Positions 1 to 64,000 of a DNA stretch of 64,000 nt are shown in pieces. The position numbers and the translations under genes are program-made. Below the pieces are notes generated by a model, which saw only the letters and a list, made by a program, of their open reading frames with translations, had not been told where the DNA came from and searched no databases. The number at the start of each line of letters is the position of its first letter. The first letter of the stretch is position 1. Source of the DNA: Methanogenium sp. S4BF (GTDB lineage Archaea > Halobacteriota > Methanomicrobia > Methanomicrobiales > Methanomicrobiaceae); contig NZ_CP091277.1 of NCBI RefSeq assembly GCF_029633965.1, positions 2,353,940-2,417,939 on the forward strand, in the 5' to 3' direction.

Positions 1-357
1 TTCCGGGAGCGGTTCACGGGAACAGACAATGATGGTAACCGGTCCGGGTGGTTCTTTCGCCGCACCTGGGCATGCGAGAATAAAAACCATGATCCCGTCA
101 TATGCAAAGATGCAGAGCCGGTCAATGGGAACCGTGACCGACAGACTGAGTGCGTCGGTATCATATCCGTTTTTTCTGAGGAGTGTCTCTAAAATGAAGT
201 CTGTGTCCTCTTTTGTATTGGTTTGGGGCAGATGGGCGGCGATGATTGTTGATATATGGGTGATTGTGCCATCTTCGGCCTTGTCATGCATGCATGGCAT
301 GAGCATCGTAAATGCACCGCGGATAAAGAGTGCCCCGTCCCTGAGAAAATACCGCAT
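1..357 (-). CDS. CbiZ-like protein (adenosylcobinamide amidohydrolase family), 3' end outside window
   Basis: The minus-strand frame is open from an ATG at 357 to the window edge (119 codons, C-terminus missing). The N-terminus reads MRYFLRDGALFIRGAF, which resembles the start of archaeal CbiZ proteins, and later stretches (LCIFAYDGIMVFILA, GPVTIIVCS) fit the CbiZ core. CbiZ removes the aminopropanol side chain from adenosylcobinamide during corrinoid salvage. The middle part is divergent from what I recall of CbiZ, so this may be a paralogue rather than the enzyme itself. The plus-strand frame over the same bases is a shadow. Confidence 0.5.
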   Translation of the reverse strand, partial: MRYFLRDGALFIRGAFTMLMPCMHDKAEDGTITHISTIIAAHLPQTNTKEDTDFILETLLRKNGYDTDALSLSVTVPIDRLCIFAYDGIMVFILACPGAAKEPPGPVTIIVCSREPLPE

Positions 358-427
358 GTATGAGTATATGTTTTATCTGAGTTGAAAAACGCTGTGAATT
401 GAGACTTAAAAAAATAGTGTGGGTGTT

Positions 428-790
428 TTATGCAACGGTATAGCGTGACCGGTCTTTGAGTTCCTGCTGTTTGCCCTGGTTCCATCCGGCCACATCCGCC
501 AGGTATCCTGTCACACGGGAGACCTGGGAGACGTCATGGCTGCCGCAATCCGGACATACCGGCTGGCCGCAGAGGGGGCAGTATTCGATGGTCTCTGTGA
601 TACTGTGAGTGCAGTGGCAGTGGTCGAGCGGGCACATGATCACAAGCTGCGTTTCACCGCAGCAGGGGCAGGGTTTTTCATCGACAACGTGGTGACAGGT
701 GTGGCACTTGTACCTGCGCTCTTCAACCGGGATATCTTCAAGAGTATGGTATTTTTCTTTGAGGCTGAGTTGTTCCGGCGTCCAGTTCAT
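428..790 (-). CDS. Stand-alone zinc-ribbon plus glycyl-radical domain of anaerobic ribonucleotide reductase (NrdD C-terminus-like)
   Basis: A 120-residue protein. The first half has CxxC/CxC clusters (CHTC, CPCC, CHC). The second half has CPLC and CPDC followed by SRVTGYL, then GWNQGK and ELKDRSRY at the end. CxxC...CxxC ahead of RVxGYL is the C-terminal layout of class III NrdD, where the glycine carries the radical and the four cysteines bind zinc. A full NrdD has about 600-700 residues; no catalytic barrel is encoded next to it. It is either a separately encoded radical domain that pairs with a distant catalytic subunit, or a GrcA/YfiD-like spare radical domain. Role is inference; domain identity is fairly secure. 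Confidence 0.7.
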   Translation of the reverse strand: MNWTPEQLSLKEKYHTLEDIPVEERRYKCHTCHHVVDEKPCPCCGETQLVIMCPLDHCHCTHSITETIEYCPLCGQPVCPDCGSHDVSQVSRVTGYLADVAGWNQGKQQELKDRSRYTVA

Positions 791-1077
791 GGAGATATTC
801 TCAGCAACCGAAAAGATATAATTATTGGTGTCAACATCCGGAAAATCTCTGATTTACGTGTCAATGTGTCGATGGGCGTATTTTTCCGGCATTTGCGTGA
901 ATTATTTTTCCCTTCGGTACAGCGATGTGAAGTGAAGAGAGATTTGTCTTACCGAAAGCCTCAGATATCAATGGCAGCAGGCGGAAACAACCTGCATCAA
1001 AATAGGGTTTGCCTCAGGTGACTCATAGGGTTCATCACCTGCGGGCCGTTGTGGCCTGCATCAGAATCGGTCACTCA

Positions 1078-1713
1078 TCATCGGCGGTATGCTGCATAGG
1101 CACGTGCGGCTTCAGCCGGATCCTCTGCGGTGTAGATGGATCTCCCCACGATCATGCCGTCAATCAGTGGGGCAATTACTGCCGGGTCGCCGCCCTGTGC
1201 ACCGACACCGGGCGAGAGAATCTTTCTCTCTCCAATGATGGTGCGCAGAGCCGCCACGCGTTCTGGGCGGGTGGCAGGTGCGATAATGCCGTGGGCGCCG
1301 CATTCAACGGCCATCCTGGCCATGCGTTCTGCATTTCTCCCGCTTAAGAATTCAAGGGCGCCGGGATGGCTCATCTCGGTGACGACATAGCATTCTCCAC
1401 CGGCGTCATCAGCTGCCTCCACACAGGCAGCAACAGAGTCACTGCCGCAGAATCCCTGACAGATGATGGCAGAGAATCCGGCAGCAAAGACCTGCTCTGC
1501 GATCAGCCGGTTGGTATTGGGAATGTCAGCCACCTTGAAGTCGGCGATGAGAGGGAGGCCGAATTCGCTCAGGGGGGCTGCAATATCAAGTCCTGCAGCA
1601 AGCACCAGTGGATAGCCTATCTTAATCGCATCCAGGTGAGGGGCCGCCGCCTCTGCCACGCTGAGCGCCTCCTCACTGCTGAGAACATCCAGGGCAAGAA
1701 TCAGGTCAGGCAT
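1078..1713 (-). CDS. pyrF: Orotidine 5'-phosphate decarboxylase
   Basis: Converts OMP to UMP, the last step of de novo pyrimidine synthesis. The 211-residue protein shows LALDV near the start, the catalytic motif [11 protein letters not shown] (Asp-Lys-Asp array), SPGVGAQGG and the phosphate-binding MIVGRSIY near the end, all typical of archaeal PyrF of this length. The start chosen is the ATG at 1713, giving [10 protein letters not shown]; an upstream in-frame start would add nine unrelated residues. It overlaps the end of the deoxyhypusine synthase gene by 8 bases, so the two are co-transcribed and probably translationally coupled. Confidence 0.95.
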
Positions 1714-2707
1714 GCTCAATCCTCTCCCGCACCGCGGCAATGATCAGGGGCAGTGTGATGGTCGCATCGCCATACACCGTCTGGGCCCGTGCACCGCCGG
1801 TCACCTTGCCCCACGATTTCGCCTCATCCAGGGTCGCCCCGGAGAGTCCGCCGAGGTCCGGGCGATCGCCGGTGAGCTGCACGGCATACTCAAATCCGTT
1901 TGGTGTCATGAGCATACTCTGAAAGATATAGTTCTTCGGCACACCGCCGCCGATCAGAAATGCACCTGCCCGTTTTGCGGTGAAACAGGTGTCCATCAGC
2001 CCGTTCATATCGGCAAACGCGTCTATGGTCACTTTTCGTGTCTGGCCGAAGAGCCAGTACTGCAGACCAATCATGGAATCCTGGATGGCCGGGCAGTATA
2101 CCGGGATATCTGCATCTGCTGCCGCTGCAAGGATGCCGGTGTCGAGGTGTTCTCCGATGTGGCGCAGGAGACCGGATATTGAGAGGGTGGTCCCGTCCGT
2201 CAGCTCCCCAAGAGTCTCCTGCATGAACTCCTCAAACGTCACAAACGCATCTGACGGAAGGAAAATATCGTAAATCCGGTTAATCTCCTCTTCAAAGAGT
2301 TCATCGTCGTCACAGATCTCGGTGCCATGATAGTGGTGGCACCCGATTGCCTCAATGGTGTCGTGAGTGAGGTTGGCACCGGTTGAGACCAGCACATCGA
2401 CGTAGCCGTCCCGGATGAGGTCCTCCACAATTCCCCCCATTCCGCCGGGAACCATCGCTCCTGCAAGGCCCAGAAACCTGGTGGTCTCTTTATCGGTAAA
2501 CATCTCCGTGCAGATGTCTGTCGCCCGCGCGAGATATCCTGCATTGTATGCTCCGGCCTTTCCCAGTTCTTCCACCAGTTCGGCCACTGTCATGCCTGCC
2601 CTGACCCGTGCCTGTACGACCGGGCTGGTGCAGGCGGTCTTCCCGTTCCCGCCGTTCATATAACTGATACCAGTATTGGCTGGATACTGCATTAAACGAA
2701 TGGGCAT
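1706..2707 (-). CDS. dys: Deoxyhypusine synthase
   Basis: Transfers the aminobutyl group of spermidine to a lysine of aIF5A, the first step of hypusine formation; NAD-dependent and cytosolic. The 333-residue protein has [29 protein letters not shown] and [14 protein letters not shown], the last holding the lysine that forms the enzyme-substrate imine in this family. The first 16 residues are not typical; an in-frame ATG at 2659 (MNGGNGK...) is a reasonable alternative start. Followed by overlapping pyrF. Confidence 0.93.
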
Positions 2708-2787
2708 CGGTAAAAATGATGATTGTGCCGGGCTGTTCTTCTCCCGGAACCTGAGATATTCAGGAGGTCAGCAGCCCAATCTTCCGG

Positions 2788-3045
2788 TTACCTCTCTGTT
2801 CCGACAGCCATTGGGTATCCTGCATCCATGAATGCCTCTGCTCCGGCAGCATTTGCCGCGTCAGTATGGCAATAGATGCGATAAAGGCGGGATTTATCCC
2901 TATTCTTCAGCTCTGTTTCAGGGGTGTCAGGCGGCATGTTCACTACACCGGGGATGTGCCCCTCCGATGATACCGCTGAAACGTCAATCACCAGCGTGAA
3001 TGCCTTCGCCGCAAAGGATGACGCCTCCTCTGCGATCAAATCCAT
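2788..3045 (-). CDS. Short rhodanese-like protein
   Basis: An 85-residue protein with the rhodanese pattern LVIDVSAVSSEGHIPGVVNMP and a candidate active-site loop IYCHTDAANAAG with the cysteine in the expected place. Single-domain rhodaneses usually have about 100 or more residues ending in a Gly-Gly-(x)-Trp region; this one stops earlier at AVGTER, so it is C-terminally short. It lies 80 bases before deoxyhypusine synthase on the same strand and diverges from the NuoE-like gene. A sulfur-carrier role is inferred from family only. Confidence 0.6.
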   Translation of the reverse strand: MDLIAEEASSFAAKAFTLVIDVSAVSSEGHIPGVVNMPPDTPETELKNRDKSRLYRIYCHTDAANAAGAEAFMDAGYPMAVGTER

Positions 3046-3176
3046 ATATCAGGGTTGCCATGACGGAATAGAAGATGAACTCTCAAATATTTGGGTATTT
3101 ACACAATCCGTGGCAGGAAGCAAGGATTAATGTGTGGCTATCATGCAACAGAGTAGATTGTATAAGGTGATGATAT

Positions 3177-3641
3177 ACGGAATCTTCAACTGAGTCAATA
3201 ATCACATCATATCCTGCAGATCCCCGTTATCTGCTTGCCATACTGCAGGATATACAGCAGAAAGAGCATTATATCTCCGTGGATGTGATGCGGTCGGTTG
3301 CCAGCCACCTTGATGTCCCTGAAAGCCGTGTCTACAGTGTTGCCACGTTCTATAAAGCCCTCAGCCTTGTTCCTCTTGGAAAGTATGTAATTAAAATCTG
3401 CAACGGGACGGCATGCCATATCAGGGGATCACCTGAAGTGCTGAAGGCCTTTGAGAAGGAGCTTGGCATCAGAAACGGAGAGACCACCGCAGATGGCATG
3501 TTCACCCTGCAGACGGTAAATTGTCTGGGGGCCTGTGCACTTGCACCGGTAGTGACCGTGAACGATCGTGTCTATGGAAAAGTCATGGTGAAAGATGTCC
3601 CTGACATCATTCAGGAGGTCAGAGAAGATGAAATTAAATAG
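3177..3641 (+). CDS. NuoE/HydC-like [2Fe-2S] thioredoxin-fold subunit, probable non-canonical (ACG) start
   Basis: The smallest subunit of a NADH-oxidising flavin module. It has two cysteine pairs (CNGTAC and CLGAC) that ligate a [2Fe-2S] cluster. The helical N-terminal domain typical of NuoE ([20 protein letters not shown]) is present in frame, but no ATG, GTG or TTG precedes it after the stop at 3171. The first usable start of those kinds is GTG 3279, which would remove that domain. ACG at 3177 lies six bases after an AAGGTGA ribosome-binding site and gives a 154-residue protein of normal length, hence the start given. A frameshift or sequencing error is the alternative. It overlaps the NuoF-like gene by 14 bases. 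Confidence 0.8.
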
Positions 3642-5499
3642 CCCTCAGGCACTGGAGGAATATTGTGCTTCACTCTCGCCAAAAGGGGGTGGCGCCACTG
3701 TTCGTGTCCGTGTCTGTGCGGGTACAGGCTGCCTTGCAAGCGGAAGTCAGGCAGTTTATGAAGCATTTGTCAGAGAGGCAGAACAGTGTGGGATGGCAAT
3801 TGGTGTTGATTTTGCGGCTGATACCACCGGGTGCCATGGATTCTGTGAAAACGGACCGATCGTGCAGGTAGACCCTGTGAATATCTTTTATCAGCATGTC
3901 ACACCGGACGACGTTCCGGAGATCTTTGCAAAGACGGTTGTTGGTGGTGAAACCGTGGAGCGTCTGCTCTACCGTGATGCCGCCACCAAAAATCTGTACC
4001 GGAGTGAAGAGGAAATTCCCTTCTACGCTTACCAGCAGAGAATTGTCCTTCAGCGGACTGGTCACATCGACCCAACTGACATCAATGACTATATCCGTGA
4101 GGGTGGCTACGCTGGCCTCGCGAAAGCACTCTCTATGGCACCATCGGAGGTTGTGAATGAAGTCATCCGCTCCGGTCTCAGGGGACGGGGCGGTGGTGGT
4201 TTCCCGACCGGGAAGAAATGGGAGTCTGCCCGGATTGCATTGTCAGAAAATAAATATGTAGTTGCAAACGGGGATGAGGGTGACCCCGGTGCCTTCATGA
4301 ACCGCAGTCTTATGGAAGGAGACCCTCACAGCATCATTGAAGGGATGATCATTGGTGCCTGGGCTGTCGGGTCCGGGAATGGGCATATCTATGTCCGTGA
4401 TGAGTATCCCCTCGCTGTCTCCCATCTCAGACGGGCGATTAGTGAGGCACAGCGTCTTGGCCTGCTGGGCACGAATATTCTCGGAAGCGGGTTTGATTTT
4501 GATATCGAGATCAGCCGTGGCGGCGGTGCCTTTGTCTGTGGTGAATCAACGGCCCTGATGTCATCCATCGAAGGGATGCCTGGCGTCCCGCGGGTGAAAT
4601 ACATCCGCTCCACAGAGAAAGGTCTCTGGGATGCTCCGGCTCTGCTCAATAATGTTGAGACCTGGTCTGACATCCCCCGCATCATTCTCAATGGTGCAGA
4701 ATGGTATGCGGGAATCGGGACCGGGAACAACAGCGGGACCAAGGTCTTCTCGCTTGTCGGGAAGATTAAAAACAGCGGACTCGTTGAAGTGCCACTGGGG
4801 ACTCCTCTTCGCCGCATCATATTCGATATCGGAGGTGGTGTGATGAATAACCGTCAATTCAAGGCGGTGCAGACCGGCGGCCCCTCAGGAGGGTGTCTGC
4901 CTGCATCAAAACTGGATACCCCGGTTGACTTTGACCACCTGAAAGAGGCGGGGGCTATGATGGGGTCGGGGGGCCTCATTGTCATGGACGATCACACCTG
5001 CATGGTCAATGTAGCCCAGTATTTCATTGATTTCCTTGTCGGGGAGTGCTGCGGTAAATGTGCTCCCTGCCGTGAGGGGCTGCGTGCCATGCAGGTGCTT
5101 CTTCACGGTCTGACTTCAGGAAACGCACGTCCGGGAGACACGGCTCTCCTGCGGGATATCGCTGAGTCTGTGCGTGACACGGCACTTTGTGGTCTGGGCC
5201 AGACAGCAGCCAACCCGGTGCTCTCGACGATGGCGTTTTTTATGGAAGAGTATGAGGAACACGAGAAGGAGGGATTCTGCCGTGCAGGAGTTTGTTCGGG
5301 ACTTTATGGAGTTACCATTGACCCGGAGACCTGCACCGGCTGCGGGATGTGTGCACGGGTGTGTCCCGCAGATGCCATATCCGGAGGGAAGAAGCAGGTT
5401 CATGTGGTAAACCAGGCAGCCTGCATCACCTGTGGGTCTTGTGTGGATGCCTGCAGATTTAATGCCATTCTGATTGAACGGAGGAACAGCGATGAGTGA
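3628..5499 (+). CDS. NuoF/HydB-like NADH-binding flavoprotein with extra ferredoxin domains
   Basis: 623 residues from the ATG at 3628 (AGGAGGT at about 3613). Domains in order: an N-terminal thioredoxin-like [2Fe-2S] domain (CAGTGC ... CHGFC, residues about 15-90); the FMN/NADH domain ([37 protein letters not shown], about 180-400); an SLBB-type domain; the [4Fe-4S] N3 domain ([10 protein letters not shown]); and a C-terminal two-cluster ferredoxin ([23 protein letters not shown]). This is the architecture of HydB in electron-bifurcating [FeFe]-hydrogenases and of related bifurcating enzymes rather than of complex I NuoF. No hydrogenase or formate dehydrogenase catalytic subunit is adjacent; the nearest redox enzyme is the aldehyde oxidoreductase downstream. 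Confidence 0.93.
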
Positions 5500-6235
5500 G
5501 ATGATTGAGGTAACCATTGACGGTAAGAAAATAACGGTGGAGAAAGGCACAAAAATCCTTGCAGCGGCACATGAACTTGGCATTCATATCCCCACGCTCT
5601 GCCATCATGAGGGGCTGCCCCCGGACGGCAACTGTCGCCTCTGTCAGGTGGAAGTAGTTGAGCGGGGGAAGCGAAAGCTGGCGGTCGCCTGTATGTTTCC
5701 GGTCCGCGGTCCTATGGAGATACTGACTGATACGGAACGGGTGATGGATGCACGTCGATCAGTGATCCGTCTTCACCTTAACCGGTGCCCGCAGGCAGTC
5801 ATTCTGCAGAACCTTGCGCGGGAGTATGGCATTGAGCCGCTGGATGAACGATTTGTCGCAGAGCATGATGATCTCTGTATCCGGTGCGGCCGCTGTGTCC
5901 GCGCCTGCGCAGCACTCGGGAATAACTGCCTTAGTTTTGCAGGGCGGGGGTGGGACCGAACCATTGTACCCCCGTTTGGCGAACCTCCGGTAGGGTGTGT
6001 CGGATGTGCCTCCTGTGCCGAGGTATGCCCGACAGGAGCGATTCAGGTCCGTGAAGAGGGGAATATCCGTGAAATCTGGGGGCGTGAATTCAGGCTTGTC
6101 CGGTGTCCGTCCTGCGGGGAGTATTTTGCAACAGAAGAACAGCTTGAGAAGGCAGAACCGTGTGGGGCAGGAATCCCTGACCTCTGCCCGCGGTGCCGGA
6201 AACGTGATGAGGCACAGCGCATCAGAAACTGCTGA
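5492..6235 (+). CDS. NuoG/HydA N-terminal-like iron-sulfur protein with C-terminal zinc-ribbon
   Basis: 247 residues. The start at 5492 ([12 protein letters not shown]) overlaps the NuoF-like stop by 8 bases. An N-terminal plant-type [2Fe-2S] domain ([23 protein letters not shown]) is followed by two [4Fe-4S] motifs ([23 protein letters not shown]) as at the front of NuoG, HydA and NAD-linked formate dehydrogenases. The catalytic portion is absent; the protein ends in a CPSC...CPRC pair. It therefore looks like an electron-transfer adaptor between the NADH/flavin subunit and a separate catalytic partner. Confidence 0.88.
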
Positions 6236-6451
6236 AAGGAATACCTGAATTTCTCTCCCCACAAATTATCTTCATTAACATTGCTCGGATATAAACTTCT
6301 GAATATTGACTCTTTATCCTTATCTTTTCATTTAAAGCCATTATCTGGAGTTTTTTCCGATTGCGCACATAAATACATTTAATTATCTTCTCCGGTTATC
6401 TCTCGTTTGTAATGAATTGATATAAGAATCCGTTACAGGAGTTGAAATCCG

Positions 6452-6940
6452 ATGGAAAATGGCAGAAAACTGCTGATGATTACACCTGAGAAATGCATCA
6501 GCTGCGGAACGTGTGAACTGGCCTGTTCCCTCGCCCATGAAGGGGAGTTCAGACCTTCCAAATCAAGAATATCAGTATATCGGTTTGAGATGGGAGTTAC
6601 CATCCCGATGACCTGCTTCCAGTGCGACAGCCCTGCCTGCGTCGCTGCGTGCAGGACTGGTGCACTGGTAAAGGATACTGAGAGCGGGATTGTCAATATA
6701 AAAAGCGAACGCTGCATCGGATGCAGAATGTGCGAGATGGCCTGCCCGTTCGGAAATATTGCATATAATGCGGTCACAAAGACGCCAATGAAATGTGATC
6801 TCTGCGGCGGCGACCCCGAATGTGCGAAATACTGTCCGACCCATGCCATTGAGTATGTACCTGCAGATGCGGCAGTGACCAAAAAGAAGTTTGATTTTTC
6901 AGCAAAAATTGCTGCAGCAATCGGGGAGGGAAATATATAA
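6452..6940 (+). CDS. Four-cluster ferredoxin, probable electron-transfer subunit of the aldehyde oxidoreductase
   Basis: 162 residues with four cysteine groups of the DmsB/HycB type: [36 protein letters not shown] and [15 protein letters not shown], predicting four [4Fe-4S] clusters. The stop overlaps the AOR start codon by one base, so they form a transcription unit. A 216-base AT-rich gap separates it from the upstream NuoG-like gene, so it may have its own promoter. Ferredoxin-like partners next to AOR genes are common; the electron acceptor here is inferred. Confidence 0.88.
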
Positions 6941-8751
6941 TGTACGGATGGACAGGCACGGTGCTGCGTATCAATCTCACCGAAGGTACGGTACGCAAAG
7001 AACCGCTGCGAACGGATGATGCAAACCGGTATATCGGAGGCCGCGGCCTTGGCACCAAATACTTTATGGATGAAGTGGACCCGAAAATCGACGCACTGGG
7101 GCCGGAGAACAAACTGATCTATGCTACCGGCCCTCTGACCGGCACAATGGGCATCTCAACCGGCCGGCATGACATCCTTGCAAAGGGACCGCTGAACGAT
7201 ACCCTTGCCTCCTCCAATTCCGGCGGCTACTTTGGCCCGGAGATCAAGTATGCCGGCTATGACATGATTATATTTGAAGGAACGTCCGAGAAGCCGGTCT
7301 ATGTCTTCATTTACAACGGAAGTGTTGAAATACGGGATGCCGCGCACCTCTGGGGGAAAACGGTACTGGAGACAACAGATCTTCTGCTCGCAGAGACAGA
7401 CCCTGATGCCAAGGTCAGCTGTATCGGGCCTGCAGGAGAGAATCTGGTCCGTTTTGCCGCCATAATCAACGATAAGCATCGTGCTGCCGGGCGGACCGGA
7501 ATTGGTGCGGTAATGGGTTCAAAGAACCTCAAGGCACTGGTAGTCCGCGGCACCGGCGGGATTAAGGTTGCAGATAAAGTGGGCTTTATCAAAGCCATTC
7601 AGGATGGCCGCTCCAAAATATCTGCAAATCCGGTTACATCAGGTGGTCTTCCCGCCTTCGGGACGAATGTCCTCGTCAATATCATCAATGAAGTGGGAGG
7701 ATTCCCCACCCGCAACTGGCAGGAGGCATACTTCCCCGAAGCGGAAAGTATCAGCGGTGAAACCCAGGCAAAGGAGAATCTCGTACGCGGAAAGGGGTGC
7801 GCGGGATGTGTTGTCGGCTGCGGACGTGTTGAGAAGGCCCATGGCACATTTAAATCTTCAGGCGAAGGTCCGGAGTACGAGACCACATGGGCATTCGGAT
7901 CCGACTGCGGCGTAACTGATGTTAATGCAGTGCTAAAGGCGAACTTCCTTTGCAATGAACTGGGGCTTGACACCATATCTATGGGCAGCACCATCGCCTG
8001 TGCGATGGAACTCTTTGAGAAGGGAATCATCGACCATACGGCCACCGGCACTGACCTGCGGTTCGGAAACGCGGTTGCGATGGTCGAGATGGTCACGGCG
8101 ACAGCCTACCGGATCGGATTTGGGGATGCACTCGCCGAAGGGTCATACCGCTTGGCGGACTCGTATGGCCACCCGGAACTGTCGATGACGGTGAAAAAAC
8201 AGGAGATGCCTGCCTATGACCCACGTGCCATTCAGGGAATCGGGCTGGAGTACGCCACTTCAAATCGCGGCGGCTGCCACGTGAGGGGATATACGATATC
8301 CCCGGAGGTGCTTGGCCTTCCGATGAAGATGGACCCGGCGACAACCGAGGGAAAACCCAACATTCTGAAGATATTTCAGGATTTGACCGCGTCACTCTCT
8401 GCATCAGGCACCTGCCTGTTCACTTCGTTTGCAATCGGCGGTGATGACATTGCAGCTGAACTTACCGCAGCAACCGGCGTCACCTATACGGCAGATGATG
8501 TCATGACAATTGGTGAGCGGATCTATAATCTGGAACGTCTCTTCATCATGAAGGCAGGCTATACCGGGGCAGACGACACCCTTCCGCCACGCCTTCTGAA
8601 TGAGCCCATTCCGGCAGGCCCTTCTAAGGGAACGGTAAGCCACCTCAGTGAGATGCTGCCCGTATACTACGGGGAACGCGGCTGGGATGATATCGGCGTG
8701 CCTACTCCGGAAAAACTCGAAGAGCTGGGTATTTCTGCCTATGCTCTCTAA
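6940..8751 (+). CDS. Tungsten-type aldehyde ferredoxin oxidoreductase
   Basis: 603 residues, the usual AOR length. Oxidises aldehydes to acids (or the reverse) using a bis-tungstopterin cofactor. Visible features: the N-terminal beta-rich start ([14 protein letters not shown]), the pterin-binding loops [15 protein letters not shown] and [17 protein letters not shown], the cluster motif CAGCVVGC at about residues 287-294, and a fourth cysteine in GTCLFTS near residue 492. These positions match the four cluster ligands known in Pyrococcus AOR. Substrate cannot be told from sequence. Followed by a run of seven T, a likely archaeal terminator. Confidence 0.95.
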
Positions 8752-8756
8752 AATTC

Positions 8757-8763
8757 TTTTTTT
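8757..8763 (+). terminator. T-tract terminator after AOR
   Basis: Seven consecutive T residues begin six bases after the AOR stop codon and precede a convergent gene. Archaeal RNA polymerase commonly terminates at such oligo-T stretches without a hairpin. Confidence 0.5.
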
Positions 8764-8826
8764 ATTTCGTTAACCCAGGGAGAGCCGAAACTCCGAAATT
8801 TAATATTTGAATATTCTGCCAGGATG

Positions 8827-10047
8827 TTACTCTGGCGGAACATCACGGCAGAGCGGCTTTGCCAGGTGGCGGCGTGCGGACGGGGGCACTTCATACCAGC
8901 CGGGTGAAACGGTCCGCGGCTCATGGATGATCTCCGGTTCCTCTGCCCGTGTTTTGCACCGGCGGCATTTCCATCCCTTATTGACACCGTCACTCTTCAT
9001 TCTCTTCCCGCAGGAGGGGCAAAGAGGCGGACGCTGCCGGATAATCTCTGCACAGCTGATTACGTGAAGCTTTTCAAGGTTGATGCTTCCGTTCTTGTAA
9101 CTGCCGCAGATGGTGATCTCATCACCTGGTGCAAGGGCCCTGATGATGTCCCGGAACCCTTTTGTCGGTTCGTATGCCATACACCGGACCACTCCGGAGG
9201 GGTCTGTTATAAGGAATGAGACATGCCCGCCGCGTCCTGTTTCCGGCGTATCAGCAACAACCCCGGTGAGGCGGTATGAGCATCCATCAACAAGAGATGC
9301 GATATCTCCCTCCAGCAGGTGTGCATCGGTTCCCTGGTTGGTCCGATAGATGATCTCGATCACCGGTTCCTGGGACTTAACATAGCTGCGGGCTTTTTTT
9401 ACCCATTCGGGTGACTCCCCGCGAATGCCGAAGATGACCGGGTCAGGGGTGTGGGGAAAACAGACGATACAGTCATTCGCGGTGTCCACCGTGTCCCAGG
9501 TATGGGGGAAGGTCTCTTCTTCTGCGCGGAAGAGACTCTCTCTATCAACGGTCCGTTCCCCTTTGTCGTTTGGATCACGGTATGCGAGAATTTCCGAGGT
9601 CATATCGTCCTGTTCTGCTGCACAAGCAGCAGTCGCCCCGATGATCCCCCTGCCGTTCTTCCATTTTCTGACTCGTGCCCCTGCGGCACGGCAGACTGCC
9701 TCTGCTTCTTCCGTGGTGCAGAATCCGGTGACTGCCTGCAGGTAAAACGAGACCGGAAGTCTTGTTTCGGCTACAACGAGGCCGGGATTAGTCTTTTCCT
9801 CATCGAATTCAGCCAATTCATCAATACATGCCGCTGCAATCCGGAATGCCGCGTCTGTGTCTCCCTTTGCCTCAATACAGATGGCTGCGTTTCCCCGGGT
9901 TTTATATATTACATTCGGATTCAGGCGGATGAGACGCTGGCCGGTTACGCTGATTCCTGCCTCTTTGAGCCGGTGTATCAGCACAGCTCCGAGATAGGTC
10001 GTACACATTCCTGCCGGAGAGTCCGTGTCATCAATGCCAATGCGCAT
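8827..10047 (-). CDS. tiaS: tRNA(Ile2) 2-agmatinylcytidine synthetase
   Basis: Attaches agmatine to C34 of the tRNA-Ile2 anticodon so that it reads AUA; an archaeal enzyme, ATP-dependent. The 406-residue protein starts MRIGIDDTDSPAGMCTTY, the diagnostic TiaS N-terminus, carries an OB-fold region (about 270-345) and a C-terminal zinc ribbon CPSCGKRM...CRRC. The ATG at 10047 is preferred to GTG 10056 because it places MRIGIDDTDS at the start as in homologues. Transcribed divergently from the COG1395-type regulator. Confidence 0.94.
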   Translation of the reverse strand: MRIGIDDTDSPAGMCTTYLGAVLIHRLKEAGISVTGQRLIRLNPNVIYKTRGNAAICIEAKGDTDAAFRIAAACIDELAEFDEEKTNPGLVVAETRLPVSFYLQAVTGFCTTEEAEAVCRAAGARVRKWKNGRGIIGATAACAAEQDDMTSEILAYRDPNDKGERTVDRESLFRAEEETFPHTWDTVDTANDCIVCFPHTPDPVIFGIRGESPEWVKKARSYVKSQEPVIEIIYRTNQGTDAHLLEGDIASLVDGCSYRLTGVVADTPETGRGGHVSFLITDPSGVVRCMAYEPTKGFRDIIRALAPGDEITICGSYKNGSINLEKLHVISCAEIIRQRPPLCPSCGKRMKSDGVNKGWKCRRCKTRAEEPEIIHEPRTVSPGWYEVPPSARRHLAKPLCRDVPPE

Positions 10048-10057
10048 AAAAGCCACT

Positions 10058-10083
10058 CTTTATATGGAGTTCGCTGCTATAAC
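10058..10083. promoter_or_regulatory. Divergent promoter region of tiaS and the COG1395-type regulator
   Basis: TTTATATGG at 10059-10067 lies about 33 bases before the ATG at 10097 and suits a TATA box for the rightward gene with a leader of a few bases. CTATAAC at 10077-10083 (TTATAG on the minus strand) is at the right distance for tiaS. Assignment is by spacing only. Confidence 0.45.
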
Positions 10084-10096
10084 AGTTTATAGCCAG

Positions 10097-11008
10097 ATGT
10101 CATATGAACGGTTACTCCAGAGGGTCACAAGCATTCTCATTATGGCAGGATATGCCGTATCTGAACGATGCGGGATGCGTCCGCGGAGTTTTGACCTGAT
10201 TGCCCGGCGGGACGATGAAATCCTTATCATCAGGGCAGTGGTGCACATCGACAGCATGAGTGAGGAGATTGCCCATGAACTGGCAGCGATAGCGCACTTC
10301 CTCAAGGGGAAGCCGCTTGTTGTCGGTGAAAAGGCCCGGGATGCCGAACTCGAGCGGGGTGCGGTATATCTCCGGTACGGTATTGTCTCCACCAGTGCAA
10401 TGACGCTGTATGATCTGTTTGTTGAAGAGATCCCCCCGCTCGTCTACGCACAACCCGGCGGCCTGTATGTGAATATCAATGGTGAGCTTCTCCGGACACT
10501 GCGGGAAGAATGCAATATGTCACTGGGTGATCTCGCCTCTGCTCTCGGAGTCTCGCGGAGGACCATATCAAAGTATGAAAGCGGGATGGGCACGACCCTT
10601 GATATTGCCTGCCGGATGGAAGAGATCTTTGATACAGCACTCGTTGAGGCCATTGACCCCTTATCTCATCCAAATCCGTTTGAAGACGGGAATGAAGAGC
10701 GTTCTGCAGAAATCCTCCCCGGCTTTGGGCGTATTGGGGTGGAATACTTCAGTACACGCAATGCGCCCTTTGAGGGTCTTGCGTTCTATGGCGATGATAC
10801 GATTCTCACCAGTTACGGTCCTGCGCAGAAAGTGATGCGGCGTGCGGCGCTTATCGCCAATCTCTCAAATATTACCAATTCACGTGCGGTGTGCGTTATA
10901 AAAGGATACAACAAACAAAAGAGAATTGGCATTGCCCTGATCATCGGAGAGTCGAAATTCGATTCCCTTGAATCAGGATCTGACCTCATAAATCTGATCG
11001 ACGATTGA
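10097..11008 (+). CDS. Predicted HTH transcriptional regulator (COG1395 type)
   Basis: 303 residues from the ATG at 10097 (MSYERLLQRV). The N-terminal part (about 1-115) has a restriction-enzyme-like pattern (SFDLIARRDDEILIIRAV). A Cro/C1-type helix-turn-helix follows (LRTLREECNMSLGDLASALGVSRRTISKYESG, about 135-170). The C-terminal domain is seen in this archaeal family of unknown target. Targets cannot be read from sequence; the thermosome gene is immediately downstream but has its own promoter. Confidence 0.8.
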   Translation: MSYERLLQRVTSILIMAGYAVSERCGMRPRSFDLIARRDDEILIIRAVVHIDSMSEEIAHELAAIAHFLKGKPLVVGEKARDAELERGAVYLRYGIVSTSAMTLYDLFVEEIPPLVYAQPGGLYVNINGELLRTLREECNMSLGDLASALGVSRRTISKYESGMGTTLDIACRMEEIFDTALVEAIDPLSHPNPFEDGNEERSAEILPGFGRIGVEYFSTRNAPFEGLAFYGDDTILTSYGPAQKVMRRAALIANLSNITNSRAVCVIKGYNKQKRIGIALIIGESKFDSLESGSDLINLIDD

Positions 11009-11012
11009 CAAT

Positions 11013-11022
11013 CCTTATATAG
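11013..11022 (+). promoter_or_regulatory. TATA box of the thermosome gene
   Basis: CCTTATATAG lies about 44 bases before the thermosome ATG, placing the expected transcript start near 11045 and leaving a short leader that contains GGTGA just ahead of the start codon. Confidence 0.65.
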
Positions 11023-11061
11023 AACTACAAACCTATTTTTGTATCGCATTTGGTGATAACT

Positions 11062-12720
11062 ATGGCAGCAAATCTTGGAGGCCAGCCAATTTTCATTCTG
11101 AAAGAAGGCAGCCAGAGAACCCGTGGCCGCGATGCACAGAGCTCTAACATCGCAGCCGCAAAGGCCGTTGCAGGCGCAGTACGGACCACACTCGGTCCAA
11201 AAGGCATGGACAAAATGCTTGTTGACACTATCGGTGATGTCGTCATCACCAACGATGGTGTGACCATCCTGAAAGAGATGGACATCGAGCACCCGGCAGC
11301 AAAGATGATGGTTGAAGTCGCAAAGACCCAGGACGATGAGGTCGGCGACGGAACAACAACCGCAGTTGTCGTTGCAGGAGAACTCCTGAAGCGGGCAGAG
11401 GACCTCCTCGAGCAGGATGTCCACCCCACCGTCATTGCACACGGATACCGTCTTGCAGCAGACAAGGCACAGGAACTGATCAAAGACATCGCAATCGATG
11501 TGAAGGCTGACGATATTGAGATGCTCACCAAGATTGCTGACACCGCAATGACCGGCAAGGGTGCAGAAGCCGCAAAGGAGAAACTCTGTGAACTCGTCGT
11601 CCGTGCGGTCACCATGGTCGCTGACGAGGACAACACCGTTGACACCGACTTCATCAAGATCGAGAAGAAGGTCGGCGGCACTATCGATGACTCTGAGATC
11701 ATCGAGGGTGTTGTGATTGACAAGGAGCGTGTCCACCCCGGCATGCCAAAGCTTGTCGAGAACGCAAAGATCCTCCTCCTCAACGCTCCGGTCGAGTACA
11801 AGAAGACCGAAGTAGATGCAGAGATCTCCATCACCAGCCCGGACCAGCTCCAGATGTTCCTGGACGAAGAAGAGAAGATGATCCGTGCAATCGTTGACAA
11901 GGTCATCCGCTCCGGTGCAAATGTCCTCGTATGCCAGAAGGGTATCGATGACATCGCACAGCACTACCTTGCAAAGTCAGGTGTGCTCGCTATCCGCCGT
12001 GTCAAGAAGTCTGACATGACCAAGCTCTCCCGTGCAACCGGCGCATCCGTCGTCTCTTCCATTGACGCAATTGAAGAGTCTGAACTCGGTGCAGCAGGCC
12101 GTGTTGAAGAGAAGAAGGTCTCCGGCGAAGAGATGGTCTTTGTTACCGAGTGCGTTAACCCGAAGGCAGTGACCCTCATTGTCCGCGGTGGCACAGAACA
12201 CGTTGTCGATGAACTCGACCGTGCACTCGAAGACGCACTCCGTGTCGTTGCTGTTGCAGTGGAAGACAAGAAGTTCGTCGCTGGCGGCGGTGCACCTGAG
12301 ATTGAGCTGTCCCTGCGTCTCCGTGAGTACGCAGCAACTGTCGGCGGTCGTGCACAGCTTGCAATTGAAGCATTTGCAGCAGCACTTGAGATCATTCCCC
12401 GCACCCTTGCAGAGAATGCAGGTCTTGACCCCATTGACATGCTTGTTGAGCTCCGCTCTGCGCATGAAACCGGCCACAAGACCGCAGGTCTTGATGTCTT
12501 TGCAGCAAAGCCCGCTGACATGCTGGCTGCAGGTGTCATTGAGCCAATGCGGGTAAAGACCCAGGCAATTGCATCCGCAGCCGAGGCTGCTGTGATGATC
12601 CTGCGTATCGACGATGTCATCGCATCATCCGGCAAGGGCGGACCATCACCTGAAGAGATGGCTGCCATGGGCGGAATGGGTGGCATGGGCGGCATGGGCG
12701 GAATGCCCGGCATGATGTAA
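11062..12720 (+). CDS. thsA: Thermosome subunit (group II chaperonin)
   Basis: ATP-driven protein-folding chamber subunit, cytosolic. 552 residues from ATG 11062, of normal length. Visible: [14 protein letters not shown], the ATPase loop [52 protein letters not shown] and the Gly-Met-rich tail [16 protein letters not shown] typical of thermosomes. Codon use is strongly biased, as expected for a highly expressed gene, which also creates a long open antisense frame that is not a gene. No second chaperonin subunit is adjacent. Confidence 0.97.
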
Positions 12721-12894
12721 TCACCAGCCCATACAAACCCCATATTTTTCAATTATTTTGTGTCGGGAAACCCTGTCTGCCAGACCGAACCGGTATCTGA
12801 TATTGGTGTGCTGAGCTGGCGATGTATCCTGGTGAGATTTTTTTGCAGCTCTTTTCCTGTGTGGAACTACCCGTTTCCGTTTCGTACAGAAAAG

Positions 12895-12905
12895 CTATTT
12901 ATAGC
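12895..12905 (+). promoter_or_regulatory. TATA box of the zinc-ribbon gene
   Basis: CTATTTATAGC is centred about 26 bases before the ATG at 12926, the spacing expected for a leaderless transcript. Confidence 0.55.
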
Positions 12906-12925
12906 GTGCCTGTATACGTTTCCGC

Positions 12926-13297
12926 ATGACAGAGGATTTCATTGGGATGCGGTACCCGACCACCTGTTACAACTGTGGCAAAATGGCTGATCAGGAGATC
13001 ACTGCCTCTTCCTCGCGGGCAGAGGTTGTCTGTTCAAATTGTGGTGCGACGCGTATATTTGTGCCACGGTTTGAAGAGCCTGCAGCACCTGGTGAATTTG
13101 CTCCTGTTGAGTGTTATGATGTTTGGGATCTTCTGACAGATGCCACCTGTAAAAACTGTCATGTTGCCGGTCCTCACCGCCTGATCATCGGATGCAGAAA
13201 CTTCTCAACTCATTGTGAAAACTGTGAATATACCCATTTCTTCCGGTTTGATCTCGAGTACATCCCGGACCGTGACGGACCGGCAGAGATCCGTTAA
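12926..13297 (+). CDS. Zinc-ribbon protein of unknown function
   Basis: 123 residues with four cysteine pairs (CYNC, CSNC, CKNC, CENC) plus single Cys/His residues, consistent with two zinc ribbons. No enzymatic motif, signal peptide or membrane segment. It stands alone between the thermosome and convergent PEGA genes, with its own TATA box and apparently no leader. Function not recognised; a nucleic-acid or protein-binding role is only a guess. Confidence 0.75.
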   Translation: MTEDFIGMRYPTTCYNCGKMADQEITASSSRAEVVCSNCGATRIFVPRFEEPAAPGEFAPVECYDVWDLLTDATCKNCHVAGPHRLIIGCRNFSTHCENCEYTHFFRFDLEYIPDRDGPAEIR

Positions 13298-13317
13298 TCT
13301 CGTCTCATCTGAAATAA

Positions 13318-14409
13318 TCAGTTTTTCTTTTTATGACACCTGCCGCAGGCGGCGAACAGGGTGGCTGAAAGCAGTGCCAGAATCGCAGGGAAAATGGATG
13401 CGGGTAAATATTCAGGCTCCGGGGGGGGCTGCATCGTAATATCAGGTGCCCGCTTCTCTCCGGGTGCGAGTACGACTGTTCCCTGATAATCCTGATATCC
13501 TGCAGACATCAGTCTCAGTTGGTGTACACCGGGGGTCAGGCCGCTTACCGTGAGTGGTGTGACTCCGTGGCTCACGGAGTCAATGTATACCATCGCTCCT
13601 TCAGGGGTTGATGTAAGTGAAAGGGTTCCTGGCATATTTTCCTGCTCTTCGATTGATATGAGAGGGAATGATACCGGTGTTACCGAGCTGCCTGTAATAG
13701 TGATGGATCTGACGAAACCGATGTAACCATCCTTTTTAATTTCTAGGATGTGTGGACCTGCAGATATGCCCCCCGCCGTCATGGGCGTTGTACCATATCG
13801 CCATCCATCCAGGTAGATCTCTGCACCTGTCGGTGATGAGCTGACAGACAGGGTGCCAAATTCCTTCTTCTTATTGAGGTACGCATATATTTTACAGGTC
13901 TCTTCTGCTGAAACGACAGCGGTTCCTGACCACGTCTTATACCCCGGGCAGTCAAGCCGTACCGAATATGTCCCGGCTGTTAATCCCGTCAGTGTCCGGG
14001 GGGTAAGTCCATATGCCTCACCGTTGACGAAGAGTTCTGCCCGTCCGGGTGATGATGATACGGAGAGGTTGCCGGTTTTTGGTATCAAAGGTGTCATCTC
14101 CAGAAAGACGGACACATGCTGCAGTTCACCGGCTGCCTCCGGAAGAGGTGCTATAGTGGTCCTGTACCCATCCATTACGGCTTTGACCCTGATGTAGGGC
14201 CGGGTCTTGGAAGACACGACGCAAACGGTTAATAATCCTTTTGAGATGTCTCCCATGTATTCATTGTCAAAATAGATGGCGGCCCCGTTCACGTCTGCAT
14301 AGATATCATAGTAGGAAACCACCTCTGCCCGTTCCGCTGTTACCGGGATGACACAGGACAGGCATATCAGGAACGTGAGAAGCAGCAGACCAAAGTGGTG
14401 AGATGGCAT
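13318..14409 (-). CDS. PEGA-repeat surface protein (shorter paralogue)
   Basis: 363 residues: a signal peptide (about 1-25), a degenerate N-terminal unit, three PEGA repeats (starting GNLSVSSSP, GTLSVSSSP and GTLSLTSTP, each with a YGTTP-like turn and a Gly-Tyr near the end), a proline-rich linker and a C-terminal hydrophobic segment followed by CGRCHKKKN. PEGA domains are beta-rich modules of cell-surface proteins. The layout predicts an outward-facing stalk anchored in the membrane. Tandem paralogue of the next gene upstream. Confidence 0.85.
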   Translation of the reverse strand: MPSHHFGLLLLTFLICLSCVIPVTAERAEVVSYYDIYADVNGAAIYFDNEYMGDISKGLLTVCVVSSKTRPYIRVKAVMDGYRTTIAPLPEAAGELQHVSVFLEMTPLIPKTGNLSVSSSPGRAELFVNGEAYGLTPRTLTGLTAGTYSVRLDCPGYKTWSGTAVVSAEETCKIYAYLNKKKEFGTLSVSSSPTGAEIYLDGWRYGTTPMTAGGISAGPHILEIKKDGYIGFVRSITITGSSVTPVSFPLISIEEQENMPGTLSLTSTPEGAMVYIDSVSHGVTPLTVSGLTPGVHQLRLMSAGYQDYQGTVVLAPGEKRAPDITMQPPPEPEYLPASIFPAILALLSATLFAACGRCHKKKN

Positions 14410-14609
14410 GTGTGATCATTCCACGTAATATGGTGGCTGCTATTTATCAGTTTCCCATGCCTGTGTGGTTTGGGGTGTCACTATTGCCGTGAAATGGTGT
14501 GGTGCAGGATATACTGCTCCGATTTCATCCGGAAGCAGGATTTGAAAAATAATCGGCATATCGTTCAGAAAACCGGCATTTTCTGCGAAAAAATATGTGG
14601 TTAATACGG

Positions 14610-15986
14610 TTATTTCCTCCTGCATTTGCAGGAGAGGAGGATGGTGCAGCATATGAGGGAGAGAATGATCATCGGAATGCCTGCCGGGGACTGTTCAGGT
14701 ACAGGTGCAGGGTCAAGGGCGACGTCAAGGCTGCCTGATTCCCCTGCGGCCAGATCAACGGATACCACTTGGTTCCGGTATCCGGAAAGGGTCACTGTTA
14801 CTGCACGAACACCGGGGGTAATATCAGGAACCGTAAGTGGTGTGATACCGGCTAACACATTGTCCATATAGACCATTGCCCCTGCAGGTGCGGATGTGAC
14901 CTTCAGTGATGCAGTGGTGATATCCGGGGTCACCGGTGAAAGCGAAAATGAGATGGGTGTGGCAGCACCGGCATTGACAACGGCAGATGTCACTGCGTCA
15001 CTATAGCCGGTCAGTGTGGCCTGTACTGAATACCTTCCGGGTGAAAGACCGCTTATGATAAGCGGTGTTCCCGGCTTCGTCTCCCCATAGTAGATGCCAT
15101 TCACAGAGATGGATGCGTAGGCAGGGTTTGAGGTCACCTGAATTGAACCGGTGGAAGGAGAGGAGATCTTCAGCAGACTCTTTGATACCGTCGTCACCTG
15201 GTCGGCATAGATACTCACCAGCATCACTGCGTCTTCGTATCCTGCCTTCGTCAGTTCAAGGTCATGCAGACCTGCTGTCAGTCCGCTGATGGTCATCGGG
15301 GTGGTGCCGTAATAGGCGCCATCCAGATAGATGGCGGCACCGGATGGGTTTGAACTGACGGCGAGCGTTCCAAGTTCCTGTTTTCGCACAAGCACTGCGG
15401 AGACTGTGTTTGTCTGGCCCGCAGTGACCCCGGCTGTCTGAGACCATGGTTCATATCCGGAGTGGGTCAGCTGAACAACGTGGTTTCCCGGGGTAAGTCC
15501 GGTGACCAGTTGTGGGGTGGTGCCATAGTAGATATTTTTTATATATACCGCAGCACCGGACGGTGAAGAAGAGATAGAGAGTGATCCGGTCACCGGCTGC
15601 ACCGGTTGTAAGGTCAGATAGACCGAGGTGGTCTCCCCTTCCGGCGGGACCACGGGCAGGGTCTGCTGTGCAGAGTTGTATCCGGCCTTTGCGGCAGAGA
15701 CAACAGCATATGGCGTGGCAGTGGTATGAACCGGGACGGTGAGCACTCCTCCGGCGGTCACTCCCTGATATATCCCGTCAAATGAGACTGCAGCACCGTC
15801 AACACTGGTGTAGATGTCATAATAAGAGATGCCCTCTCCCGGCAAATGGGTGGGTACAGGTTCCGGAAGAATTGTTGCCTCCGGGTCGACCGGAAGCACT
15901 ACTGCGTCATTTGCAAGAACCGAACCTGTCATCCATCCGGTGACACAGATGATACAGAGGAGAAGGAGGATCGAGCGGTGGGTCAT
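14610..15986 (-). CDS. PEGA-repeat surface protein (longer paralogue)
   Basis: 458 residues from the ATG at 15986: a signal peptide, the same N-terminal unit as its neighbour (SYYDIYTSVDGAAVSFDG), four PEGA repeats (GSLSISSSP, GTLAVSSNP, GSIQVTSNP, ASLKVTSAP) and a C-terminal membrane segment ending in basic residues. It differs from the shorter paralogue mainly by one extra repeat. A 200-base gap without a gene separates the two. Adhesion or envelope structure is the general expectation for PEGA proteins; no specific role can be read. Confidence 0.85.
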   Translation of the reverse strand: MTHRSILLLLCIICVTGWMTGSVLANDAVVLPVDPEATILPEPVPTHLPGEGISYYDIYTSVDGAAVSFDGIYQGVTAGGVLTVPVHTTATPYAVVSAAKAGYNSAQQTLPVVPPEGETTSVYLTLQPVQPVTGSLSISSSPSGAAVYIKNIYYGTTPQLVTGLTPGNHVVQLTHSGYEPWSQTAGVTAGQTNTVSAVLVRKQELGTLAVSSNPSGAAIYLDGAYYGTTPMTISGLTAGLHDLELTKAGYEDAVMLVSIYADQVTTVSKSLLKISSPSTGSIQVTSNPAYASISVNGIYYGETKPGTPLIISGLSPGRYSVQATLTGYSDAVTSAVVNAGAATPISFSLSPVTPDITTASLKVTSAPAGAMVYMDNVLAGITPLTVPDITPGVRAVTVTLSGYRNQVVSVDLAAGESGSLDVALDPAPVPEQSPAGIPMIILSLICCTILLSCKCRRK

Positions 15987-16122
15987 GGTTATCATCCGCT
16001 AATACCGCATCGCACTATAAATAAATTTGTTCAGACCGGTGGATCTGGCATGTATATGCTGATGCATCCGGATCTGGCTAAAAATTGAGTATATCAAAAA
16101 AGGTGAAAAAGAAAAAGACTGT

Positions 16123-16368
16123 TTAGTCTTCTTCCCGTTCCATGGTGATGGCCTTTTTCGGGCACTCTTCGGCGCAGATGCCGCAGCCTTTGCAGTAATC
16201 AAGGTCGATTTCAAGATCGACACTGATGGATGCGTCCGGACAGTACAGACGGCAGATGCCGCATTCGTTGCATTTTTCCCGGTCAACCACCGGCCGGAAC
16301 GTACGCCATGTCCCGGTCTTTCCTGCTGCACCTTCTCCAGGTCGGGAAATTGCCAGTTTTGCACTCAT
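16123..16368 (-). CDS. porD: Pyruvate synthase delta subunit (ferredoxin)
   Basis: 81 residues with two [4Fe-4S] motifs, CNECGICRLYCP and CKGCGICAEECP, and the N-terminal TGTWRTFRPVVD typical of PorD. Passes electrons from the catalytic subunits to soluble ferredoxin. Its start overlaps the end of porG by four bases; last gene of the por operon. Confidence 0.93.
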   Translation of the reverse strand: MSAKLAISRPGEGAAGKTGTWRTFRPVVDREKCNECGICRLYCPDASISVDLEIDLDYCKGCGICAEECPKKAITMEREED

Positions 16369-16892
16369 ATCTTCAGCTCCTCATAGGCACGCAGTGCCGC
16401 TTCAACATTTCGTTCGTCCCGGAATGTCTCTGCAATGACCTTTTTTGCAGATTCCTGTGAGATTAAACCCAATTTTGCAATGGCCCCGATAAGAGGCGTG
16501 TTGAGAATGGGGTTTCCGGCAAGCACCAGATCAAGGGAGAGCGCGATGCCTGTCAGGTCAACCGGATAGGTTTGGTGTCCCTCCACCTCTGTTCCCGTCT
16601 GGCTGTTTATCAGGACGTTGCCATCCGGTTTTATGCCGTGCAGGACATCAACCAGCTGCATGATAGATTCATCAAGGACGATAACAAGGTCAGGGTGTCT
16701 GATCTGGGAATAGACGCGGATCGGTTCATCATCAATGCGGATGAATGAGACCACGGGTGCACCCCGGCGCTCGGCCCCATAGAGAGGTGTTGCCGTCGCA
16801 TGCTTTCCGTCCAGGAATGCTGCGTATGCAATCAGTTTTGCAGCAGTCACACCGCCCTGGCCGCCGCGTGAGTGAAGGCGTATCTCATACAT
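16365..16892 (-). CDS. porG: Pyruvate synthase gamma subunit
   Basis: 175 residues beginning MYEIRLHSRGGQGGVTAAK, the family signature, with the YGAERRGAPV stretch. The gamma subunit completes the 2-oxoacid:ferredoxin oxidoreductase fold and helps bind CoA. The start codon shares one base with the porA stop. Confidence 0.94.
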   Translation of the reverse strand: MYEIRLHSRGGQGGVTAAKLIAYAAFLDGKHATATPLYGAERRGAPVVSFIRIDDEPIRVYSQIRHPDLVIVLDESIMQLVDVLHGIKPDGNVLINSQTGTEVEGHQTYPVDLTGIALSLDLVLAGNPILNTPLIGAIAKLGLISQESAKKVIAETFRDERNVEAALRAYEELKI

Positions 16893-17998
16893 CAGTCAAC
16901 CACCCCGAACCAGTGCTCTGTGCCAGGCTTTCGTATCCGGACAAACTCTGCGATATCATCATAGGTCACTTCCTGTCCGCCAAGGCCGGCAATCACACTG
17001 AACGGCTTGCAGCCGCATTTTGCCTGCAGTTCACCGGCAACAACGCCCCCATATCCGAATGAGTAGTCGCGGTCGATAACAACCACTTCCTTTCCATCGA
17101 GGTCAGGCACAATAAACGGGCGGAACCAGCGCATGCGAACGGCACCTGCGGCAATCCCTTCTTCCCGGAGAATGTCGACTGCGACTTCCATCTCTTTGCC
17201 TAAAGTACCCATCGCAACGATGACCACATCTGCATCCTCGCAGCGGTACTCCTCGTAGAGGTTGTACTCACGTCCGAAGCGGCGTGCAAATTCGGCCTCT
17301 GTCTCTTCAATGACCGGAATGGATGCCCGCATTCCGCGTTCGATATCACGGCGGAAGGTAAAGTGGGTATTTCCGGGTGTCAGTGTGCCGTAGCCACCCG
17401 GATTTTCGATGTCAATGGCATGGGGGGTTGCCGTTGGCGGTATGAAGTCACCCGGCTCAATCGTCTCAAATGTCTGGGTGATATGTGTCAGCAGGAACCC
17501 GTCAAGGTTGATCATCACCGGAAGAAGGACATCGGTATGCTCTGCAATCCGGAATGCCATCATGGTGGCGTCATAGGCTTCCTGTACCGTTGAGACATAG
17601 ACCTGCAGCCAGCCGGTGTCGCGCATGGATATTGAGTCTGAGTGCTCCGCACCGATGTTCCACCCGGGACCGAGTGCACGGTTTGCGTTTGCCATTACAA
17701 TCGGGAGCCGTGCCGCTGCTGACATATGCAGCATCTCACACATATAAACCAGCCCGTGCGAACTGGTGGCGGTAAAGGTCCGCACGCCGGTTGCAGCAGC
17801 GCCGATGCAGGCCGCCATGGATGAATGTTCAGACTCGACCGGAATGTAGCGTGCGGCCAGCGAGCCGTCCGTTACGAAGTTTGCTATCTCCTCGACGATC
17901 TCTGTCTGCGGGGTAATGGGGTATGCTGCAACAACCACAGGTTTTGCATCCCTGACTGCCATTGCCACCGCTTTGTTGCCTGTTCCGAATGTCAGCAT
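16892..17998 (-). CDS. porA: Pyruvate synthase alpha subunit
   Basis: 368 residues with AAYPITPQTEIVEEIA, VESEHSSMAACIGAAATGVR, ATSSHGLVYM and NRALGPGWNIGAEHSDS. Together with the beta subunit this fits pyruvate synthase better than 2-oxoglutarate or 2-oxoisovalerate oxidoreductase. Reductively carboxylates acetyl-CoA to pyruvate in autotrophic or acetate-assimilating methanogens. Overlaps porB by 7 bases. Confidence 0.93.
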   Translation of the reverse strand: MLTFGTGNKAVAMAVRDAKPVVVAAYPITPQTEIVEEIANFVTDGSLAARYIPVESEHSSMAACIGAAATGVRTFTATSSHGLVYMCEMLHMSAAARLPIVMANANRALGPGWNIGAEHSDSISMRDTGWLQVYVSTVQEAYDATMMAFRIAEHTDVLLPVMINLDGFLLTHITQTFETIEPGDFIPPTATPHAIDIENPGGYGTLTPGNTHFTFRRDIERGMRASIPVIEETEAEFARRFGREYNLYEEYRCEDADVVIVAMGTLGKEMEVAVDILREEGIAAGAVRMRWFRPFIVPDLDGKEVVVIDRDYSFGYGGVVAGELQAKCGCKPFSVIAGLGGQEVTYDDIAEFVRIRKPGTEHWFGVVD

Positions 17999-18870
17999 AT
18001 GCCATCAACCTCCCGCTGAAGACGGGCAATCGTGTCCTCAACCGTCTGCTGGACTTCTGCTGTTTCCTCAGCAGTTATCTTCCGGAAACGCCCCTGCACG
18101 GAGAGGTAGTCCTCAACCGGAATCCGCTTTTTCATCGCCGCCTTGGAGGCGCCGGTGATCGTGAGCTTTCCGTTCTCGCGCTCATACAGCACCCAGAGGC
18201 CGGACTTTACGGCGAGTTTCCCCATCTCAATCGTCTTCTCCGACGGGAAGCGCCATCCGGGGGGACAGGGTGCCAGAACATGCATAAACTTCGGACCAGG
18301 GATGGAGAGTGCCTTTTCCACCTTATTGTAGAGGTCCTGGGGATAGGCGGCACAGGCGGTTGCCTGATACACCGGGTTGTGGGCTGCCACAATTGCGTCC
18401 AGGTCTTTTTTATGATCCTTCTTGCCTCCCGGTGTGGTGGTGGTCATCGCGCCCAGCGGCGTTGCGCCGGACCGCTGCATGCCGGTATTTGAGTATGCCT
18501 CATTGTCATAGCAGATGTAGAGGAAATCCGTCCCGCGTTCAAGCGCACCGGAGAGTGCCTGTATGCCGATGTCAATCGTGCCGCCGTCACCGGCATAGCA
18601 GATCACATTGGTCTTTCGTCCCTCTGCACGGAATGCCTCACTCATTCCTGATGCAACAGCGGCAGCAGAAGCAAATGCGACATTATAGACAGGTAGATTC
18701 ATTGCGGTTGTGGGGTAGACTCCCTGTATCACGCTGGTACAGCATGCCGGGATCACAAGCACCGTATCCGCTCCTGCAGCTTTTGTCACATAGCGCAGAA
18801 TGAGGGATGACGGGCACCCTGCACACGCAGATGTGGTTTTGAGTAAAAACTCTTCATCAGGTATGGCCAT
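17992..18870 (-). CDS. porB: Pyruvate synthase beta subunit
   Basis: 292 residues. The cluster cysteines start at SACAGCPSSL (C16, C19) with others downstream (PACC, PCPPGW). The thiamine diphosphate motif is CYAGDGGTIDIGIQALSGAL ... DNEAYSNTG. First gene of the operon porB-porA-porG-porD, all tightly overlapping. The order is the reverse of the gamma-delta-alpha-beta order common in methanogens. Confidence 0.94.
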   Translation of the reverse strand: MAIPDEEFLLKTTSACAGCPSSLILRYVTKAAGADTVLVIPACCTSVIQGVYPTTAMNLPVYNVAFASAAAVASGMSEAFRAEGRKTNVICYAGDGGTIDIGIQALSGALERGTDFLYICYDNEAYSNTGMQRSGATPLGAMTTTTPGGKKDHKKDLDAIVAAHNPVYQATACAAYPQDLYNKVEKALSIPGPKFMHVLAPCPPGWRFPSEKTIEMGKLAVKSGLWVLYERENGKLTITGASKAAMKKRIPVEDYLSVQGRFRKITAEETAEVQQTVEDTIARLQREVDGIC

Positions 18871-18963
18871 GGTATCCAGTCTCTCTTATGAATATTTCAC
18901 ATGAATAATAATGAAGTATTGGTTTGGTTCTTTCCGGCTGAGAACCGGATTCCTCCCGGCACA

Positions 18964-19527
18964 TCAGCCTTCGTGGGGGGGGGTGAAATCAATAACTTCA
19001 CTGGTGAAGGTGGAAAGATGGGTCATCAGCACGGGGTTCAGTCCGTTTTCAACGGCTACAAAAAATCCCGGCATACCCAGAATTGCCAGTTTACTCGTCA
19101 TGAAATGGGCAAACTTTGAGATGTCCTCGGATGACAGGTAGATAAGCATCGTACTGATGCTGTCTAAGATGACACAGGTCTTTGTGCCGGAATATTCTTT
19201 CAGCATCTCACTGATTGCCACACTGAGGTTTGTGAGATTGCGGGGATTATTAATGAAGACGGCACGGTCAATATCCTCAGGGAGCGTGCCAAGGGCATAT
19301 TTTGAGACGGCGTCAATGAAGATTATCGTCTCGAGGTCAATATTGTTCTTTACATATGTCCGTTTCAGGATGGGTGAGGGCTGATTGAAGGTAATCATGA
19401 TTATCCGGTACTGCAGATGCTGAACCTCCTGCACAAGGCGAATATTGTTCTCCTTGAGCGTGGATGCCGAAGAAAGGACCAGAAATGAATCCCCCTCTTC
19501 CAGTTTTTCTGCAGTGATCCTGTTCAT
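18964..19527 (-). CDS. RecA/KaiC-fold protein lacking a P-loop
   Basis: 187 residues. The pattern of a KaiC/RecA core is recognisable (LVLSSASTLKENNIRLVQEV, then the Walker B-like strand CVILDSISTMLIYL), but the GxxGxGKT loop is absent, so ATP hydrolysis is unlikely. Related non-catalytic RecA-fold proteins occur beside PAS and response-regulator genes in methanogens. Last gene of a four-gene signalling operon; the upstream PAS gene overlaps its start by four bases. Confidence 0.6.
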   Translation of the reverse strand: MNRITAEKLEEGDSFLVLSSASTLKENNIRLVQEVQHLQYRIIMITFNQPSPILKRTYVKNNIDLETIIFIDAVSKYALGTLPEDIDRAVFINNPRNLTNLSVAISEMLKEYSGTKTCVILDSISTMLIYLSSEDISKFAHFMTSKLAILGMPGFFVAVENGLNPVLMTHLSTFTSEVIDFTPPHEG

Positions 19528-20252
19528 TTCTGAATCATGTTCCTGTATGCTGCCGGGACATCGGTCTTCCCGGTGATGATTGCTTCATTGAGCTCTCTGA
19601 GGTTTTCAACAACACTGGCTGCCACCTGTATCTGAAGTTTCATGATGGTCTTCAGCTCTTCGGTGTCACAGTCCCCCTGTTCAGCCTCACGCAGAATCTC
19701 CCTGAGATTCTCTTCTATCAGGGATACGGGTGTCTTCAGTCTGACTGTTGCTTCAGATATATAGGCAAGAAGGTCTTCATTTGCCACACGAAGATTGCTC
19801 TCCGCTTTTTCCCTCTTCTCCAGTTCAAGAAGTGCGGTATTTTTCATCTCACGGTATGCCTGAATTTCCTCCGTCAGGCTGGTCACATCCTCACAGACAA
19901 ACATCGCATAATATCCTGACTGATGCTCCAGCGGCAGCACGGTTGTCTGCTGGCGTTGCATTGTACCGTCCTGGAGCGGGGCATCAAAGATGTAGGTGTG
20001 AATCTTTGATGAGAATATAACCGGAGGGCTTCCGGTGAATATGCTCCCGAGCCGTTCCTGTAAGACAGTCCTGTTTATTCGTGAAAAATGGGTTCTGAGG
20101 TCTGTCCCGGTGATTTCACTGCGTTCCTTTCCGGTCCACTGCTCCATACAGGAGTTCCAGAAATGGACTGTGTAGTCCCTGTCGATGATGCATACGCCAA
20201 CCGGCAGGTATTCAAGGATATTCCAGATCGCGTCCCCGGGTCTTTCAGTCAT
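19524..20252 (-). CDS. PAS-domain protein with degenerate HisKA-like helix
   Basis: 242 residues: a PAS domain (about 8-115: LEYLPVGVCIIDRDYTVHFWNSCMEQWTG), a coiled coil (about 125-160), then a helical segment (LLAYISEATVRLKTPVSLIEE) that resembles a kinase dimerisation helix with the phospho-accepting His missing; there is no HATPase domain. It cannot be a complete histidine kinase. It probably senses a ligand or redox signal and acts on neighbours. Overlaps CheC and the RecA-fold gene by four bases each. Confidence 0.7.
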   Translation of the reverse strand: MTERPGDAIWNILEYLPVGVCIIDRDYTVHFWNSCMEQWTGKERSEITGTDLRTHFSRINRTVLQERLGSIFTGSPPVIFSSKIHTYIFDAPLQDGTMQRQQTTVLPLEHQSGYYAMFVCEDVTSLTEEIQAYREMKNTALLELEKREKAESNLRVANEDLLAYISEATVRLKTPVSLIEENLREILREAEQGDCDTEELKTIMKLQIQVAASVVENLRELNEAIITGKTDVPAAYRNMIQK

Positions 20253-20863
20253 ATTCCCCCTCCTTCTGATTCTGCTATTTTGGAGAGGATTTTTTCGAGA
20301 GAGGAAAACTCAAGAAGCATCATGATGTAGCCATCCACATCGATTTCACTGACCAGAAACCGTGTGTTGACGATGATGGCGAGCATCTGGTCATGTTCGA
20401 TGCTTTTTCTGAAGAGGGAGGGAATCGTGCCCTCATCGTACCGGGGGGGTGTATAGGTGATGCGTTCATGGAGTATGTTTCCAATGGATCCCATGATGCC
20501 ATTGATGCAGATATTGCCGACCTCTTTCAGGGTCTCTGCCATCATCACATCCATTTCCGTTTTTTCAAACTCTTCCCCTGTAATGGCATACACCAGCGCG
20601 GCAGCACCGGCCGTATTGAAGACGAGTGCTGTGGAACCCGATATAAATCCGTTAAAATTGATCCTTACTGCCGAAGAGGGGGCGCCGTCAAACGATGCTG
20701 CATGGCATTGGAGTTCTCCCATGCGTATCAGTTCAACCACTGGTACTTCAAGGATCACCCGTGCATGTGTCAGTTCATTCAGGGTTCCCGCGGCTCTTCC
20801 GATACCAATATTGATGAGTTCTCTGAGAGTATCCATGCCGGATTCAGGGATCTCTTCAGTCAT
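20249..20863 (-). CDS. cheC: CheC-type phosphatase
   Basis: 204 residues. Two CheC active-site copies are visible: D10-xxx-E14-xx-N17 followed 22 residues later by Pro, and a second E-xxx-E-xx-N also with Pro after 22. The first is a complete [DS]xxxExxN-P motif. CheC proteins dephosphorylate CheY. The receiver-domain gene immediately upstream is the obvious partner. No CheA, CheW, CheD or receptor gene is in the window, so the pair may serve something other than classical chemotaxis. Confidence 0.85.
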   Translation of the reverse strand: MTEEIPESGMDTLRELINIGIGRAAGTLNELTHARVILEVPVVELIRMGELQCHAASFDGAPSSAVRINFNGFISGSTALVFNTAGAAALVYAITGEEFEKTEMDVMMAETLKEVGNICINGIMGSIGNILHERITYTPPRYDEGTIPSLFRKSIEHDQMLAIIVNTRFLVSEIDVDGYIMMLLEFSSLEKILSKIAESEGGGI

Positions 20864-20868
20864 GCATA

Positions 20869-21240
20869 TCAGCCCCGCTTGCCCAGGAATTCTTCAATGA
20901 CTGCCCCTGCTTCATCATGATCAACCGGTTTGTTGAGAAACGCCCGGGCACCCAGGTTCAGGCAGTCACTGCGTGTTATTTCCTGAATGTCTGCTGTGAT
21001 AACGATAATGGGGATGCCAAGCGCCTCTTCTGCGGCATCTTTCAGGACTGCAAAGCCGTCATAATCAGGCATCAGGAGGTCCAAAAAGATGAGGTCAGGT
21101 TTTTTCTCTTTGGCAATGGTCAGGCATTCATGCCCATTTTTTGCTTCCAACGGGGTGTGGCCGTTTTTTTTCACAATTGAGGTCAGAATCCGCCTCTGAA
21201 ACAGCGAATCATCGCATACAAGAATAGTCCCCATCTTCAT
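20869..21240 (-). CDS. CheY-like single-domain response regulator
   Basis: 123 residues, receiver domain only. Acidic pair D10-D11, phospho-acceptor D54 (FLDLLMPD), T82 (ITAD) and K104 (NKPVD) are all present, so it should be phosphorylatable. First gene of the operon CheY, CheC, PAS, RecA-fold. No output domain; signalling must be by protein contact. Confidence 0.9.
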   Translation of the reverse strand: MKMGTILVCDDSLFQRRILTSIVKKNGHTPLEAKNGHECLTIAKEKKPDLIFLDLLMPDYDGFAVLKDAAEEALGIPIIVITADIQEITRSDCLNLGARAFLNKPVDHDEAGAVIEEFLGKRG

Positions 21241-21374
21241 CTGCCCTGTGATAATTAGTCCGGAGAATTTATAATATAATTACATAAATATGCTGGTATG
21301 GCCCTCTGATAGCCCCAAAACTCAGTATTTTATATATCTTTAATTCATCGAACTATATTAGGTGTTGTTCGATA

Positions 21375-22268
21375 ATGAGCCCGGAACCTGATGACAGGAC
21401 CATACACGATGCCTCTGAAGAAGGTATTCGCAAAAAGGCCGATGCTTCAGTGGTGTTAACCCAATTGCGGGGAAATAAGACTCGTGAGAATACGGTTTCT
21501 GAAAATCCTGATGGAGAAAATGGCAGGGGGGAGGAGGGGCCATCACTCCATACAGATGAGGTCCTGCGTCCTGCTGATATAACACCGGATAATGAAATGC
21601 TCCCTGATACCGATGAAATCCGGCGAAAACTGGAGGATGAGGACGCAGACCGGAAAATTCGTGAACAGCTTGCAAGTGCACAGGTGTGGGAAGAAAAGCA
21701 GAAGGCTATTGAAAACGAGCGTGAACGCCAAAGAAAGGAGATTGAACGGGAAATTGAAGCTGATTCCCGAAAAAAGGCTATTGGGAAATGGAAGCGGAAC
21801 GCTGTTATCGGTGCGGTTCTCCTCATCCTCATTATTGCTGCAGCAGCGCTTACCTTCTCTGTACAGCCAAATCTTCCGGCGACGCAGGACTCGTTTCCCT
21901 ATGTCAGCTCCTATAATGTGAGGATTCCGCAGGGAGAGCCGGTTAACTTCGCCGGAATTCCGGTGACAGTTTCAGGCACCGGTGACAAGGTTATTGTCAG
22001 TATAAGTGGGGGTATGGGCACGGAGATCGGTATTGGTGACAAAATCACTCTGTCATCGCCAAAACGGATGGTAATCCGGATATTCGGTGTAACGCTCTTT
22101 GAGAGTGACTATCAGATTGTGGCAAAATTCCGCGGTTATGTCCCGGTAACCAGCCAGAATGATTTCATCGTGGCAGTGATGACAACCCGGCCGGTGCCGG
22201 AATGGGCGGTTGGTGTGATTCTGCCGGACGGGGTTGATATTACTCCTGTGGGTGGAGAGGATTTCTAA
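21375..22268 (+). CDS. Coiled-coil, single-TM protein of unknown family (paralogue 1)
   Basis: 297 residues: an acidic, charged N-terminal half with a heptad-like Glu/Lys/Arg stretch (about 75-137), one transmembrane helix (about 142-162, AVIGAVLLILIIAAAALTF) and a conserved extracytoplasmic beta-rich domain (FPYVSSYNVRIPQGE ... ESDYQIVAKFRGYV ... PEWAVGVILPDG). The C-terminal domain is clearly shared with the next gene (SYPYVATYDVLLP ... ESDYHLTITYRGLV ... SSWMTGLIVP). No known function recognised. Confidence 0.75.
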   Translation: MSPEPDDRTIHDASEEGIRKKADASVVLTQLRGNKTRENTVSENPDGENGRGEEGPSLHTDEVLRPADITPDNEMLPDTDEIRRKLEDEDADRKIREQLASAQVWEEKQKAIENERERQRKEIEREIEADSRKKAIGKWKRNAVIGAVLLILIIAAAALTFSVQPNLPATQDSFPYVSSYNVRIPQGEPVNFAGIPVTVSGTGDKVIVSISGGMGTEIGIGDKITLSSPKRMVIRIFGVTLFESDYQIVAKFRGYVPVTSQNDFIVAVMTTRPVPEWAVGVILPDGVDITPVGGEDF

Positions 22269-22364
22269 TGGTTCGGGATTATCAATCCTCCGCTTTTTCA
22301 GGAATTAATAAATACCGTGAATACGGTGTTTCATATATGAGATTAAACGGGGTGAAATAGGAAA

Positions 22365-23042
22365 ATGGCTGAAGAACAGGAGAATAATGTCCCCTCACCA
22401 GCTGAAACACCAGAGGAGGCAGTACCGCAGAAAGAAACACCTGTCCCCTCTCCTGAGGCTGCAGGAATCACTGAAGAGGAACGGCAGAAAATAATCGCTG
22501 AAGAGCGGCAGCGGGTAAAAGAAGAGCAGAAATTTAAGGAAGAGGCAGTAAAATCCTATAAAAAGGAACATAAGAAGGGATTTGGATTTTTTAAGATTCT
22601 CCTTCTGCTGCTTGTCCTCATCGTCGTGGCGGTTGCCGGTGGGTATGTCACGTTCAGTGCCTACGGAAACCAGAATCCATGGGGCGACAGTTATCCGTAT
22701 GTGGCTACCTACGATGTCCTGTTGCCGGACAGTTCAGAACTCTTCTTCGGGAATGTCCCGGTTCTGGCCGTCAGTTCCGGCAATGATGTGACACTGAAAA
22801 TCGGAAACGAACGTCAGATTCTCTCCATCGGCACACCGGTGGAGTTTCAGCCCGCACATATGACCGTGAAGACGTACGGCATCACCCTGCGGGAGAGTGA
22901 TTACCACCTGACGATTACCTATCGCGGTCTGGTGGAGAACCGTCTGGATTTCCTGGTATCTGCCCGCACCTCTGCACCCCCGATGTCATCCTGGATGACC
23001 GGACTGATTGTGCCTTCCCAGGCAACGGTCCGGCCGGTCTAA
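22365..23042 (+). CDS. Coiled-coil, single-TM protein of unknown family (paralogue 2)
   Basis: 225 residues with the same plan as the preceding gene: a charged, Glu/Lys/Arg-rich N-terminus (about 1-72), a transmembrane helix (about 76-98, ILLLLLVLIVVAVAGGYVTF) and the shared C-terminal domain. The 96-base gap to paralogue 1 and the same orientation suggest a duplicated pair that may interact. It converges with truA, overlapping its 3' end by four bases. Confidence 0.75.
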   Translation: MAEEQENNVPSPAETPEEAVPQKETPVPSPEAAGITEEERQKIIAEERQRVKEEQKFKEEAVKSYKKEHKKGFGFFKILLLLLVLIVVAVAGGYVTFSAYGNQNPWGDSYPYVATYDVLLPDSSELFFGNVPVLAVSSGNDVTLKIGNERQILSIGTPVEFQPAHMTVKTYGITLRESDYHLTITYRGLVENRLDFLVSARTSAPPMSSWMTGLIVPSQATVRPV

Positions 23043-23827
23043 TCCAGAAGCATATTCACTTTTTTCATCGTTTCAAAGAATCGGTTTCGTTCTCTGAATG
23101 CGTATATCATTCTGTCGCTGCTCTCAAGCGGGGTGAATGCAATGCCACAGTCGATATCCCAGAGAATAAGCCCTTCCGGCGGGGCCGGGGTGAGGTGGCG
23201 CATGTTGGGCGCTCCCGTGAGCAGTGCTGTCAGGTCGTCTGTGTCCAGTTCATTTCTGCCCACGGCGATGAGGGCTGTTACAATGCAGCGCACCATATTC
23301 CAGAGAAATCCCGGTGCCATGATTTCATACACATAAAATCCGTCTTCAGCACGAACTTCAGATGAAAGGATGGTCTTCTCAGGGTTTTTTCCGTCAAGGC
23401 GGGAGAAATGGGTGAAATTATGCGTCCCCGGAAGGAGTTCTGCTGCCTTCTGCATGAGGGAAAGGTCTGTCGACCCGTCATCGTGAATATAATACCGGTA
23501 GGTGCGTGATTCTGCATCAAATCGCGGGTGAAAGGTTTCTGCTGTCTCTGCCCATCCGCTGCACCAGCAGTCACCCGGAAGGATATAATTCAGGCGTTCC
23601 CGTGCACGGTCGGGAAGGGAGGTGGTAAATGCACAGATCTGCCCCCGTGCATGGACGCCTCTGTCGGTTCTGCCGGAGAATGCAAATCCGGCTGTGCGCC
23701 AGTCGTCAAAGAGGCCAAGGTCCCGGCAGGCGCTGATGAGCGTATCCTCCACGGTACGAAGGCCGGGCTGCATCTGTGAGCCGTAAAAATTCGTCCCGAT
23801 GTACGCAACCTGAAATGCCAGCCTCAT
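23039..23827 (-). CDS. truA: tRNA pseudouridine synthase A
   Basis: Makes pseudouridine at positions 38-40 of tRNA anticodon arms. 262 residues from the ATG at 23827 (MRLAFQVAYIGTNFYGSQ). The catalytic aspartate lies in FSGRTDRGVHARGQ. Also seen: FHPRFDAESRTYRYYI and GFLWNMVRCIVTALI. The longer reading frame to 23920 adds residues not found in the family. The start overlaps the PHP gene by four bases. Confidence 0.94.
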   Translation of the reverse strand: MRLAFQVAYIGTNFYGSQMQPGLRTVEDTLISACRDLGLFDDWRTAGFAFSGRTDRGVHARGQICAFTTSLPDRARERLNYILPGDCWCSGWAETAETFHPRFDAESRTYRYYIHDDGSTDLSLMQKAAELLPGTHNFTHFSRLDGKNPEKTILSSEVRAEDGFYVYEIMAPGFLWNMVRCIVTALIAVGRNELDTDDLTALLTGAPNMRHLTPAPPEGLILWDIDCGIAFTPLESSDRMIYAFRERNRFFETMKKVNMLLD

Positions 23828-24489
23828 CGGTGAATCCGCCGGGTAATTCTCCGCTTGGCACCACGCATCGACTGGCGGGTGTAGGTGCGCAGCGGTGTCA
23901 TCCTGCCGTGGATACTGCATCGCCCCTCCCGTATGGCATCAAGGATGCCGGGCACGTCCGGCGGTGCGTCGATGAGTGTTACTCCGTATCCCACATATCG
24001 TGCATTATGTGCGTCACTTCCTGCCACACAGGGCTTCCCGGATTGTTCCGCCTTCCTTGCAGCCTTTCTGTTTGCTGCACCGGTGATGTAGCGGCTGTTG
24101 AATGATTCGACTGCATCCACCATCGCAATGGCACTCCTGATTTTCAGGGCGGCACCGTGGCGCCACTTATGATATGGGTGCGGGATGATGCAGAGTGCCC
24201 CTGCCGCATGTGCCTGTGCAACCGTTTCGGCAAATCCCTGGTCGGCAGGGATCACTTCTGTGATGCCCAGAGCGATGAGATGGCCGTCAGCTGTGGAGAT
24301 CTCAATTCCCGGGATCACGAGCACCGGGGAATCGCACTGCATCGCATACACTGCCCCGTCTGTGGTGTCGTGATCGGTGATGGCGATGGCGTCAAGGCCC
24401 CGCTCTTCCGCCCGTTTCAGGCATGCCTCTACACTGCTCTCCCCGTCACGGGAAAAATTGGTATGGACATGCAGGTCACATTGCAGCAT
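23824..24489 (-). CDS. PHP-domain metal-dependent phosphoesterase
   Basis: About 221 residues from ATG 24489 (or 228 from ATG 24510). PHP metal ligands: CDLHVHTNFSRDG, ITDHDTTDG, GIEIST, PHPYH, AGSDAHN. Small stand-alone PHP proteins of this type resemble the TrpH/YciV phosphoesterases that act on nucleotides or short oligonucleotides; the substrate is not determinable. Co-transcribed with truA. The start at 24489 is preferred because AAGGG precedes it. Confidence 0.85.
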   Translation of the reverse strand: MLQCDLHVHTNFSRDGESSVEACLKRAEERGLDAIAITDHDTTDGAVYAMQCDSPVLVIPGIEISTADGHLIALGITEVIPADQGFAETVAQAHAAGALCIIPHPYHKWRHGAALKIRSAIAMVDAVESFNSRYITGAANRKAARKAEQSGKPCVAGSDAHNARYVGYGVTLIDAPPDVPGILDAIREGRCSIHGRMTPLRTYTRQSMRGAKRRITRRIHR

Positions 24490-24532
24490 CAGATCAGTAC
24501 CCTTTTTCATTCATGGCTAATTAAAGTGAATC

Positions 24533-25954
24533 GTGAAACGTATGCGGGTACTGCTTCCCACAGGGACGATTGCTGAGAAGATTGTGCGCAGGGCGGCTGC
24601 GGGGTTTGATGCCGATGTAGTGGTCACCGGGGAGATTGCATCCTTCCTGACGCCGGAGCGGCTTTGTGCGATGGCACAGGGAGGCTGGTATGATGCCGTC
24701 ATCATATCGGGGATGTGCACGGCTTCCTTTGCCCCGGCGGAAGAGGCACTGGGAATTCCGGTCTACCGTGGCCCCCGGCATGCTGCCGACCTCGGGATGA
24801 TGCTGAGCCTGCTGGGGACGATGGAGTTTTCCCGCACGGTGCCTGCCGATGAGTTTCTCATCCTCATCCGGGAAGAAGAGGCGAGAAACCGCCTCAAAGA
24901 GATGGAGGAGGAAGCATCCTGTGCCTTTATGCTCCGGGGATGCCGTATTGGCGGAACATCGCGGATGAAGGTGCTTGCTGAAATTATGGATGCCCACCGC
25001 GTGCCTGATATCCGTGCCACAGCAGAGCGGTTTCTGGCCGCAGGAGCTGACATCATTGATCTCGGTTTTGGATTTGATGCGACTGCAGCAGATGTCAAAC
25101 GGGTCTTTGCAGCTTTGCGGGACCTCCCTGTGCCGCTTGCCGCCGATACGCAGGATCCGGCACTCATTTGTGCTGCTCTTCCTGACGCTGACATCATACT
25201 CTCCCTGCAGGAGGAGAATATCCCGTGTGTGGCTGCTGCGGTGGTGGCTGCCGGTGCGGCAGCGGTGGTGGTGCCCGGAGATGCGTCTCTTGCAGAGAAT
25301 ATCCGGGCGGCAGAGGCGGCAGGCATCTCCCGGATTATTGCAGATCCGCTGCTGCAGCCGGCAGGCAGCGGTCTTGTCTCATCTCTCTCTTCGTTTGCGG
25401 AGGGGCGCCATCCTGTCTTTTTCGGGGCGGGTAATGTCACCGAACTCATCGATGCGGACTCGGTGGGGATGAACGCCCTTCTGGCTGCGATGGCACATGA
25501 ATGTCATGCGGCGGTGCTCTTCACCAGTGAACACTCCGACAAGACGCAGGGGAGTGTGCGGGAGATGCGGCGTGCTGCCGAGATGATGGCGCTCATGGGT
25601 GACCGGCCGTACCCGAAAGATCTGGGTCTCTCGCTCTTCTGCATCAAGGAGAAGCGCCGCCGTCATGAACCGGCTATTCCCCGTGAAATGACCTGTGATG
25701 TGCCGCCCGTTCCTGAAGAACTGGTCTTTGACCCTCGTGGGAATCTGAGGATCGGTATTGAGGACGGGTGGATCATTGCGGAGCACAAAGGGATGGCCTT
25801 CCGTGGCAAAAAATGGGATGAAGTATTCCATGCCATTCTCTCTGACGGCCGTGTCTCCCTCATGGATCACGCGGCCTATTTGGGAAAAGAGCTCTATAAG
25901 GCGGAACTCTCACTTCGCTTTGGACGGAGTTTTGAGCAGGACGGGGAGTTCTAA
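24533..25954 (+). CDS. Dihydropteroate synthase-like protein with C-terminal DUF4346
   Basis: 473 residues. The central part has the TIM-barrel pattern of dihydropteroate synthase (AGADIIDLGFGFDA, LAADTQDP, RIIADPLLQPAG). The N-terminal 140 residues and the C-terminal DUF4346-like domain (LVFDPRGNLRIGIEDGWI) are those of the methanogen DHPS-related family. A link to tetrahydromethanopterin synthesis is often assumed for this family but the reaction is not established. Start is GTG 24533 or ATG 24542. Divergent from the PHP gene with a 22-44 base gap. Confidence 0.82.
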   Translation: MKRMRVLLPTGTIAEKIVRRAAAGFDADVVVTGEIASFLTPERLCAMAQGGWYDAVIISGMCTASFAPAEEALGIPVYRGPRHAADLGMMLSLLGTMEFSRTVPADEFLILIREEEARNRLKEMEEEASCAFMLRGCRIGGTSRMKVLAEIMDAHRVPDIRATAERFLAAGADIIDLGFGFDATAADVKRVFAALRDLPVPLAADTQDPALICAALPDADIILSLQEENIPCVAAAVVAAGAAAVVVPGDASLAENIRAAEAAGISRIIADPLLQPAGSGLVSSLSSFAEGRHPVFFGAGNVTELIDADSVGMNALLAAMAHECHAAVLFTSEHSDKTQGSVREMRRAAEMMALMGDRPYPKDLGLSLFCIKEKRRRHEPAIPREMTCDVPPVPEELVFDPRGNLRIGIEDGWIIAEHKGMAFRGKKWDEVFHAILSDGRVSLMDHAAYLGKELYKAELSLRFGRSFEQDGEF

Positions 25955-25967
25955 CTCTCCCTTTGGT

Positions 25968-26432
25968 TCATTTTTCGTGGGGGGCGTGGATCACAAGTGT
26001 CGCTATCGGGCTTTCGGTAACAACCGAGGTGCTCACACTGCCCAGAAGAAACCGCTTTGTTCTGCCCTTTCCTGCAGATCCAAGGATGATAAGGTCCGCA
26101 CCTATCTCCTTTGCGGTCTCGATAATCTCGTCCCGCGGGTCCCCGATGACCATGTGGGGGACGATCGTTACCCCGGCATCGGTGGCGATTTGTGTTGCCT
26201 CTGCAAGCATCACTTCTGCTTCACGCTCAAGCATACCAATCCAGTGCTCTGAACGGGGTTCGACGACACCGATCTGTGGGTCAACGATGGTGGATGCGTA
26301 ATACCGGGGATTTACCACGTAGATGGCATGTACCGTTGCATCCCAGAGGGGTGCATTGGCGACTGCTGTCCTCAATGCCTCACGACCGAATTCTGAACCG
26401 TCGTATGCAACGAGTAGTGTTTTAAAGACCAT
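25968..26432 (-). CDS. Universal stress protein, UspA family
   Basis: 154 residues of Rossmann-like UspA fold: N-terminal TLLVAYDGSEFGREAL and the ATP-binding motif GSAGKGRTKRFLLGSVSTSV (GxxGx9GS), so an ATP-binding type. A GAGAGGAGAAG ribosome-binding region precedes the start, and AAGATATAG at about 26465 may be the TATA box. Single-gene unit converging on the DHPS-like gene. Confidence 0.92.
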   Translation of the reverse strand: MVFKTLLVAYDGSEFGREALRTAVANAPLWDATVHAIYVVNPRYYASTIVDPQIGVVEPRSEHWIGMLEREAEVMLAEATQIATDAGVTIVPHMVIGDPRDEIIETAKEIGADLIILGSAGKGRTKRFLLGSVSTSVVTESPIATLVIHAPHEK

Positions 26433-26559
26433 TTTCTCTTCTCCTCTCTTCTGGTATTCACTATATCTTTCGCCATTATCAAGATATCTGCCTGAATCTG
26501 CCCGGAGACGGTTATTGTGATACCATTATGTCGGGTCTCTGCCTACATATATGACATAA

Positions 26560-26931
26560 ATGGAGATTCGCGGCATCAGAAGGGAATGTCTGGACACCCT
26601 TCGGGCAGTGGGGAAAAGCCAGCACCCCAGGGAATTTGTGGCAGTTCTGCGGGAGACAGACGGGATTATCGAGGAGTTTGATCTGGCACCCGGAACCGTT
26701 GTCACTGAGCAGAGCGCCGGATTCTCTTTTGAGATGATGCCGCTTGATGTTCATACGGCCGGGAGTGCTCATTCCCACCCCAGCGGTCCCCTGCGACCGT
26801 CAGATGCGGATCTGCGGTTCTTCGGGAGAATGGGGAAGTACCATCTCATCTTCGGCCCGCCCTACGGGGAAGGCGACTGGCGGGTATTCCGCCGTGACGG
26901 GACACCGGCAGAACTCGGGGTGATTGAATGA
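26560..26931 (+). CDS. JAMM/MPN-domain metalloprotease (desampylase-like)
   Basis: 123 residues. The JAMM motif is complete: Glu25, then H71-x-H73-P...S81-xx-D84. Archaeal proteins of this size remove ubiquitin-like SAMP proteins from targets or cleave sulfur-carrier fusions; that role is from the family. The stop overlaps the ribL start by four bases, suggesting coupling. Confidence 0.85.
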   Translation: MEIRGIRRECLDTLRAVGKSQHPREFVAVLRETDGIIEEFDLAPGTVVTEQSAGFSFEMMPLDVHTAGSAHSHPSGPLRPSDADLRFFGRMGKYHLIFGPPYGEGDWRVFRRDGTPAELGVIE

Positions 26932-27380
26932 AACGGGTGGTTGCAACCGGCACGTTTGACATTCTCCACCCCGGTCACATCTACTATCTTGAGAGGTCCC
27001 GGGCACTGGGTGACGAACTGCATGTCATCGTAGCCCGTGATGCAAATGTGAAGCACAAACCGGCGCCGGTTGTGCCCGAAGAGCAGCGGCTCTGCATGAT
27101 CCAGTCCCTTGCCGTGGTGGATGACGCACGGCTGGGCGACAGTGAGGATATGTTCCGGCCGATTGAAGAGATCAGTCCTGCCATCATCACCCTTGGATTC
27201 AACCAGCATTTTTCAGAGGATTCTCTCAGAACAGCGCTCCGTTCCCGTGGCATTGAGGCTGAGGTGGTCCGCATCGGCGCCTATGAAGGCCCCGGATATG
27301 CGGGTTCACGCCTGATTATGCAGCGGATTCTTGAGACCCGTTGTTCCGGTGAAGGCAAAGAAACTGATAATACGGACTGA
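26928..27380 (+). CDS. ribL: FAD synthase, archaeal cytidylyltransferase-like type
   Basis: Adenylylates FMN to FAD. 150 residues with the nucleotidyltransferase motif GTFDILHPGH (His14, His17) and, downstream, the conserved GFNQHF region of RibL. The early riboflavin-pathway enzymes RibB and RbkR lie about 3 kb downstream on the other strand. Other small cytidylyltransferases are possible, but length and motifs suit RibL. Confidence 0.85.
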   Translation: MKRVVATGTFDILHPGHIYYLERSRALGDELHVIVARDANVKHKPAPVVPEEQRLCMIQSLAVVDDARLGDSEDMFRPIEEISPAIITLGFNQHFSEDSLRTALRSRGIEAEVVRIGAYEGPGYAGSRLIMQRILETRCSGEGKETDNTD

Positions 27381-27395
27381 GGAGGAGATGAATAT

Positions 27396-27617
27396 ATGGC
27401 AGATGCGGAAAAGAACGAAAAATCAGATGGTGCAGAACAGATTGAATATGAAACGGTGACCTGCCGGCACTGTGACGGGTATGGCTGCACGTACTGCAAC
27501 AAGACGGGATCTGTTCAGGTGAGAAAACCGGCAAAACTCTGTCCCGCCTGCGGAGGCGACTGCTGCATCTACTGCGGGTATACCGGATGGGAAGATCCCC
27601 GCGGAAAATATGATTGA
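27396..27617 (+). CDS. Small DnaJ-type zinc-finger protein
   Basis: 73 residues with CRHCDGYGCTYC and CPACGGDCCIYCGYTG, i.e. CxxCxGxG-like repeats akin to the DnaJ cysteine-rich domain, predicting two zinc sites. Follows ribL by 15 bases on the same strand. Probable small zinc protein of unknown role; conserved small zinc proteins of this kind are common in methanogens. Confidence 0.75.
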   Translation: MADAEKNEKSDGAEQIEYETVTCRHCDGYGCTYCNKTGSVQVRKPAKLCPACGGDCCIYCGYTGWEDPRGKYD

Positions 27618-27922
27618 TTTTTAAAATTCTCTCATCCCCCATTAGATCCAGCAATACCGCCGGTTGTGAGGAGTTGTTGGAGACAATCACATTATTTTTA
27701 GAGTCTAAAGCATATGGAAAAACCGAAATTAGCCTATATATCCGTAATACTGGCTATGATAATTCTTTTTTGGCATGCTTCTATCTGCTGGCATATCTCA
27801 ATGCATATTCAGAAGTTTATCCTGAAAAAACCTGGAATCAATCTGAATTGAATGAATCCCAATTGTCTCATTTAAATGATATTGGGGGGCAAATATTACG
27901 ATGGCGGAGTATTCTGAATTGA
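27614..27922 (+). CDS. Hypothetical protein or gene remnant in AT-rich patch
   Basis: A 102-codon frame with only a TTG start that overlaps the preceding stop. The composition is AT-rich compared with neighbours, and residues such as LLETITLFLESKAYGKTEISLYIR look protein-like. No family recognised. It may be a C-terminal remnant of a longer gene acquired by transfer, or a genuine small protein. Confidence 0.3.
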   Translation: MIFKILSSPIRSSNTAGCEELLETITLFLESKAYGKTEISLYIRNTGYDNSFLACFYLLAYLNAYSEVYPEKTWNQSELNESQLSHLNDIGGQILRWRSILN

Positions 27923-28005
27923 TTTATCCGGAGTATTTTGATGAAATGCTGCCTGAACTACGATGTTGGATGGAAAGTACAACAATGGAATGGCCAAAAA
28001 AATGA
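27901..28005 (+). CDS. Very short hypothetical ORF in AT-rich patch
   Basis: 34 codons from ATG 27901 (MAEYSELIYPEYFDEM ...), overlapping the previous ORF in another frame. Residue composition is plausible for a protein fragment, but no ribosome-binding site or family is seen. It may belong to the same decayed locus as the preceding frame. Confidence 0.2.
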   Translation: MAEYSELIYPEYFDEMLPELRCWMESTTMEWPKK

Positions 28006-28114
28006 TAAAATAGTGATTGGCACCGTTTTGAAGAATCAGACCTGCCCATAATTATTTTTCAGAAGTATTTCTGTTATTTGTAAGAGTGATCATACATCTG
28101 CCTACCGGCCCTCC

Positions 28115-28828
28115 CTATTCAATATTATTTTCCTTCTGTGCAGCTCTGCTGTTTTTCCATCTCCGTTTGCCCCAGATATACACCGCAACAATGGCGACAA
28201 TGATGATGCCTGCCCCGGCGATGCCGGAGATGATGCCTGATTCCACCAGTGACATAATAAATCCCGCTGAAAGGGCGATGGCAGATGCCGAGATGAGGGA
28301 GCCGACGGCGACACTGATGAGAATCTTGAGGTAATCCATCCCCAGCATCCGTCCGATGAGGGAGGCGGCCACTCCTCCGGATCCTTCGAAGGGGATCATC
28401 ACAAAGAATGCGAGGCCCACGGTTGAGATATGCTCGATGATGGGAAACCGGTCAAACTGTTCGCGGCCGGTGGCCATGAAGCGTTCCGCCCAGTGGCCGA
28501 ACCACGGAATCCGGAGGGCCAGGGGGAAGTTCCAGATGATGAAGAGTGCACCCATCAGGTCAAAGAGCATGATGGAGAAGGCAGCAAGCCACCACGGCAG
28601 ACCTGATACCACCATCAGTGGGATGACGGTCTCTTTTCCGGCAGGGGGGAAGAGGTAGGCAAGGCCAAGAGCCCCGAATGTCCAGAAGAGTGCTCTGGGG
28701 AGGGCGAGATAGAGAATGCCAAGGTAGAGCATCAGTACAGCGAACGGAAAGATGACATAGAATATGTGCCAGCTGTGGATGGTTGGATTCCTGCGCATCT
28801 CACCGCACCACTGCAATGCCCGTTTCAT
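28115..28828 (-). CDS. Putative small-multidrug-export family membrane protein (PF06695-like)
   Basis: 237 residues from ATG 28828, which overlaps the upstream stop and has AGAGGAGAG before it. About six hydrophobic segments; the PPAGKETVIPLMVVSGLP stretch and FFVMIPFEGSGGVAASLIGRMLGM resemble the two conserved parts of this family. Despite the family name, transport of drugs is not demonstrated. Two-gene operon with the metallopeptidase upstream. Confidence 0.78.
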   Translation of the reverse strand: MKRALQWCGEMRRNPTIHSWHIFYVIFPFAVLMLYLGILYLALPRALFWTFGALGLAYLFPPAGKETVIPLMVVSGLPWWLAAFSIMLFDLMGALFIIWNFPLALRIPWFGHWAERFMATGREQFDRFPIIEHISTVGLAFFVMIPFEGSGGVAASLIGRMLGMDYLKILISVAVGSLISASAIALSAGFIMSLVESGIISGIAGAGIIIVAIVAVYIWGKRRWKNSRAAQKENNIE

Positions 28829-29511
28829 CTCTCTCCTCTGTTTGCGTTCTGTATGGCGTTCCACCAGTGGTTGCGCTCTATGATAACCCAGTATCTGCGG
28901 AGGTCTGCTTCTGCACTCTGGTATTCGGGATAGTGTGCAGCGACTTCAGACCAGAATGCAGGGGAATGGTTCAGTTCTTTTCGGTGTGCAAGTTCATGCA
29001 CTACGATATAATCCATCAGATGTGGCGGCAGGGCATATACCTTTAGGTTTAGATTGAGGTTGCCTGCTGATGAACAGCTGCCCCAGCGGGTTTTCTGCAT
29101 CCGAATGGTGCAGCGGCCGAAAGAGACCCCCATCCCCTCTGCACGGGCGCCAACCGATGGGGTGACCAGTGCACGGAATTCATCTGTCAGGTGCTGCCTG
29201 AGGGCGAGGGGGTCCGGAGCGGTAACTGCCTGCTCTGCATGGTCGATACGGCAACGTTCTCCTGCCCGGACTGTGTACCAGGCGCCGGACAAGAGCATCT
29301 GGTCCGGTGCAGCGGTATGTGCTGCGGCAATCTGGTCCATTTCCGCCTGGCGTGCTGCAATCCAGTCCTTCTTCGCTGCAATGAAGCCTGCTGCATCAAA
29401 GCCCTGTGGTGCGGTTATCCGGAGGGTCCCGTCAGCCATCACCTGCATCCGTGCACGACGGACCGGTTTTCGGTTGATGATGACCGGATATTCGCCTGCT
29501 TCACTCTTCAC
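28825..29511 (-). CDS. YgjP-like zinc metallopeptidase (DUF45 family)
   Basis: 228 residues. The C-terminal half has KTRWGSCSSAGNLNLN and the zinc-binding VVHELAHRKELNHSPAFW (HExxH with a downstream His), the signature of YgjP/WSS1-like peptidases. The N-terminal half is variable. Cytosolic; substrate unknown. First gene of a unit with the export-family protein. Confidence 0.86.
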   Translation of the reverse strand: MKSEAGEYPVIINRKPVRRARMQVMADGTLRITAPQGFDAAGFIAAKKDWIAARQAEMDQIAAAHTAAPDQMLLSGAWYTVRAGERCRIDHAEQAVTAPDPLALRQHLTDEFRALVTPSVGARAEGMGVSFGRCTIRMQKTRWGSCSSAGNLNLNLKVYALPPHLMDYIVVHELAHRKELNHSPAFWSEVAAHYPEYQSAEADLRRYWVIIERNHWWNAIQNANRGER

Positions 29512-29587
29512 TCAGTAGAGAATTATCCTGTATGGTAATCAATGGTGCTGGTTTGCGGGAATGGGCAAAAAAGAGATATTCCGATAT

Positions 29588-30262
29588 TCAGGAAGATTTT
29601 CTGGATTTCCAGGCTTCTTTGACCTCACTGCCTTCAAGGAAGACAAGGCCGTGCTCATCTGCATACCGGCGTGCATTCTCTTTGCTGAGTGCCCGGCCGG
29701 TCGTTTCATCAAGCATCTCACAGATGGTGACTGCCGGTGTGACGCCTGCCATCTCGGCAAGGGCAATCGAAAGTTCAGTCTGGCCTTCCCGCTGGTCAAG
29801 CAGGGTGTCTGCTGCCCGCAGAAGCGCCATGTGGCCCGGTGTCCGGAACTCTGCTGCAAAGTTGTCCCCGCCGCCGTTCAGCGTCTTTTTGACCTGGTCT
29901 GCAAGACGGGTCACGGTGAGTGCCCGATCGTTATCCGTGATGCCGGTGAAGGTGTCGCGGTGGTTGACCCAGAGGGAGAAGGACGAGTGGTTTCTGCGGT
30001 CATAGGGAATGTCCCCTTCCTGTTCTGCCAGATGTGTCGGCTGGAGGATCTCGCTTGCAAACGGCAGGCCGAAGTTCTTTGCCGCCTGTGGATGCAGGGC
30101 AGTGCAGATGAGGCCGCCTCCGTCTTTTCTCATCCGGACAATGTGTTCCGGTCTGACTGCATCTGACCTGATTGCAAAGTCTGTTTCTCCTTCCCGATCA
30201 TCAAAGTCATAGAGGAGAACGAATTCCCCTCTCCTGAATGCTTCCAGTGCCTTCTCTATCAT
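29588..30262 (-). CDS. ribB: 3,4-dihydroxy-2-butanone 4-phosphate synthase
   Basis: Makes the four-carbon unit of riboflavin from ribulose 5-phosphate. 224 residues with DDREGETDF, HSSFSLWVNHRDTFTGITDNDRA and RTPGHMALLRAADTLL...GQTE, the complete RibB signature set. The start overlaps the RbkR stop by four bases, so riboflavin synthesis and its regulator/kinase are coupled. Confidence 0.96.
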   Translation of the reverse strand: MIEKALEAFRRGEFVLLYDFDDREGETDFAIRSDAVRPEHIVRMRKDGGGLICTALHPQAAKNFGLPFASEILQPTHLAEQEGDIPYDRRNHSSFSLWVNHRDTFTGITDNDRALTVTRLADQVKKTLNGGGDNFAAEFRTPGHMALLRAADTLLDQREGQTELSIALAEMAGVTPAVTICEMLDETTGRALSKENARRYADEHGLVFLEGSEVKEAWKSRKSS

Positions 30263-30927
30263 TTTCGTCTCACCTCAATTGTTACCTGCGCCCCGTCCTC
30301 TGCACCCAGCACATCACGGAGCCGTTCTGCCGATATAAGTTCAATAATATCCTCCGGGTAGTGGCTCCTCCCGGGGATGATGATTGCACACGGGTATTTG
30401 TTGATGGAGCATTTCAGGGCCCGGACTGCGCCAAACGTGCGGTCATGATCCGTAAACCCCTCTATCTCCGTCCACTCCATTGCATCGAGCTTGCGGCGGG
30501 TCTCAATACTCGTCGGACTGAGCTTTACGTTGAATGTCCCGGGATACGGGGTGATGCCCAGCTTCTCTGAAAACTGGCTGGCATACCCTTCCACGCTGAC
30601 GTAATACCGTCCTTCTCCGAGACCGCTGATGAGTTCCCCTTCCAGTGTGTAATGCCTGTCGTGTGTTTCAAATATGCGGCGGTATGCTGCATATTCAGCC
30701 CTCAGGTTCTCTTCCCCTGCCTGTGTGACAGTCACATACTGTCCGTCCCCCCTCATGACCCGTGAGATCATATGGGCATTTTCAAGGGAGATCAATCTCC
30801 GGGAGGCAGTCTGGGGACTAATCGCAAGTTCCTGTGCAAGGCTCTGCGAAGAGACGGACACAGCACGGGAAAGCCCTCCCAAAAGGGCGATCGCTTTCAG
30901 GCAGATCAGGTCATCGGGTGCGATCAT
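30259..30927 (-). CDS. rbkR: Bifunctional transcriptional regulator / CTP-dependent riboflavin kinase
   Basis: 222 residues. Residues about 1-85 form a winged helix (SSQSLAQELAISPQTASRRLISLE), and about 86-222 the archaeal CTP-dependent riboflavin kinase (GLGEGRYYVSVEGYASQF, PYPGTFNVKLS). This domain fusion is the RbkR type, known in archaea to control riboflavin genes. With ribB directly downstream, it probably autoregulates this operon. A palindrome CCATATATGG at 30952-30961 sits where a TATA box or operator would be. Confidence 0.92.
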   Translation of the reverse strand: MIAPDDLICLKAIALLGGLSRAVSVSSQSLAQELAISPQTASRRLISLENAHMISRVMRGDGQYVTVTQAGEENLRAEYAAYRRIFETHDRHYTLEGELISGLGEGRYYVSVEGYASQFSEKLGITPYPGTFNVKLSPTSIETRRKLDAMEWTEIEGFTDHDRTFGAVRALKCSINKYPCAIIIPGRSHYPEDIIELISAERLRDVLGAEDGAQVTIEVRRK

Positions 30928-31461
30928 CTAACATCATTTTTGGAATGCATGCCATATATGGGTTGTCCTTTCGCCATATCTGTCATGGGTTGCTGACGGT
31001 TCGTGTGTGCATTTCACTATTCCATCCCTTATTTCGCCAGTCTCGATGTGCAGACCGCTATGGTCATACCTGTTACAGAATCTCCCGGTCTCTCCCTTGT
31101 GGTCCGGTGCGGGTGTTCTCATCAGGGGGACATGTCCGGGATACCCGAAGGGCATAAGGCATCGAGACATTTTATCTGTCTTTTATGATCGGTTCTCTCC
31201 ATTGAATGTCGGGTCTGCTCAGGGATTGTGTCGCCTGACTATCATGCATGTCTGACATTCTTTTTGATAGTCTGTCGCCGGATAATGCCCTCTGTGTAGT
31301 TTATGTATGAAAATACTGTTCATTTTTTATTTTAAGTCCATATTTCGGATATTCGTCTGCACATTCTTCCGGAAAAACCCGGCTGTCTGTCAGGATATTG
31401 TCGGCGAATGACGAAGTGCTCTTCGCTAATTATATAATAGAGGCGTGCAAAGAGTATATAC
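30928..31461. other. Intergenic region between rbkR and the mevalonate operon
   Basis: 534 bases without a convincing gene. The left end holds the rbkR promoter area (CCATATATGG at 30952-30961); the right end holds the TATA box of the HTH gene. The middle contains only short open frames with no ribosome-binding site or recognisable protein. Confidence 0.5.
31429..31438 (+). promoter_or_regulatory. TATA box of the mevalonate-operon regulator gene
   Basis: ATTATATAAT is centred about 28 bases before the ATG at 31462, predicting transcription start at or next to the start codon (leaderless). Confidence 0.6.
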
Positions 31462-32172
31462 ATGAAATCCGCACTGCGGACCCGTCTTGCTGAAAAAATG
31501 GCAGGAGAAATCACGCTCTCTGCATCTCCCGGTGAGGCACTGAAGAAGTGGCGCCTTGCATTCAACATTGCCCCCGGAGTACTTGCAGATGAGATGAATG
31601 TCTCTCCGTCTGTCATCTCTGATTATGAGGGTGGCAGACGAAAGAGCCCGGGTACTGCGGTCGTTGGAAAGATTGTTGACAGCATTCTGAGTATTGATGA
31701 AGCGAATGGTGTCAGGAACATCAGCAAATTCGCCAAAATCCTCTACAATGACTTTGACCCTGACGTCATCTCTGACATGCATGACTACAACATGCCGATC
31801 CCGCTCACACAGTTCTCCAACGCGATTGCCTGCAAACACCTGGGGGGCTCCATGGATCAGCAGATCTACGGTTACACTGTTGTCAACTCCGAAAACGCTA
31901 TTCTTCAGCTTTCAGCCAATGAGTTCAACCGGATTTATGGATGGAGCACAGAGAGGGCGTTAATCTTTACAAATGTATCAACCGGCAAATCGCCGATGAT
32001 CGCAATCAGGGTGACACCATTCAAACCACGCTGTGTAATTCTCCAGGGGATATCTCCGGAGGAAGTACATCCGCTTGTTCCCCGCCTTGCTGAGAGTGAC
32101 CGGATTACCCTGTTGTGCACTGAAATGGATGTCAACGAGATTGTCGATATTCTGAGGGAAGAATTATGGTAG
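31462..32172 (+). CDS. HTH regulator heading the mevalonate operon (COG1709-like)
   Basis: 236 residues. A Cro/C1-type helix-turn-helix at about 25-60 ([33 protein letters not shown]) and a C-terminal domain of about 150 residues of unknown ligand. The stop overlaps the HMG-CoA synthase start by 7 bases. Regulators of this family often precede the HMG-CoA synthase/thiolase/DUF35 genes in archaea, so control of isoprenoid synthesis is likely but inferred. Confidence 0.82.
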
Positions 32173-33215
32173 GAATAATTACGTACGGCGCATACATCCC
32201 GCGATACCGCGTTAAAACCGAGGAGATTGCACGGGTATGGGGCGCAAACGGCGCCGAGATCGCCGCAGGTCTCGGTGTGAAAGAGAAGTCGGTCCCTGAC
32301 CTTGACGAAGACACGATCACCATGTCCGTTGAGGCGGCACGCTATGCCCTGGCCCGCAGGGACATTCCGCGTGATGCAATTGGAGCCATCTACGTCGGTT
32401 CAGAGTCTCACCCCTATGCGGTGAAGCCCAGTTCCGCAACCGTGGGTGAGGCGATTGGCGCCACACCGGTGATGACTGCTGCAGACTATGAGTTTGCCTG
32501 TAAGGCAGGCACAGCGGCTATCCAGACCTGTATGGGCCTGGTGAAGTCAGGCATGGTCAAATACGGATGCGCCATCGGTGCAGATACGGCACAGGGCGCA
32601 CCTGGTGACGCACTTGAGTACACCGCCTCTGCAGGCGGTGCGGCTCTCTTCATCGGGAATGACAACCCGATCGCAGAGTTCAATCATACCTGTTCGTTCA
32701 CCTCCGACACCCCGGATTTCTGGAGGCGTGAGGGGCAGGAATACCCCAGCCACGGTGGGCGTTTCTCCGGTGATCCGGCATACTTCAAGCATATTCAGGG
32801 CGCCGCACGCCTGATGCTTGAGCAGATGGGCACAGCGCCGTCTGATTATGACTATGCCATCTTCCACCAGCCGAATGCAAAGTTCCCAAGGAAAGTGGCT
32901 GCGATGCTTGGGTTCACCTCAGCACAGATAACCCCCGGCCTTGCGGTTCCGCGCCTCGGAAACACCTATTCCGGTGCTGTCCCGGTCGGAATCTCGGCCA
33001 CCCTTGATGTAGCAAAACCCGGCGACCGTATCTTTGTCACCTCATACGGGTCCGGTGCCGGCAGTGATGCCTTTGACATCACGGTGACAGATGCGATTGA
33101 ATCAGATGTTTTCAACCGGTCTGCCGCACCAACCGTTGAGGAGCTTCTTGCAAACGGCAAGTACCTTGACTATGCACTGTATGCCAAACACAAAGGAAAG
33201 ATCGTGATGCAGTAA
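32166..33215 (+). CDS. Hydroxymethylglutaryl-CoA synthase
   Basis: Condenses acetyl-CoA with acetoacetyl-CoA for archaeal lipid isoprenoids. 349 residues, archaeal length. Catalytic residues are visible: Glu80 ([11 protein letters not shown]), Cys112 ([10 protein letters not shown]) and His234 (IFHQPNAKF). Shares one base with the thiolase start. Archaeal HMG-CoA synthase is known to form a complex with thiolase bridged by the DUF35 protein encoded here. Confidence 0.96.
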
Positions 33216-34375
33216 TGAGAGAAGTAGCAGTTGTTGGAATTGGTCTCACCGAATTCGGTGAGAAGTGGGACACATCGTTCCGGAATCTCTTCGTGGAGGC
33301 TGGTGCCCGGGCTCTGGAAGACGCAGGAATGAGCGGTGACCAGATTGACGAAATGTTTGTCGGAAACATGAGCGGTGGACGGTTTGTCCTGCAGGAGCAC
33401 ATCGGTGCCCTCATTGCAGATTATTCCGGTCTTACCAAAAACCACATCCCCTCCACCCGAGTGGAGGCGGCATGTGCATCCGGCGGTCTTGCCTTCCGGC
33501 AGGCATATGCAACGGTTGCATCCGGCATTCAGGACATTGTCATTGCAGGCGGTGTCGAGAAGATGACCGATGTAGGCGGCAGTGAGACCACCGATGCACT
33601 CGCAGGCGCAGCAGACCGTGAATGGGAGGGCCTCGTCGGCGCTACCTTCCCCGGTCTCTATGCGATGATTGCAACCGACTACATGAACAAATACGGCCTC
33701 ACACGCGAGCAGCTTGCGATGGTCTCGGTCAAAAACCACCGCAACGGCGCCCACAACCCGATGGCACAGTACAGAAAGGAGATCACCGTTGAGGATGTGC
33801 TGAGATCAACTCTTGTTGCAGACCCTCTGCGGCTTCTTGACTGTTCTCCGGTGACAGACGGCGCTGCGGCAGTCATTCTCTGCCCGATGGAGATGGCACG
33901 CGAATTCACCGATACACCGGTGAAGATCCTTGCATCATCACAGGCATCCGACACGATTTCCCTGCACGACCGCCGGGACTTCTCGACTCTCGATGCCACC
34001 GTTGCAGCCGGCAGGCGTGCATTCCAGCAGGCCTCGCTCACGCCAAAGGATATTGGCATGGTCGAGGTGCATGACTGTTTCACCATCGCAGAACTCTGTG
34101 CAATCGAAGACCTTGGATTCTGTGCAAAAGGAGAGGCAGGAAAACTGACTGAGGACGGCCAGACCGCACTGGGCGGGTCCATCCCGGTCAACACATCCGG
34201 CGGCCTGAAGTCATGCGGCCACCCGGTCGGTGCAACAGGCATCAAGCAGGTATGTGAGATTGTTGAGCAGCTTCGTGGAGAGGCAGTCGGCCGGCAGGTC
34301 GATGCAGAGATCGGCATGACCCACAACGTTGGCGGAACGGGTGCGACGGTTGTCTGTAACATTCTGGGGGTCTAA
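33215..34375 (+). CDS. Acetyl-CoA C-acetyltransferase (thiolase)
   Basis: 386 residues; makes acetoacetyl-CoA for the downstream synthase reaction. Nucleophile Cys87 in [11 protein letters not shown]; the C-terminal [17 protein letters not shown] holds the catalytic His. It belongs to the archaeal thiolase group that works in complex with HMG-CoA synthase, allowing direct passage of the unstable intermediate. Two bases separate it from the DUF35 gene. Confidence 0.95.
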
Positions 34376-34377
34376 AG

Positions 34378-34767
34378 ATGTCGGTCCCGCGTTACTGGAG
34401 AAAGCAGCAGAACCGGTATAACCTGAAGGGCAACAAATGTGAGACATGCGGCCAGTATTTCTTCCCGCCGCGTGCCTTCTGCCCGGAGTGCCGGAGAGAC
34501 GGAAAGATTGTTGACTATGAATTTTCCGGGAATGGTACGGTGCGTACCTTCTCGATCATCCGAACGGCAAGCGATGACTATGATATGCAGACGCCATACG
34601 CGCTCGCTATTGTAGAACTCGACGAAGGAACCTGCATGACAGCGCAGGTGATCTGTGAACCTGATGAGATATATCTTGGCATGCCGGTGAAGCGTGTCTT
34701 CAGAAAGATTATCGCTGAAGGCGACAGCGGTGTCATCGTGTACGGTACAAAGTTTGTGCCTGCATAA
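34378..34767 (+). CDS. DUF35 zinc-ribbon/OB-fold scaffold protein
   Basis: 129 residues: a zinc ribbon CETCGQYFFPPRAFCPEC (about 22-39) followed by an OB fold (about 50-129). In the archaeal acetoacetyl-CoA thiolase/HMG-CoA synthase complex this protein bridges the two enzymes and holds CoA. Last gene of the operon regulator, HMG-CoA synthase, thiolase, DUF35. Confidence 0.93.
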   Translation: MSVPRYWRKQQNRYNLKGNKCETCGQYFFPPRAFCPECRRDGKIVDYEFSGNGTVRTFSIIRTASDDYDMQTPYALAIVELDEGTCMTAQVICEPDEIYLGMPVKRVFRKIIAEGDSGVIVYGTKFVPA

Positions 34768-34851
34768 CAGACCCTCATATACTAATATCCCCATTTTTCA
34801 GCGCGTTCATATGCCAAAGCATATTCATACCACTTGTCTATTCATTATATA

Positions 34852-36657
34852 ATGAACCAGCTTCGTCATCTCTCCCCCTGGATGCGAAGAGGGGTGCCTG
34901 TCATTCTTGTTATTCTCATGCTGTGTAGTGCCGGTGCTGCGGCACCGCCGGTGTCCTGTGATGTACAAAAAAGCGATCACATTCTGATCATTCACTCGTA
35001 CGGGCCGGATATGGACTGGGTGGGGGCGGTAACAGATGGCCTGGCCCGCGTCTTTCCGGCAGATGATCCGGATATTGTCATCTATACCGAGTATATGGAC
35101 GGGAAACTCGTTTCGGATTCCCGGCACTATGAAAATCTCGCTGCAGTATACCGGCACAAATATGCTTCCATACCCATTGACCTGATCCTTGTCTCCGATG
35201 ATGACGCGTATGCGTTTATCCTCGAATATGGGGATGAGCTTTTCCCCGGTGTTCCGATCGTTTTTTTCGGCGTAAGCGGGTATGACCCGGCACATCGGGA
35301 AGAGCTGCCGAATCTGACCGGGGTGGTCGAACGAACCCGTGTCGGCCCGACAGTCGATCTCATAACCACGCTCCAGCCCGGAGTGCAGGAGGTTTATGTG
35401 GTGAATGATCCGGGCACCACCACCGGCCGGTTCTTTGCTGCTGAACTGGTAGTAAAGGCAGCAGCGTATAACGGCACCCCTGCATTCCGTGCACATGGTG
35501 AGACTGATATGACTGTACTCTGTCATGACCTGCAGAACCTCACCCCCGGCACTGCCGTTCTTCTGATGGATTTCAACCGTGACAGTGACGGCCGGATGTA
35601 CCGTGACGGTGAGATTGCCTGCATTGTCTCTGCCTGGTCCCCGGTGCCGGTGTATGGCATCTCTGATACCTTTCTTGGGCATGGTGTGGTGGGTGGGTGT
35701 TTTACCGACACCACCATTCAGGCGGAATCTGCGGCAAAAATGGGTGCAGATATCCTGAACGGGACGCCGGCGGGTGAGATTCCCGTATCTGCACCTCCTG
35801 AAGGACAGGTGTTCGTCGATTACATGGAGATGCAGAAGCACGGTTTATCGGTTGCTCTCCTGCCTGAGGGTGCTGTGGCTATAAACCAGCCGGATGGGGA
35901 GATTGTCCTGCCTGACTGGATGCTTGGTGTACTCATTGTGGGCGGAGGCGCCCTTATAGCGGTGGTTCTTGTGCTGGTCAGTTCTAACCAGCGTATCAGA
36001 AAAACGAAACAGGACCTGCATACGTCAAACCAAAAACTGAAGACCCTCTTTTCGGTAACCCGGCATGATGTCAATAATCAGGTGATGGCAGCCTCAGGGT
36101 ATCTTGAACTGCTGAGTGATGACGTCACCGTTCCGGGCGTTCAACCCTTTATCCAACATATCCGGAAGGCGCTGCAGAATATCGAGGAACAGATCGCCTT
36201 TGCCCGTGACTATGAGAAGGCCGGTGCGTCTCATCCGGTATGGCAGAATCCGGCGGAGATCGCAGAACAGATGGCTGCCCGTCAGCATGCCGTCTCAGTC
36301 GATGTGGCGCTCTCCGGTATTGAGATATACGCCGACCCCATGCTGGAGAAGGTCTTTGCCAACCTATTTGATAACGCCGCCCGCCACGGAGAACATGCAA
36401 CCCGTGTGCAGGTCACAGCCAGTCTCCGCGGCGATGCACAGGTTATTGTGGTGGGGGATAACGGGGCTGGTGTCCCCGATGAGAAGAAGCGGTTTATTTT
36501 TGAACGGGGATATGGGGCGAACACGGGATACGGGCTCTTTCTGGCTTCTGATATCCTTGCAGTGACCGGCCTCACGATCACGGAAACCGGAACATACGGG
36601 ACTGGTGCCCGCTTTGAGATCACCGTGCCAAAGGGGCGCTGGCGCGTGAGCAGGTAA
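34852..36657 (+). CDS. Membrane sensor histidine kinase with ABC_sub_bind-like sensor
   Basis: 601 residues: a signal/anchor helix (about 10-33), an extracytoplasmic periplasmic-binding-like sensor (about 45-345, beginning HILIIHSYGPDMDWVGAVTDG), a transmembrane helix (about 360-382), an H-box TRHDVNNQVMAASGYLE with His near 405, and a HATPase domain with NLFDNAARHG, DNGAGVP and GYGLFLA. No receiver gene is adjacent, so the partner is unknown. Start uncertain: ATG 34852 sits inside a TATA-like ATTATATAATG, and ATG 34882 (MRRGVPVILV) would still keep the signal helix. Confidence 0.88.
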   Translation: MNQLRHLSPWMRRGVPVILVILMLCSAGAAAPPVSCDVQKSDHILIIHSYGPDMDWVGAVTDGLARVFPADDPDIVIYTEYMDGKLVSDSRHYENLAAVYRHKYASIPIDLILVSDDDAYAFILEYGDELFPGVPIVFFGVSGYDPAHREELPNLTGVVERTRVGPTVDLITTLQPGVQEVYVVNDPGTTTGRFFAAELVVKAAAYNGTPAFRAHGETDMTVLCHDLQNLTPGTAVLLMDFNRDSDGRMYRDGEIACIVSAWSPVPVYGISDTFLGHGVVGGCFTDTTIQAESAAKMGADILNGTPAGEIPVSAPPEGQVFVDYMEMQKHGLSVALLPEGAVAINQPDGEIVLPDWMLGVLIVGGGALIAVVLVLVSSNQRIRKTKQDLHTSNQKLKTLFSVTRHDVNNQVMAASGYLELLSDDVTVPGVQPFIQHIRKALQNIEEQIAFARDYEKAGASHPVWQNPAEIAEQMAARQHAVSVDVALSGIEIYADPMLEKVFANLFDNAARHGEHATRVQVTASLRGDAQVIVVGDNGAGVPDEKKRFIFERGYGANTGYGLFLASDILAVTGLTITETGTYGTGARFEITVPKGRWRVSR

Positions 36658-36713
36658 AAGGGAACGAGTAGGGGAGGGAAAAATACGCACTACGAATCTG
36701 AAGATTTTTTTCT

Positions 36714-37640
36714 TCACTCTGACCCATTGGTGCGGGTAATATCATACACCGCGTGATGCTGCGTGGGGGAGTATGAGCGGACCTGATACTCTCCCCTTAT
36801 GGTGCAGGGATAGGCTTCAATCATCTCCCGGTATTCCCCCTCCCGCTCCTGCATCGCATAGAGATGGATGGTGCCGCCCGGACGCACGAGGCGGACAGCC
36901 GTTCCAAAGAATGGCACCGGGCTCATGGGGAGATTCATAATGATACGGTCAAACGAGCCCGTGGCCAGATACTCCGCCAGATGGCGTGCATCTGCAAGCA
37001 TCGGGATGATGTTTTTGCGCCGGTTGAGCCTGATATTCTGTTCCATTAAAAGGACGGCACCGGGATTGATGTCGCCTGCAATGACGATGCCTGCCTTCTC
37101 TGCGAGTGCTATCGCAAACGGGCCGACGCCTGCAAACATATCGCAGACACGCTCCCCCTCTTCCATCAAAGAGACGATTCGCTGACGTTCATTTGCGAGG
37201 CGGGCGGAGAAGTAGGCGGCTTCAAGGTCTATTCTCAGGCGCATGCCATACTCCGTGCATTCTGTGGCGGTCACCGGTTCTCCTGCAAGCACCCGGAATC
37301 CCCGCGTCCGGTACTCACCGGAAACGGGGGTTTCTGCAAAGAGTACCGTGTGGATGGAAGGGCGTGATGCAAGAAGCATCTCTGCTTCGTGGACATCATC
37401 ATCCTGCATAATGGCAATGCCACCCACCAGATCATGCCGGGGAAGGGGGATTGCCTTCGCATGTGCTTCACATTCCCATCGTTCGGTTGCCCGGGTGGGT
37501 TCTGTCACCGGAAAGAGCAGAAAGGCTCCGTCACGGGCGGGTTTGAGTGACGTGTCCAGCACGCCGTCACTGATCAGCTGCCGCCGCATGGGCTCCCCCT
37601 CTTTCACCGGCACGCGGACGCACCATTGTTCCTGTTTCAC
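36714..37640 (-). CDS. trm5: tRNA (guanine37-N1)-methyltransferase, Trm5 type
   Basis: 308 residues. An N-terminal RNA-binding part leads to the conserved YGMRLRIDLEAAYFSARLANER, then a class I SAM domain: VCDMFAGVGPFAIALAEKAG (motif I), GDINPGAVLLMEQNI and the catalytic-site motif NLPMSP. Methylates N1 of G37 in tRNA to prevent frameshifting. Converges with the kinase gene and diverges from HMG-CoA reductase. Confidence 0.9.
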   Translation of the reverse strand: MKQEQWCVRVPVKEGEPMRRQLISDGVLDTSLKPARDGAFLLFPVTEPTRATERWECEAHAKAIPLPRHDLVGGIAIMQDDDVHEAEMLLASRPSIHTVLFAETPVSGEYRTRGFRVLAGEPVTATECTEYGMRLRIDLEAAYFSARLANERQRIVSLMEEGERVCDMFAGVGPFAIALAEKAGIVIAGDINPGAVLLMEQNIRLNRRKNIIPMLADARHLAEYLATGSFDRIIMNLPMSPVPFFGTAVRLVRPGGTIHLYAMQEREGEYREMIEAYPCTIRGEYQVRSYSPTQHHAVYDITRTNGSE

Positions 37641-37677
37641 CTGACCACCTCCATTTATTGTCTTTCTCTCCTATGAT

Positions 37678-38892
37678 ATGTACATGGATGATTATATACA
37701 GCGGATACGGGATGGTTCGCTGAAACTCCATTCACTGGAAACAGAACTTCCTCCTGATGAGGCAATATCCGTTCGCCGTTCCTTTATTGAAGAGGAGACG
37801 GGGGTGTCCCTTGGTGTGCTTGGCGAGTATGCAATCACGACCGAGCGGGTCACCAAACGCAACTGCGAGAATATGATTGGCGCCGTTCAGGTGCCGGTCG
37901 GCGTGGCAGGACCGCTGCGGGTGAAAGGAGAGTATGCAGATGCAGCATATTATCTCCCTCTTGCCACAACCGAGGGTGCCCTCATCGCCTCCGTGAACCG
38001 GGGATGCCGGGCCATCACAAAGGCAGGCGGTGCTGAGGTGCGGATCCAGCGTGACGGCATGACACGCGCACCGGTCTTTGCCTGTGATAGTGTGCCGCAC
38101 GCGGTGGAGGCGGCACGCTGGGTGGAGGATCATTTCATGGTCCTTGCAGAGGCTGCGGCCACCACGACCTCACACGGCCGTCTGGAGCGCATCACGACCC
38201 ATATCGCAGGGACCAGCCTGTATGTGCGGTTTGAATTTTTTACCGGCGATGCGATGGGGATGAATATGGTCACCATCGGCAGTGAGAAGGCAGCAGAGAT
38301 CATTGAGGCAGAGACCGGCGCCCGGCTGGTTGCACTCTCCGGAAACCTCTGCACTGACAAGAAACCCTCTGCGGCAAATGTGGTGATGGGCAGGGGAAAG
38401 ACTGTTGCAGCGGGTGTATTCCTCTCCGATGCGATGGTGAAAGAGATCTTAAAGACCGATGCAGCTTCACTTGCTGAGGTCAACACACGGAAGAATCTGG
38501 TGGGCTCAGCCCGTGCGGTCTCTCTCGGGTTCAATGCTCATGCGGCAAATGTCATTGCAGCAGTCTTCCTCGCCTGCGGACAGGACCCGGCGCATGTGGT
38601 GGAGGGCAGCAATGCGATTACCACCGTGGACCCGGTGGATGGCGGAGTCTATGTCTCGGTGACCCTCCCCTCCCTGCAGGTGGGAACCGTGGGTGGCGGT
38701 ACGGCGATTGAGACGCAGCAGGCATGCCTGCAGATGCTCGGGGTCGCAGGCGGCGGAGTGCCGTCCGGGGCCAATGCGCGTGCCTTTGCAGAAATTATTG
38801 CAGCAGGCGTACTCGCAGGAGAACTCTCCCTGCTTGGTGCGCTTGCGGCAGGACACCTGGCCCGGGCGCACAAGCAGCTTGGCCGGGGATAA
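37678..38892 (+). CDS. hmgA: 3-hydroxy-3-methylglutaryl-CoA reductase, class I
   Basis: 404 residues, the archaeal class I length. Reduces HMG-CoA to mevalonate with NADPH. Catalytic residues: Glu in TTEGALIASVNRG, Lys in CTDKKPSAAN, Asp in GQDPAHVVEGS and the C-terminal His in GHLARAH. Cofactor loop DAMGMNMVTIG. The upstream mevalonate enzymes lie about 3 kb to the left but are not in the same operon. Confidence 0.96.
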   Translation: MYMDDYIQRIRDGSLKLHSLETELPPDEAISVRRSFIEEETGVSLGVLGEYAITTERVTKRNCENMIGAVQVPVGVAGPLRVKGEYADAAYYLPLATTEGALIASVNRGCRAITKAGGAEVRIQRDGMTRAPVFACDSVPHAVEAARWVEDHFMVLAEAAATTTSHGRLERITTHIAGTSLYVRFEFFTGDAMGMNMVTIGSEKAAEIIEAETGARLVALSGNLCTDKKPSAANVVMGRGKTVAAGVFLSDAMVKEILKTDAASLAEVNTRKNLVGSARAVSLGFNAHAANVIAAVFLACGQDPAHVVEGSNAITTVDPVDGGVYVSVTLPSLQVGTVGGGTAIETQQACLQMLGVAGGGVPSGANARAFAEIIAAGVLAGELSLLGALAAGHLARAHKQLGRG

Positions 38893-38902
38893 ACCCTATT
38901 TT

Positions 38903-39364
38903 TTAGGTAAACCAGCGCATCATCAGGACAGCATCTTCCCCATTGCTGTAGTAGCTGTCCAGCATAAAGACCTGTGTATACCCGTATTTCTGGTAAAAGC
39001 GTTGTGCGTCCTCGTTTGAAACACGCACCTCAAGCTGCATTGCTTCTGCCCCGAGGACCATGCATTCAAATTCAATGCGCTGCAGCAGTCTGCCGCCGAC
39101 TCCCTGTCTCTGGGAAGATGACGGGACTGCGATATTCATGATGTGGCCATAGACGGCATCTCCCGTATCCTCCATCCCTGCGGAGACAAAACCGATGATG
39201 GTACCGTTTGTCTCTGCGACAAAAAAGAGGCCGGGAAACAGGTACAGCGCGTCCCGAAATGCAGATTCATCCCATGGATCGGGAAACAGTTCATGTTCAA
39301 TTGTACAGATGCCGGGCAGGTCAGCCTGCCGGGCCCGGCGAATCCGGATGTCAGTATTCTGCAT
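38903..39364 (-). CDS. rimI: N-acetyltransferase, RimI type
   Basis: 153 residues, GNAT fold. N-terminal RIRRARQADLPGICTIEHELFPDPW (typical of RimI/Ard1) and the acetyl-CoA loop SSSQRQGVGGRLL, then LEVRVSNEDAQRFYQKYGY. Expected to acetylate protein N-termini in archaea. Ends 10 bases from the convergent hmgA stop. Confidence 0.88.
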   Translation of the reverse strand: MQNTDIRIRRARQADLPGICTIEHELFPDPWDESAFRDALYLFPGLFFVAETNGTIIGFVSAGMEDTGDAVYGHIMNIAVPSSSQRQGVGGRLLQRIEFECMVLGAEAMQLEVRVSNEDAQRFYQKYGYTQVFMLDSYYSNGEDAVLMMRWFT

Positions 39365-39452
39365 TCACTTATGTACTCCGTTGCGGATACTGATATTATA
39401 TCTGAAGATCAATAAATGACGCACCCGAAACCTACAGGCAGGAATTTTCGTT

Positions 39453-40712
39453 ATGGTCCATATATTTAGTTTCCAGGCATTTCGCCCTCCGGCAGCAGAG
39501 GCACAGCATATCGCCTCCGTCCCATATGATGTGGTATCCACTGAAGAATCACGCGCAGCCCTCGCAGAAAATCCGCAGAGCTTTCTGCAGGTCATCCGTT
39601 CGGAAGCCACCCTTCCCACAGATACAGACCCCGCAGCAGCGGTGGTTTATGAGACTGCTGCGGCAAATCTGCAAAAGCTGATTGACGACGGCCTTCTCCT
39701 GCAGGACGATGAGCCGGGCATCTATCTCTACCGGGTCAAGCAGGGCGGCGCTATCTACACCGGATTTGTGGCAAATGTGAGTGTGGATGATTACCGGAAC
39801 AACAAAATTAAACGCCATGAGCATACCCGCTACGACAAGGAAGAGGACCGGACGCGCCATATTGACACAACCAATATGCACACCGGCCTTGTAGTCCTCC
39901 TCTACCGTGATCCGGGGGAGATCTTCCCCTACATTGCCTCCCTCATCCCGGAAGGTACGCCTGACGGTGTCGCAAAGAGTGCCGGTGCGGTTCATGAGGT
40001 ATTCCGCATTGCTGATGCAGGGGCAATCGCCACCCTGCAGGAGATGTTTGCCGGCGTTGATGCCTTCTATATCGCAGATGGTCATCACCGTGCCAAGTCC
40101 TCGGTCAATGTCGCAGATAAGCGTGGTGAGGAAGGGAGGCTTACGCCCGAATCCGAACGGTTTATGGCGGTAATTTTTGCTGAGAACCGGGTGAAGATCC
40201 ACGGTTACAGCAGACTGGTCGGGGATCTGGGAACCTACACTCCTGAGACGTTCATGGCCGGACTCTCTGAGATATTTACCGTGAAGCCATACGGTGAGAT
40301 TGAGGATACGGTCTTCTGCATCCCGCCGCTTGTCGAGTCTGCAGAACCGGTGCACGTGATGCACATGTACATGGCCGGTGCCTGGTATGAGCTCTCCTGC
40401 CCTGTGGACCCGGCAGCAGACCGGATTGCCTCACTGGATGTTTCTATACTCCAGAAATCGGTCCTTGAGGGGATGCTGGGCATCACAGACCCGCGTGGCG
40501 ACCCGCGTCTGCAGTATCTGGGCGGTGCACGACCGCTGCGTGACCTGCAGGATCGTGTGGATTCGGGTGAGTTTATGCTTGCCTTCTCTATGCAGCCTGT
40601 CCGGGTGGATGACGTGCTGGGTATTGCAGATGACGGCGGTGTGATGCCTCCGAAGTCCACATGGTTTGAACCAAAGCTGCTCAGCGGTCTTGTGCTTCAT
40701 TCACTCAAATAA
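39453..40712 (+). CDS. DUF1015 family protein
   Basis: 419 residues matching the DUF1015 pattern: N-terminal FRPPAAEAQHIASVPYDVVSTEE, central NKIKRHEHTRYDKEEDRTRHI, and FYIADGHHRAKSS with a His pair. The conserved His/Asp/Lys residues suggest an enzyme. The family often sits near serine-pathway genes elsewhere but not here. Reaction not known to me. Confidence 0.85.
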   Translation: MVHIFSFQAFRPPAAEAQHIASVPYDVVSTEESRAALAENPQSFLQVIRSEATLPTDTDPAAAVVYETAAANLQKLIDDGLLLQDDEPGIYLYRVKQGGAIYTGFVANVSVDDYRNNKIKRHEHTRYDKEEDRTRHIDTTNMHTGLVVLLYRDPGEIFPYIASLIPEGTPDGVAKSAGAVHEVFRIADAGAIATLQEMFAGVDAFYIADGHHRAKSSVNVADKRGEEGRLTPESERFMAVIFAENRVKIHGYSRLVGDLGTYTPETFMAGLSEIFTVKPYGEIEDTVFCIPPLVESAEPVHVMHMYMAGAWYELSCPVDPAADRIASLDVSILQKSVLEGMLGITDPRGDPRLQYLGGARPLRDLQDRVDSGEFMLAFSMQPVRVDDVLGIADDGGVMPPKSTWFEPKLLSGLVLHSLK

Positions 40713-40851
40713 TTCTTTTTCTCGACAATTTTGCTGAATTCGTCTGTATTTTTTAAATTCGGGTCAATTCGAAAAGATATTGAATTGCCGGGAGTCATAT
40801 CAATATTTATTAGCCGGTATCACAAAACATTCACTACGGAAGGCTTTCTGT

Positions 40852-41421
40852 ATGAGTAAATATGGGGGGGGGCTTCTTCTGCTGTTCGTGGCTGCGGCAT
40901 TCTGCTGTGGCTGTGTGGGAGGAGATTCGATATTTTCAGGGGGGCATTCCCAGACATTTGGGTCGGACATTTCCGATGAGCGAAGCGTGGGGGTGACCCT
41001 CGATGAAGCGCTGGCTGACCTTGGCGCCAGCCAGAATGAAGAGATGATCTCATTTCATAACCAGTCGTTTCTTGCCGTGCGGGGTATACAGATGACGGGG
41101 GACGGGCGTGCCTTGTCATGGGCGCTTTTTGTACGGCCGGAGAATGAGGACCGGACGGTCGTTCTTATTTATACTGACCGGGGCTGGAGCGAGTATGACT
41201 GGTCACGGACTATTCCCTATCTGCCCGTTGACCCGGCTGATATTCTGTCTCCTGATGAACTCCTCCGTCTTCACGAAGATGAACTTTCGGGATATTTCAG
41301 CGCACCGGGCACCGAGGCGGATATATTCCTGAGTAACGGCACCTATGTGGCTACGGTCTATGGTTCGGATCTCTATGAAACATTCCGGTTTGATGCATAT
41401 ACAGGGGAGTGGATGCAATAA
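40852..41421 (+). CDS. Secreted lipoprotein heading the pilin-like operon
   Basis: 189 residues from ATG 40852 (MSKYGGGLLLLFVAAAF). Signal peptide ending in a lipobox-like FCCGC, followed by a soluble domain of about 165 residues (NQSFLAVRGIQMTGDGRALSWALFV ...). No family recognised. Its stop overlaps the GTG start of the next gene by 13 bases, so it is part of the same transcript as the five pilin-like genes. Confidence 0.75.
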   Translation: MSKYGGGLLLLFVAAAFCCGCVGGDSIFSGGHSQTFGSDISDERSVGVTLDEALADLGASQNEEMISFHNQSFLAVRGIQMTGDGRALSWALFVRPENEDRTVVLIYTDRGWSEYDWSRTIPYLPVDPADILSPDELLRLHEDELSGYFSAPGTEADIFLSNGTYVATVYGSDLYETFRFDAYTGEWMQ

Positions 41422-42518
41422 GACACATAACAGATGAGGATGGAATCCTCTCAATCGATTTTCTCGCCGGATTTACCGTATTTATTCTGGCACTTATTAT
41501 GGTCATATCGCTTGTGCCGGGGTTTCTTGCAGGCATTCAGAGTGAGAATATTGACTATGATGCTGTTGCCTACCGCACGTCGGTGATTCTGGTGGAGGAC
41601 CCGGGTGCACCACAGAATCCATCATGGAATCTGATGGGGGCCTATGACATGGAGCATAAAGACGACATCCAGCGTCTGGGCCTTACGGTATCAAAGGATA
41701 CTCCCAATATTCTGTCGCGGGAAAAGGTCGATAAATTCTTTAATCGCACTCCTGATTTCACGTTCACGGCAGAGGATTATCGTGAAAAAGTCATCTTTGG
41801 TGATTTCACGTATCTCTATAATATCTCCCTGAGACTGGAGACCGAAAGTGAGTCATATTATGCCGTTGGCGGGGATGAGGTCCCGACCTTCCAGTATGGG
41901 TATATGAGGCGCCTGGTCAAGGTGAAAGAGCCCTCTGTTGCGGAGATCAACTCGACTCGACTTGGTCCTTATACTGGTGTTATTGATAAAAATATTACAA
42001 GCACCTCCGCAGATTTTGCGGTGCAGATCCCATACGATGTCCTTATTAACCGGTCTGTGAACCCTGCATACCGGATTGATCCGCAGTCAGAACAGCTTAT
42101 GATCAATCTGACAGGTCTGTGGTCTCACCTGAATGGGACAGACATTGAATCGATGAATTTCACCCGCATGGGGCTATACAAGCAGCTTGATGACGGGAGC
42201 ACGATTCTCATTCCGGGTCTTTACCCATGGGCAAATGACACCTACTCGCTGAAAGTCAACGGAACTGCTGTTCCCGCAACCGGCGGTTCGCCAGAGTCTG
42301 TCAGCAACAGCTCAGTGATCACAATGGTGCTCTACCCTCCACTGCCGTTTTCAAATGAGATTACGAGTGTTCTGAATGTGAACTTCAATTTCTCCTATGT
42401 GTATGCAAACAATATCACGGACCACAATTATCTGACTGGTGCATATCAGTATGACTACACTACGAATGTGACACAGCCGGAGCTCGTGGATGCTGTGATG
42501 GAGGTGGCGATATGGTGA
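41409..42518 (+). CDS. Pilin-like membrane protein 1 of 5
   Basis: 369 residues with a GTG start at 41409 inside the lipoprotein gene. The N-terminus is TDEDGILSIDFLAGFTVFILALIMVISLVPGF: an acidic patch and Gly immediately before a hydrophobic helix, as in archaeal class III (pilin-type) signal peptides or minor pilins. The rest is a long extracytoplasmic domain with many Asn-x-Ser/Thr sites, suggesting a glycosylated surface protein. Family not recognised. Confidence 0.7.
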   Translation: MDAIRHITDEDGILSIDFLAGFTVFILALIMVISLVPGFLAGIQSENIDYDAVAYRTSVILVEDPGAPQNPSWNLMGAYDMEHKDDIQRLGLTVSKDTPNILSREKVDKFFNRTPDFTFTAEDYREKVIFGDFTYLYNISLRLETESESYYAVGGDEVPTFQYGYMRRLVKVKEPSVAEINSTRLGPYTGVIDKNITSTSADFAVQIPYDVLINRSVNPAYRIDPQSEQLMINLTGLWSHLNGTDIESMNFTRMGLYKQLDDGSTILIPGLYPWANDTYSLKVNGTAVPATGGSPESVSNSSVITMVLYPPLPFSNEITSVLNVNFNFSYVYANNITDHNYLTGAYQYDYTTNVTQPELVDAVMEVAIW

Positions 42519-43036
42519 TGAATGACGAAGGGCAGCTCTACACGATTGAGGGCATCACCGCAGGGGTAATCATGCTCGTGACGGCGTTTACGATTTTTAA
42601 TACCGGCATTGTGTATACCCCGGGGGATGCCCATATAACGGATATGCAGATCCAGCAGCTGGGGTATGACGCCCTGCTGATGATGGATACGCCAGCAGAT
42701 TCATCTCCGCTTTACGAAAGTCCGCTTGCGAAGATGATTCAGGGTGATCATGGGGACCAATTCAAGTATGAATTTAATGATTATTTGAATAAGCATACCG
42801 GGACTACTGAGATTGTGGATAGCCTTGAATACAATGCAACGGTTTTCAACAGGGATGGAGATACTATCCATTCATATCAGTTCAGTAATTCTACGATGTA
42901 TGAAACAAGCCAGCTGACACGTGAACCTGCGATCAGTGTGACACGGTATGTCTGGCTGTCAGACAGGCCGTTTGTATCTGGTTATGACACCGGCAAACAA
43001 CTGGTCCTCCTGGAGGTGCTCATATGGAGGCGCTGA
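42512..43036 (+). CDS. Pilin-like membrane protein 2 of 5
   Basis: 174 residues. The N-terminus MVMNDEGQLYTIEGITAGVIMLVTAFTIFNTG again has the acidic-acidic-Gly patch directly ahead of a hydrophobic helix. The start at 42512 overlaps the previous stop by 7 bases; ATG 42518 is the alternative. Extracytoplasmic domain of about 130 residues. Same operon. Confidence 0.68.
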   Translation: MVMNDEGQLYTIEGITAGVIMLVTAFTIFNTGIVYTPGDAHITDMQIQQLGYDALLMMDTPADSSPLYESPLAKMIQGDHGDQFKYEFNDYLNKHTGTTEIVDSLEYNATVFNRDGDTIHSYQFSNSTMYETSQLTREPAISVTRYVWLSDRPFVSGYDTGKQLVLLEVLIWRR

Positions 43037-43437
43037 ACGACGATGGACAATGGATTGTGATGATGGGTTTTCTCGTTGCAATCGGCATGTTTATGCTGGC
43101 GGTCGTGGTCAGCCAGGCGCCGCTTGTGGGCCAGACGACCGCTGAATCGGTGATGGAGTTCCCGAAAAATGAGGTGCAGGACCTCAGGGGAAAATTGGTC
43201 TCGATGGGGAGCAACTCGCCAACGAGCACTCTTCAGGAACGTTTCAGGGAAGATATGGCCCTCCTTTCTATGTCTCGCAACAACGCAATTGCAACATACT
43301 CGATTGATGGAGGGAACATGACTGCCGCTGGCACATATGAGGATATTTTCTATACCTATCATGAAATTGACATCCATTACAACAATGGCGTCACCGAATA
43401 CGATGAGGCTCTGCTGCTGCCTGAGAGGAGGCCCTGA
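43024..43437 (+). CDS. Pilin-like membrane protein 3 of 5
   Basis: 137 residues. N-terminus MEALNDDGQWIVMMGFLVAIGMFMLAVVVSQAP: Asp-Asp-Gly followed by one transmembrane helix. Overlaps the previous gene by 13 bases. The remaining 100 residues are predicted outside; no family recognised. Confidence 0.68.
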   Translation: MEALNDDGQWIVMMGFLVAIGMFMLAVVVSQAPLVGQTTAESVMEFPKNEVQDLRGKLVSMGSNSPTSTLQERFREDMALLSMSRNNAIATYSIDGGNMTAAGTYEDIFYTYHEIDIHYNNGVTEYDEALLLPERRP

Positions 43438-43439
43438 AT

Positions 43440-43883
43440 ATGAAAAAGATGTTCCGAAATCTGGATGATGACGGCGTCTCATCGATGACAGAATATCTCA
43501 CGATCACGTCTGTTCTGGTCTGCATGTTTGTCATCATGATGTTTGTTGTGAATGCCGGTCTGATTGAAGGTCCGGCCGATACCCTCAAATATCACTCCTA
43601 TGTGGATATCGGAAACGGTGTGAGTGTGCGGATGGTTGACCTTTACACCATTTCACCGGGGGACGGGACCATCCGGACGCAGTTTGACCTTCCTGATACC
43701 GTGGCGGGAGAGGAGTATGAAGTGAGACTGGGTGGTTTTGAGGAGAGCCAGTACATTACGGTTACCGATGGGTCTGTTTTTGCAGAGGTGGCAATCTCCG
43801 GCATTGGTGCCAGCAGGGGGGTAACCGGGAATACCACCGGTGGCGGGTATAATTTGATCTCCTATAACTCTTCAGGGGTGTGA
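43440..43883 (+). CDS. Pilin-like membrane protein 4 of 5
   Basis: 147 residues. N-terminus MKKMFRNLDDDGVSSMTEYLTITSVLVCMFVIMMFVVNAG: three Asp and Gly before Ser-Ser-x-Thr-Glu and the helix, with Glu at the position that is conserved in type IV pilins. AGGAGG lies about 10 bases before the start. The extracellular part is beta-rich and short. Confidence 0.72.
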   Translation: MKKMFRNLDDDGVSSMTEYLTITSVLVCMFVIMMFVVNAGLIEGPADTLKYHSYVDIGNGVSVRMVDLYTISPGDGTIRTQFDLPDTVAGEEYEVRLGGFEESQYITVTDGSVFAEVAISGIGASRGVTGNTTGGGYNLISYNSSGV

Positions 43884-43889
43884 GTTTCG

Positions 43890-44693
43890 ATGAAAACAGA
43901 TATACGAAAAGATGAATCAGGGGTTTCAGAAGCGATCGGGTTTATTCTGGTATTTACGATTGTCATTCTGGGAATTTCAATTGTGACACTCTATGGATAC
44001 CCCGTGCTTGCAGATGCGCGAATCAGTTCAGATGAGAAGATTATGGAGCAGAATATGATTGTCCTCCAAAATGACATCAAGATTCTGACCAGAAACAATG
44101 TGCCGTACCGTGATACGACCATCGGGGTGTCGGGTGGCAGCCTGTTTGTGACCAATTCAACGGAGGCAGAGAATGCGGGCGGTGAATATTTCACGCTGAC
44201 GTATGATGTGGCTAGTGTGACTGTCTTTTCAGATGTGTACTATCCAGGATCGCTGGAATTCGTCTCCGATGAAGGGACGGCGGTGATCTCGGTAGCCAAT
44301 GGCGCAGTGGTCAAACGTCAGCTGGATCAGGATGGTTCGAGCATGGTCTCTGATCCCCGCTGGTTTTATGATGAGAGGGAGGGGACCCTTGTCATCTTTA
44401 TGACAAACCTGACCTCACCACGGCCGATGACCCTCGGTGGCATCGGGACTATACAGATGGCGATGCTTAAACCCCCTGCGGTCCACGACTTTGGTGACTC
44501 CGGAACCGTGGAGATAGAATATTTCCACGACTCGACTGATGATTTTTCACGAGCATGGGAGAACTATTTGACCGGTCCTTATATCGTGCAAAGTGGTTTC
44601 TTGAAGGTAGTCTCAGGAAATCCAGATGTCTACCAGCTGAATGTCGACCGCCTGGTCATAAAAGAGTATACAGTTGAGATCCTGGGAATATAA
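43890..44693 (+). CDS. Pilin-like membrane protein 5 of 5 (archaeal pilin N-terminus)
   Basis: 267 residues. N-terminus MKTDIRKDESGVSEAIGFILVFTIVILGISIVTLYG: the KDESGVSEAIG motif is the clearest archaeal type IV pilin cleavage site in the set, with cleavage expected just before or after the Gly. The large C-terminal domain is predicted outside the cell. Last gene of the operon; no prepilin peptidase, assembly ATPase or platform protein is encoded nearby. Confidence 0.8.
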   Translation: MKTDIRKDESGVSEAIGFILVFTIVILGISIVTLYGYPVLADARISSDEKIMEQNMIVLQNDIKILTRNNVPYRDTTIGVSGGSLFVTNSTEAENAGGEYFTLTYDVASVTVFSDVYYPGSLEFVSDEGTAVISVANGAVVKRQLDQDGSSMVSDPRWFYDEREGTLVIFMTNLTSPRPMTLGGIGTIQMAMLKPPAVHDFGDSGTVEIEYFHDSTDDFSRAWENYLTGPYIVQSGFLKVVSGNPDVYQLNVDRLVIKEYTVEILGI

Positions 44694-44932
44694 TCCCTGA
44701 ATCATTTTTGATTGTCTGTTGTGCTTCAGCCATTTTTCCGCTGCATCCATGATGTGACACGGGTTCACACATCAATTCCCAGAAATGCCTGAGGACAAAA
44801 ACCTTTTTGAATCGTTCAGATTCAGAAATGTCTGTTCTACTGGACGCACTCTTCGTACGGTCGAATATGACGCGTTCCTAAAAAAGAATATTTGGATAAA
44901 ATGCCGGAGGTTATATCCAGAATTATGTATAT

Positions 44933-45250
44933 TCAGAGATATTTATTGCGCTGCAGCCATTCCCGCTGTGGCCGGGTGTACCGGTATATGATGTCGCACT
45001 TTTCGTCCTGAAATGCCCACGGCACGACAATTAACACATCGCCTTCACGAATCCAGACCCGCTTCTTGATCTTCCCCTTAATGCGTCCGGTCCGTGTGAT
45101 TCCGTCAAAGCAGCGCACCCTGATATGGTTTGCACCAAGCATGAGATCTGCTTCCGCAAACATCTCCTTATTTCTTTTATTGGGCAGTTTCACCCGCACG
45201 ATTGCAGGTTCTTCGGCCTGCCCGCTCTTTTTTCTGTTTTGGTTTGCCAG
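44933..45250 (-). CDS. eif1A: Translation initiation factor 1A (aIF1A), probable CTG start
   Basis: Binds the small ribosomal subunit A site during initiation. The sequence KRNKEMFAEADLMLGANHIRVRCFDG, KKRVWIREGDVLIVVPW and DEKCDIIYRYT is unmistakable. Homologues begin about where CTG 45250 stands (giving ANQNRKKS). AAAAGGAGTGA lies eight bases before it, an ideal ribosome-binding site. No ATG or TTG is available there, and GTG 45259 would overlap the binding site. A longer frame to ATG 45361 includes the probable promoter and is unlikely. 105 residues from the CTG. Confidence 0.92.
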   Translation of the reverse strand: MANQNRKKSGQAEEPAIVRVKLPNKRNKEMFAEADLMLGANHIRVRCFDGITRTGRIKGKIKKRVWIREGDVLIVVPWAFQDEKCDIIYRYTRPQREWLQRNKYL

Positions 45251-45626
45251 AAGACTCACTCCTTTTATATATATGTGTCCTCTTCTGATAAAAAGGTCAT
45301 CCATGATGGTGGTTGAAAAAATATCCTTGAGTATGCCTTTTTCTTTGCAATTGATGGCCATATCGTCGATGATCTGACAGGACTACCTGCGGCTGAGACA
45401 CGGCCGCCCTCCTCCCGGTCCACCCGTGGTACCGCCTTTTTCTCTTATCCGGTGCCTCCAATTGCATAGTTCCGGGCTGGGCATGAAATTTTGGCTTCCT
45501 CACAGTCCTGCGCGGGATGGTGCGAAAAAACGCCGGACCGGTAAATATCCGGGTGCTGAAATGTGTTATGCCAATTGTATTAGCCAATTGTATTACTATT
45601 ATGGGTGGATGATTCCTTTCTGTCGA
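45251..45626. other. Intergenic region upstream of aIF1A
   Basis: About 376 bases without a supported gene. On the minus strand it carries AAAAGGAGTGA just ahead of the aIF1A start and TATA-like stretches (TATATATAAA at about 45265-45275; CTTTTTATC near 45292). Short open frames here lack family features. Confidence 0.45.
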
Positions 45627-46289
45627 CTACACCGGTGTCCATCCTTCCGCGCCTATCAGGGGAACAAACCGCACTGCACCATGATGTGAGACGGTCAGGT
45701 CGTCTCCTGTTTTATGGATACAGGTCAGTACCTGCAGATCCCTGTCTCCGACCGGAAGCACCATTCTGCCGCCGTCAGCCAGAAGTGCCGTTAGTGAGGG
45801 CGGCACATCCGGTGCTGCAGCAGTGGTGATAATGGCATCAAAGGGGCCCTCGCTCTCCGGCAATGCCGTCCCGTCCCCGGTGATGACGATGACACCTTCC
45901 ACGCCCGCATGCATCAGGTTCTGTTGTGCAAGGAGGGCAAGTTCGGGAATCCGTTCTACTGCTGTGACCCGGCAGCCTATCCGGGCGAGGACTGCTGCCT
46001 GATAACCGGATCCCGCCCCGACCTCCAGCACTCTGTCACCGGGTTTTGGCTTAATCAGGGCGGTCATCATTCCCACGATATACGGCTGAGATATGGTGGC
46101 CCCATATCCGATGGGAAGCGGGCAGTCATCGTAAGCGTCATCCTGCAGGTTTTCCGGAACAAAAAGGTGGCGTGGCACGCGGCGCATAGCATCGAGGACT
46201 ACCGGGTCTGAGACTCCCCGGGCTGCAATCTGCCTGTCAACCATATGGTTGCGCTGGGCAGTATACCAGATGTCTTCTCCCATCTGCAT
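45627..46289 (-). CDS. pcm: Protein-L-isoaspartate O-methyltransferase
   Basis: Repairs damaged aspartate residues using SAM. 220 residues from ATG 46289, which has AGGAGGAGAT a few bases ahead; the frame extends further upstream but without family residues. Motifs: ATISQPYIVGMM, VLEVGAGSGYQAAVLA, ITGDGTALP, DAIITTAAAPDVP. Typical length. Confidence 0.93.
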   Translation of the reverse strand: MQMGEDIWYTAQRNHMVDRQIAARGVSDPVVLDAMRRVPRHLFVPENLQDDAYDDCPLPIGYGATISQPYIVGMMTALIKPKPGDRVLEVGAGSGYQAAVLARIGCRVTAVERIPELALLAQQNLMHAGVEGVIVITGDGTALPESEGPFDAIITTAAAPDVPPSLTALLADGGRMVLPVGDRDLQVLTCIHKTGDDLTVSHHGAVRFVPLIGAEGWTPV

Positions 46290-46495
46290 GGTATCTCCTC
46301 CTGAATCACTAATATCCTCTTTCCTGCAGGGATGAGACAGGTAATTGGCCTCTCGCGGCGCCTGTGTCACACCGTCAGGAGTGTCTGACCAGGGCCTGCG
46401 GGATTATATAATGTCCGGGATGCCACTGTTTCCCGGTCCCTGATGTGTCTCCCGCACACCCGATGCAGTACAGCAGGACCTGCTTATTTGGTTGC

Positions 46496-46729
46496 TTATT
46501 TTGGTGGATGCAGGCAGAACCATCCGCCCGTAAGCGCATACTTCTCTGCAACCTCACAGTTCGGGCAGTTGCAGCCCTTGCTTTTGCAGTCTGCTTTTTT
46601 TGTCGTACCGCGTGCACAGAAGAGTGCGTGCGGTTCCGTGTCCATGAGTTTGTTCTCCTGGAATGTCGGACAGGGTCCGCAGAATCGTTTACAGATCTCC
46701 AGATTCTCAGGTGTGTCTGGTACTTTCAT
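46496..46729 (-). CDS. Cysteine-rich DUF2769-like protein
   Basis: 77 residues, ten cysteines (CKRFCGPCPTF, FCARG, CKSKGCNCPNCEV, WFCLHP). This is the pattern of the small DUF2769 proteins found in methanogens, which probably bind metal. Monocistronic; function unknown. Confidence 0.75.
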   Translation of the reverse strand: MKVPDTPENLEICKRFCGPCPTFQENKLMDTEPHALFCARGTTKKADCKSKGCNCPNCEVAEKYALTGGWFCLHPPK

Positions 46730-46936
46730 CTATTCCCCCCTTCCACTCAGTGAATGGATACCCTACCTCCTCCGTTATAATATTTAAAATGTGGATGCAC
46801 CGGTTCAGCGGGTGCATCACACATACTCAGGTGTCATATCACCGGACATACCGTATGCCGGGTGATTTTTGCCAGCGCCCGTTCTGGCGCTCTGGTGCCC
46901 CCTTTTTCAGGACACGGGGACCAGGCTGATTTTCTC

Positions 46937-47371
46937 TCATTTATCTGCGCCGAATAGGTATCTCTTCCAGATCTCAGGGGTCATCTCCGGCGGTGTGTAA
47001 TACTCAATCGTCCCGGCGGTAAAGACCAGAAGAACGAAATCCGGGTTATCGATCGATCCAAAATATTCCGCAAACATCGGGTTCCAGTAGCGTTCTTTTG
47101 TTTCCCGGTCTTCATGCACTTCTGCCTTGGCACGAATCCCGACATACGGGTCGGTAAATTCCTTCCCTGACCATATTGAGATAGCAGCCTCCGGACGTGC
47201 CTTCAGTTCTTCAACCTTGCGGGTGCTCTTCATGGTCCCTGCAACCAGGGTCATATCATCATATCCACTGAGTGCCATGAAACGCACTGCAGGCCGGTCT
47301 CCTGCTATGGTGGCAACTGCGCCTACATGTATGCCCCCAATCACACCGATGATCTTCTCTGCCAGTTCCAT
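46937..47371 (-). CDS. Pyridoxamine 5'-phosphate oxidase-like FMN-binding protein
   Basis: 144 residues of the split-barrel flavin-binding fold: VGAVATIAGDRPAVRFMAL, GTMKSTRKVEELKARPEAAISIW and a C-terminal DFVLLVFTAGTIEYYTPPE. Small archaeal members bind FMN, heme or F420; which one cannot be told. Single gene. Confidence 0.82.
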   Translation of the reverse strand: MELAEKIIGVIGGIHVGAVATIAGDRPAVRFMALSGYDDMTLVAGTMKSTRKVEELKARPEAAISIWSGKEFTDPYVGIRAKAEVHEDRETKERYWNPMFAEYFGSIDNPDFVLLVFTAGTIEYYTPPEMTPEIWKRYLFGADK

Positions 47372-47874
47372 GGTGACCCTACTCGCAGAGTGGAAATAAA
47401 TAGATGTTGGCGGCAGGTAGTGTGGACAGGTACCGGAATACCCGGCCCGGGGTGGATTTCACGCCATATCCGGTGTGGACAGCGGGATAAAGGCCCGATG
47501 GCATACGTGGTCCCTGGGAGCAGGAGGTCTGGTCTGGTCGTACGGGATGGGTCAGAAGATATTATCGTACGGCAGAAGTATATGTGCCCGGGTGGGTTCC
47601 GTGTGGGATCAGGATGATGTGGTGATAATTCGCGCGGTGTATTCCGAATCTTTGTCTGACCTGAGGTATGAATCTTTGATTCCGGTCTGCAGATTTTTGT
47701 CATTTAGGCTGCATGAAGCGCATTAACCGTTTTGGTTTGTTTCCGTTGATTTCACAGATTATGCCGGTGAGCCATAACCGACTGCGGGACTTTGCCTAAT
47801 TGTGGTCGTCCGGGGTCATATTGGCATCTCCTCAATACAATATATAATGAAGTACTGGCGCGCATTATAATAGA
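47372..47874. other. Intergenic region upstream of the DEAD-box helicase
   Basis: About 500 bases without a supported gene or recognisable RNA. The right end holds the helicase TATA box (CAATATATAATG, 47838-47849). Its centre lies about 31 bases before the ATG, so the transcript should be almost leaderless and most of this region is probably untranscribed in that direction. Confidence 0.5.
47838..47849 (+). promoter_or_regulatory. TATA box of the DEAD-box helicase gene
   Basis: CAATATATAATG, with transcription expected to start about 27 bases downstream, near 47871, four bases before the ATG. Confidence 0.6.
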
Positions 47875-49497
47875 ATGGAAAACTTTTTTCGCTTCTCGAC
47901 ATTTCCCATATCACCGGAAATAATCAAGGCAATAGAAGATATGGGATTCGAAGAGCCCACACCGATTCAGGTGCAGGCAATCCCCCCCATTCTTGAAGGA
48001 AAGGACGTGACCGGACAGGCACAGACCGGTACCGGAAAGACCGCAGCATTCGCCATTCCGGCACTTCATGCTGTTGACCTGACCTCTACAAAGACACAGG
48101 TTATCGTACTCTCACCGACCCGTGAACTTGCGATCCAGACCGCAGAAGAGTTCAACCGGCTTTCAAAATACATTAGGAAAGTTCATATTCTTCCCGTCTA
48201 CGGCGGCCAGCCGATTGAACGCCAGTTCCGCGCACTGAAAGTGGGTGTACAGATTGTTGTCGGCACCCCCGGGCGTGTGCTGGATCATCTGGACCGTGGG
48301 ACACTCTCCCTTGACAATGTAAAGATGGTGGTCCTGGATGAGGCCGACCAGATGCTTGACATGGGATTCAGGGAGGACATTGAGAAAATTCTCGCAGAGA
48401 CCCCGAAGGAGAGACAGACTGTGCTCTTCTCTGCAACAATTCCCGCACCAATCAAGGAGATCTCACGCCGGTTCCAGAAGAACCCCGAGTTCGTGCGTGT
48501 GCAGCACCGTGAACTGACGGTTCCGCAGATTGAGCAGCTCTACCTTGAAGTGCGCAACCGGGAAAAGAACGAAGTGCTCTGCCGCATCCTTGAGATGTAT
48601 GATCCTGAGCTCGCACTGGTCTTCTGCAATACCAAGCGTGCTGTAGACGAACTGATGACCCAGCTGCAGACCAGAGGATACTTCTCAGAAGCGCTTCATG
48701 GCGATATGAAACAGTCGCAGCGTGACCGGGTAATGGCAAAGTTCCGCAGGGGTGCAATTGACGTCCTTATTGCAACTGATGTTGCAGCACGTGGCATTGA
48801 TGTGGACGATGTGGACCTTGTCATCAACTTCGATGTTCCGCAGGATGTGGAGTACTATGTGCACCGGATCGGACGGACAGCACGGGCAGGACGAGAGGGA
48901 CGTGCGATTACCTTTGTCGGCCCGAAGGAGATCTACAAACTCCGGTCCATCCAGAAGTATGCACATATCACAATCACTGCTATTCCTCTCCCCACTGCCC
49001 GGGACGTTGAACGGACCCGTATGCGCAATCTGATAGAGAAGATCAAGGAGAGCTCTGATGATGGTGACAATGAAAAATATGTGGAGATCGTCGAGCAGAT
49101 CATGGTTGACGGCTACACCTCCCTTGACATTGCCGCAGCGCTGCTGAAGATGAAACTGGATACCGGTTCCGATGCGGATGAGAGCTCCTCGATTCAGGCA
49201 GATAGTTTTGGCCACTCAGGCATTGTTCAGCTCTGCATGAACCTCGGCAGGGAAGACCGTATCCGGCCAAAAGACATTGTCGGCGCGATCACGGGAGAAA
49301 CAGGCATTACCGGCAAGGAGATTGGCGCCATCAGCATCTTTGACACCTACTCCCTGCTGGAAGTCCCCCAGGAAAAGGCAAAGCAGGTCGTTGAGGGAAT
49401 GGTTGGGAAATCTATCGGCGGGATTAAACTTGTCAATGGGAAAACTCTCGGCTTTGACTGCCCAAAGAACGAAAGATCCCGGAAAAAACGGTATTAA
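47875..49497 (+). CDS. DEAD-box RNA helicase with C-terminal RNA-binding domain
   Basis: 540 residues. Q motif (GFEEPTPIQ), Walker A AQTGTGKT, PTRELA, TPGR, DEAD in VVLDEADQML, SAT, and in domain 2 HGDMKQSQRD and HRIGRTARAG. The C-terminal 75 residues resemble the DbpA/CsdA RNA-binding domain (GREDRIRPKDIVGAITGETGITGKEIGAISIFD). Expected to act in ribosome assembly or cold adaptation. Single gene followed by a hairpin. Confidence 0.95.
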   Translation: MENFFRFSTFPISPEIIKAIEDMGFEEPTPIQVQAIPPILEGKDVTGQAQTGTGKTAAFAIPALHAVDLTSTKTQVIVLSPTRELAIQTAEEFNRLSKYIRKVHILPVYGGQPIERQFRALKVGVQIVVGTPGRVLDHLDRGTLSLDNVKMVVLDEADQMLDMGFREDIEKILAETPKERQTVLFSATIPAPIKEISRRFQKNPEFVRVQHRELTVPQIEQLYLEVRNREKNEVLCRILEMYDPELALVFCNTKRAVDELMTQLQTRGYFSEALHGDMKQSQRDRVMAKFRRGAIDVLIATDVAARGIDVDDVDLVINFDVPQDVEYYVHRIGRTARAGREGRAITFVGPKEIYKLRSIQKYAHITITAIPLPTARDVERTRMRNLIEKIKESSDDGDNEKYVEIVEQIMVDGYTSLDIAAALLKMKLDTGSDADESSSIQADSFGHSGIVQLCMNLGREDRIRPKDIVGAITGETGITGKEIGAISIFDTYSLLEVPQEKAKQVVEGMVGKSIGGIKLVNGKTLGFDCPKNERSRKKRY

Positions 49498-49523
49498 ATT
49501 TGATTTTTAGCCGGTGAAACCAG

Positions 49524-49544
49524 ACAGGGGCAGGCTGCCCCTGT
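49524..49544. terminator. Hairpin between convergent helicase and SLATT-like genes
   Basis: A perfect 9-bp inverted repeat (ACAGGGGCA / TGCCCCTGT) with a 3-base loop, located 27 bases after the helicase stop and before the convergent stop at 49609. T-rich stretches follow at about 49560-49585. Likely a transcription-end or RNA-stabilising element for both strands. Confidence 0.5.
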
Positions 49545-49608
49545 AATACACTGGTTATTCCGTTTTTCCCATAGACTCTTTTTTCCTGGTACCTGCACCA
49601 GCCCGGTT

Positions 49609-51258
49609 TTACATTGCCTCAACCCGGCGGAAGCGAAAGATTATCCGCCAGTCCTGCTGTTCCCGGAGGGTGACCTCGTTCATCTCCTCAAGATAGTCAC
49701 AGAGATCTTTCATGTTCTTTGCATGCTGGATCTGGTTTCTGATAGCCGTGATATGGCGGACAGTGTGTGCATAGCGTTCGGCATTGCGCTGGTATTCCCG
49801 CTGGAGACGGAGTGCAGCAATGGCTGAACCAACTGCAGGGAGGGTGATGGTAAAAAAGGCAAGAATCATCGGTATGCGAAACGGGTATTCCGTTTCCCAG
49901 TGGCCGATTCCGGTTGCATGCAAAACCGCGAGGATGAGAGTGATGGAAAAGATTGCCACACCGGCACGGGTCAGAAGTGTGAGGCTGCGGCGTGCAGCAT
50001 TCCCTGCCCGTTCATAGTGTCTCAGGCGGTTTGTAATCCAAGCAGACCGAAAAAAGTTCTTGATGGGTACATACGGTGTATCAAGGCGACAGAACTGGAT
50101 CGGTCGTGAGCCCATAATCTCTTCAAACGCCATGACCATCCAGTCGTTTGGGCGGTGGGCAAGGCTCATATGAGGTGGCGTATCCGGCTTTTCACACTGG
50201 ATGCAGATGATGCAGAGGAAAAATGCAGCACGCAGGCGTTCTGTGAGAAAGTTGTAGTCAATCCAGCGGCGGTGATAATCACCGTGGCGTGACGTATACA
50301 TCAAAAGAATGATCAGTGAGATCTCAAACACTTCCAGCCAGACCAGCCATGGCAACTCCGGGAGAAAGAGGGTCTGGAATGTGATGGTTGCAACGGCAAG
50401 GGCGGCAAGCAGGGAGACGCATGTACCTGTCCATGTATGCAGGCGCTGGTACTTATTTGCCAGAATGCGTGTCCGGGTGAAATATGGGAGTAAAGATCCA
50501 TAAATCGGCTCCAGAATCTCGTCGTTCAGTGATGCCTTCTCCGATTCCCTGCGCAGAGATGAAAGATACCGCTGGTATGTGGTGATATACAAATCGGGGT
50601 TGATATCTTCCTTATTATACTGGTTGAGCTCTGCATAGGAATCAAAGATCATGTCGTCATGGGCCAGTTCATAGTGGCTGCCGTTCACCGGATTTACTGC
50701 AATGATAGTCCGCCCGTGATTGCGGGCAAGATCGAAGACACTCCCCGGCCGGTAGAGGTCAGCACCGGGTTCCCATTCTCCGACAAGGAGCGCCAGCGTG
50801 CACCAGTCGATGATCGCATCATGGACCGGGTTGTATCCGGGGGTTGCGTCTTCTTCATGAATTATTTCAATATCATGATCTACATCCCCTTCAAACGGGC
50901 AGAGGCTTTTATCCGGTTGATCCTTGCCACAATATATCAGGGCTATCTCCGGGGGGCGGGCGCCCTCCCAGATACTGTCTGCAAGGAGGGCCTCAAGGAT
51001 GATGTGCTCCGGCCCTGCCTGGTGGGGAAGGAAGAACCGGTAGGAATGAGGTGTACCGGCGAGAACATTCTCGAGGCGAAGAAACACATTTTTTATTGTC
51101 TCCAGAACAGGGCCGGCAGTGAAGTGGTGCTCTGTGACGATGAGGCCAACCTGTACGGATGCAGCGAGGGGGCCAGGCGGATACATGGAATCCCGGGACG
51201 AAGTGATTGTCTCTGCATTTCTCTGGCGGAGTTTCCTGTGTTCCGTACGTTTCTTCAT
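49609..51258 (-). CDS. Membrane protein with N-terminal Rossmann/SLOG-like domain and SLATT-like transmembrane region
   Basis: 549 residues. The N-terminal ~170 residues look like a nucleotide- or sugar-binding alpha/beta domain (VQVGLIVTEHHF ... DWCTLALLVGEWEPG ... GSVFDLARNHGRTIIAVNP). There are four hydrophobic segments in two pairs (about 285-310, 315-335 and 432-455, 465-487). WIDYNFLTERLR after the first pair and SAIAALRLQREYQRNAERY after the last resemble the SLATT/DUF4231 membrane effectors linked to nucleotide-signalling defence. No cyclase or toxin partner adjoins it. Family is inferred, role unknown. Confidence 0.6.
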   Translation of the reverse strand: MKKRTEHRKLRQRNAETITSSRDSMYPPGPLAASVQVGLIVTEHHFTAGPVLETIKNVFLRLENVLAGTPHSYRFFLPHQAGPEHIILEALLADSIWEGARPPEIALIYCGKDQPDKSLCPFEGDVDHDIEIIHEEDATPGYNPVHDAIIDWCTLALLVGEWEPGADLYRPGSVFDLARNHGRTIIAVNPVNGSHYELAHDDMIFDSYAELNQYNKEDINPDLYITTYQRYLSSLRRESEKASLNDEILEPIYGSLLPYFTRTRILANKYQRLHTWTGTCVSLLAALAVATITFQTLFLPELPWLVWLEVFEISLIILLMYTSRHGDYHRRWIDYNFLTERLRAAFFLCIICIQCEKPDTPPHMSLAHRPNDWMVMAFEEIMGSRPIQFCRLDTPYVPIKNFFRSAWITNRLRHYERAGNAARRSLTLLTRAGVAIFSITLILAVLHATGIGHWETEYPFRIPMILAFFTITLPAVGSAIAALRLQREYQRNAERYAHTVRHITAIRNQIQHAKNMKDLCDYLEEMNEVTLREQQDWRIIFRFRRVEAM

Positions 51259-51507
51259 TTCTCTAGTGTATCCTCCTTTTTGAATGGCAATAAAGGTTTC
51301 ACGTGAAAACCGGCGAGATCAGTGTGCATATCTTTCGATATTTCTGAATACTCTTTTGGTGTCGTGACGGTTTTGTATCCAAAGCACTGCTTGTCACCCC
51401 CACTTTCCTTCGCCGGAAAAATCCCCGGATTTCTTGGGTAAAGGTATTTCTTCTCTGCCGGAAATCCAGACTATATCCCAAACAGCATGAGAGGGAGAGA
51501 ATGACAT

Positions 51508-52416
51508 ATGAGCGGAAAAGGCGGCGGAACCGGCGGGGGGACAGGCGCGAATACAGGTGGGAATACAGGTGGGGGAACGGGTACCGGTAGTGGAGGGGGA
51601 GGAGTTGCTGCAAATCTCATTCCCCGTGCGGCAGGGTTTGCGTATGCAATTATAGTGGTATTTGCGCTTGCAATACTCTGGTATACCGGGAAAATAAATC
51701 GGAAAAAGGCGTTTGTTTTTTTACTCATCTCCACAGCACTGGGATTTCTGATCTTTGCTCCTGTTGCGCCGCATAACTTCCAGCAGTTGATTCTCCGGGA
51801 CGCTGTATCGCTGGGCGCCTCCCTCCAGGTGGCAGCTGCCGGGTTGACTCTGATGCTGATTCTCTCTTTGGTGTTCGGGAGAATATTCTGCGGGCATATC
51901 TGTCCGGCCGGTGCCGTTCAGGAGCTTGCCTCCCTCGTTCCCCTGCCCAAATGTGGACAGAACGGGAAGTTGATGTCTCTGGGTATCCGGGCGGTTGTTT
52001 TTGTGATTGTTCTTGCAGCGGCGTTCGGGTGGTCTGTCGGAATTATCGATTATTTTGGCCTCAAAGAGTTCTTTTCATTTGATGTGACGTCTGTTCTCTT
52101 CTATGTCTTTCTCGGGGTGCTGCTTCTCTCAATGGTGGTATACCGGCCATTCTGCCGGTTCATCTGCCCGTACGGGCTGCTTTTATCCCTCACCGCGGCG
52201 GTGAGCGCCTTCAAGTTCCGGCGGACAGATACCTGCATTCAATGTGGACGCTGTGAGCGGGCCTGTCCCACCGATGAAGCGAAGGTGGGCGACCGGAAAT
52301 CGGAATGCTATATGTGCGGCCGGTGCGTTGAGGTCTGCCCGGTAGCCGGGGCCCTCGTATACCGGCGTTCAACGGGCAGATGGTCGGCAGCAGGCATCCG
52401 GGATGAGAAGGAATAG
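51508..52416 (+). CDS. NapH-like membrane-bound ferredoxin with Gly/Thr-rich N-terminus
   Basis: 302 residues. The first ~33 residues are almost entirely Gly, Thr, Ser and Asn (low complexity). Then come about five transmembrane helices with two CxxxCP motifs (FCGHICPAGA, FCRFICPYGL) and a C-terminal two-cluster ferredoxin (CIQCGRCERACP, CYMCGRCVEVCP). This is the NapH/MauN/RdxA type of quinol or thiol electron-transfer protein. GAGGGAGAGAATGA precedes the start. Stands alone; partner enzymes are not nearby. Confidence 0.88.
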   Translation: MSGKGGGTGGGTGANTGGNTGGGTGTGSGGGGVAANLIPRAAGFAYAIIVVFALAILWYTGKINRKKAFVFLLISTALGFLIFAPVAPHNFQQLILRDAVSLGASLQVAAAGLTLMLILSLVFGRIFCGHICPAGAVQELASLVPLPKCGQNGKLMSLGIRAVVFVIVLAAAFGWSVGIIDYFGLKEFFSFDVTSVLFYVFLGVLLLSMVVYRPFCRFICPYGLLLSLTAAVSAFKFRRTDTCIQCGRCERACPTDEAKVGDRKSECYMCGRCVEVCPVAGALVYRRSTGRWSAAGIRDEKE

Positions 52417-52551
52417 GCAGGAAGAAATTTCATTGCATTTTTCCTTTTTCTGATAGAACGGGATTATTCAGTCATCTCTTTGCCTCTGCCGGGAATCTGG
52501 ATGGAACATACTCTGCGACAGGTCATCATGGGATCGGAGGGGTGCTTTTTG

Positions 52552-53838
52552 TTATGTGTTCCTGCCGGTTTTCTTCGATGCAATGGCATCTGCCGCGAGT
52601 GCAGCGGTTGAAAAAGCTGCCTGCAGGTTATACCCGCCGGTGTCGCCATCGATGTCTGTCACCTCCCCGATGCAGAAGAGCCCGGGCACTGTTTTTGCTT
52701 CCATGGTCTTCTGCCGGATGGCATCACGTGCCACCCCGCCCCGTGTTGCCATCGCCGTCGCATACCCTTCTGTTCCTGCCACCGTGGACGGGAAGTCTGT
52801 CAGATGCCTGATGAGGGTGTTTCGGTTTGGTTTGGTGAGATGGGCGCAGGTGGCATCACGCGGGATGCCGGAGAGTTCAAGCATGCGGAGGAGAAACCGG
52901 ACGGGTATACCTTTCTCTGTGAGCACAGTCTTTACCTGTCGGTTTTTTCCATCTGTGATGGCGTCGGTCAGCTCCTTTCTGGCATGGTCCTGACCCGTGG
53001 CGGCTATAAAACCCACGTGCAGGCTGTCTCCGGGACGGACATACCGGGAGATATGCAGGGCACCGGGGCCGGAAAAGCCGTTTACCGTGAGGATGATGTC
53101 CCCGGTTACCTCCCGTATTTTTTTGTTCTCCCGGTAGAGGGAGAGCGGGACACCATCGAATGATATACCGGTTAAATCACGGAAGGGATAGTCCCTGATG
53201 ATGATGGCAGCGAGTGCCGGGCCTGTCTCGGTGACCGGCAATCCCAGCATACCGGCGAGTGTGTATCCGTCTCCCGTCGACCCGGTCGCCGGGTAGGAGG
53301 CCCCGCCGGCTGCGAGCACGACATGCTCTGCAATATATACGGCATCTCCTGTCCTGACTGAGAAAAGGCCGTCTTTATGATCGATTGCCCGGACAGGCTC
53401 CCCACACCGGACTTTAACTCCCGCACGGTCGCACTCTGCAAGAAGGATGGAGAGGACATCCTTTGCGGTCCCGTCTGTGGGAAAGTATTTGCCGTTTTCA
53501 TCGGGGGTAAAGAAGAGGCCGCGGTCTTTGAAAAATGCCAGCAGGTCAGAATTGGTGAAGTTCATCAGGGCAGGGCGGAGAAATTTTCCGCCATCCCCGT
53601 AATGTGCCGTAAACTCAGCCATTGATCCGGTATGGGTGAGATTGCACCGGCCCGCTCCTGTGATGCAGAGTTTTCTCCCGCAGGAAGGCATCTTCTCGAG
53701 GACCAGGATGCGCCGGTTGTTCCCTGCGGCACGGCAGGCACAGAAGAGCCCGGCAGGGCCGCCTCCGATGATGATGGCGGTATATAGTCTGTCTGTTCCG
53801 GCACTGTCAATGCCTTTGGCACTATCTTCTGATGTCAT
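52552..53838 (-). CDS. BaiN/HI0933-like FAD-dependent oxidoreductase
   Basis: 428 residues. N-terminal FAD-binding AIIIGGGPAGLFCACRAA, then KLCITGAGRCNLTH, the family-specific GGASYPATGSTGDGY and the C-terminal FCIGEVTDIDGDTGGYNLQAAFSTA. Members reduce or dehydrogenate varied substrates; reaction not assignable. The first ~17 residues may be dispensable. Confidence 0.9.
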   Translation of the reverse strand: MTSEDSAKGIDSAGTDRLYTAIIIGGGPAGLFCACRAAGNNRRILVLEKMPSCGRKLCITGAGRCNLTHTGSMAEFTAHYGDGGKFLRPALMNFTNSDLLAFFKDRGLFFTPDENGKYFPTDGTAKDVLSILLAECDRAGVKVRCGEPVRAIDHKDGLFSVRTGDAVYIAEHVVLAAGGASYPATGSTGDGYTLAGMLGLPVTETGPALAAIIIRDYPFRDLTGISFDGVPLSLYRENKKIREVTGDIILTVNGFSGPGALHISRYVRPGDSLHVGFIAATGQDHARKELTDAITDGKNRQVKTVLTEKGIPVRFLLRMLELSGIPRDATCAHLTKPNRNTLIRHLTDFPSTVAGTEGYATAMATRGGVARDAIRQKTMEAKTVPGLFCIGEVTDIDGDTGGYNLQAAFSTAALAADAIASKKTGRNT

Positions 53839-53928
53839 ATCTGGTGGGAGAGTAGTCTTTTGTGTTTATGCAGTATTACCCCGCAGGTTCTGCCGCCTGC
53901 CGGGGGTCGGGGCCGACCGACCTTTCGC

Positions 53929-54747
53929 TCATTCTTTTCCGGGGGATGGAACCCGGAATGATGCATGTTTTTTCTCCGTTGCTGCAAACAGTTCATCGCA
54001 TACCGGGGGGAATTCACGGGACAGGATCTTTACCCCAACTTCTGTTATTCCTCCGGGGGTGGCCACCCGGCTGATGATATCTGCACACGCCGTTCCGGGA
54101 ATCTCCAGCAGGGCGGCTGTGCCGATGAATGTCTCGCGGGCAAGTGCTTCTGCCTCATCTGCGGGAACCCCAGTCATCCGGGCTGCGGATGCGGCAAATT
54201 CACGGACCATTGCCGCAAAGAATGCCGGGGCACAGCTGGTGAGGGTGGTATAGGGCTCGATATCCGGCTCTGAAATGATGACCGGGGTGCCGATGGCCCC
54301 GAAGAGGGAGATGACCCGTTCGTGGTCGGCCTGTGTGGTACGATCTGAAAAAACGATGAGTGAGACCCCCTTCAGCTGTTCTGAGGTGACCGAGGGTATC
54401 ACCCGCGCCACCCGTGCGGGAATCAGGGATTCGAGTGCGCTCAGGGGCACATCCGATGCAACCGAGATGAGCAGTTTGTCTTCAGTCAGGAGGTCTTTTA
54501 CCTCCTCCATGACCGGCATCACGTCCGGCTGTCTGACACAGAGGAGGATAACATCTGAGTCTTTTACAAGTGTACGGTTGTCGTCTGCGGTCTGTATCCC
54601 GGTTTCTGCGGCAATTGCAATACGCGCCTCCGGTGTGCGGTTTGCAGCACAGAGGTTTTGGGGAATTGCTGCACCACCCCTGAGAAATGACCTGATGAGC
54701 ATGCCCCCCATGCTCCCCGTCCCGATGACTCCTATCTGCCTGTCCAT
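53929..54747 (-). CDS. proC: Pyrroline-5-carboxylate reductase-like protein
   Basis: 272 residues from ATG 54747. NAD(P)-binding IGVIGTGSMGGMLI and the C-terminal helical region with GTAALLEIP ... VATPGGITEVGVKIL, where TPGGxT is the ProC signature. Likely makes proline from pyrroline-5-carboxylate, though ComER-like paralogues share these motifs. Single gene. Confidence 0.82.
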   Translation of the reverse strand: MDRQIGVIGTGSMGGMLIRSFLRGGAAIPQNLCAANRTPEARIAIAAETGIQTADDNRTLVKDSDVILLCVRQPDVMPVMEEVKDLLTEDKLLISVASDVPLSALESLIPARVARVIPSVTSEQLKGVSLIVFSDRTTQADHERVISLFGAIGTPVIISEPDIEPYTTLTSCAPAFFAAMVREFAASAARMTGVPADEAEALARETFIGTAALLEIPGTACADIISRVATPGGITEVGVKILSREFPPVCDELFAATEKKHASFRVPSPGKE

Positions 54748-55513
54748 GCTCTCTTTCACACCCTAAGTATACATGTTCTATCAGGTTTAAGGGTGTCTTA
54801 GCTGCTGCCGGCCAGACATTCATGGTCATTCATCCTTCCGGCGACATGTCTTTTCCGTCTCCGGTGCAGGCTGTCCGTTTGGCAGCAGATGTGCGTGATA
54901 TCACGGCGGAATAGTGCTCCCTGCAGGGTACCTTCCACTCTATTCGTTCCCGGATACCCCTGTGACCACATGTTCGTACTGCTTTCCTGCAAAAAAGGAG
55001 GTATTCTCATGATATATATACAGGATGATAATTATGCCAGAATCAGATTCCTGCACACCATGACCATTTCAGGTTCTTAGCGGGTTATAGCAGGTGCACA
55101 TGCCTCTGATCGAAAATGTATTTGAAAAACGGGATGATATTGGTTTGCACCTCAAGGTTGCATGGCAAAGGGTTGTTCATTCAGAATATATGGGTTGTGT
55201 TCACGATTTTGTGAGTCAGGTTGCTATCATATGTCTTTCCCGGTGTAAGATGGTGCAAAAATCGAAAATGTGTGTTCCGGAATAACGGGTGAGGTTCTCC
55301 TCTCTAAAAATCTCCTGAAATGCCTGTTGTCTATCTTGTAGATTGCTGCCCCTAATTTTTATCAATGTGGATATCTCATTCCGGCTTTTTTGCTTACATG
55401 AGTTGCTATACCGGTATTTTGAGGAGAATATCGTGCCTTGTTTATATCCTCAGTACTCAATATATGTTCATGTACACTCCCCTGTCAGGGACGTATGAAA
55501 ACGGTGGGATATC
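54748..55513. other. Large intergenic region upstream of the purine permease
   Basis: About 760 bases. One 23-codon ORF with a perfect ribosome-binding site is listed separately. A 63-codon frame at 55094-55285 starts with GTG, has no good ribosome-binding site and is doubtful. GTTTATATCC near 55439 may be the permease TATA box. No tRNA-like fold seen. Confidence 0.45.
55009..55080 (+). CDS. Possible 23-residue small ORF
   Basis: ATG 55009 follows AAGGAGGT by six bases, one of the best ribosome-binding sites in the window, and the frame runs 23 codons (MIYIQDDNYARIR ...) to TAG. Nothing else supports it; it could be a leader peptide or chance. Confidence 0.25.
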   Translation: MIYIQDDNYARIRFLHTMTISGS

Positions 55514-56842
55514 ATGAATGGAGGGGAGCGACTGAGGAGATCCATTGACTCATATTTCGGCATTCAGGAGGCGGGAAGCACTATCCGCCGGGAATGCATG
55601 GCAGGGTGTATCACCTTCATCGCGATGGCCTATATCATCATTGTCAATCCCTCCATTCTGAAGGATGCCGGCATGCCCTTTGGTGCGGCCATGGCGGCAA
55701 CCATTCTCACCGCTTTCTTTGGGACCCTTGTCATGGGGATTTATGCAAACCGTCCGTTTGGGGTAGCGCCGTATATGGGTGAGAACGCATTTGTCGCCTA
55801 TACAGTATGCGGAGTGCTGGGATACTCCTGGCAGACTGCATTGGGGGCCATATTCGTTTCCGGTGTTCTTTTTACCCTCCTGACGGTAACAAAGTGGCGG
55901 GTTGTGTTTACCGGGGCTGTCTCGGTCTCTATGAAGAATGCAATTGCGGCAGGTATTGGCCTTTTTATCACATTTGTTGGTCTAATCCAGAGCGGCATCA
56001 TAACGACCGGCGTGGAAGGCGAACCACTGATGATTGGAGACCTGCAGGATCCTGCACTGATCGTTGCCGTAGCAGGGTTTCTCCTGATTGGCGTCCTTAT
56101 GGTTCGGAAGGTGCATGGAGCTCTTTTGATAGGAATCATTGTAACTGCCCTGCTTGCATTTATCTCCGGTGTTGCACCCCCTCCTGAGGCTGTTGTGTCA
56201 TTGCCTCCGTCTGTTGCAGAGACATTTCTCCAGCTGGATATCGCAGGGGTCTTTACCTGGGGTATGTTTGCCGTGGTGCTCTCTGTCTTTACCATGGACC
56301 TTCTGGATACGATGGGAACGCTTATTGGTGTGTCCGCACGTGCCGGTTTTCTTGATGAAAACGGGAACCTTCCGCACGCAGAGAAACCCTTTCTGGCTGA
56401 TGCGCTCGCAACCACGGTGGGGGCTCTCCTCGGGACGACAACCACCGGTGCATATGTGGAGTCTGTAACCGGAATTGAAGCAGGAGGGCGGACCGGACTG
56501 ACGGCTGTGGTTGTGTCTCTTTTGTTTCTCGCAGGACTCTTCTTTTATCCCCTCTTTATTGCCGTTCCTCCACAGGCAACCGGAGCTGCTATGGTCTTTA
56601 TCGGACTGATTCTCATGACATCAGTAGGAAATATCCGGTTCGATGATTACACTGAGTCCGTCCCTGCATTCATTGTTATCACGATGATGGCCTTCACCTA
56701 CAATATCGGGGTTGGTCTCTGTGCAGGATTTGTCCTCTTCCCTTTTTTTAAAGTCATATCCGGGAGATTTCGTGATGTGTCACCTGCAGGGTGGCTCCTC
56801 TGTGGGTTGTGCCTGCTCTTCTTTGTCTTTTATCCGTACTGA
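55514..56842 (+). CDS. Purine (hypoxanthine/guanine) permease, AzgA-like NCS2 family
   Basis: 442 residues, about 12-14 membrane segments. Family motifs: AGCITFIAMAYIIIVNPSIL near the start, GVAPYMGENAFVAY, SVFTMDLLDTMGTLIGV and GTTTTGAYVESVTGIEAGGRTGL. These are of the AzgA/PbuG group, so adenine, guanine or hypoxanthine uptake is the best guess. Single gene after a long untranslated region. Confidence 0.9.
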   Translation: MNGGERLRRSIDSYFGIQEAGSTIRRECMAGCITFIAMAYIIIVNPSILKDAGMPFGAAMAATILTAFFGTLVMGIYANRPFGVAPYMGENAFVAYTVCGVLGYSWQTALGAIFVSGVLFTLLTVTKWRVVFTGAVSVSMKNAIAAGIGLFITFVGLIQSGIITTGVEGEPLMIGDLQDPALIVAVAGFLLIGVLMVRKVHGALLIGIIVTALLAFISGVAPPPEAVVSLPPSVAETFLQLDIAGVFTWGMFAVVLSVFTMDLLDTMGTLIGVSARAGFLDENGNLPHAEKPFLADALATTVGALLGTTTTGAYVESVTGIEAGGRTGLTAVVVSLLFLAGLFFYPLFIAVPPQATGAAMVFIGLILMTSVGNIRFDDYTESVPAFIVITMMAFTYNIGVGLCAGFVLFPFFKVISGRFRDVSPAGWLLCGLCLLFFVFYPY

Positions 56843-57220
56843 AGGGACACCGGATTCCGGTGCTTCTGTCGAACTGGCGTTGCCCACATAGAAAAACAAC
56901 TTTGCCCGTATGGATTTTAAATGCCGGTCCGTGATATGCTGGTTTGAGAAGGTTCTGATTCTTCAGCCCTCCTCATCGGTGAGCATGAATCATAAAAATG
57001 CGTGAGATGGTCCTGGTATTTCGTTGTTACTGATGTCTGCTCTCGACCGGTGATAAATCATCATATTATACCCTTGTCGTGGGATTCTGGTGTCAGGAGG
57101 TCTCTGGCCGAGATGGATATCCTTGTGGCAGTGGTGCAGGAAGTCTTTTTGTGTATCAGGTAAAGAAGGATTTTTTCTTCTGTTTTCCTCTCTTTTTCTC
57201 ATGTACACAATTGTGTCACT
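56843..57220. other. Intergenic region between permease and cache lipoprotein
   Basis: About 380 bases between convergent genes; only short frames without features. Nothing recognised. Confidence 0.4.
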
Positions 57221-58123
57221 TCAGCGTTCAGAATCTCCTGTTTTCCGGATGATAATGAGTCGCCACTCCGTTCCATGCATCCCGATGGTGGTCCAGTAGG
57301 CTTCTTTCTGCACGACTCTTCCAAAGCCGGTGTCATAGAATGCATACGTGTCATAGCCTGACCAGTTGCCGGCATAGTGGCGTGCAAAGTCGGGTATTTC
57401 CGGGAATCCCTCATAGAGAGATTCATTAAAGGTCTCTTTCCCTATTTCCTCCGGGTCTGCATCATAGAGAACCCGTCCGTTTGTCTGGGCTGCCATGATG
57501 GTATATGGGGTGCCTTCCACGGCAGGCTCTGCATACCGGCCGATGATTTCATCCGGTGCAAATGAGAGGCTTACAAGCCCTGTCAGGCAGTCATTGCCGG
57601 TGAACACCGGGTATTCGATGACAGAGGCATAGCCGCCCTGTTCGAGAGGTATAATGTCACTCATCAGTGCCTGTCTGGTGGCAAAGAGCTGCCGAATAAC
57701 TGTCTGGTTGCCCAGATTCTTTCCGATGATTGTACTGGTCTCTGTTGCCGGCAGTCCTGAGAGGACGGTGCCGTCCCTCCCAACGATGACCACGGTTTTG
57801 CCGGAGGGGTCGGCATAGAGGAGTGTTGTCAGGGGAACGTAATTGCAGGCACATGTGGCGTCAAGCCCCATATCTGAGAGTTCCGTGGCTGTCTCTGCCG
57901 CTGTTTTGTCAAGTGCGGACAGCCGGGTATTGATATCACCCTGGAGTGTACCGAGGATCTGCAGCATTTCTGCATGTGCTGCGGCATCATCGTTCCCGGA
58001 GGGTGGTGACTGCGGTGACGGCACTGACTGGAGGCACCCTGCGGTAAGGACAATTGATGAAATGAGAAGTGCGATGATACATGCACGAAGAAACGGGGTA
58101 CTGCATCCGTGGTCTGCTTTCAC
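57221..58123 (-). CDS. Cache-domain sensor lipoprotein
   Basis: 300 residues. Signal peptide with lipobox LTAGC (Cys about 29), a Pro/Ser linker, a helix (about 45-85), then a dCache-like ligand-binding domain (LYADPSGKTVVIVGRDGTVLSGLPATETSTIIGKNL ... GTPYTIMAAQTNGRVLYDADPEEIGKETFN). Cache domains bind small organic ligands outside the cell. As there is no cytoplasmic domain, it must pass its signal to another protein or act as a binding protein. Confidence 0.8.
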   Translation of the reverse strand: MKADHGCSTPFLRACIIALLISSIVLTAGCLQSVPSPQSPPSGNDDAAAHAEMLQILGTLQGDINTRLSALDKTAAETATELSDMGLDATCACNYVPLTTLLYADPSGKTVVIVGRDGTVLSGLPATETSTIIGKNLGNQTVIRQLFATRQALMSDIIPLEQGGYASVIEYPVFTGNDCLTGLVSLSFAPDEIIGRYAEPAVEGTPYTIMAAQTNGRVLYDADPEEIGKETFNESLYEGFPEIPDFARHYAGNWSGYDTYAFYDTGFGRVVQKEAYWTTIGMHGTEWRLIIIRKTGDSER

Positions 58124-58251
58124 CCAGAAATATTTGAAAAAAAGTGATTTATTCCTTTTGCCGGTTTGTCACCGGAAATCCCATAGACGTCCTGTTTATA
58201 CCCTGCACAAATCAGCATATTCATCTCTTCGGCGGGAAAAGCCTGTAGTAT

Positions 58252-58461
58252 ATGGCATCCCCCCTTCTCGCATTGATATTTTCGTTCTTTATTCCCGGTC
58301 TGGGACAGTTTTATACCGGACAGTTTCTGAAAGCAATTCTGCTCTTTGTTGCAGCAGGTATCCTGGCATTCTTCTGGTTCACGCTTATTGCAATCCCGCT
58401 GTATGTCGTCGTATGGATCTATTCCATGTATGATGCCTACACGGAAGCACAGCACGTCTGA
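58252..58461 (+). CDS. Small TM2-like membrane protein
   Basis: 69 residues, two or three hydrophobic segments with FFIPGLGQFYTGQFLKAILLF, the TM2/DUF5683-like turn, and WIYSMYDAYTEAQ at the end. A common small archaeal membrane protein of unknown function. Confidence 0.75.
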   Translation: MASPLLALIFSFFIPGLGQFYTGQFLKAILLFVAAGILAFFWFTLIAIPLYVVVWIYSMYDAYTEAQHV

Positions 58462-58524
58462 GAGAAACAGTTTCCTGCGCCTGCCATGCAATCAGGAAAC
58501 ACGGAAATGCTGTGTCTTTGATGC

Positions 58525-59181
58525 TTATGGGAGGGGGACAGAAGGCTCTTCTCTCCCTGCGCCTGTAACTACCTCCCTGTTCTCCTGCCTGAGGCATTTA
58601 CGTATCATCTCCTTCAGGCGGTACAGGGTCTGTGTCTCTGCAAAATCCCTGCCTTCCCAGCGGATGATCCCGTTTTTGTCGATGAGATAGAGGTATGCCG
58701 ATGACTGATCGGTGATCTCAAGCGGGCGGGTGAGTTCGGATGCAGTGCTGTAGATGGTCATCACATAGTCATGGTCTGCTTTCGGAATGCCTGAACGCAT
58801 CCCTCCGTCAATGATTCTTCGCATCGGCCGCCAGATAGCTGAGCTGATGACGGGAATCTCATAGACTGCAATTGATTCTGAACCACGAAACTCCTTTTTT
58901 AAAGGAATGATCCATGAATCGATCATGTCCTGTGCTTCACGGACAAATGCCACGACAATAAGTGCGGGTGCCCCCCTTGCTGCGTCAGGGAGCGTTTTTC
59001 TCTTCCCGGAGAGTGTTTCAGCAGTTATCTCCGGGAACCGGAAACCGGTCACCATGGGGGTTGAATAGATTTCCTGTGAGATGAACCTATCGGGGGGTAG
59101 TCTGTCATGGTGACAGCCGCAGGGAAACAATTCTTCTGTCTCTGTCACGTTCCCCATCCGTGCATCCATCTGAAGGGACAC
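58525..59181 (-). CDS. Thioredoxin-fold protein resembling ATP10
   Basis: 218 residues. After an unusual N-terminus containing CGCHHD (about 21-26), the core ALIVVAFVREAQDMIDSWIIPLKKEF ... YLYLIDKNGIIRWEGRDFA follows the peroxiredoxin-like pattern of ATP10-type proteins, without a CxxC active site. Function uncertain. ATG 59157 (MGNVTETEELF) is an alternative start. Upstream of it on the same strand lies the bcp gene. Confidence 0.55.
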   Translation of the reverse strand: MSLQMDARMGNVTETEELFPCGCHHDRLPPDRFISQEIYSTPMVTGFRFPEITAETLSGKRKTLPDAARGAPALIVVAFVREAQDMIDSWIIPLKKEFRGSESIAVYEIPVISSAIWRPMRRIIDGGMRSGIPKADHDYVMTIYSTASELTRPLEITDQSSAYLYLIDKNGIIRWEGRDFAETQTLYRLKEMIRKCLRQENREVVTGAGREEPSVPLP

Positions 59182-59300
59182 ATGTACTTGTCATGACAGT
59201 ATTTTTGCATCTGTGGGGAATGCAATCCTTAATCTCTTCTCTTCTGATCCCTTTTTTCTCTGTGACTGGGCAAAGAAAAGCAGATACAGGATCAAATTCC

Positions 59301-59783
59301 TCATCCGGATGAAGCCTGCAGTTCTTCCAGCCGTTTTTTTACGGCCGCCACATGGCCCGTCACCCGTACATGCGGCCAGACTTCCCGGATGATGCCATCC
59401 GGACCGATGATATAGGTAGTCCTGACAATACCCAGTATTTCACGTCCGAGGATTTTTTTGGGCTGCCATGCTCCGTATTTTTCTATGACTGTGTGTGATT
59501 CATCGGAGAGGAGGATAATCTTCAGACCATGCGTGCCGGCGAATTTTGCATGACTTTTGCATGAATCGGCACTTATTCCAATGATTTCCGCGTTAATCCG
59601 GGAGAATTCTTCGAGCTCTTCATTGAAGCCTTTTGCCTCGGTTGTGCATCCGGGGGTATTATCCTTTGGATAGAAATAGAGAATAATCCATTTTCCGGCA
59701 AATGTGGTCAGGCAGATTTCGGTATTGTCTTTGTCCGGAAGACAGAATGCGGGTGCCGGGGTTCCGGCGTTATGTACTGCCAT
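59301..59783 (-). CDS. bcp: Thiol peroxidase, Bcp/PrxQ type
   Basis: 160 residues. Peroxidatic cysteine in PKDNTPGCTTEAKGF. A second Cys in ISADSCKSHAKF may act as resolving residue, since the usual one five residues after the first is Thr/Glu here. Reduces hydroperoxides in the cytosol. Normal length for Bcp. Confidence 0.92.
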   Translation of the reverse strand: MAVHNAGTPAPAFCLPDKDNTEICLTTFAGKWIILYFYPKDNTPGCTTEAKGFNEELEEFSRINAEIIGISADSCKSHAKFAGTHGLKIILLSDESHTVIEKYGAWQPKKILGREILGIVRTTYIIGPDGIIREVWPHVRVTGHVAAVKKRLEELQASSG

Positions 59784-59814
59784 GATGATTCACAAATGGA
59801 TTACCCTACGTGAT

Positions 59815-59826
59815 ACTATATATAGA
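59815..59826 (-). promoter_or_regulatory. TATA box of the bcp gene
   Basis: CTATATATAGTA on the minus strand, centred about 37 bases before the bcp ATG at 59783, giving a leader of about 10 bases. The remaining AT-rich 260 bases up to the next gene hold no supported ORF. Confidence 0.55.
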
Positions 59827-60086
59827 TGGTTCTCTGTTCTCAATTGTTCTTGTCATTTTTTCAATTCTGCATGACGGATCCTGATACATATTGTATGGAG
59901 AGAATTGTGGAATTCTGTTTTTTTAACCCATTTTATCCTTTTGCTGCCGGATGTCTGCGGCATACATTCTATACATTATCACAGAATAAATCATATGAAT
60001 ATTTTATATGTAAAATTATGTATGACTAATTCCGCAACACTTTTTTAGTTATGCTACGAAATATGAAATTAGTGTGACTTGATCGT

Positions 60087-61226
60087 ATGAAATATAATGG
60101 AATATTTATTGCCGCTGTATGCGGCCTGCTTCTCGCTGTGGCACTCTGTGCAGGGTGCACCAGCACCTCGTCATCCGCAGCCATACCTGCCGGAGATGAA
60201 GCCGCATCCGGTGAGACGATGACCATCACAGACGGGATGGGCAGAAGTGTAACCGTCCCCGCGTACCCTGAGCGGGTTGTCTGTTCCGGCTCCGGCTGTC
60301 TGCGTTATCTGACCTATCTGCAGGCAGAGGACCGGGCTGTCGGGGTGGATGATATGGAGATAAAAGAGAACATCTTTGATGCACGGCCGTATGCCATTGC
60401 AAACCCACAGTTCTCCTCCCTGCCGATGATCGGTGAATTCCGCGGAAATGACGACCCCGAAAAGATTGTCGCCTGCAATCCGCAGGTGATCTTCAAGACC
60501 CAGTGCATTGAGGCATCCGAGGCTGATGAGCTGCAGGAGAAGACCGGCATTCCGGTGATTGCCCTGCAGTATGGCGATCTGGGGGCCAAACGGGCTGATC
60601 TGGACCAGTCACTCCGGACGATGGGCACCATCATGGGCACAGAAGACCGTGCTGAAGCCGTGGTCACCTACCTTGACAGCCTCACGGCAGACCTGAACGC
60701 ACGGACTGGGGGCATTGCAGACGGGGACCGCCCGACCGTCTTTGTCGGCGGCATCGCCTACCGCGGCCCGCATGGCTTCCAGTCAACCGAGCCTGCCTAT
60801 CCGCCGTTCACGTTTGTCAATGCCCGTATGCTCTCTGAAGGGCCTGATACCGCACATGCTGATATCGCACAGGAGAAGATCATCGCCTTTGACCCTGAGG
60901 TCATCTTTGTTGACCTTTCCACTCTCCAGACCGCACCCTCAGCCGTCGATGAACTGAGAGACGACCCGTCATACGCCGCGATGACTGCCGTGCAGGCAGG
61001 CGAGGTGTACGGTGTGCTGCCGTATAACTGGTATTCCATTAACCATGGTTCAGTGATGGCCGACGCCTACTTCATCGGCACCGTGCTCTACCCGGATGCA
61101 TTCTCAGACGTTGACCCGGCAGAGAAAGCAGATGAGATATACGCATTCCTTGTGGGAGAACCGGTCTTTGATGAGATGGACAGTCTTTTCGACAGAAAGG
61201 CATTCAAACGGATCAGCATGGAATGA
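60087..61226 (+). CDS. ABC transporter substrate-binding lipoprotein (iron/cobalamin type)
   Basis: 379 residues. Signal peptide with lipobox LCAGC (Cys about 24), a Thr/Ser-rich linker, then a BtuF/FepB-like fold (TDGMGRSVTVPAYPERVVCSGSGCLRYLTYL, VGVDDMEIKEN, CNPQVIFKT). Captures a metal chelate or corrinoid outside the membrane. Heads an operon with permease and ATPase; an oligo-T run after its stop may reduce read-through so that binding protein is made in excess. Confidence 0.88.
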   Translation: MKYNGIFIAAVCGLLLAVALCAGCTSTSSSAAIPAGDEAASGETMTITDGMGRSVTVPAYPERVVCSGSGCLRYLTYLQAEDRAVGVDDMEIKENIFDARPYAIANPQFSSLPMIGEFRGNDDPEKIVACNPQVIFKTQCIEASEADELQEKTGIPVIALQYGDLGAKRADLDQSLRTMGTIMGTEDRAEAVVTYLDSLTADLNARTGGIADGDRPTVFVGGIAYRGPHGFQSTEPAYPPFTFVNARMLSEGPDTAHADIAQEKIIAFDPEVIFVDLSTLQTAPSAVDELRDDPSYAAMTAVQAGEVYGVLPYNWYSINHGSVMADAYFIGTVLYPDAFSDVDPAEKADEIYAFLVGEPVFDEMDSLFDRKAFKRISME

Positions 61227-61236
61227 CCAATACATC

Positions 61237-61243
61237 TTTTTTT
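61237..61243 (+). terminator. T-tract between substrate-binding protein and permease genes
   Basis: Seven T residues 10 bases after the stop of the binding-protein gene. It could act as a partial terminator within the operon. Confidence 0.35.
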
Positions 61244-61313
61244 CTAAAACGGGTGGCAGAGATGACAGGTTTTTTTGTGCAGTTCTTTCCGCCTGCTATC
61301 CGGGGGTGGCCTG

Positions 61314-62384
61314 ATGCATTTTGCTGACGGCAAAATACCGGAAGGCTATATCACATACACCCGCCGGAAGGTGGCGGTTATTGGAGCAGGCGTTCTGGTG
61401 CTTTTGCTGCTGCTTGTGGTCTCCATTGCGGTCGGTGCTGTTGACATTCCCATTCGTTCTGTTGTCGGGACTCTCACCGGAATGGCACCGGATCCGCTCT
61501 ATGACCGGATCATCTGGAATATTCGCCTGCCGCAGGCGCTTGCTGCTATAGTGGCGGGAACCGGCCTTGCGATTGCCGGGGCGGGGATGCAGTCCGTTTT
61601 GAGAAATCCGCTTGGATCACCGTTTACCCTGGGTATCTCCCATGCAGCCGCATTCGGTGCCGCATTCTCAGTCATCATTCTCGGAACCGGCACCATGCGC
61701 AGCAGCGGCGCTGACGCAATTGCACTCAATAACCCATATATCACCACCATCTTTGCCTTTCTCTTCTGCCTTATTGCAACCGGCATCATCATCGCGATAT
61801 CCCGTATCCGGGCTTCATCGCCTGAGGTGATGGTGCTCGCAGGCGTTGCCATCGGTTCGCTTTTTACCGCAGGGACGATGTTTCTGCAGTATTTTGCCGA
61901 TGACGTGCAGCTTGCAGCGGTCGTATTCTGGACGTTCGGTGATGTGGGCCGGGCCGGGTGGAATGAACTGATTGTGATGGCCGTCGTTGTCACAGCAGCA
62001 ATCATCTATTTCGTCCTGAAGCGCTGGGACTACAATGCGATTGATGCCGGTGATGAGACGGCAAAAGGACTGGGTGTAAATGTGGGGCGTGAACGCATTG
62101 TGGGGATGCTTGTAGCCTCGTTTGTCACCGCGGTCATCGTGGCGTTTCTGGGTATTATCGGGTTTGTCGGTCTTGTATGTCCCCATATGGTCCGGCGGTT
62201 AATCGGTGACGATCACCGCTACCTGATCCCCGGGACCTGTGTCTGCGGAGCACTCCTGCTGCTTGCCTCTGACACGGCCGCCCGTCTGATACTCGCCCCC
62301 CATATCCTCCCGGTTGCCATCCTCACTGCATTCATGGGAGCTCCGATCTTTCTGTATCTCATCATCCGGGGGCGGTCACAGTGA
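61314..62384 (+). CDS. ABC transporter permease, FecCD/BtuC family
   Basis: 356 residues from ATG 61314, about ten membrane helices. Family motifs: IIWNIRLPQALAAIVAGTGLAIAGAGMQSVLRNPLGSPFTLGIS and, near the end, FLGIIGFVGLVCPHMVRRLIGDDHR (coupling region). Forms the channel for the substrate delivered by the binding protein. Overlaps the ATPase gene by four bases. Confidence 0.93.
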   Translation: MHFADGKIPEGYITYTRRKVAVIGAGVLVLLLLLVVSIAVGAVDIPIRSVVGTLTGMAPDPLYDRIIWNIRLPQALAAIVAGTGLAIAGAGMQSVLRNPLGSPFTLGISHAAAFGAAFSVIILGTGTMRSSGADAIALNNPYITTIFAFLFCLIATGIIIAISRIRASSPEVMVLAGVAIGSLFTAGTMFLQYFADDVQLAAVVFWTFGDVGRAGWNELIVMAVVVTAAIIYFVLKRWDYNAIDAGDETAKGLGVNVGRERIVGMLVASFVTAVIVAFLGIIGFVGLVCPHMVRRLIGDDHRYLIPGTCVCGALLLLASDTAARLILAPHILPVAILTAFMGAPIFLYLIIRGRSQ

Positions 62385-63181
62385 TTCTTGACATTCATGA
62401 TGTCTCGTTTACCTACCGCAGTTCAGATGTGCTGCATGATGTCTCCTTTTCCGTCCAGCCGGGAGAAGTGGTCTCCATTCTCGGGCCAAACGGGGTAGGG
62501 AAGACCACGCTTCTGCGCTGCATCAATGCGATTCTTGCACCGAAGGCCGGTGCTATCCTTGTGGGCGATGACAACATCCTCTCCCTCTCACGTATGGAGG
62601 TGGCACGACGCATCGGATATGTGGCACAGCAGTGCGAGAAGGCACGTCTGACCGTCTTTGATGCCATTCTCCTGGGTCGGCGCCCGCATATGGGCTGGAA
62701 TGTCTCTGACACCGACCTGAAGATTGTTGAATCTGCAGTCCGGATGCTGGAGCTTGAGAGTCTTGCCCTGCGCTACACTGATGAGATGAGCGGCGGGGAA
62801 CTCCAGAAGGTGAGTATTGCCCGAGCCCTTGTGCAGGAACCACGGCTTCTGCTCCTTGATGAGCCGACAAGCAGTCTGGACCTGAAGAATCAGATCGATA
62901 TCCTCTCCACCATACAGGGGGTCGTGAAGAGCCACCAGGTATCTGCTGTTATGACGATGCATGACCTCAATCTTGCCATCCGGTTCTCGGACCGGTTTAT
63001 CCTCCTGAAGGGCGGCACGATCTACGAGGCCGGGGGCCACGATGTCATCCGGGCTGATGTCATCGAAGAGGTGTATGGGCTGCCGGTCCATGTAGAGACG
63101 GTTGCCGGTCATCCGGTGGTAGTTCCCGCAAACGGACATACGAATCGTTCCGGAATGGACCATACTCACAGCCACACCTGA
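62381..63181 (+). CDS. ABC transporter ATP-binding protein (FecE/BtuD type) with His-rich tail
   Basis: 266 residues, GTG start overlapping the permease stop. Walker A GPNGVGKTT, Q-loop YVAQQ, signature MSGGELQKVSIARAL, Walker B LLLLDEPTSSLDL, H-loop MTMHDLN. The last residues GHTNRSGMDHTHSHT are His-rich, hinting that the transported ligand is metal-containing or that the tail senses metal. Confidence 0.94.
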   Translation: MILDIHDVSFTYRSSDVLHDVSFSVQPGEVVSILGPNGVGKTTLLRCINAILAPKAGAILVGDDNILSLSRMEVARRIGYVAQQCEKARLTVFDAILLGRRPHMGWNVSDTDLKIVESAVRMLELESLALRYTDEMSGGELQKVSIARALVQEPRLLLLDEPTSSLDLKNQIDILSTIQGVVKSHQVSAVMTMHDLNLAIRFSDRFILLKGGTIYEAGGHDVIRADVIEEVYGLPVHVETVAGHPVVVPANGHTNRSGMDHTHSHT

Positions 63182-63231
63182 GATTTGCATTCTCACATGC
63201 TCCACCCCGACAGGGAGTGCATACAATAACC

Positions 63232-63247
63232 TTTTTTACCATTTTTT
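63232..63247 (+). terminator. Double T-tract after the ABC transporter operon
   Basis: Two runs of six T separated by ACCA follow the ATPase gene by about 50 bases and precede the next gene; typical archaeal terminator composition. Confidence 0.45.
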
Positions 63248-63261
63248 GCGCATAGAACAAT

Positions 63262-63975
63262 ATGAAATACACGCTGATCGGAGATAATCTTCAGTTTGTC
63301 ACACTGGAAATCCAGCCTGGCGAGATGGTCTACGCCGAGGCCGGTGCCCTTGTGTACATGAGCGGCAACATCACCATGGATGCAAAGCTTCAGGGCGGGT
63401 TGCTGAAAGGGCTCAAACGTACCCTTGCGGGTGAATCCTTTATGGTGACGCATTTTACCAGTGCAGGCGGTCCGGGTCTGGTCTCGTTCGGCGGCAACTG
63501 CCCGGGAAAGATTGCAGCGCTTGACATTACCGGAAAGGAGTTCATTGCACAGAAGGATGCATTCCTCTGCGCTGAAGAGAGCGTAAAATGGGAGATTGCA
63601 TTCCAGAAGCGCCTTGGCTCCACCTTCTTTGGCGGTGAAGGGTTTATTCTCCAGCATCTCTCGGGTGAGGGCATGGTATTCCTGCATGCAGCAGGCGACC
63701 TTGTGGAGATTGACCTGAAACCGGATCAGGTGTACAAGGTCTCAACAGCCCATGTGGTCGGGTGGGAGCCATCGGTCACCTACGATATCCAGGCGGTCGG
63801 CGGCATTAAGACGGCACTCTTTGGCGGTGAAGGCCTCTTCATGACCACGCTCACCGGACCCGGGAAAGTAATTATTCAGTCAATGACCCTGCCGCAGCTG
63901 GCAAATGCCGTGCTGCCGTTCCTCCCTGCCCAGTCATCCGGAGGCGACAGCGGCGGATTCCAGCTGAAGTTCTGA
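63262..63975 (+). CDS. AIM24/TIGR00266 family protein
   Basis: 237 residues of the AIM24-like beta-sandwich family: LEIQPGEMVYAEAGALVYMSGNI near the start, GLLKGLKRTLAGESF, and the Gly-rich FFGGEGFILQHLSGEGMVFL and LFGGEGLFMTTLTGPGKV. Soluble; widespread in archaea and bacteria without an assigned reaction. Confidence 0.88.
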   Translation: MKYTLIGDNLQFVTLEIQPGEMVYAEAGALVYMSGNITMDAKLQGGLLKGLKRTLAGESFMVTHFTSAGGPGLVSFGGNCPGKIAALDITGKEFIAQKDAFLCAEESVKWEIAFQKRLGSTFFGGEGFILQHLSGEGMVFLHAAGDLVEIDLKPDQVYKVSTAHVVGWEPSVTYDIQAVGGIKTALFGGEGLFMTTLTGPGKVIIQSMTLPQLANAVLPFLPAQSSGGDSGGFQLKF

Positions 63976-63982
63976 TGAGCCT

Positions 63983-64000
63983 ATGACCGAGACAAACAGC
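63983..64000 (+). CDS. Possible start of the next gene, cut by the window edge
   Basis: ATG 63983 lies seven bases after the AIM24 stop and stays open for six codons (MTETNS) to the window end. Too short to identify. Confidence 0.25.

Follow-up and report, generated by a model that had tools for sequence, protein, structure and literature searches.

Organization of the operon

The window, by which we mean the whole 64,000-nucleotide stretch that was analyzed, contains an operon at 40852-44693 on the + strand. It consists of six successive ORFs, one for a lipoprotein and five for proteins with a single helix, here called g1 to g5. The lipoprotein gene comes first (40852..41421, +; 189 aa). It is followed by g1 (41409..42518, +), predicted to encode a DUF7287-family (PF23958) prepilin of 369 aa with the pre-helix motif HITDEDG↓ILSIDF, in which the arrow marks the predicted cut site, and by g2 (42512..43036, +), for a DUF7288-family (PF23959) prepilin of 174 aa (MVMNDEG↓QLYTIEG). 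Two further predicted prepilins are encoded by g3 (43024..43437, +; 137 aa; EALNDDG↓QWIVMMG), distantly DUF7261-like, and g4 (43440..43883, +; 147 aa; RNLDDDG↓VSSMTEY), DUF7266-like (PF23928). The last gene, g5 (43890..44693, +), would specify a DUF7289-family (PF23960) prepilin of 267 aa with a PilA-like N-terminus (IRKDESG↓VSEAIGF). An earlier note on this DNA had described consecutive, mostly overlapping genes with DEDG, NDEG, NDDG, DDDG or DESG ahead of the helix, and the motifs that it quotes are exact for g1 to g5.

The lipoprotein gene overlaps g1 by 13 bases, g1 overlaps g2 by 7, and g2 overlaps g3 by 13; gaps of 2 and 6 bases separate g3 from g4 and g4 from g5. Shine-Dalgarno-like sequences can be read directly within the 3' end of g1 for g2 (GGAGGTG, 42500..42506, +), within the 3' end of g2 for g3 (GGAGGTG, 43012..43018, +), and at the end of g3 for g4 (GAGGAGG, 43425..43431, +). 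Of the 71 loci scored, 62 retain the 7-base g1/g2 overlap, and the 13-base g2/g3 overlap is present in 52 of about 73. This conserved, partly overlapping gene order suggests translational coupling of the pilin genes. We considered whether the embedded ribosome-binding site alone explains the Glu-Val...Trp at the C-terminal ends of g1 and g2, and rejected this because a terminal Val-x-Val-Trp or Leu-x-x-Trp ends most of the distant homologues too.

The lipoprotein carries a lipobox-like sequence (...AFCCGC) near its N-terminus. A lipobox is found in 48 of 63 relatives, with the remainder seemingly having a plain helix anchor, a start called too early, or a missing N-terminus. A homologue precedes g1 in most Methanomicrobiales loci, and homologues were found only within that order; no convincing Pfam family was matched by any of 30 members. 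One apparent distant homologue, at locus L107, was rejected, since the match covers the signal-peptide region alone, and we therefore treat the lipoprotein as specific to the order.

Class III signals and predicted structures

In each of g1 to g5, the acidic-Gly motif is followed by the sole strongly hydrophobic stretch of the protein, and all five have the features of a class III signal: a short charged N-terminus, Gly, Ala, or Ser at -1, and a helix directly after the cut site. A test for motif plus helix, applied to the window and five other genome regions, picked 12 of 144 ORF-translated proteins, a proportion that is not a genome-wide rate because the five extra regions were selected for pilus genes. 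Ten of the 12 are of pilin or archaellin type (four genes of the operon, two archaellins, one PilA, and three other pilins); g3, masked in the ORF list by an antisense ORF, passes the test as well. The pattern exceeds chance. The acidic-Gly patch is the organism's general prepilin signal, common to its archaellins and PilA-type pilins and not specific to the operon. The PF04021 class III signal model had zero matches in the genome, but it covers the signal of another lineage, given that among the controls it matches only Methanocaldococcus.

The -3/-2/-1 pattern and a gene-specific mature N-terminus are both conserved among the 44 to 76 relatives scored per gene, and residue -1 is Gly, Ala, or (once) Ser in every scored relative of g1 to g5. 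Acidic residues lie at Asp5 of mature g1, at Glu6 of g2 and g4, and at Glu3 of g5; g3 is the only one of the five to have none in mature positions 1 to 10. The Asp of g1 at mature +5 is present in 44/44 scored relatives, a count to be read with the fact that the search pattern itself demanded D or E there.

These features bear on whether the five proteins are pilins at all. They could instead be ordinary helix-anchored surface proteins that stay uncleaved and join the lipoprotein in a membrane complex, making no filament. Cleavage is only predicted, the lipoprotein is co-encoded, and a filament of these proteins is not reported in the literature searched. Yet conservation of Gly/Ala at -1 together with a mature N-terminal signature for each gene, the same signal in the genome's archaellins and PilA, and the presence of PilB/PilC beside the set in other lineages make this reading very improbable.

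According to AlphaFold2 models, g5 (pLDDT 92.2) has a helix at residues 10-68 (59 residues) and then a beta head of about 14 strands, and g1 (pLDDT 86.2) has a helix at residues 16-44 and a beta-rich head. As modeled, both have the single N-terminal helix and mostly beta globular head of an archaeal type IV pilin; g2, g3, and g4 each have one hydrophobic stretch by sequence. Neither model gave a convincing fold match in the PDB. For g5, the best Foldseek hit had an E of 2.8e-3 with TM scores of 0.13-0.20, and searching PDB sequences with its profile returned nothing meaningful. For g1, the best Z, 5.4, came from the C-terminal domain and stood among hits to many beta-sandwich folds that are unrelated to one another. 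That domain is an added beta domain starting at about residue 175, and g1 contains 14 NxS/T sequons, compared with 3.5 expected from shuffles. The sequon-rich beta domain of g1 and the lipoprotein are lineage-specific additions to the set.

Conservation and families of the set

The earlier note had proposed checking conservation and order in other methanogens. The five genes are in identical order in 20/20 sampled loci from six families of Methanomicrobiales, and a scan of 80 loci in named genomes gave the same order of pilin genes. Beyond the order, the set is found across Halobacteriota, usually with the same order. In other Halobacteriota lineages the order is mostly kept and PilB adjoins the set in 9/20 loci, those of probable haloarchaea and three others; gene order in the distant loci was read jointly from iterated-profile and earlier neighborhood results, and the g4 and g5 labels there are no separate evidence, as the iterated profiles fused the two. 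Among 60 genomes searched, g2 is present in 56, g4 in 55, and a match to the g5 family in 57. Haloferax volcanii, used as a control, has matches to DUF7287 and DUF7289.

Three of the five proteins match Pfam families over the cut-off: g1 matches DUF7287 (E 2.1e-9), g2 DUF7288 (E 1.3e-8), and g5 DUF7289 (E 1.3e-17). The match of g4 to DUF7266 (E 5e-5, 23.5 bits) is below the cut-off of 27.6; the positionally equivalent homologue from a probable haloarchaeal locus exceeds it (E 1.1e-16). DUF7287, DUF7288, DUF7289, and DUF7266 are all Pfam families of unknown function. The g3 protein of the window matched no Pfam family. However, 9 of 31 g3 members weakly match DUF7261 (PF23922; best E 0.0026), and positional counterparts in other lineages match it with E from 1e-5 to 4e-3, all below cut-off; against one such counterpart, the g3 profile scored 94% probability over the N-terminal 46 residues only. 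An NCBIfam search gave only sub-threshold noise.

In probable haloarchaea, a DUF7287-7288-7261-7266-7289 set follows PilB, which has a long N-terminal extension, and PilC. By profile comparison, the operon has the same families in the same order as that set, with g4 below cut-off and g3 distant. Class III signals, a conserved order, and membership in families that flank PilB/PilC elsewhere are supported for g1 to g5 at the level of sequence.

Candidate motor, peptidase, and major pilin

No match to T2SSE, T2SSF, or an A24 peptidase was found in the window, which bears out the remark that no assembly ATPase, platform protein, or peptidase is nearby. Adjacency of PilB/PilC to the set is absent in this genome and in every sampled Methanomicrobiales locus. 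The suggested genome search for an orphan TadA/TadC-like pair did succeed: a PilB/PilC/PilC locus without pilins lies at C1:236-241 kb, about 350 kb from the set if the chromosome is a circle. Its ATPase, TadA_A, matches the PilB3_C domain over the cut-off and PilB3_N below it, and is accompanied by two PilC genes; by these matches, a putative clade-2 type PilB with PilC is present in the same genome as the set. The sole A24 prepilin peptidase in the genome is at C1:246 kb, 5.1 kb from TadA_A. A stand-alone PilA is encoded at C1:833 kb, and a second ATPase, TadA_B, at C1:1766 kb, with an archaellin-type gene adjoining.

TadA_A groups with the ATPase that adjoins the set at locus L115, with clade support of 99/96. 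The set-adjacent ATPases, however, split into three separate clades, so the set and its motor must have been re-paired and we infer TadA_A as the motor. Since these ATPases are not one clade, we dropped an argument from an orthologous motor and used co-occurrence in its place. Ten genomes have the set and only TadA_A and an archaellum-type ATPase (assigned by tree for G012 and by score pattern for the others), and a PilA-type pilin gene is present in nine of the ten. In the genus g21, represented by two genomes that are nearly complete, TadA_A and the set are both absent and other PilB paralogues are present; this joint absence may be one single event. A draft genome that is 99% complete, G031, has TadA_A without the set.

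Could another motor, either TadA_B or ArlI of the archaellum, drive the set? PilB/PilC can work with more than one set of pilins, as PilB3-C3 of H. volcanii rescues loss of PilB1-C1 (PMC6491452), and the spread of set-adjacent ATPases over several clades would fit such exchange. We nevertheless consider it unlikely, given that the ten set-bearing genomes have no TadA_B-scoring ATPase, that TadA_B has an archaellin-type gene of its own adjoining, and that in g21 other PilB paralogues remain where the set and TadA_A are both missing. The earlier proposal that the pilins borrow a distant machine is supported from three sides: the pilin-less PilB/PilC/PilC locus and one peptidase elsewhere in the genome, sets that adjoin PilB/PilC in other lineages, and the co-occurrence of set and PilB.

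A model for the operon

We think it likely that the operon supplies the accessory (core minor) pilins of a PilB4-like type IV pilus of euryarchaeal clade 2; it would comprise five prepilins and a lineage-specific surface lipoprotein. This explanation is drawn from genes; expression, cleavage, and assembly are predicted. We imagine that the single A24 peptidase would cut each prepilin after Gly/Ala, that PilB/PilC/PilC would assemble g1 to g5 with PilA as the major pilin, and that g1 to g5 together would prime or cap the filament. The beta domain of g1, probably glycosylated, may be exposed on the outside, where it would serve in adhesion or binding. The lipoprotein might, as a guess, help with assembly or act as an anchor on the outer side of the membrane.

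It is conceivable, with a lower probability, that the five pilins build up a filament of their own, or a short, pseudopilus-like piston, rather than being accessories of a PilA filament, perhaps with g4 or g5 as the major subunit. In the available text of Makarova et al. (PMC4858521), the PilB4-type system is credited with a predicted major pilin to itself (arCOG03926), and all pilins of the system are suggested as possible filament components; the conserved gene order would also fit. Against this, PilA-type genes are present in 9/10 genomes whose sole pilus ATPase is TadA_A, so that a separate filament would leave PilA there with no motor except the archaellum ATPase. In addition, g1 and g5 have large heads, and g2 and g4 are present as single copies in almost every genome, whereas duplication is frequent among major pilins.

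One can also envision, as a tentative extension of the accessory-operon model, that the five pilins are a fixed five-part complex for priming and tip formation, comparable in archaea to PilHIJK and capped by the Glu5-less g3. In Methanomicrobiales, g1 would then show the added glycosylated beta domain and the lipoprotein would be a dedicated partner. To this complex each pilin would bring its own mature N-terminal signature, which is kept across a phylum.

Under the accessory-operon model, five families without a known function become candidate parts of a single pilus, and a likely motor, platform proteins, peptidase, and major pilin can be named for a methanogen. In Methanomicrobiales, pili may matter for attachment and partner-cell contact, yet the literature searched yielded no functional work on this set of pilins. 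The genomes with a single pilus ATPase and the genus without motor and set offer natural tests, and the genetic tools available for haloarchaea would allow a possible archaeal tip complex to be tested directly there; in H. volcanii, PilB4 is detected in minimal medium (PMC7305310).

Comparison with known systems

Bacterial minor-pilin tip complexes (PilHIJK of T4aP and PulHIJK of T2SS) are similar in having four or five pilins per operon and one subunit without an acid near position 5, here g3; a tip complex capped by a Glu5-less subunit has been reviewed (PMC10191384). The missing acid is not diagnostic here because Glu5 is absent from g5 and from archaeal PilA as well. With its extra domain, g1 recalls the modular pilins of Streptococcus sanguinis. 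No sequence relation between these bacterial proteins and the present set is shown.

The PilA/PilB3-PilC3 adhesion pili of H. volcanii share with this Methanogenium relative a split layout, with a pilin-less PilB/PilC locus and stand-alone PilA (available text of PMC4858521; PMC6491452). PilB3 has been shown to be necessary for PilA pili there, whereas the present system is known from genes and has its accessory set as a separate operon.

The earlier note had seen the operon as a candidate for an undescribed cell-surface system. That is not supported, as the families are in Pfam and the layout fits the PilB4-type pilin set of euryarchaeal type IV pili recognized by Makarova, Koonin, and Albers in 2016, going by the available text of PMC4858521 and matched by its description, not by arCOG number. 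According to the same text, motor modules can work in trans on pilins, and adjacency to PilB/PilC is therefore typical of haloarchaeal loci and no requirement. The present locus differs in lying about 350 kb from PilB/PilC, in the extra beta domain of g1, and in the added lipoprotein gene. It is like the PilB4 type in having a dedicated multi-pilin set linked to PilB/PilC; the extended PilB of probable haloarchaea agrees with a remark there on the extended HVO_1160 ATPase, and DUF7289 resembles arCOG02911 as described in that text (duplicated, about 250-550 aa, beta-rich). The operon probably belongs to a widespread, already recognized archaeal filament system that in Methanomicrobiales is split from its motor.

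RESULTS

All five prepilin-type genes of the operon at 40852-44693 (+), g1 to g5, encode a single strongly hydrophobic stretch lying immediately after a patch of D/E/N/S residues and a Gly. The patch ends in Gly or Ala in relatives (Ser in a single case), in keeping with what a prepilin cut site requires. The mature starts are kept gene by gene among relatives (g1, xLSIDF(L)xG; g2, QLYTIEG; g3, QWIVLMG; g4, V(S/A/T)xLxEY; g5, VSEAIGF). As a control, the motif was looked for in 144 ORF-translated proteins of this genome, drawn from the window plus five regions elsewhere; it was present in 12, a count that is not a genome-wide rate since the five regions were picked for pilus genes. Ten of the 12 are of pilin or archaellin type: among them are two archaellins (PF01917 confirms one, and the other belongs to archaellum locus L016), three pilins at 950 kb, and a PilA-type pilin at 833 kb. 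Thus, the acidic-Gly patch, which the earlier note treated as a mark of this gene set, does hold for all five pilins but is the host's standard class III signal and not private to the operon.

The operon, part of a 2.51-Mb single-contig genome, opens with a lipoprotein gene. Its first three junctions (lipoprotein/g1, g1/g2, and g2/g3) are overlaps of 13, 7, and 13 bases, and the last two (g3/g4 and g4/g5) are gaps of 2 and 6 bases. GGAGGTG or GAGGAGG was read directly 5 to 8 bases before the starts of g2, g3, and g4, within or ending the preceding gene, and this embedding suggests translational coupling. The C termini of g1 (MEVAIW) and g2 (LEVLIWRR), within 41409-43036, are conserved and aromatic; since most distant homologues of the two end in VxVW or LxxWR, the aromatic end is a feature of the protein and not only an embedded ribosome-binding site.

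Pfam cut-offs were exceeded by g1 (DUF7287), g2 (DUF7288), and g5 (DUF7289); g4 matched DUF7266 below the cut-off, and neither g3 nor the lipoprotein had a Pfam match. Some g3 relatives match DUF7261 weakly, as do genes at the corresponding position in other lineages, none of which reaches the cut-off, and a g3 profile matches one of these counterparts (94% probability, first 46 residues), so that g3 is best called DUF7261-like. Iterated g4 profiles recruit g5 homologues. There are hints from sequence that these two families, DUF7266 and DUF7289, are mutually related. The closest named relatives of g5 are from Methanogenium species (74 to 82% identity), which suggests that the host belongs to Methanogenium or is very closely allied to it. 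Its AF2 model (60-row alignment, mean pLDDT 92.2), a 59-residue N-terminal helix with a beta-rich head, has the general type IV pilin plan. The g1 model (pLDDT 86.2) comprises a helix, the part matching DUF7287, and, starting near residue 175, another beta domain, which is probably a Methanomicrobiales addition because homologues outside the order are often just 155 to 240 aa (L111, at 357 aa, is an exception). The 14 N-glycosylation sequons of g1, against 3.5 in shuffles, are consistent with an exposed surface domain. Comparison of g5 and g1 with the PDB gave no match strong enough to name either head.

The set is well conserved, as the earlier note had asked to be checked. Across six families of the order Methanomicrobiales, all 20 sampled loci have the five pilin genes in the same order, with the lipoprotein gene before g1 in nearly all (in the most diverged it is farther off or a doubtful ORF call). 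A scan of 80 loci from named genomes gave a uniform pilin-gene order, barring losses from short contigs or ORF calls. Of the overlaps, the 7-base one (g1/g2) was present in 62 of 71 loci and the 13-base one (g2/g3) in 52. PilB and PilC were absent from the fetched flanks, in these 80 loci as beside the window operon, bearing out the claim that no motor lies nearby. A DUF1015 gene (PF06245, E = 3e-88) at 39453-40712, immediately upstream of the operon, is found upstream of the set in 58 of the 80 loci; despite its kept position, it apparently has no pilus connection.

Elsewhere in the window, at 13318-15995 (-), two adjoining genes encode secreted proteins built from a tandemly repeated unit (SSPSGAxIYLDGxYYGTTPxTISGLTxGxHxLxLxKxGY), each with a membrane helix at the C terminus; we take both to resemble PEGA-domain surface proteins.

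The genome has three convincing PilB-type ATPases: ArlI of the archaellum (C1:712 kb); TadA_B (C1:1766 kb), which has a fused PilC and adjoins an archaellin-type gene; and TadA_A (C1:238-241 kb), accompanied by two PilC genes but by no pilin gene. The last is the kind of orphan TadA/TadC-like pair that had been proposed as a search target. The sole A24 prepilin peptidase (C1:246 kb) lies 5.1 kb from TadA_A, and a weak fourth ATPase match lies at C1:248 kb. In the region L012:10064-14521, TadA_A carries an N-terminal extension that is long and variable (1051 aa here; relatives range from about 680 to more than 1100). Ahead of it stand two small genes, one of which encodes a Roadblock/LC7 domain (PF03259). 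The TadA_B locus (L013:7086-12530; C1:1765-1770 kb), with a 649-aa PilB, a 645-aa fused PilC, just one gene of archaellin type (PF01917), and a divergent KaiC-like ATPase, is a small archaellum-like or pilus locus separate from the full archaellum operon (C1:706-718 kb).

Beyond the order, a sample of 197 genomes from the phylum Halobacteriota gave DUF7287 in 130, and twenty loci were taken from these 130. The families mostly run g1-g2-g3-g4-g5, with altered order in three (L112, L115, and L116), and an additional long DUF7289-like gene is frequent. L102 and L107 carry a tandem duplicate of the whole set, each copy followed by a long (~480- to 510-aa) DUF7289-like gene. PilB adjoins the set in 9 of the 20 (L097 to L101, L103, L112, L115, and L116), as does PilC where the call is clear; L099, for example, has T2SSE, T2SSF, DUF7287, DUF7288, weak DUF7261, DUF7266, and DUF7289. 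L097 to L101 and L103 are from 3- to 4-Mb genomes of 65 to 68% G+C, probably haloarchaea. Their long PilB proteins (972 to 1377 aa) accord with the extended PilB4 ATPase of Haloferax volcanii, HVO_1160, which has additional domains (PMC4858521). H. volcanii, run as a control, matched both DUF7287 and DUF7289.

DISCUSSION

Which motor serves the set? In a maximum-likelihood tree, the L115 ATPase, encoded near the pilin set, falls in one clade with TadA_A (support 99/96). Set-adjacent ATPases fall into three clades overall, implying re-pairing of motors with pilin sets, as stated by Makarova et al. (PMC4858521). Co-occurrence is the better argument for the link to TadA_A. In ten genomes of the order with the set (G009, G012, G017, G033, G040, G043, G045, G048, G050, and G055; G012 tree-verified), the detected ATPases are just TadA_A and one archaellum-scoring; 9 of the 10 have a PilA-type pilin gene. 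TadA_A, g1, g2, and g4 are all absent from G047 and G052, of one genus and at least 98% complete. G031 is discordant, with TadA_A present and the set absent. G047 and G052 also have 20 to 27 PilA-type (PF07790) hits, many clustered, a large pilin expansion.

Signals, families, gene order, a scattered machine, and co-occurrence are what the sequences show. We infer that the single A24 peptidase would cut the g1 to g5 products after Gly or Ala and that TadA_A and PilC would insert the five pilins into a PilA-based filament, where, by analogy with bacterial minor-pilin complexes, they may prime the filament or form its tip. In those complexes the cap subunit lacks Glu5 (PMC10191384); g3 is a candidate cap, but only a lead, since archaeal PilA likewise lacks Glu5.

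DUF7266, DUF7287, DUF7288, and DUF7289 were not found mentioned by name in the literature searched. The suggestion of an undescribed cell-surface system is not supported, because Makarova et al. had already described in 2016 (PMC4858521) a clade-2 system of the PilB4 type that has a pilin set to itself, along with stand-alone PilA genes and motor modules acting on pilins encoded in trans. For H. volcanii pilB4-C4, a structure resembling a pilus, with two large pilins that are co-regulated, has been proposed (PMC4371748), and PilB4 was detected in minimal medium (PMC7305310). We therefore file the window operon as a split-off accessory pilin operon of the PilB4-type clade-2 system, carrying two lineage-specific additions.
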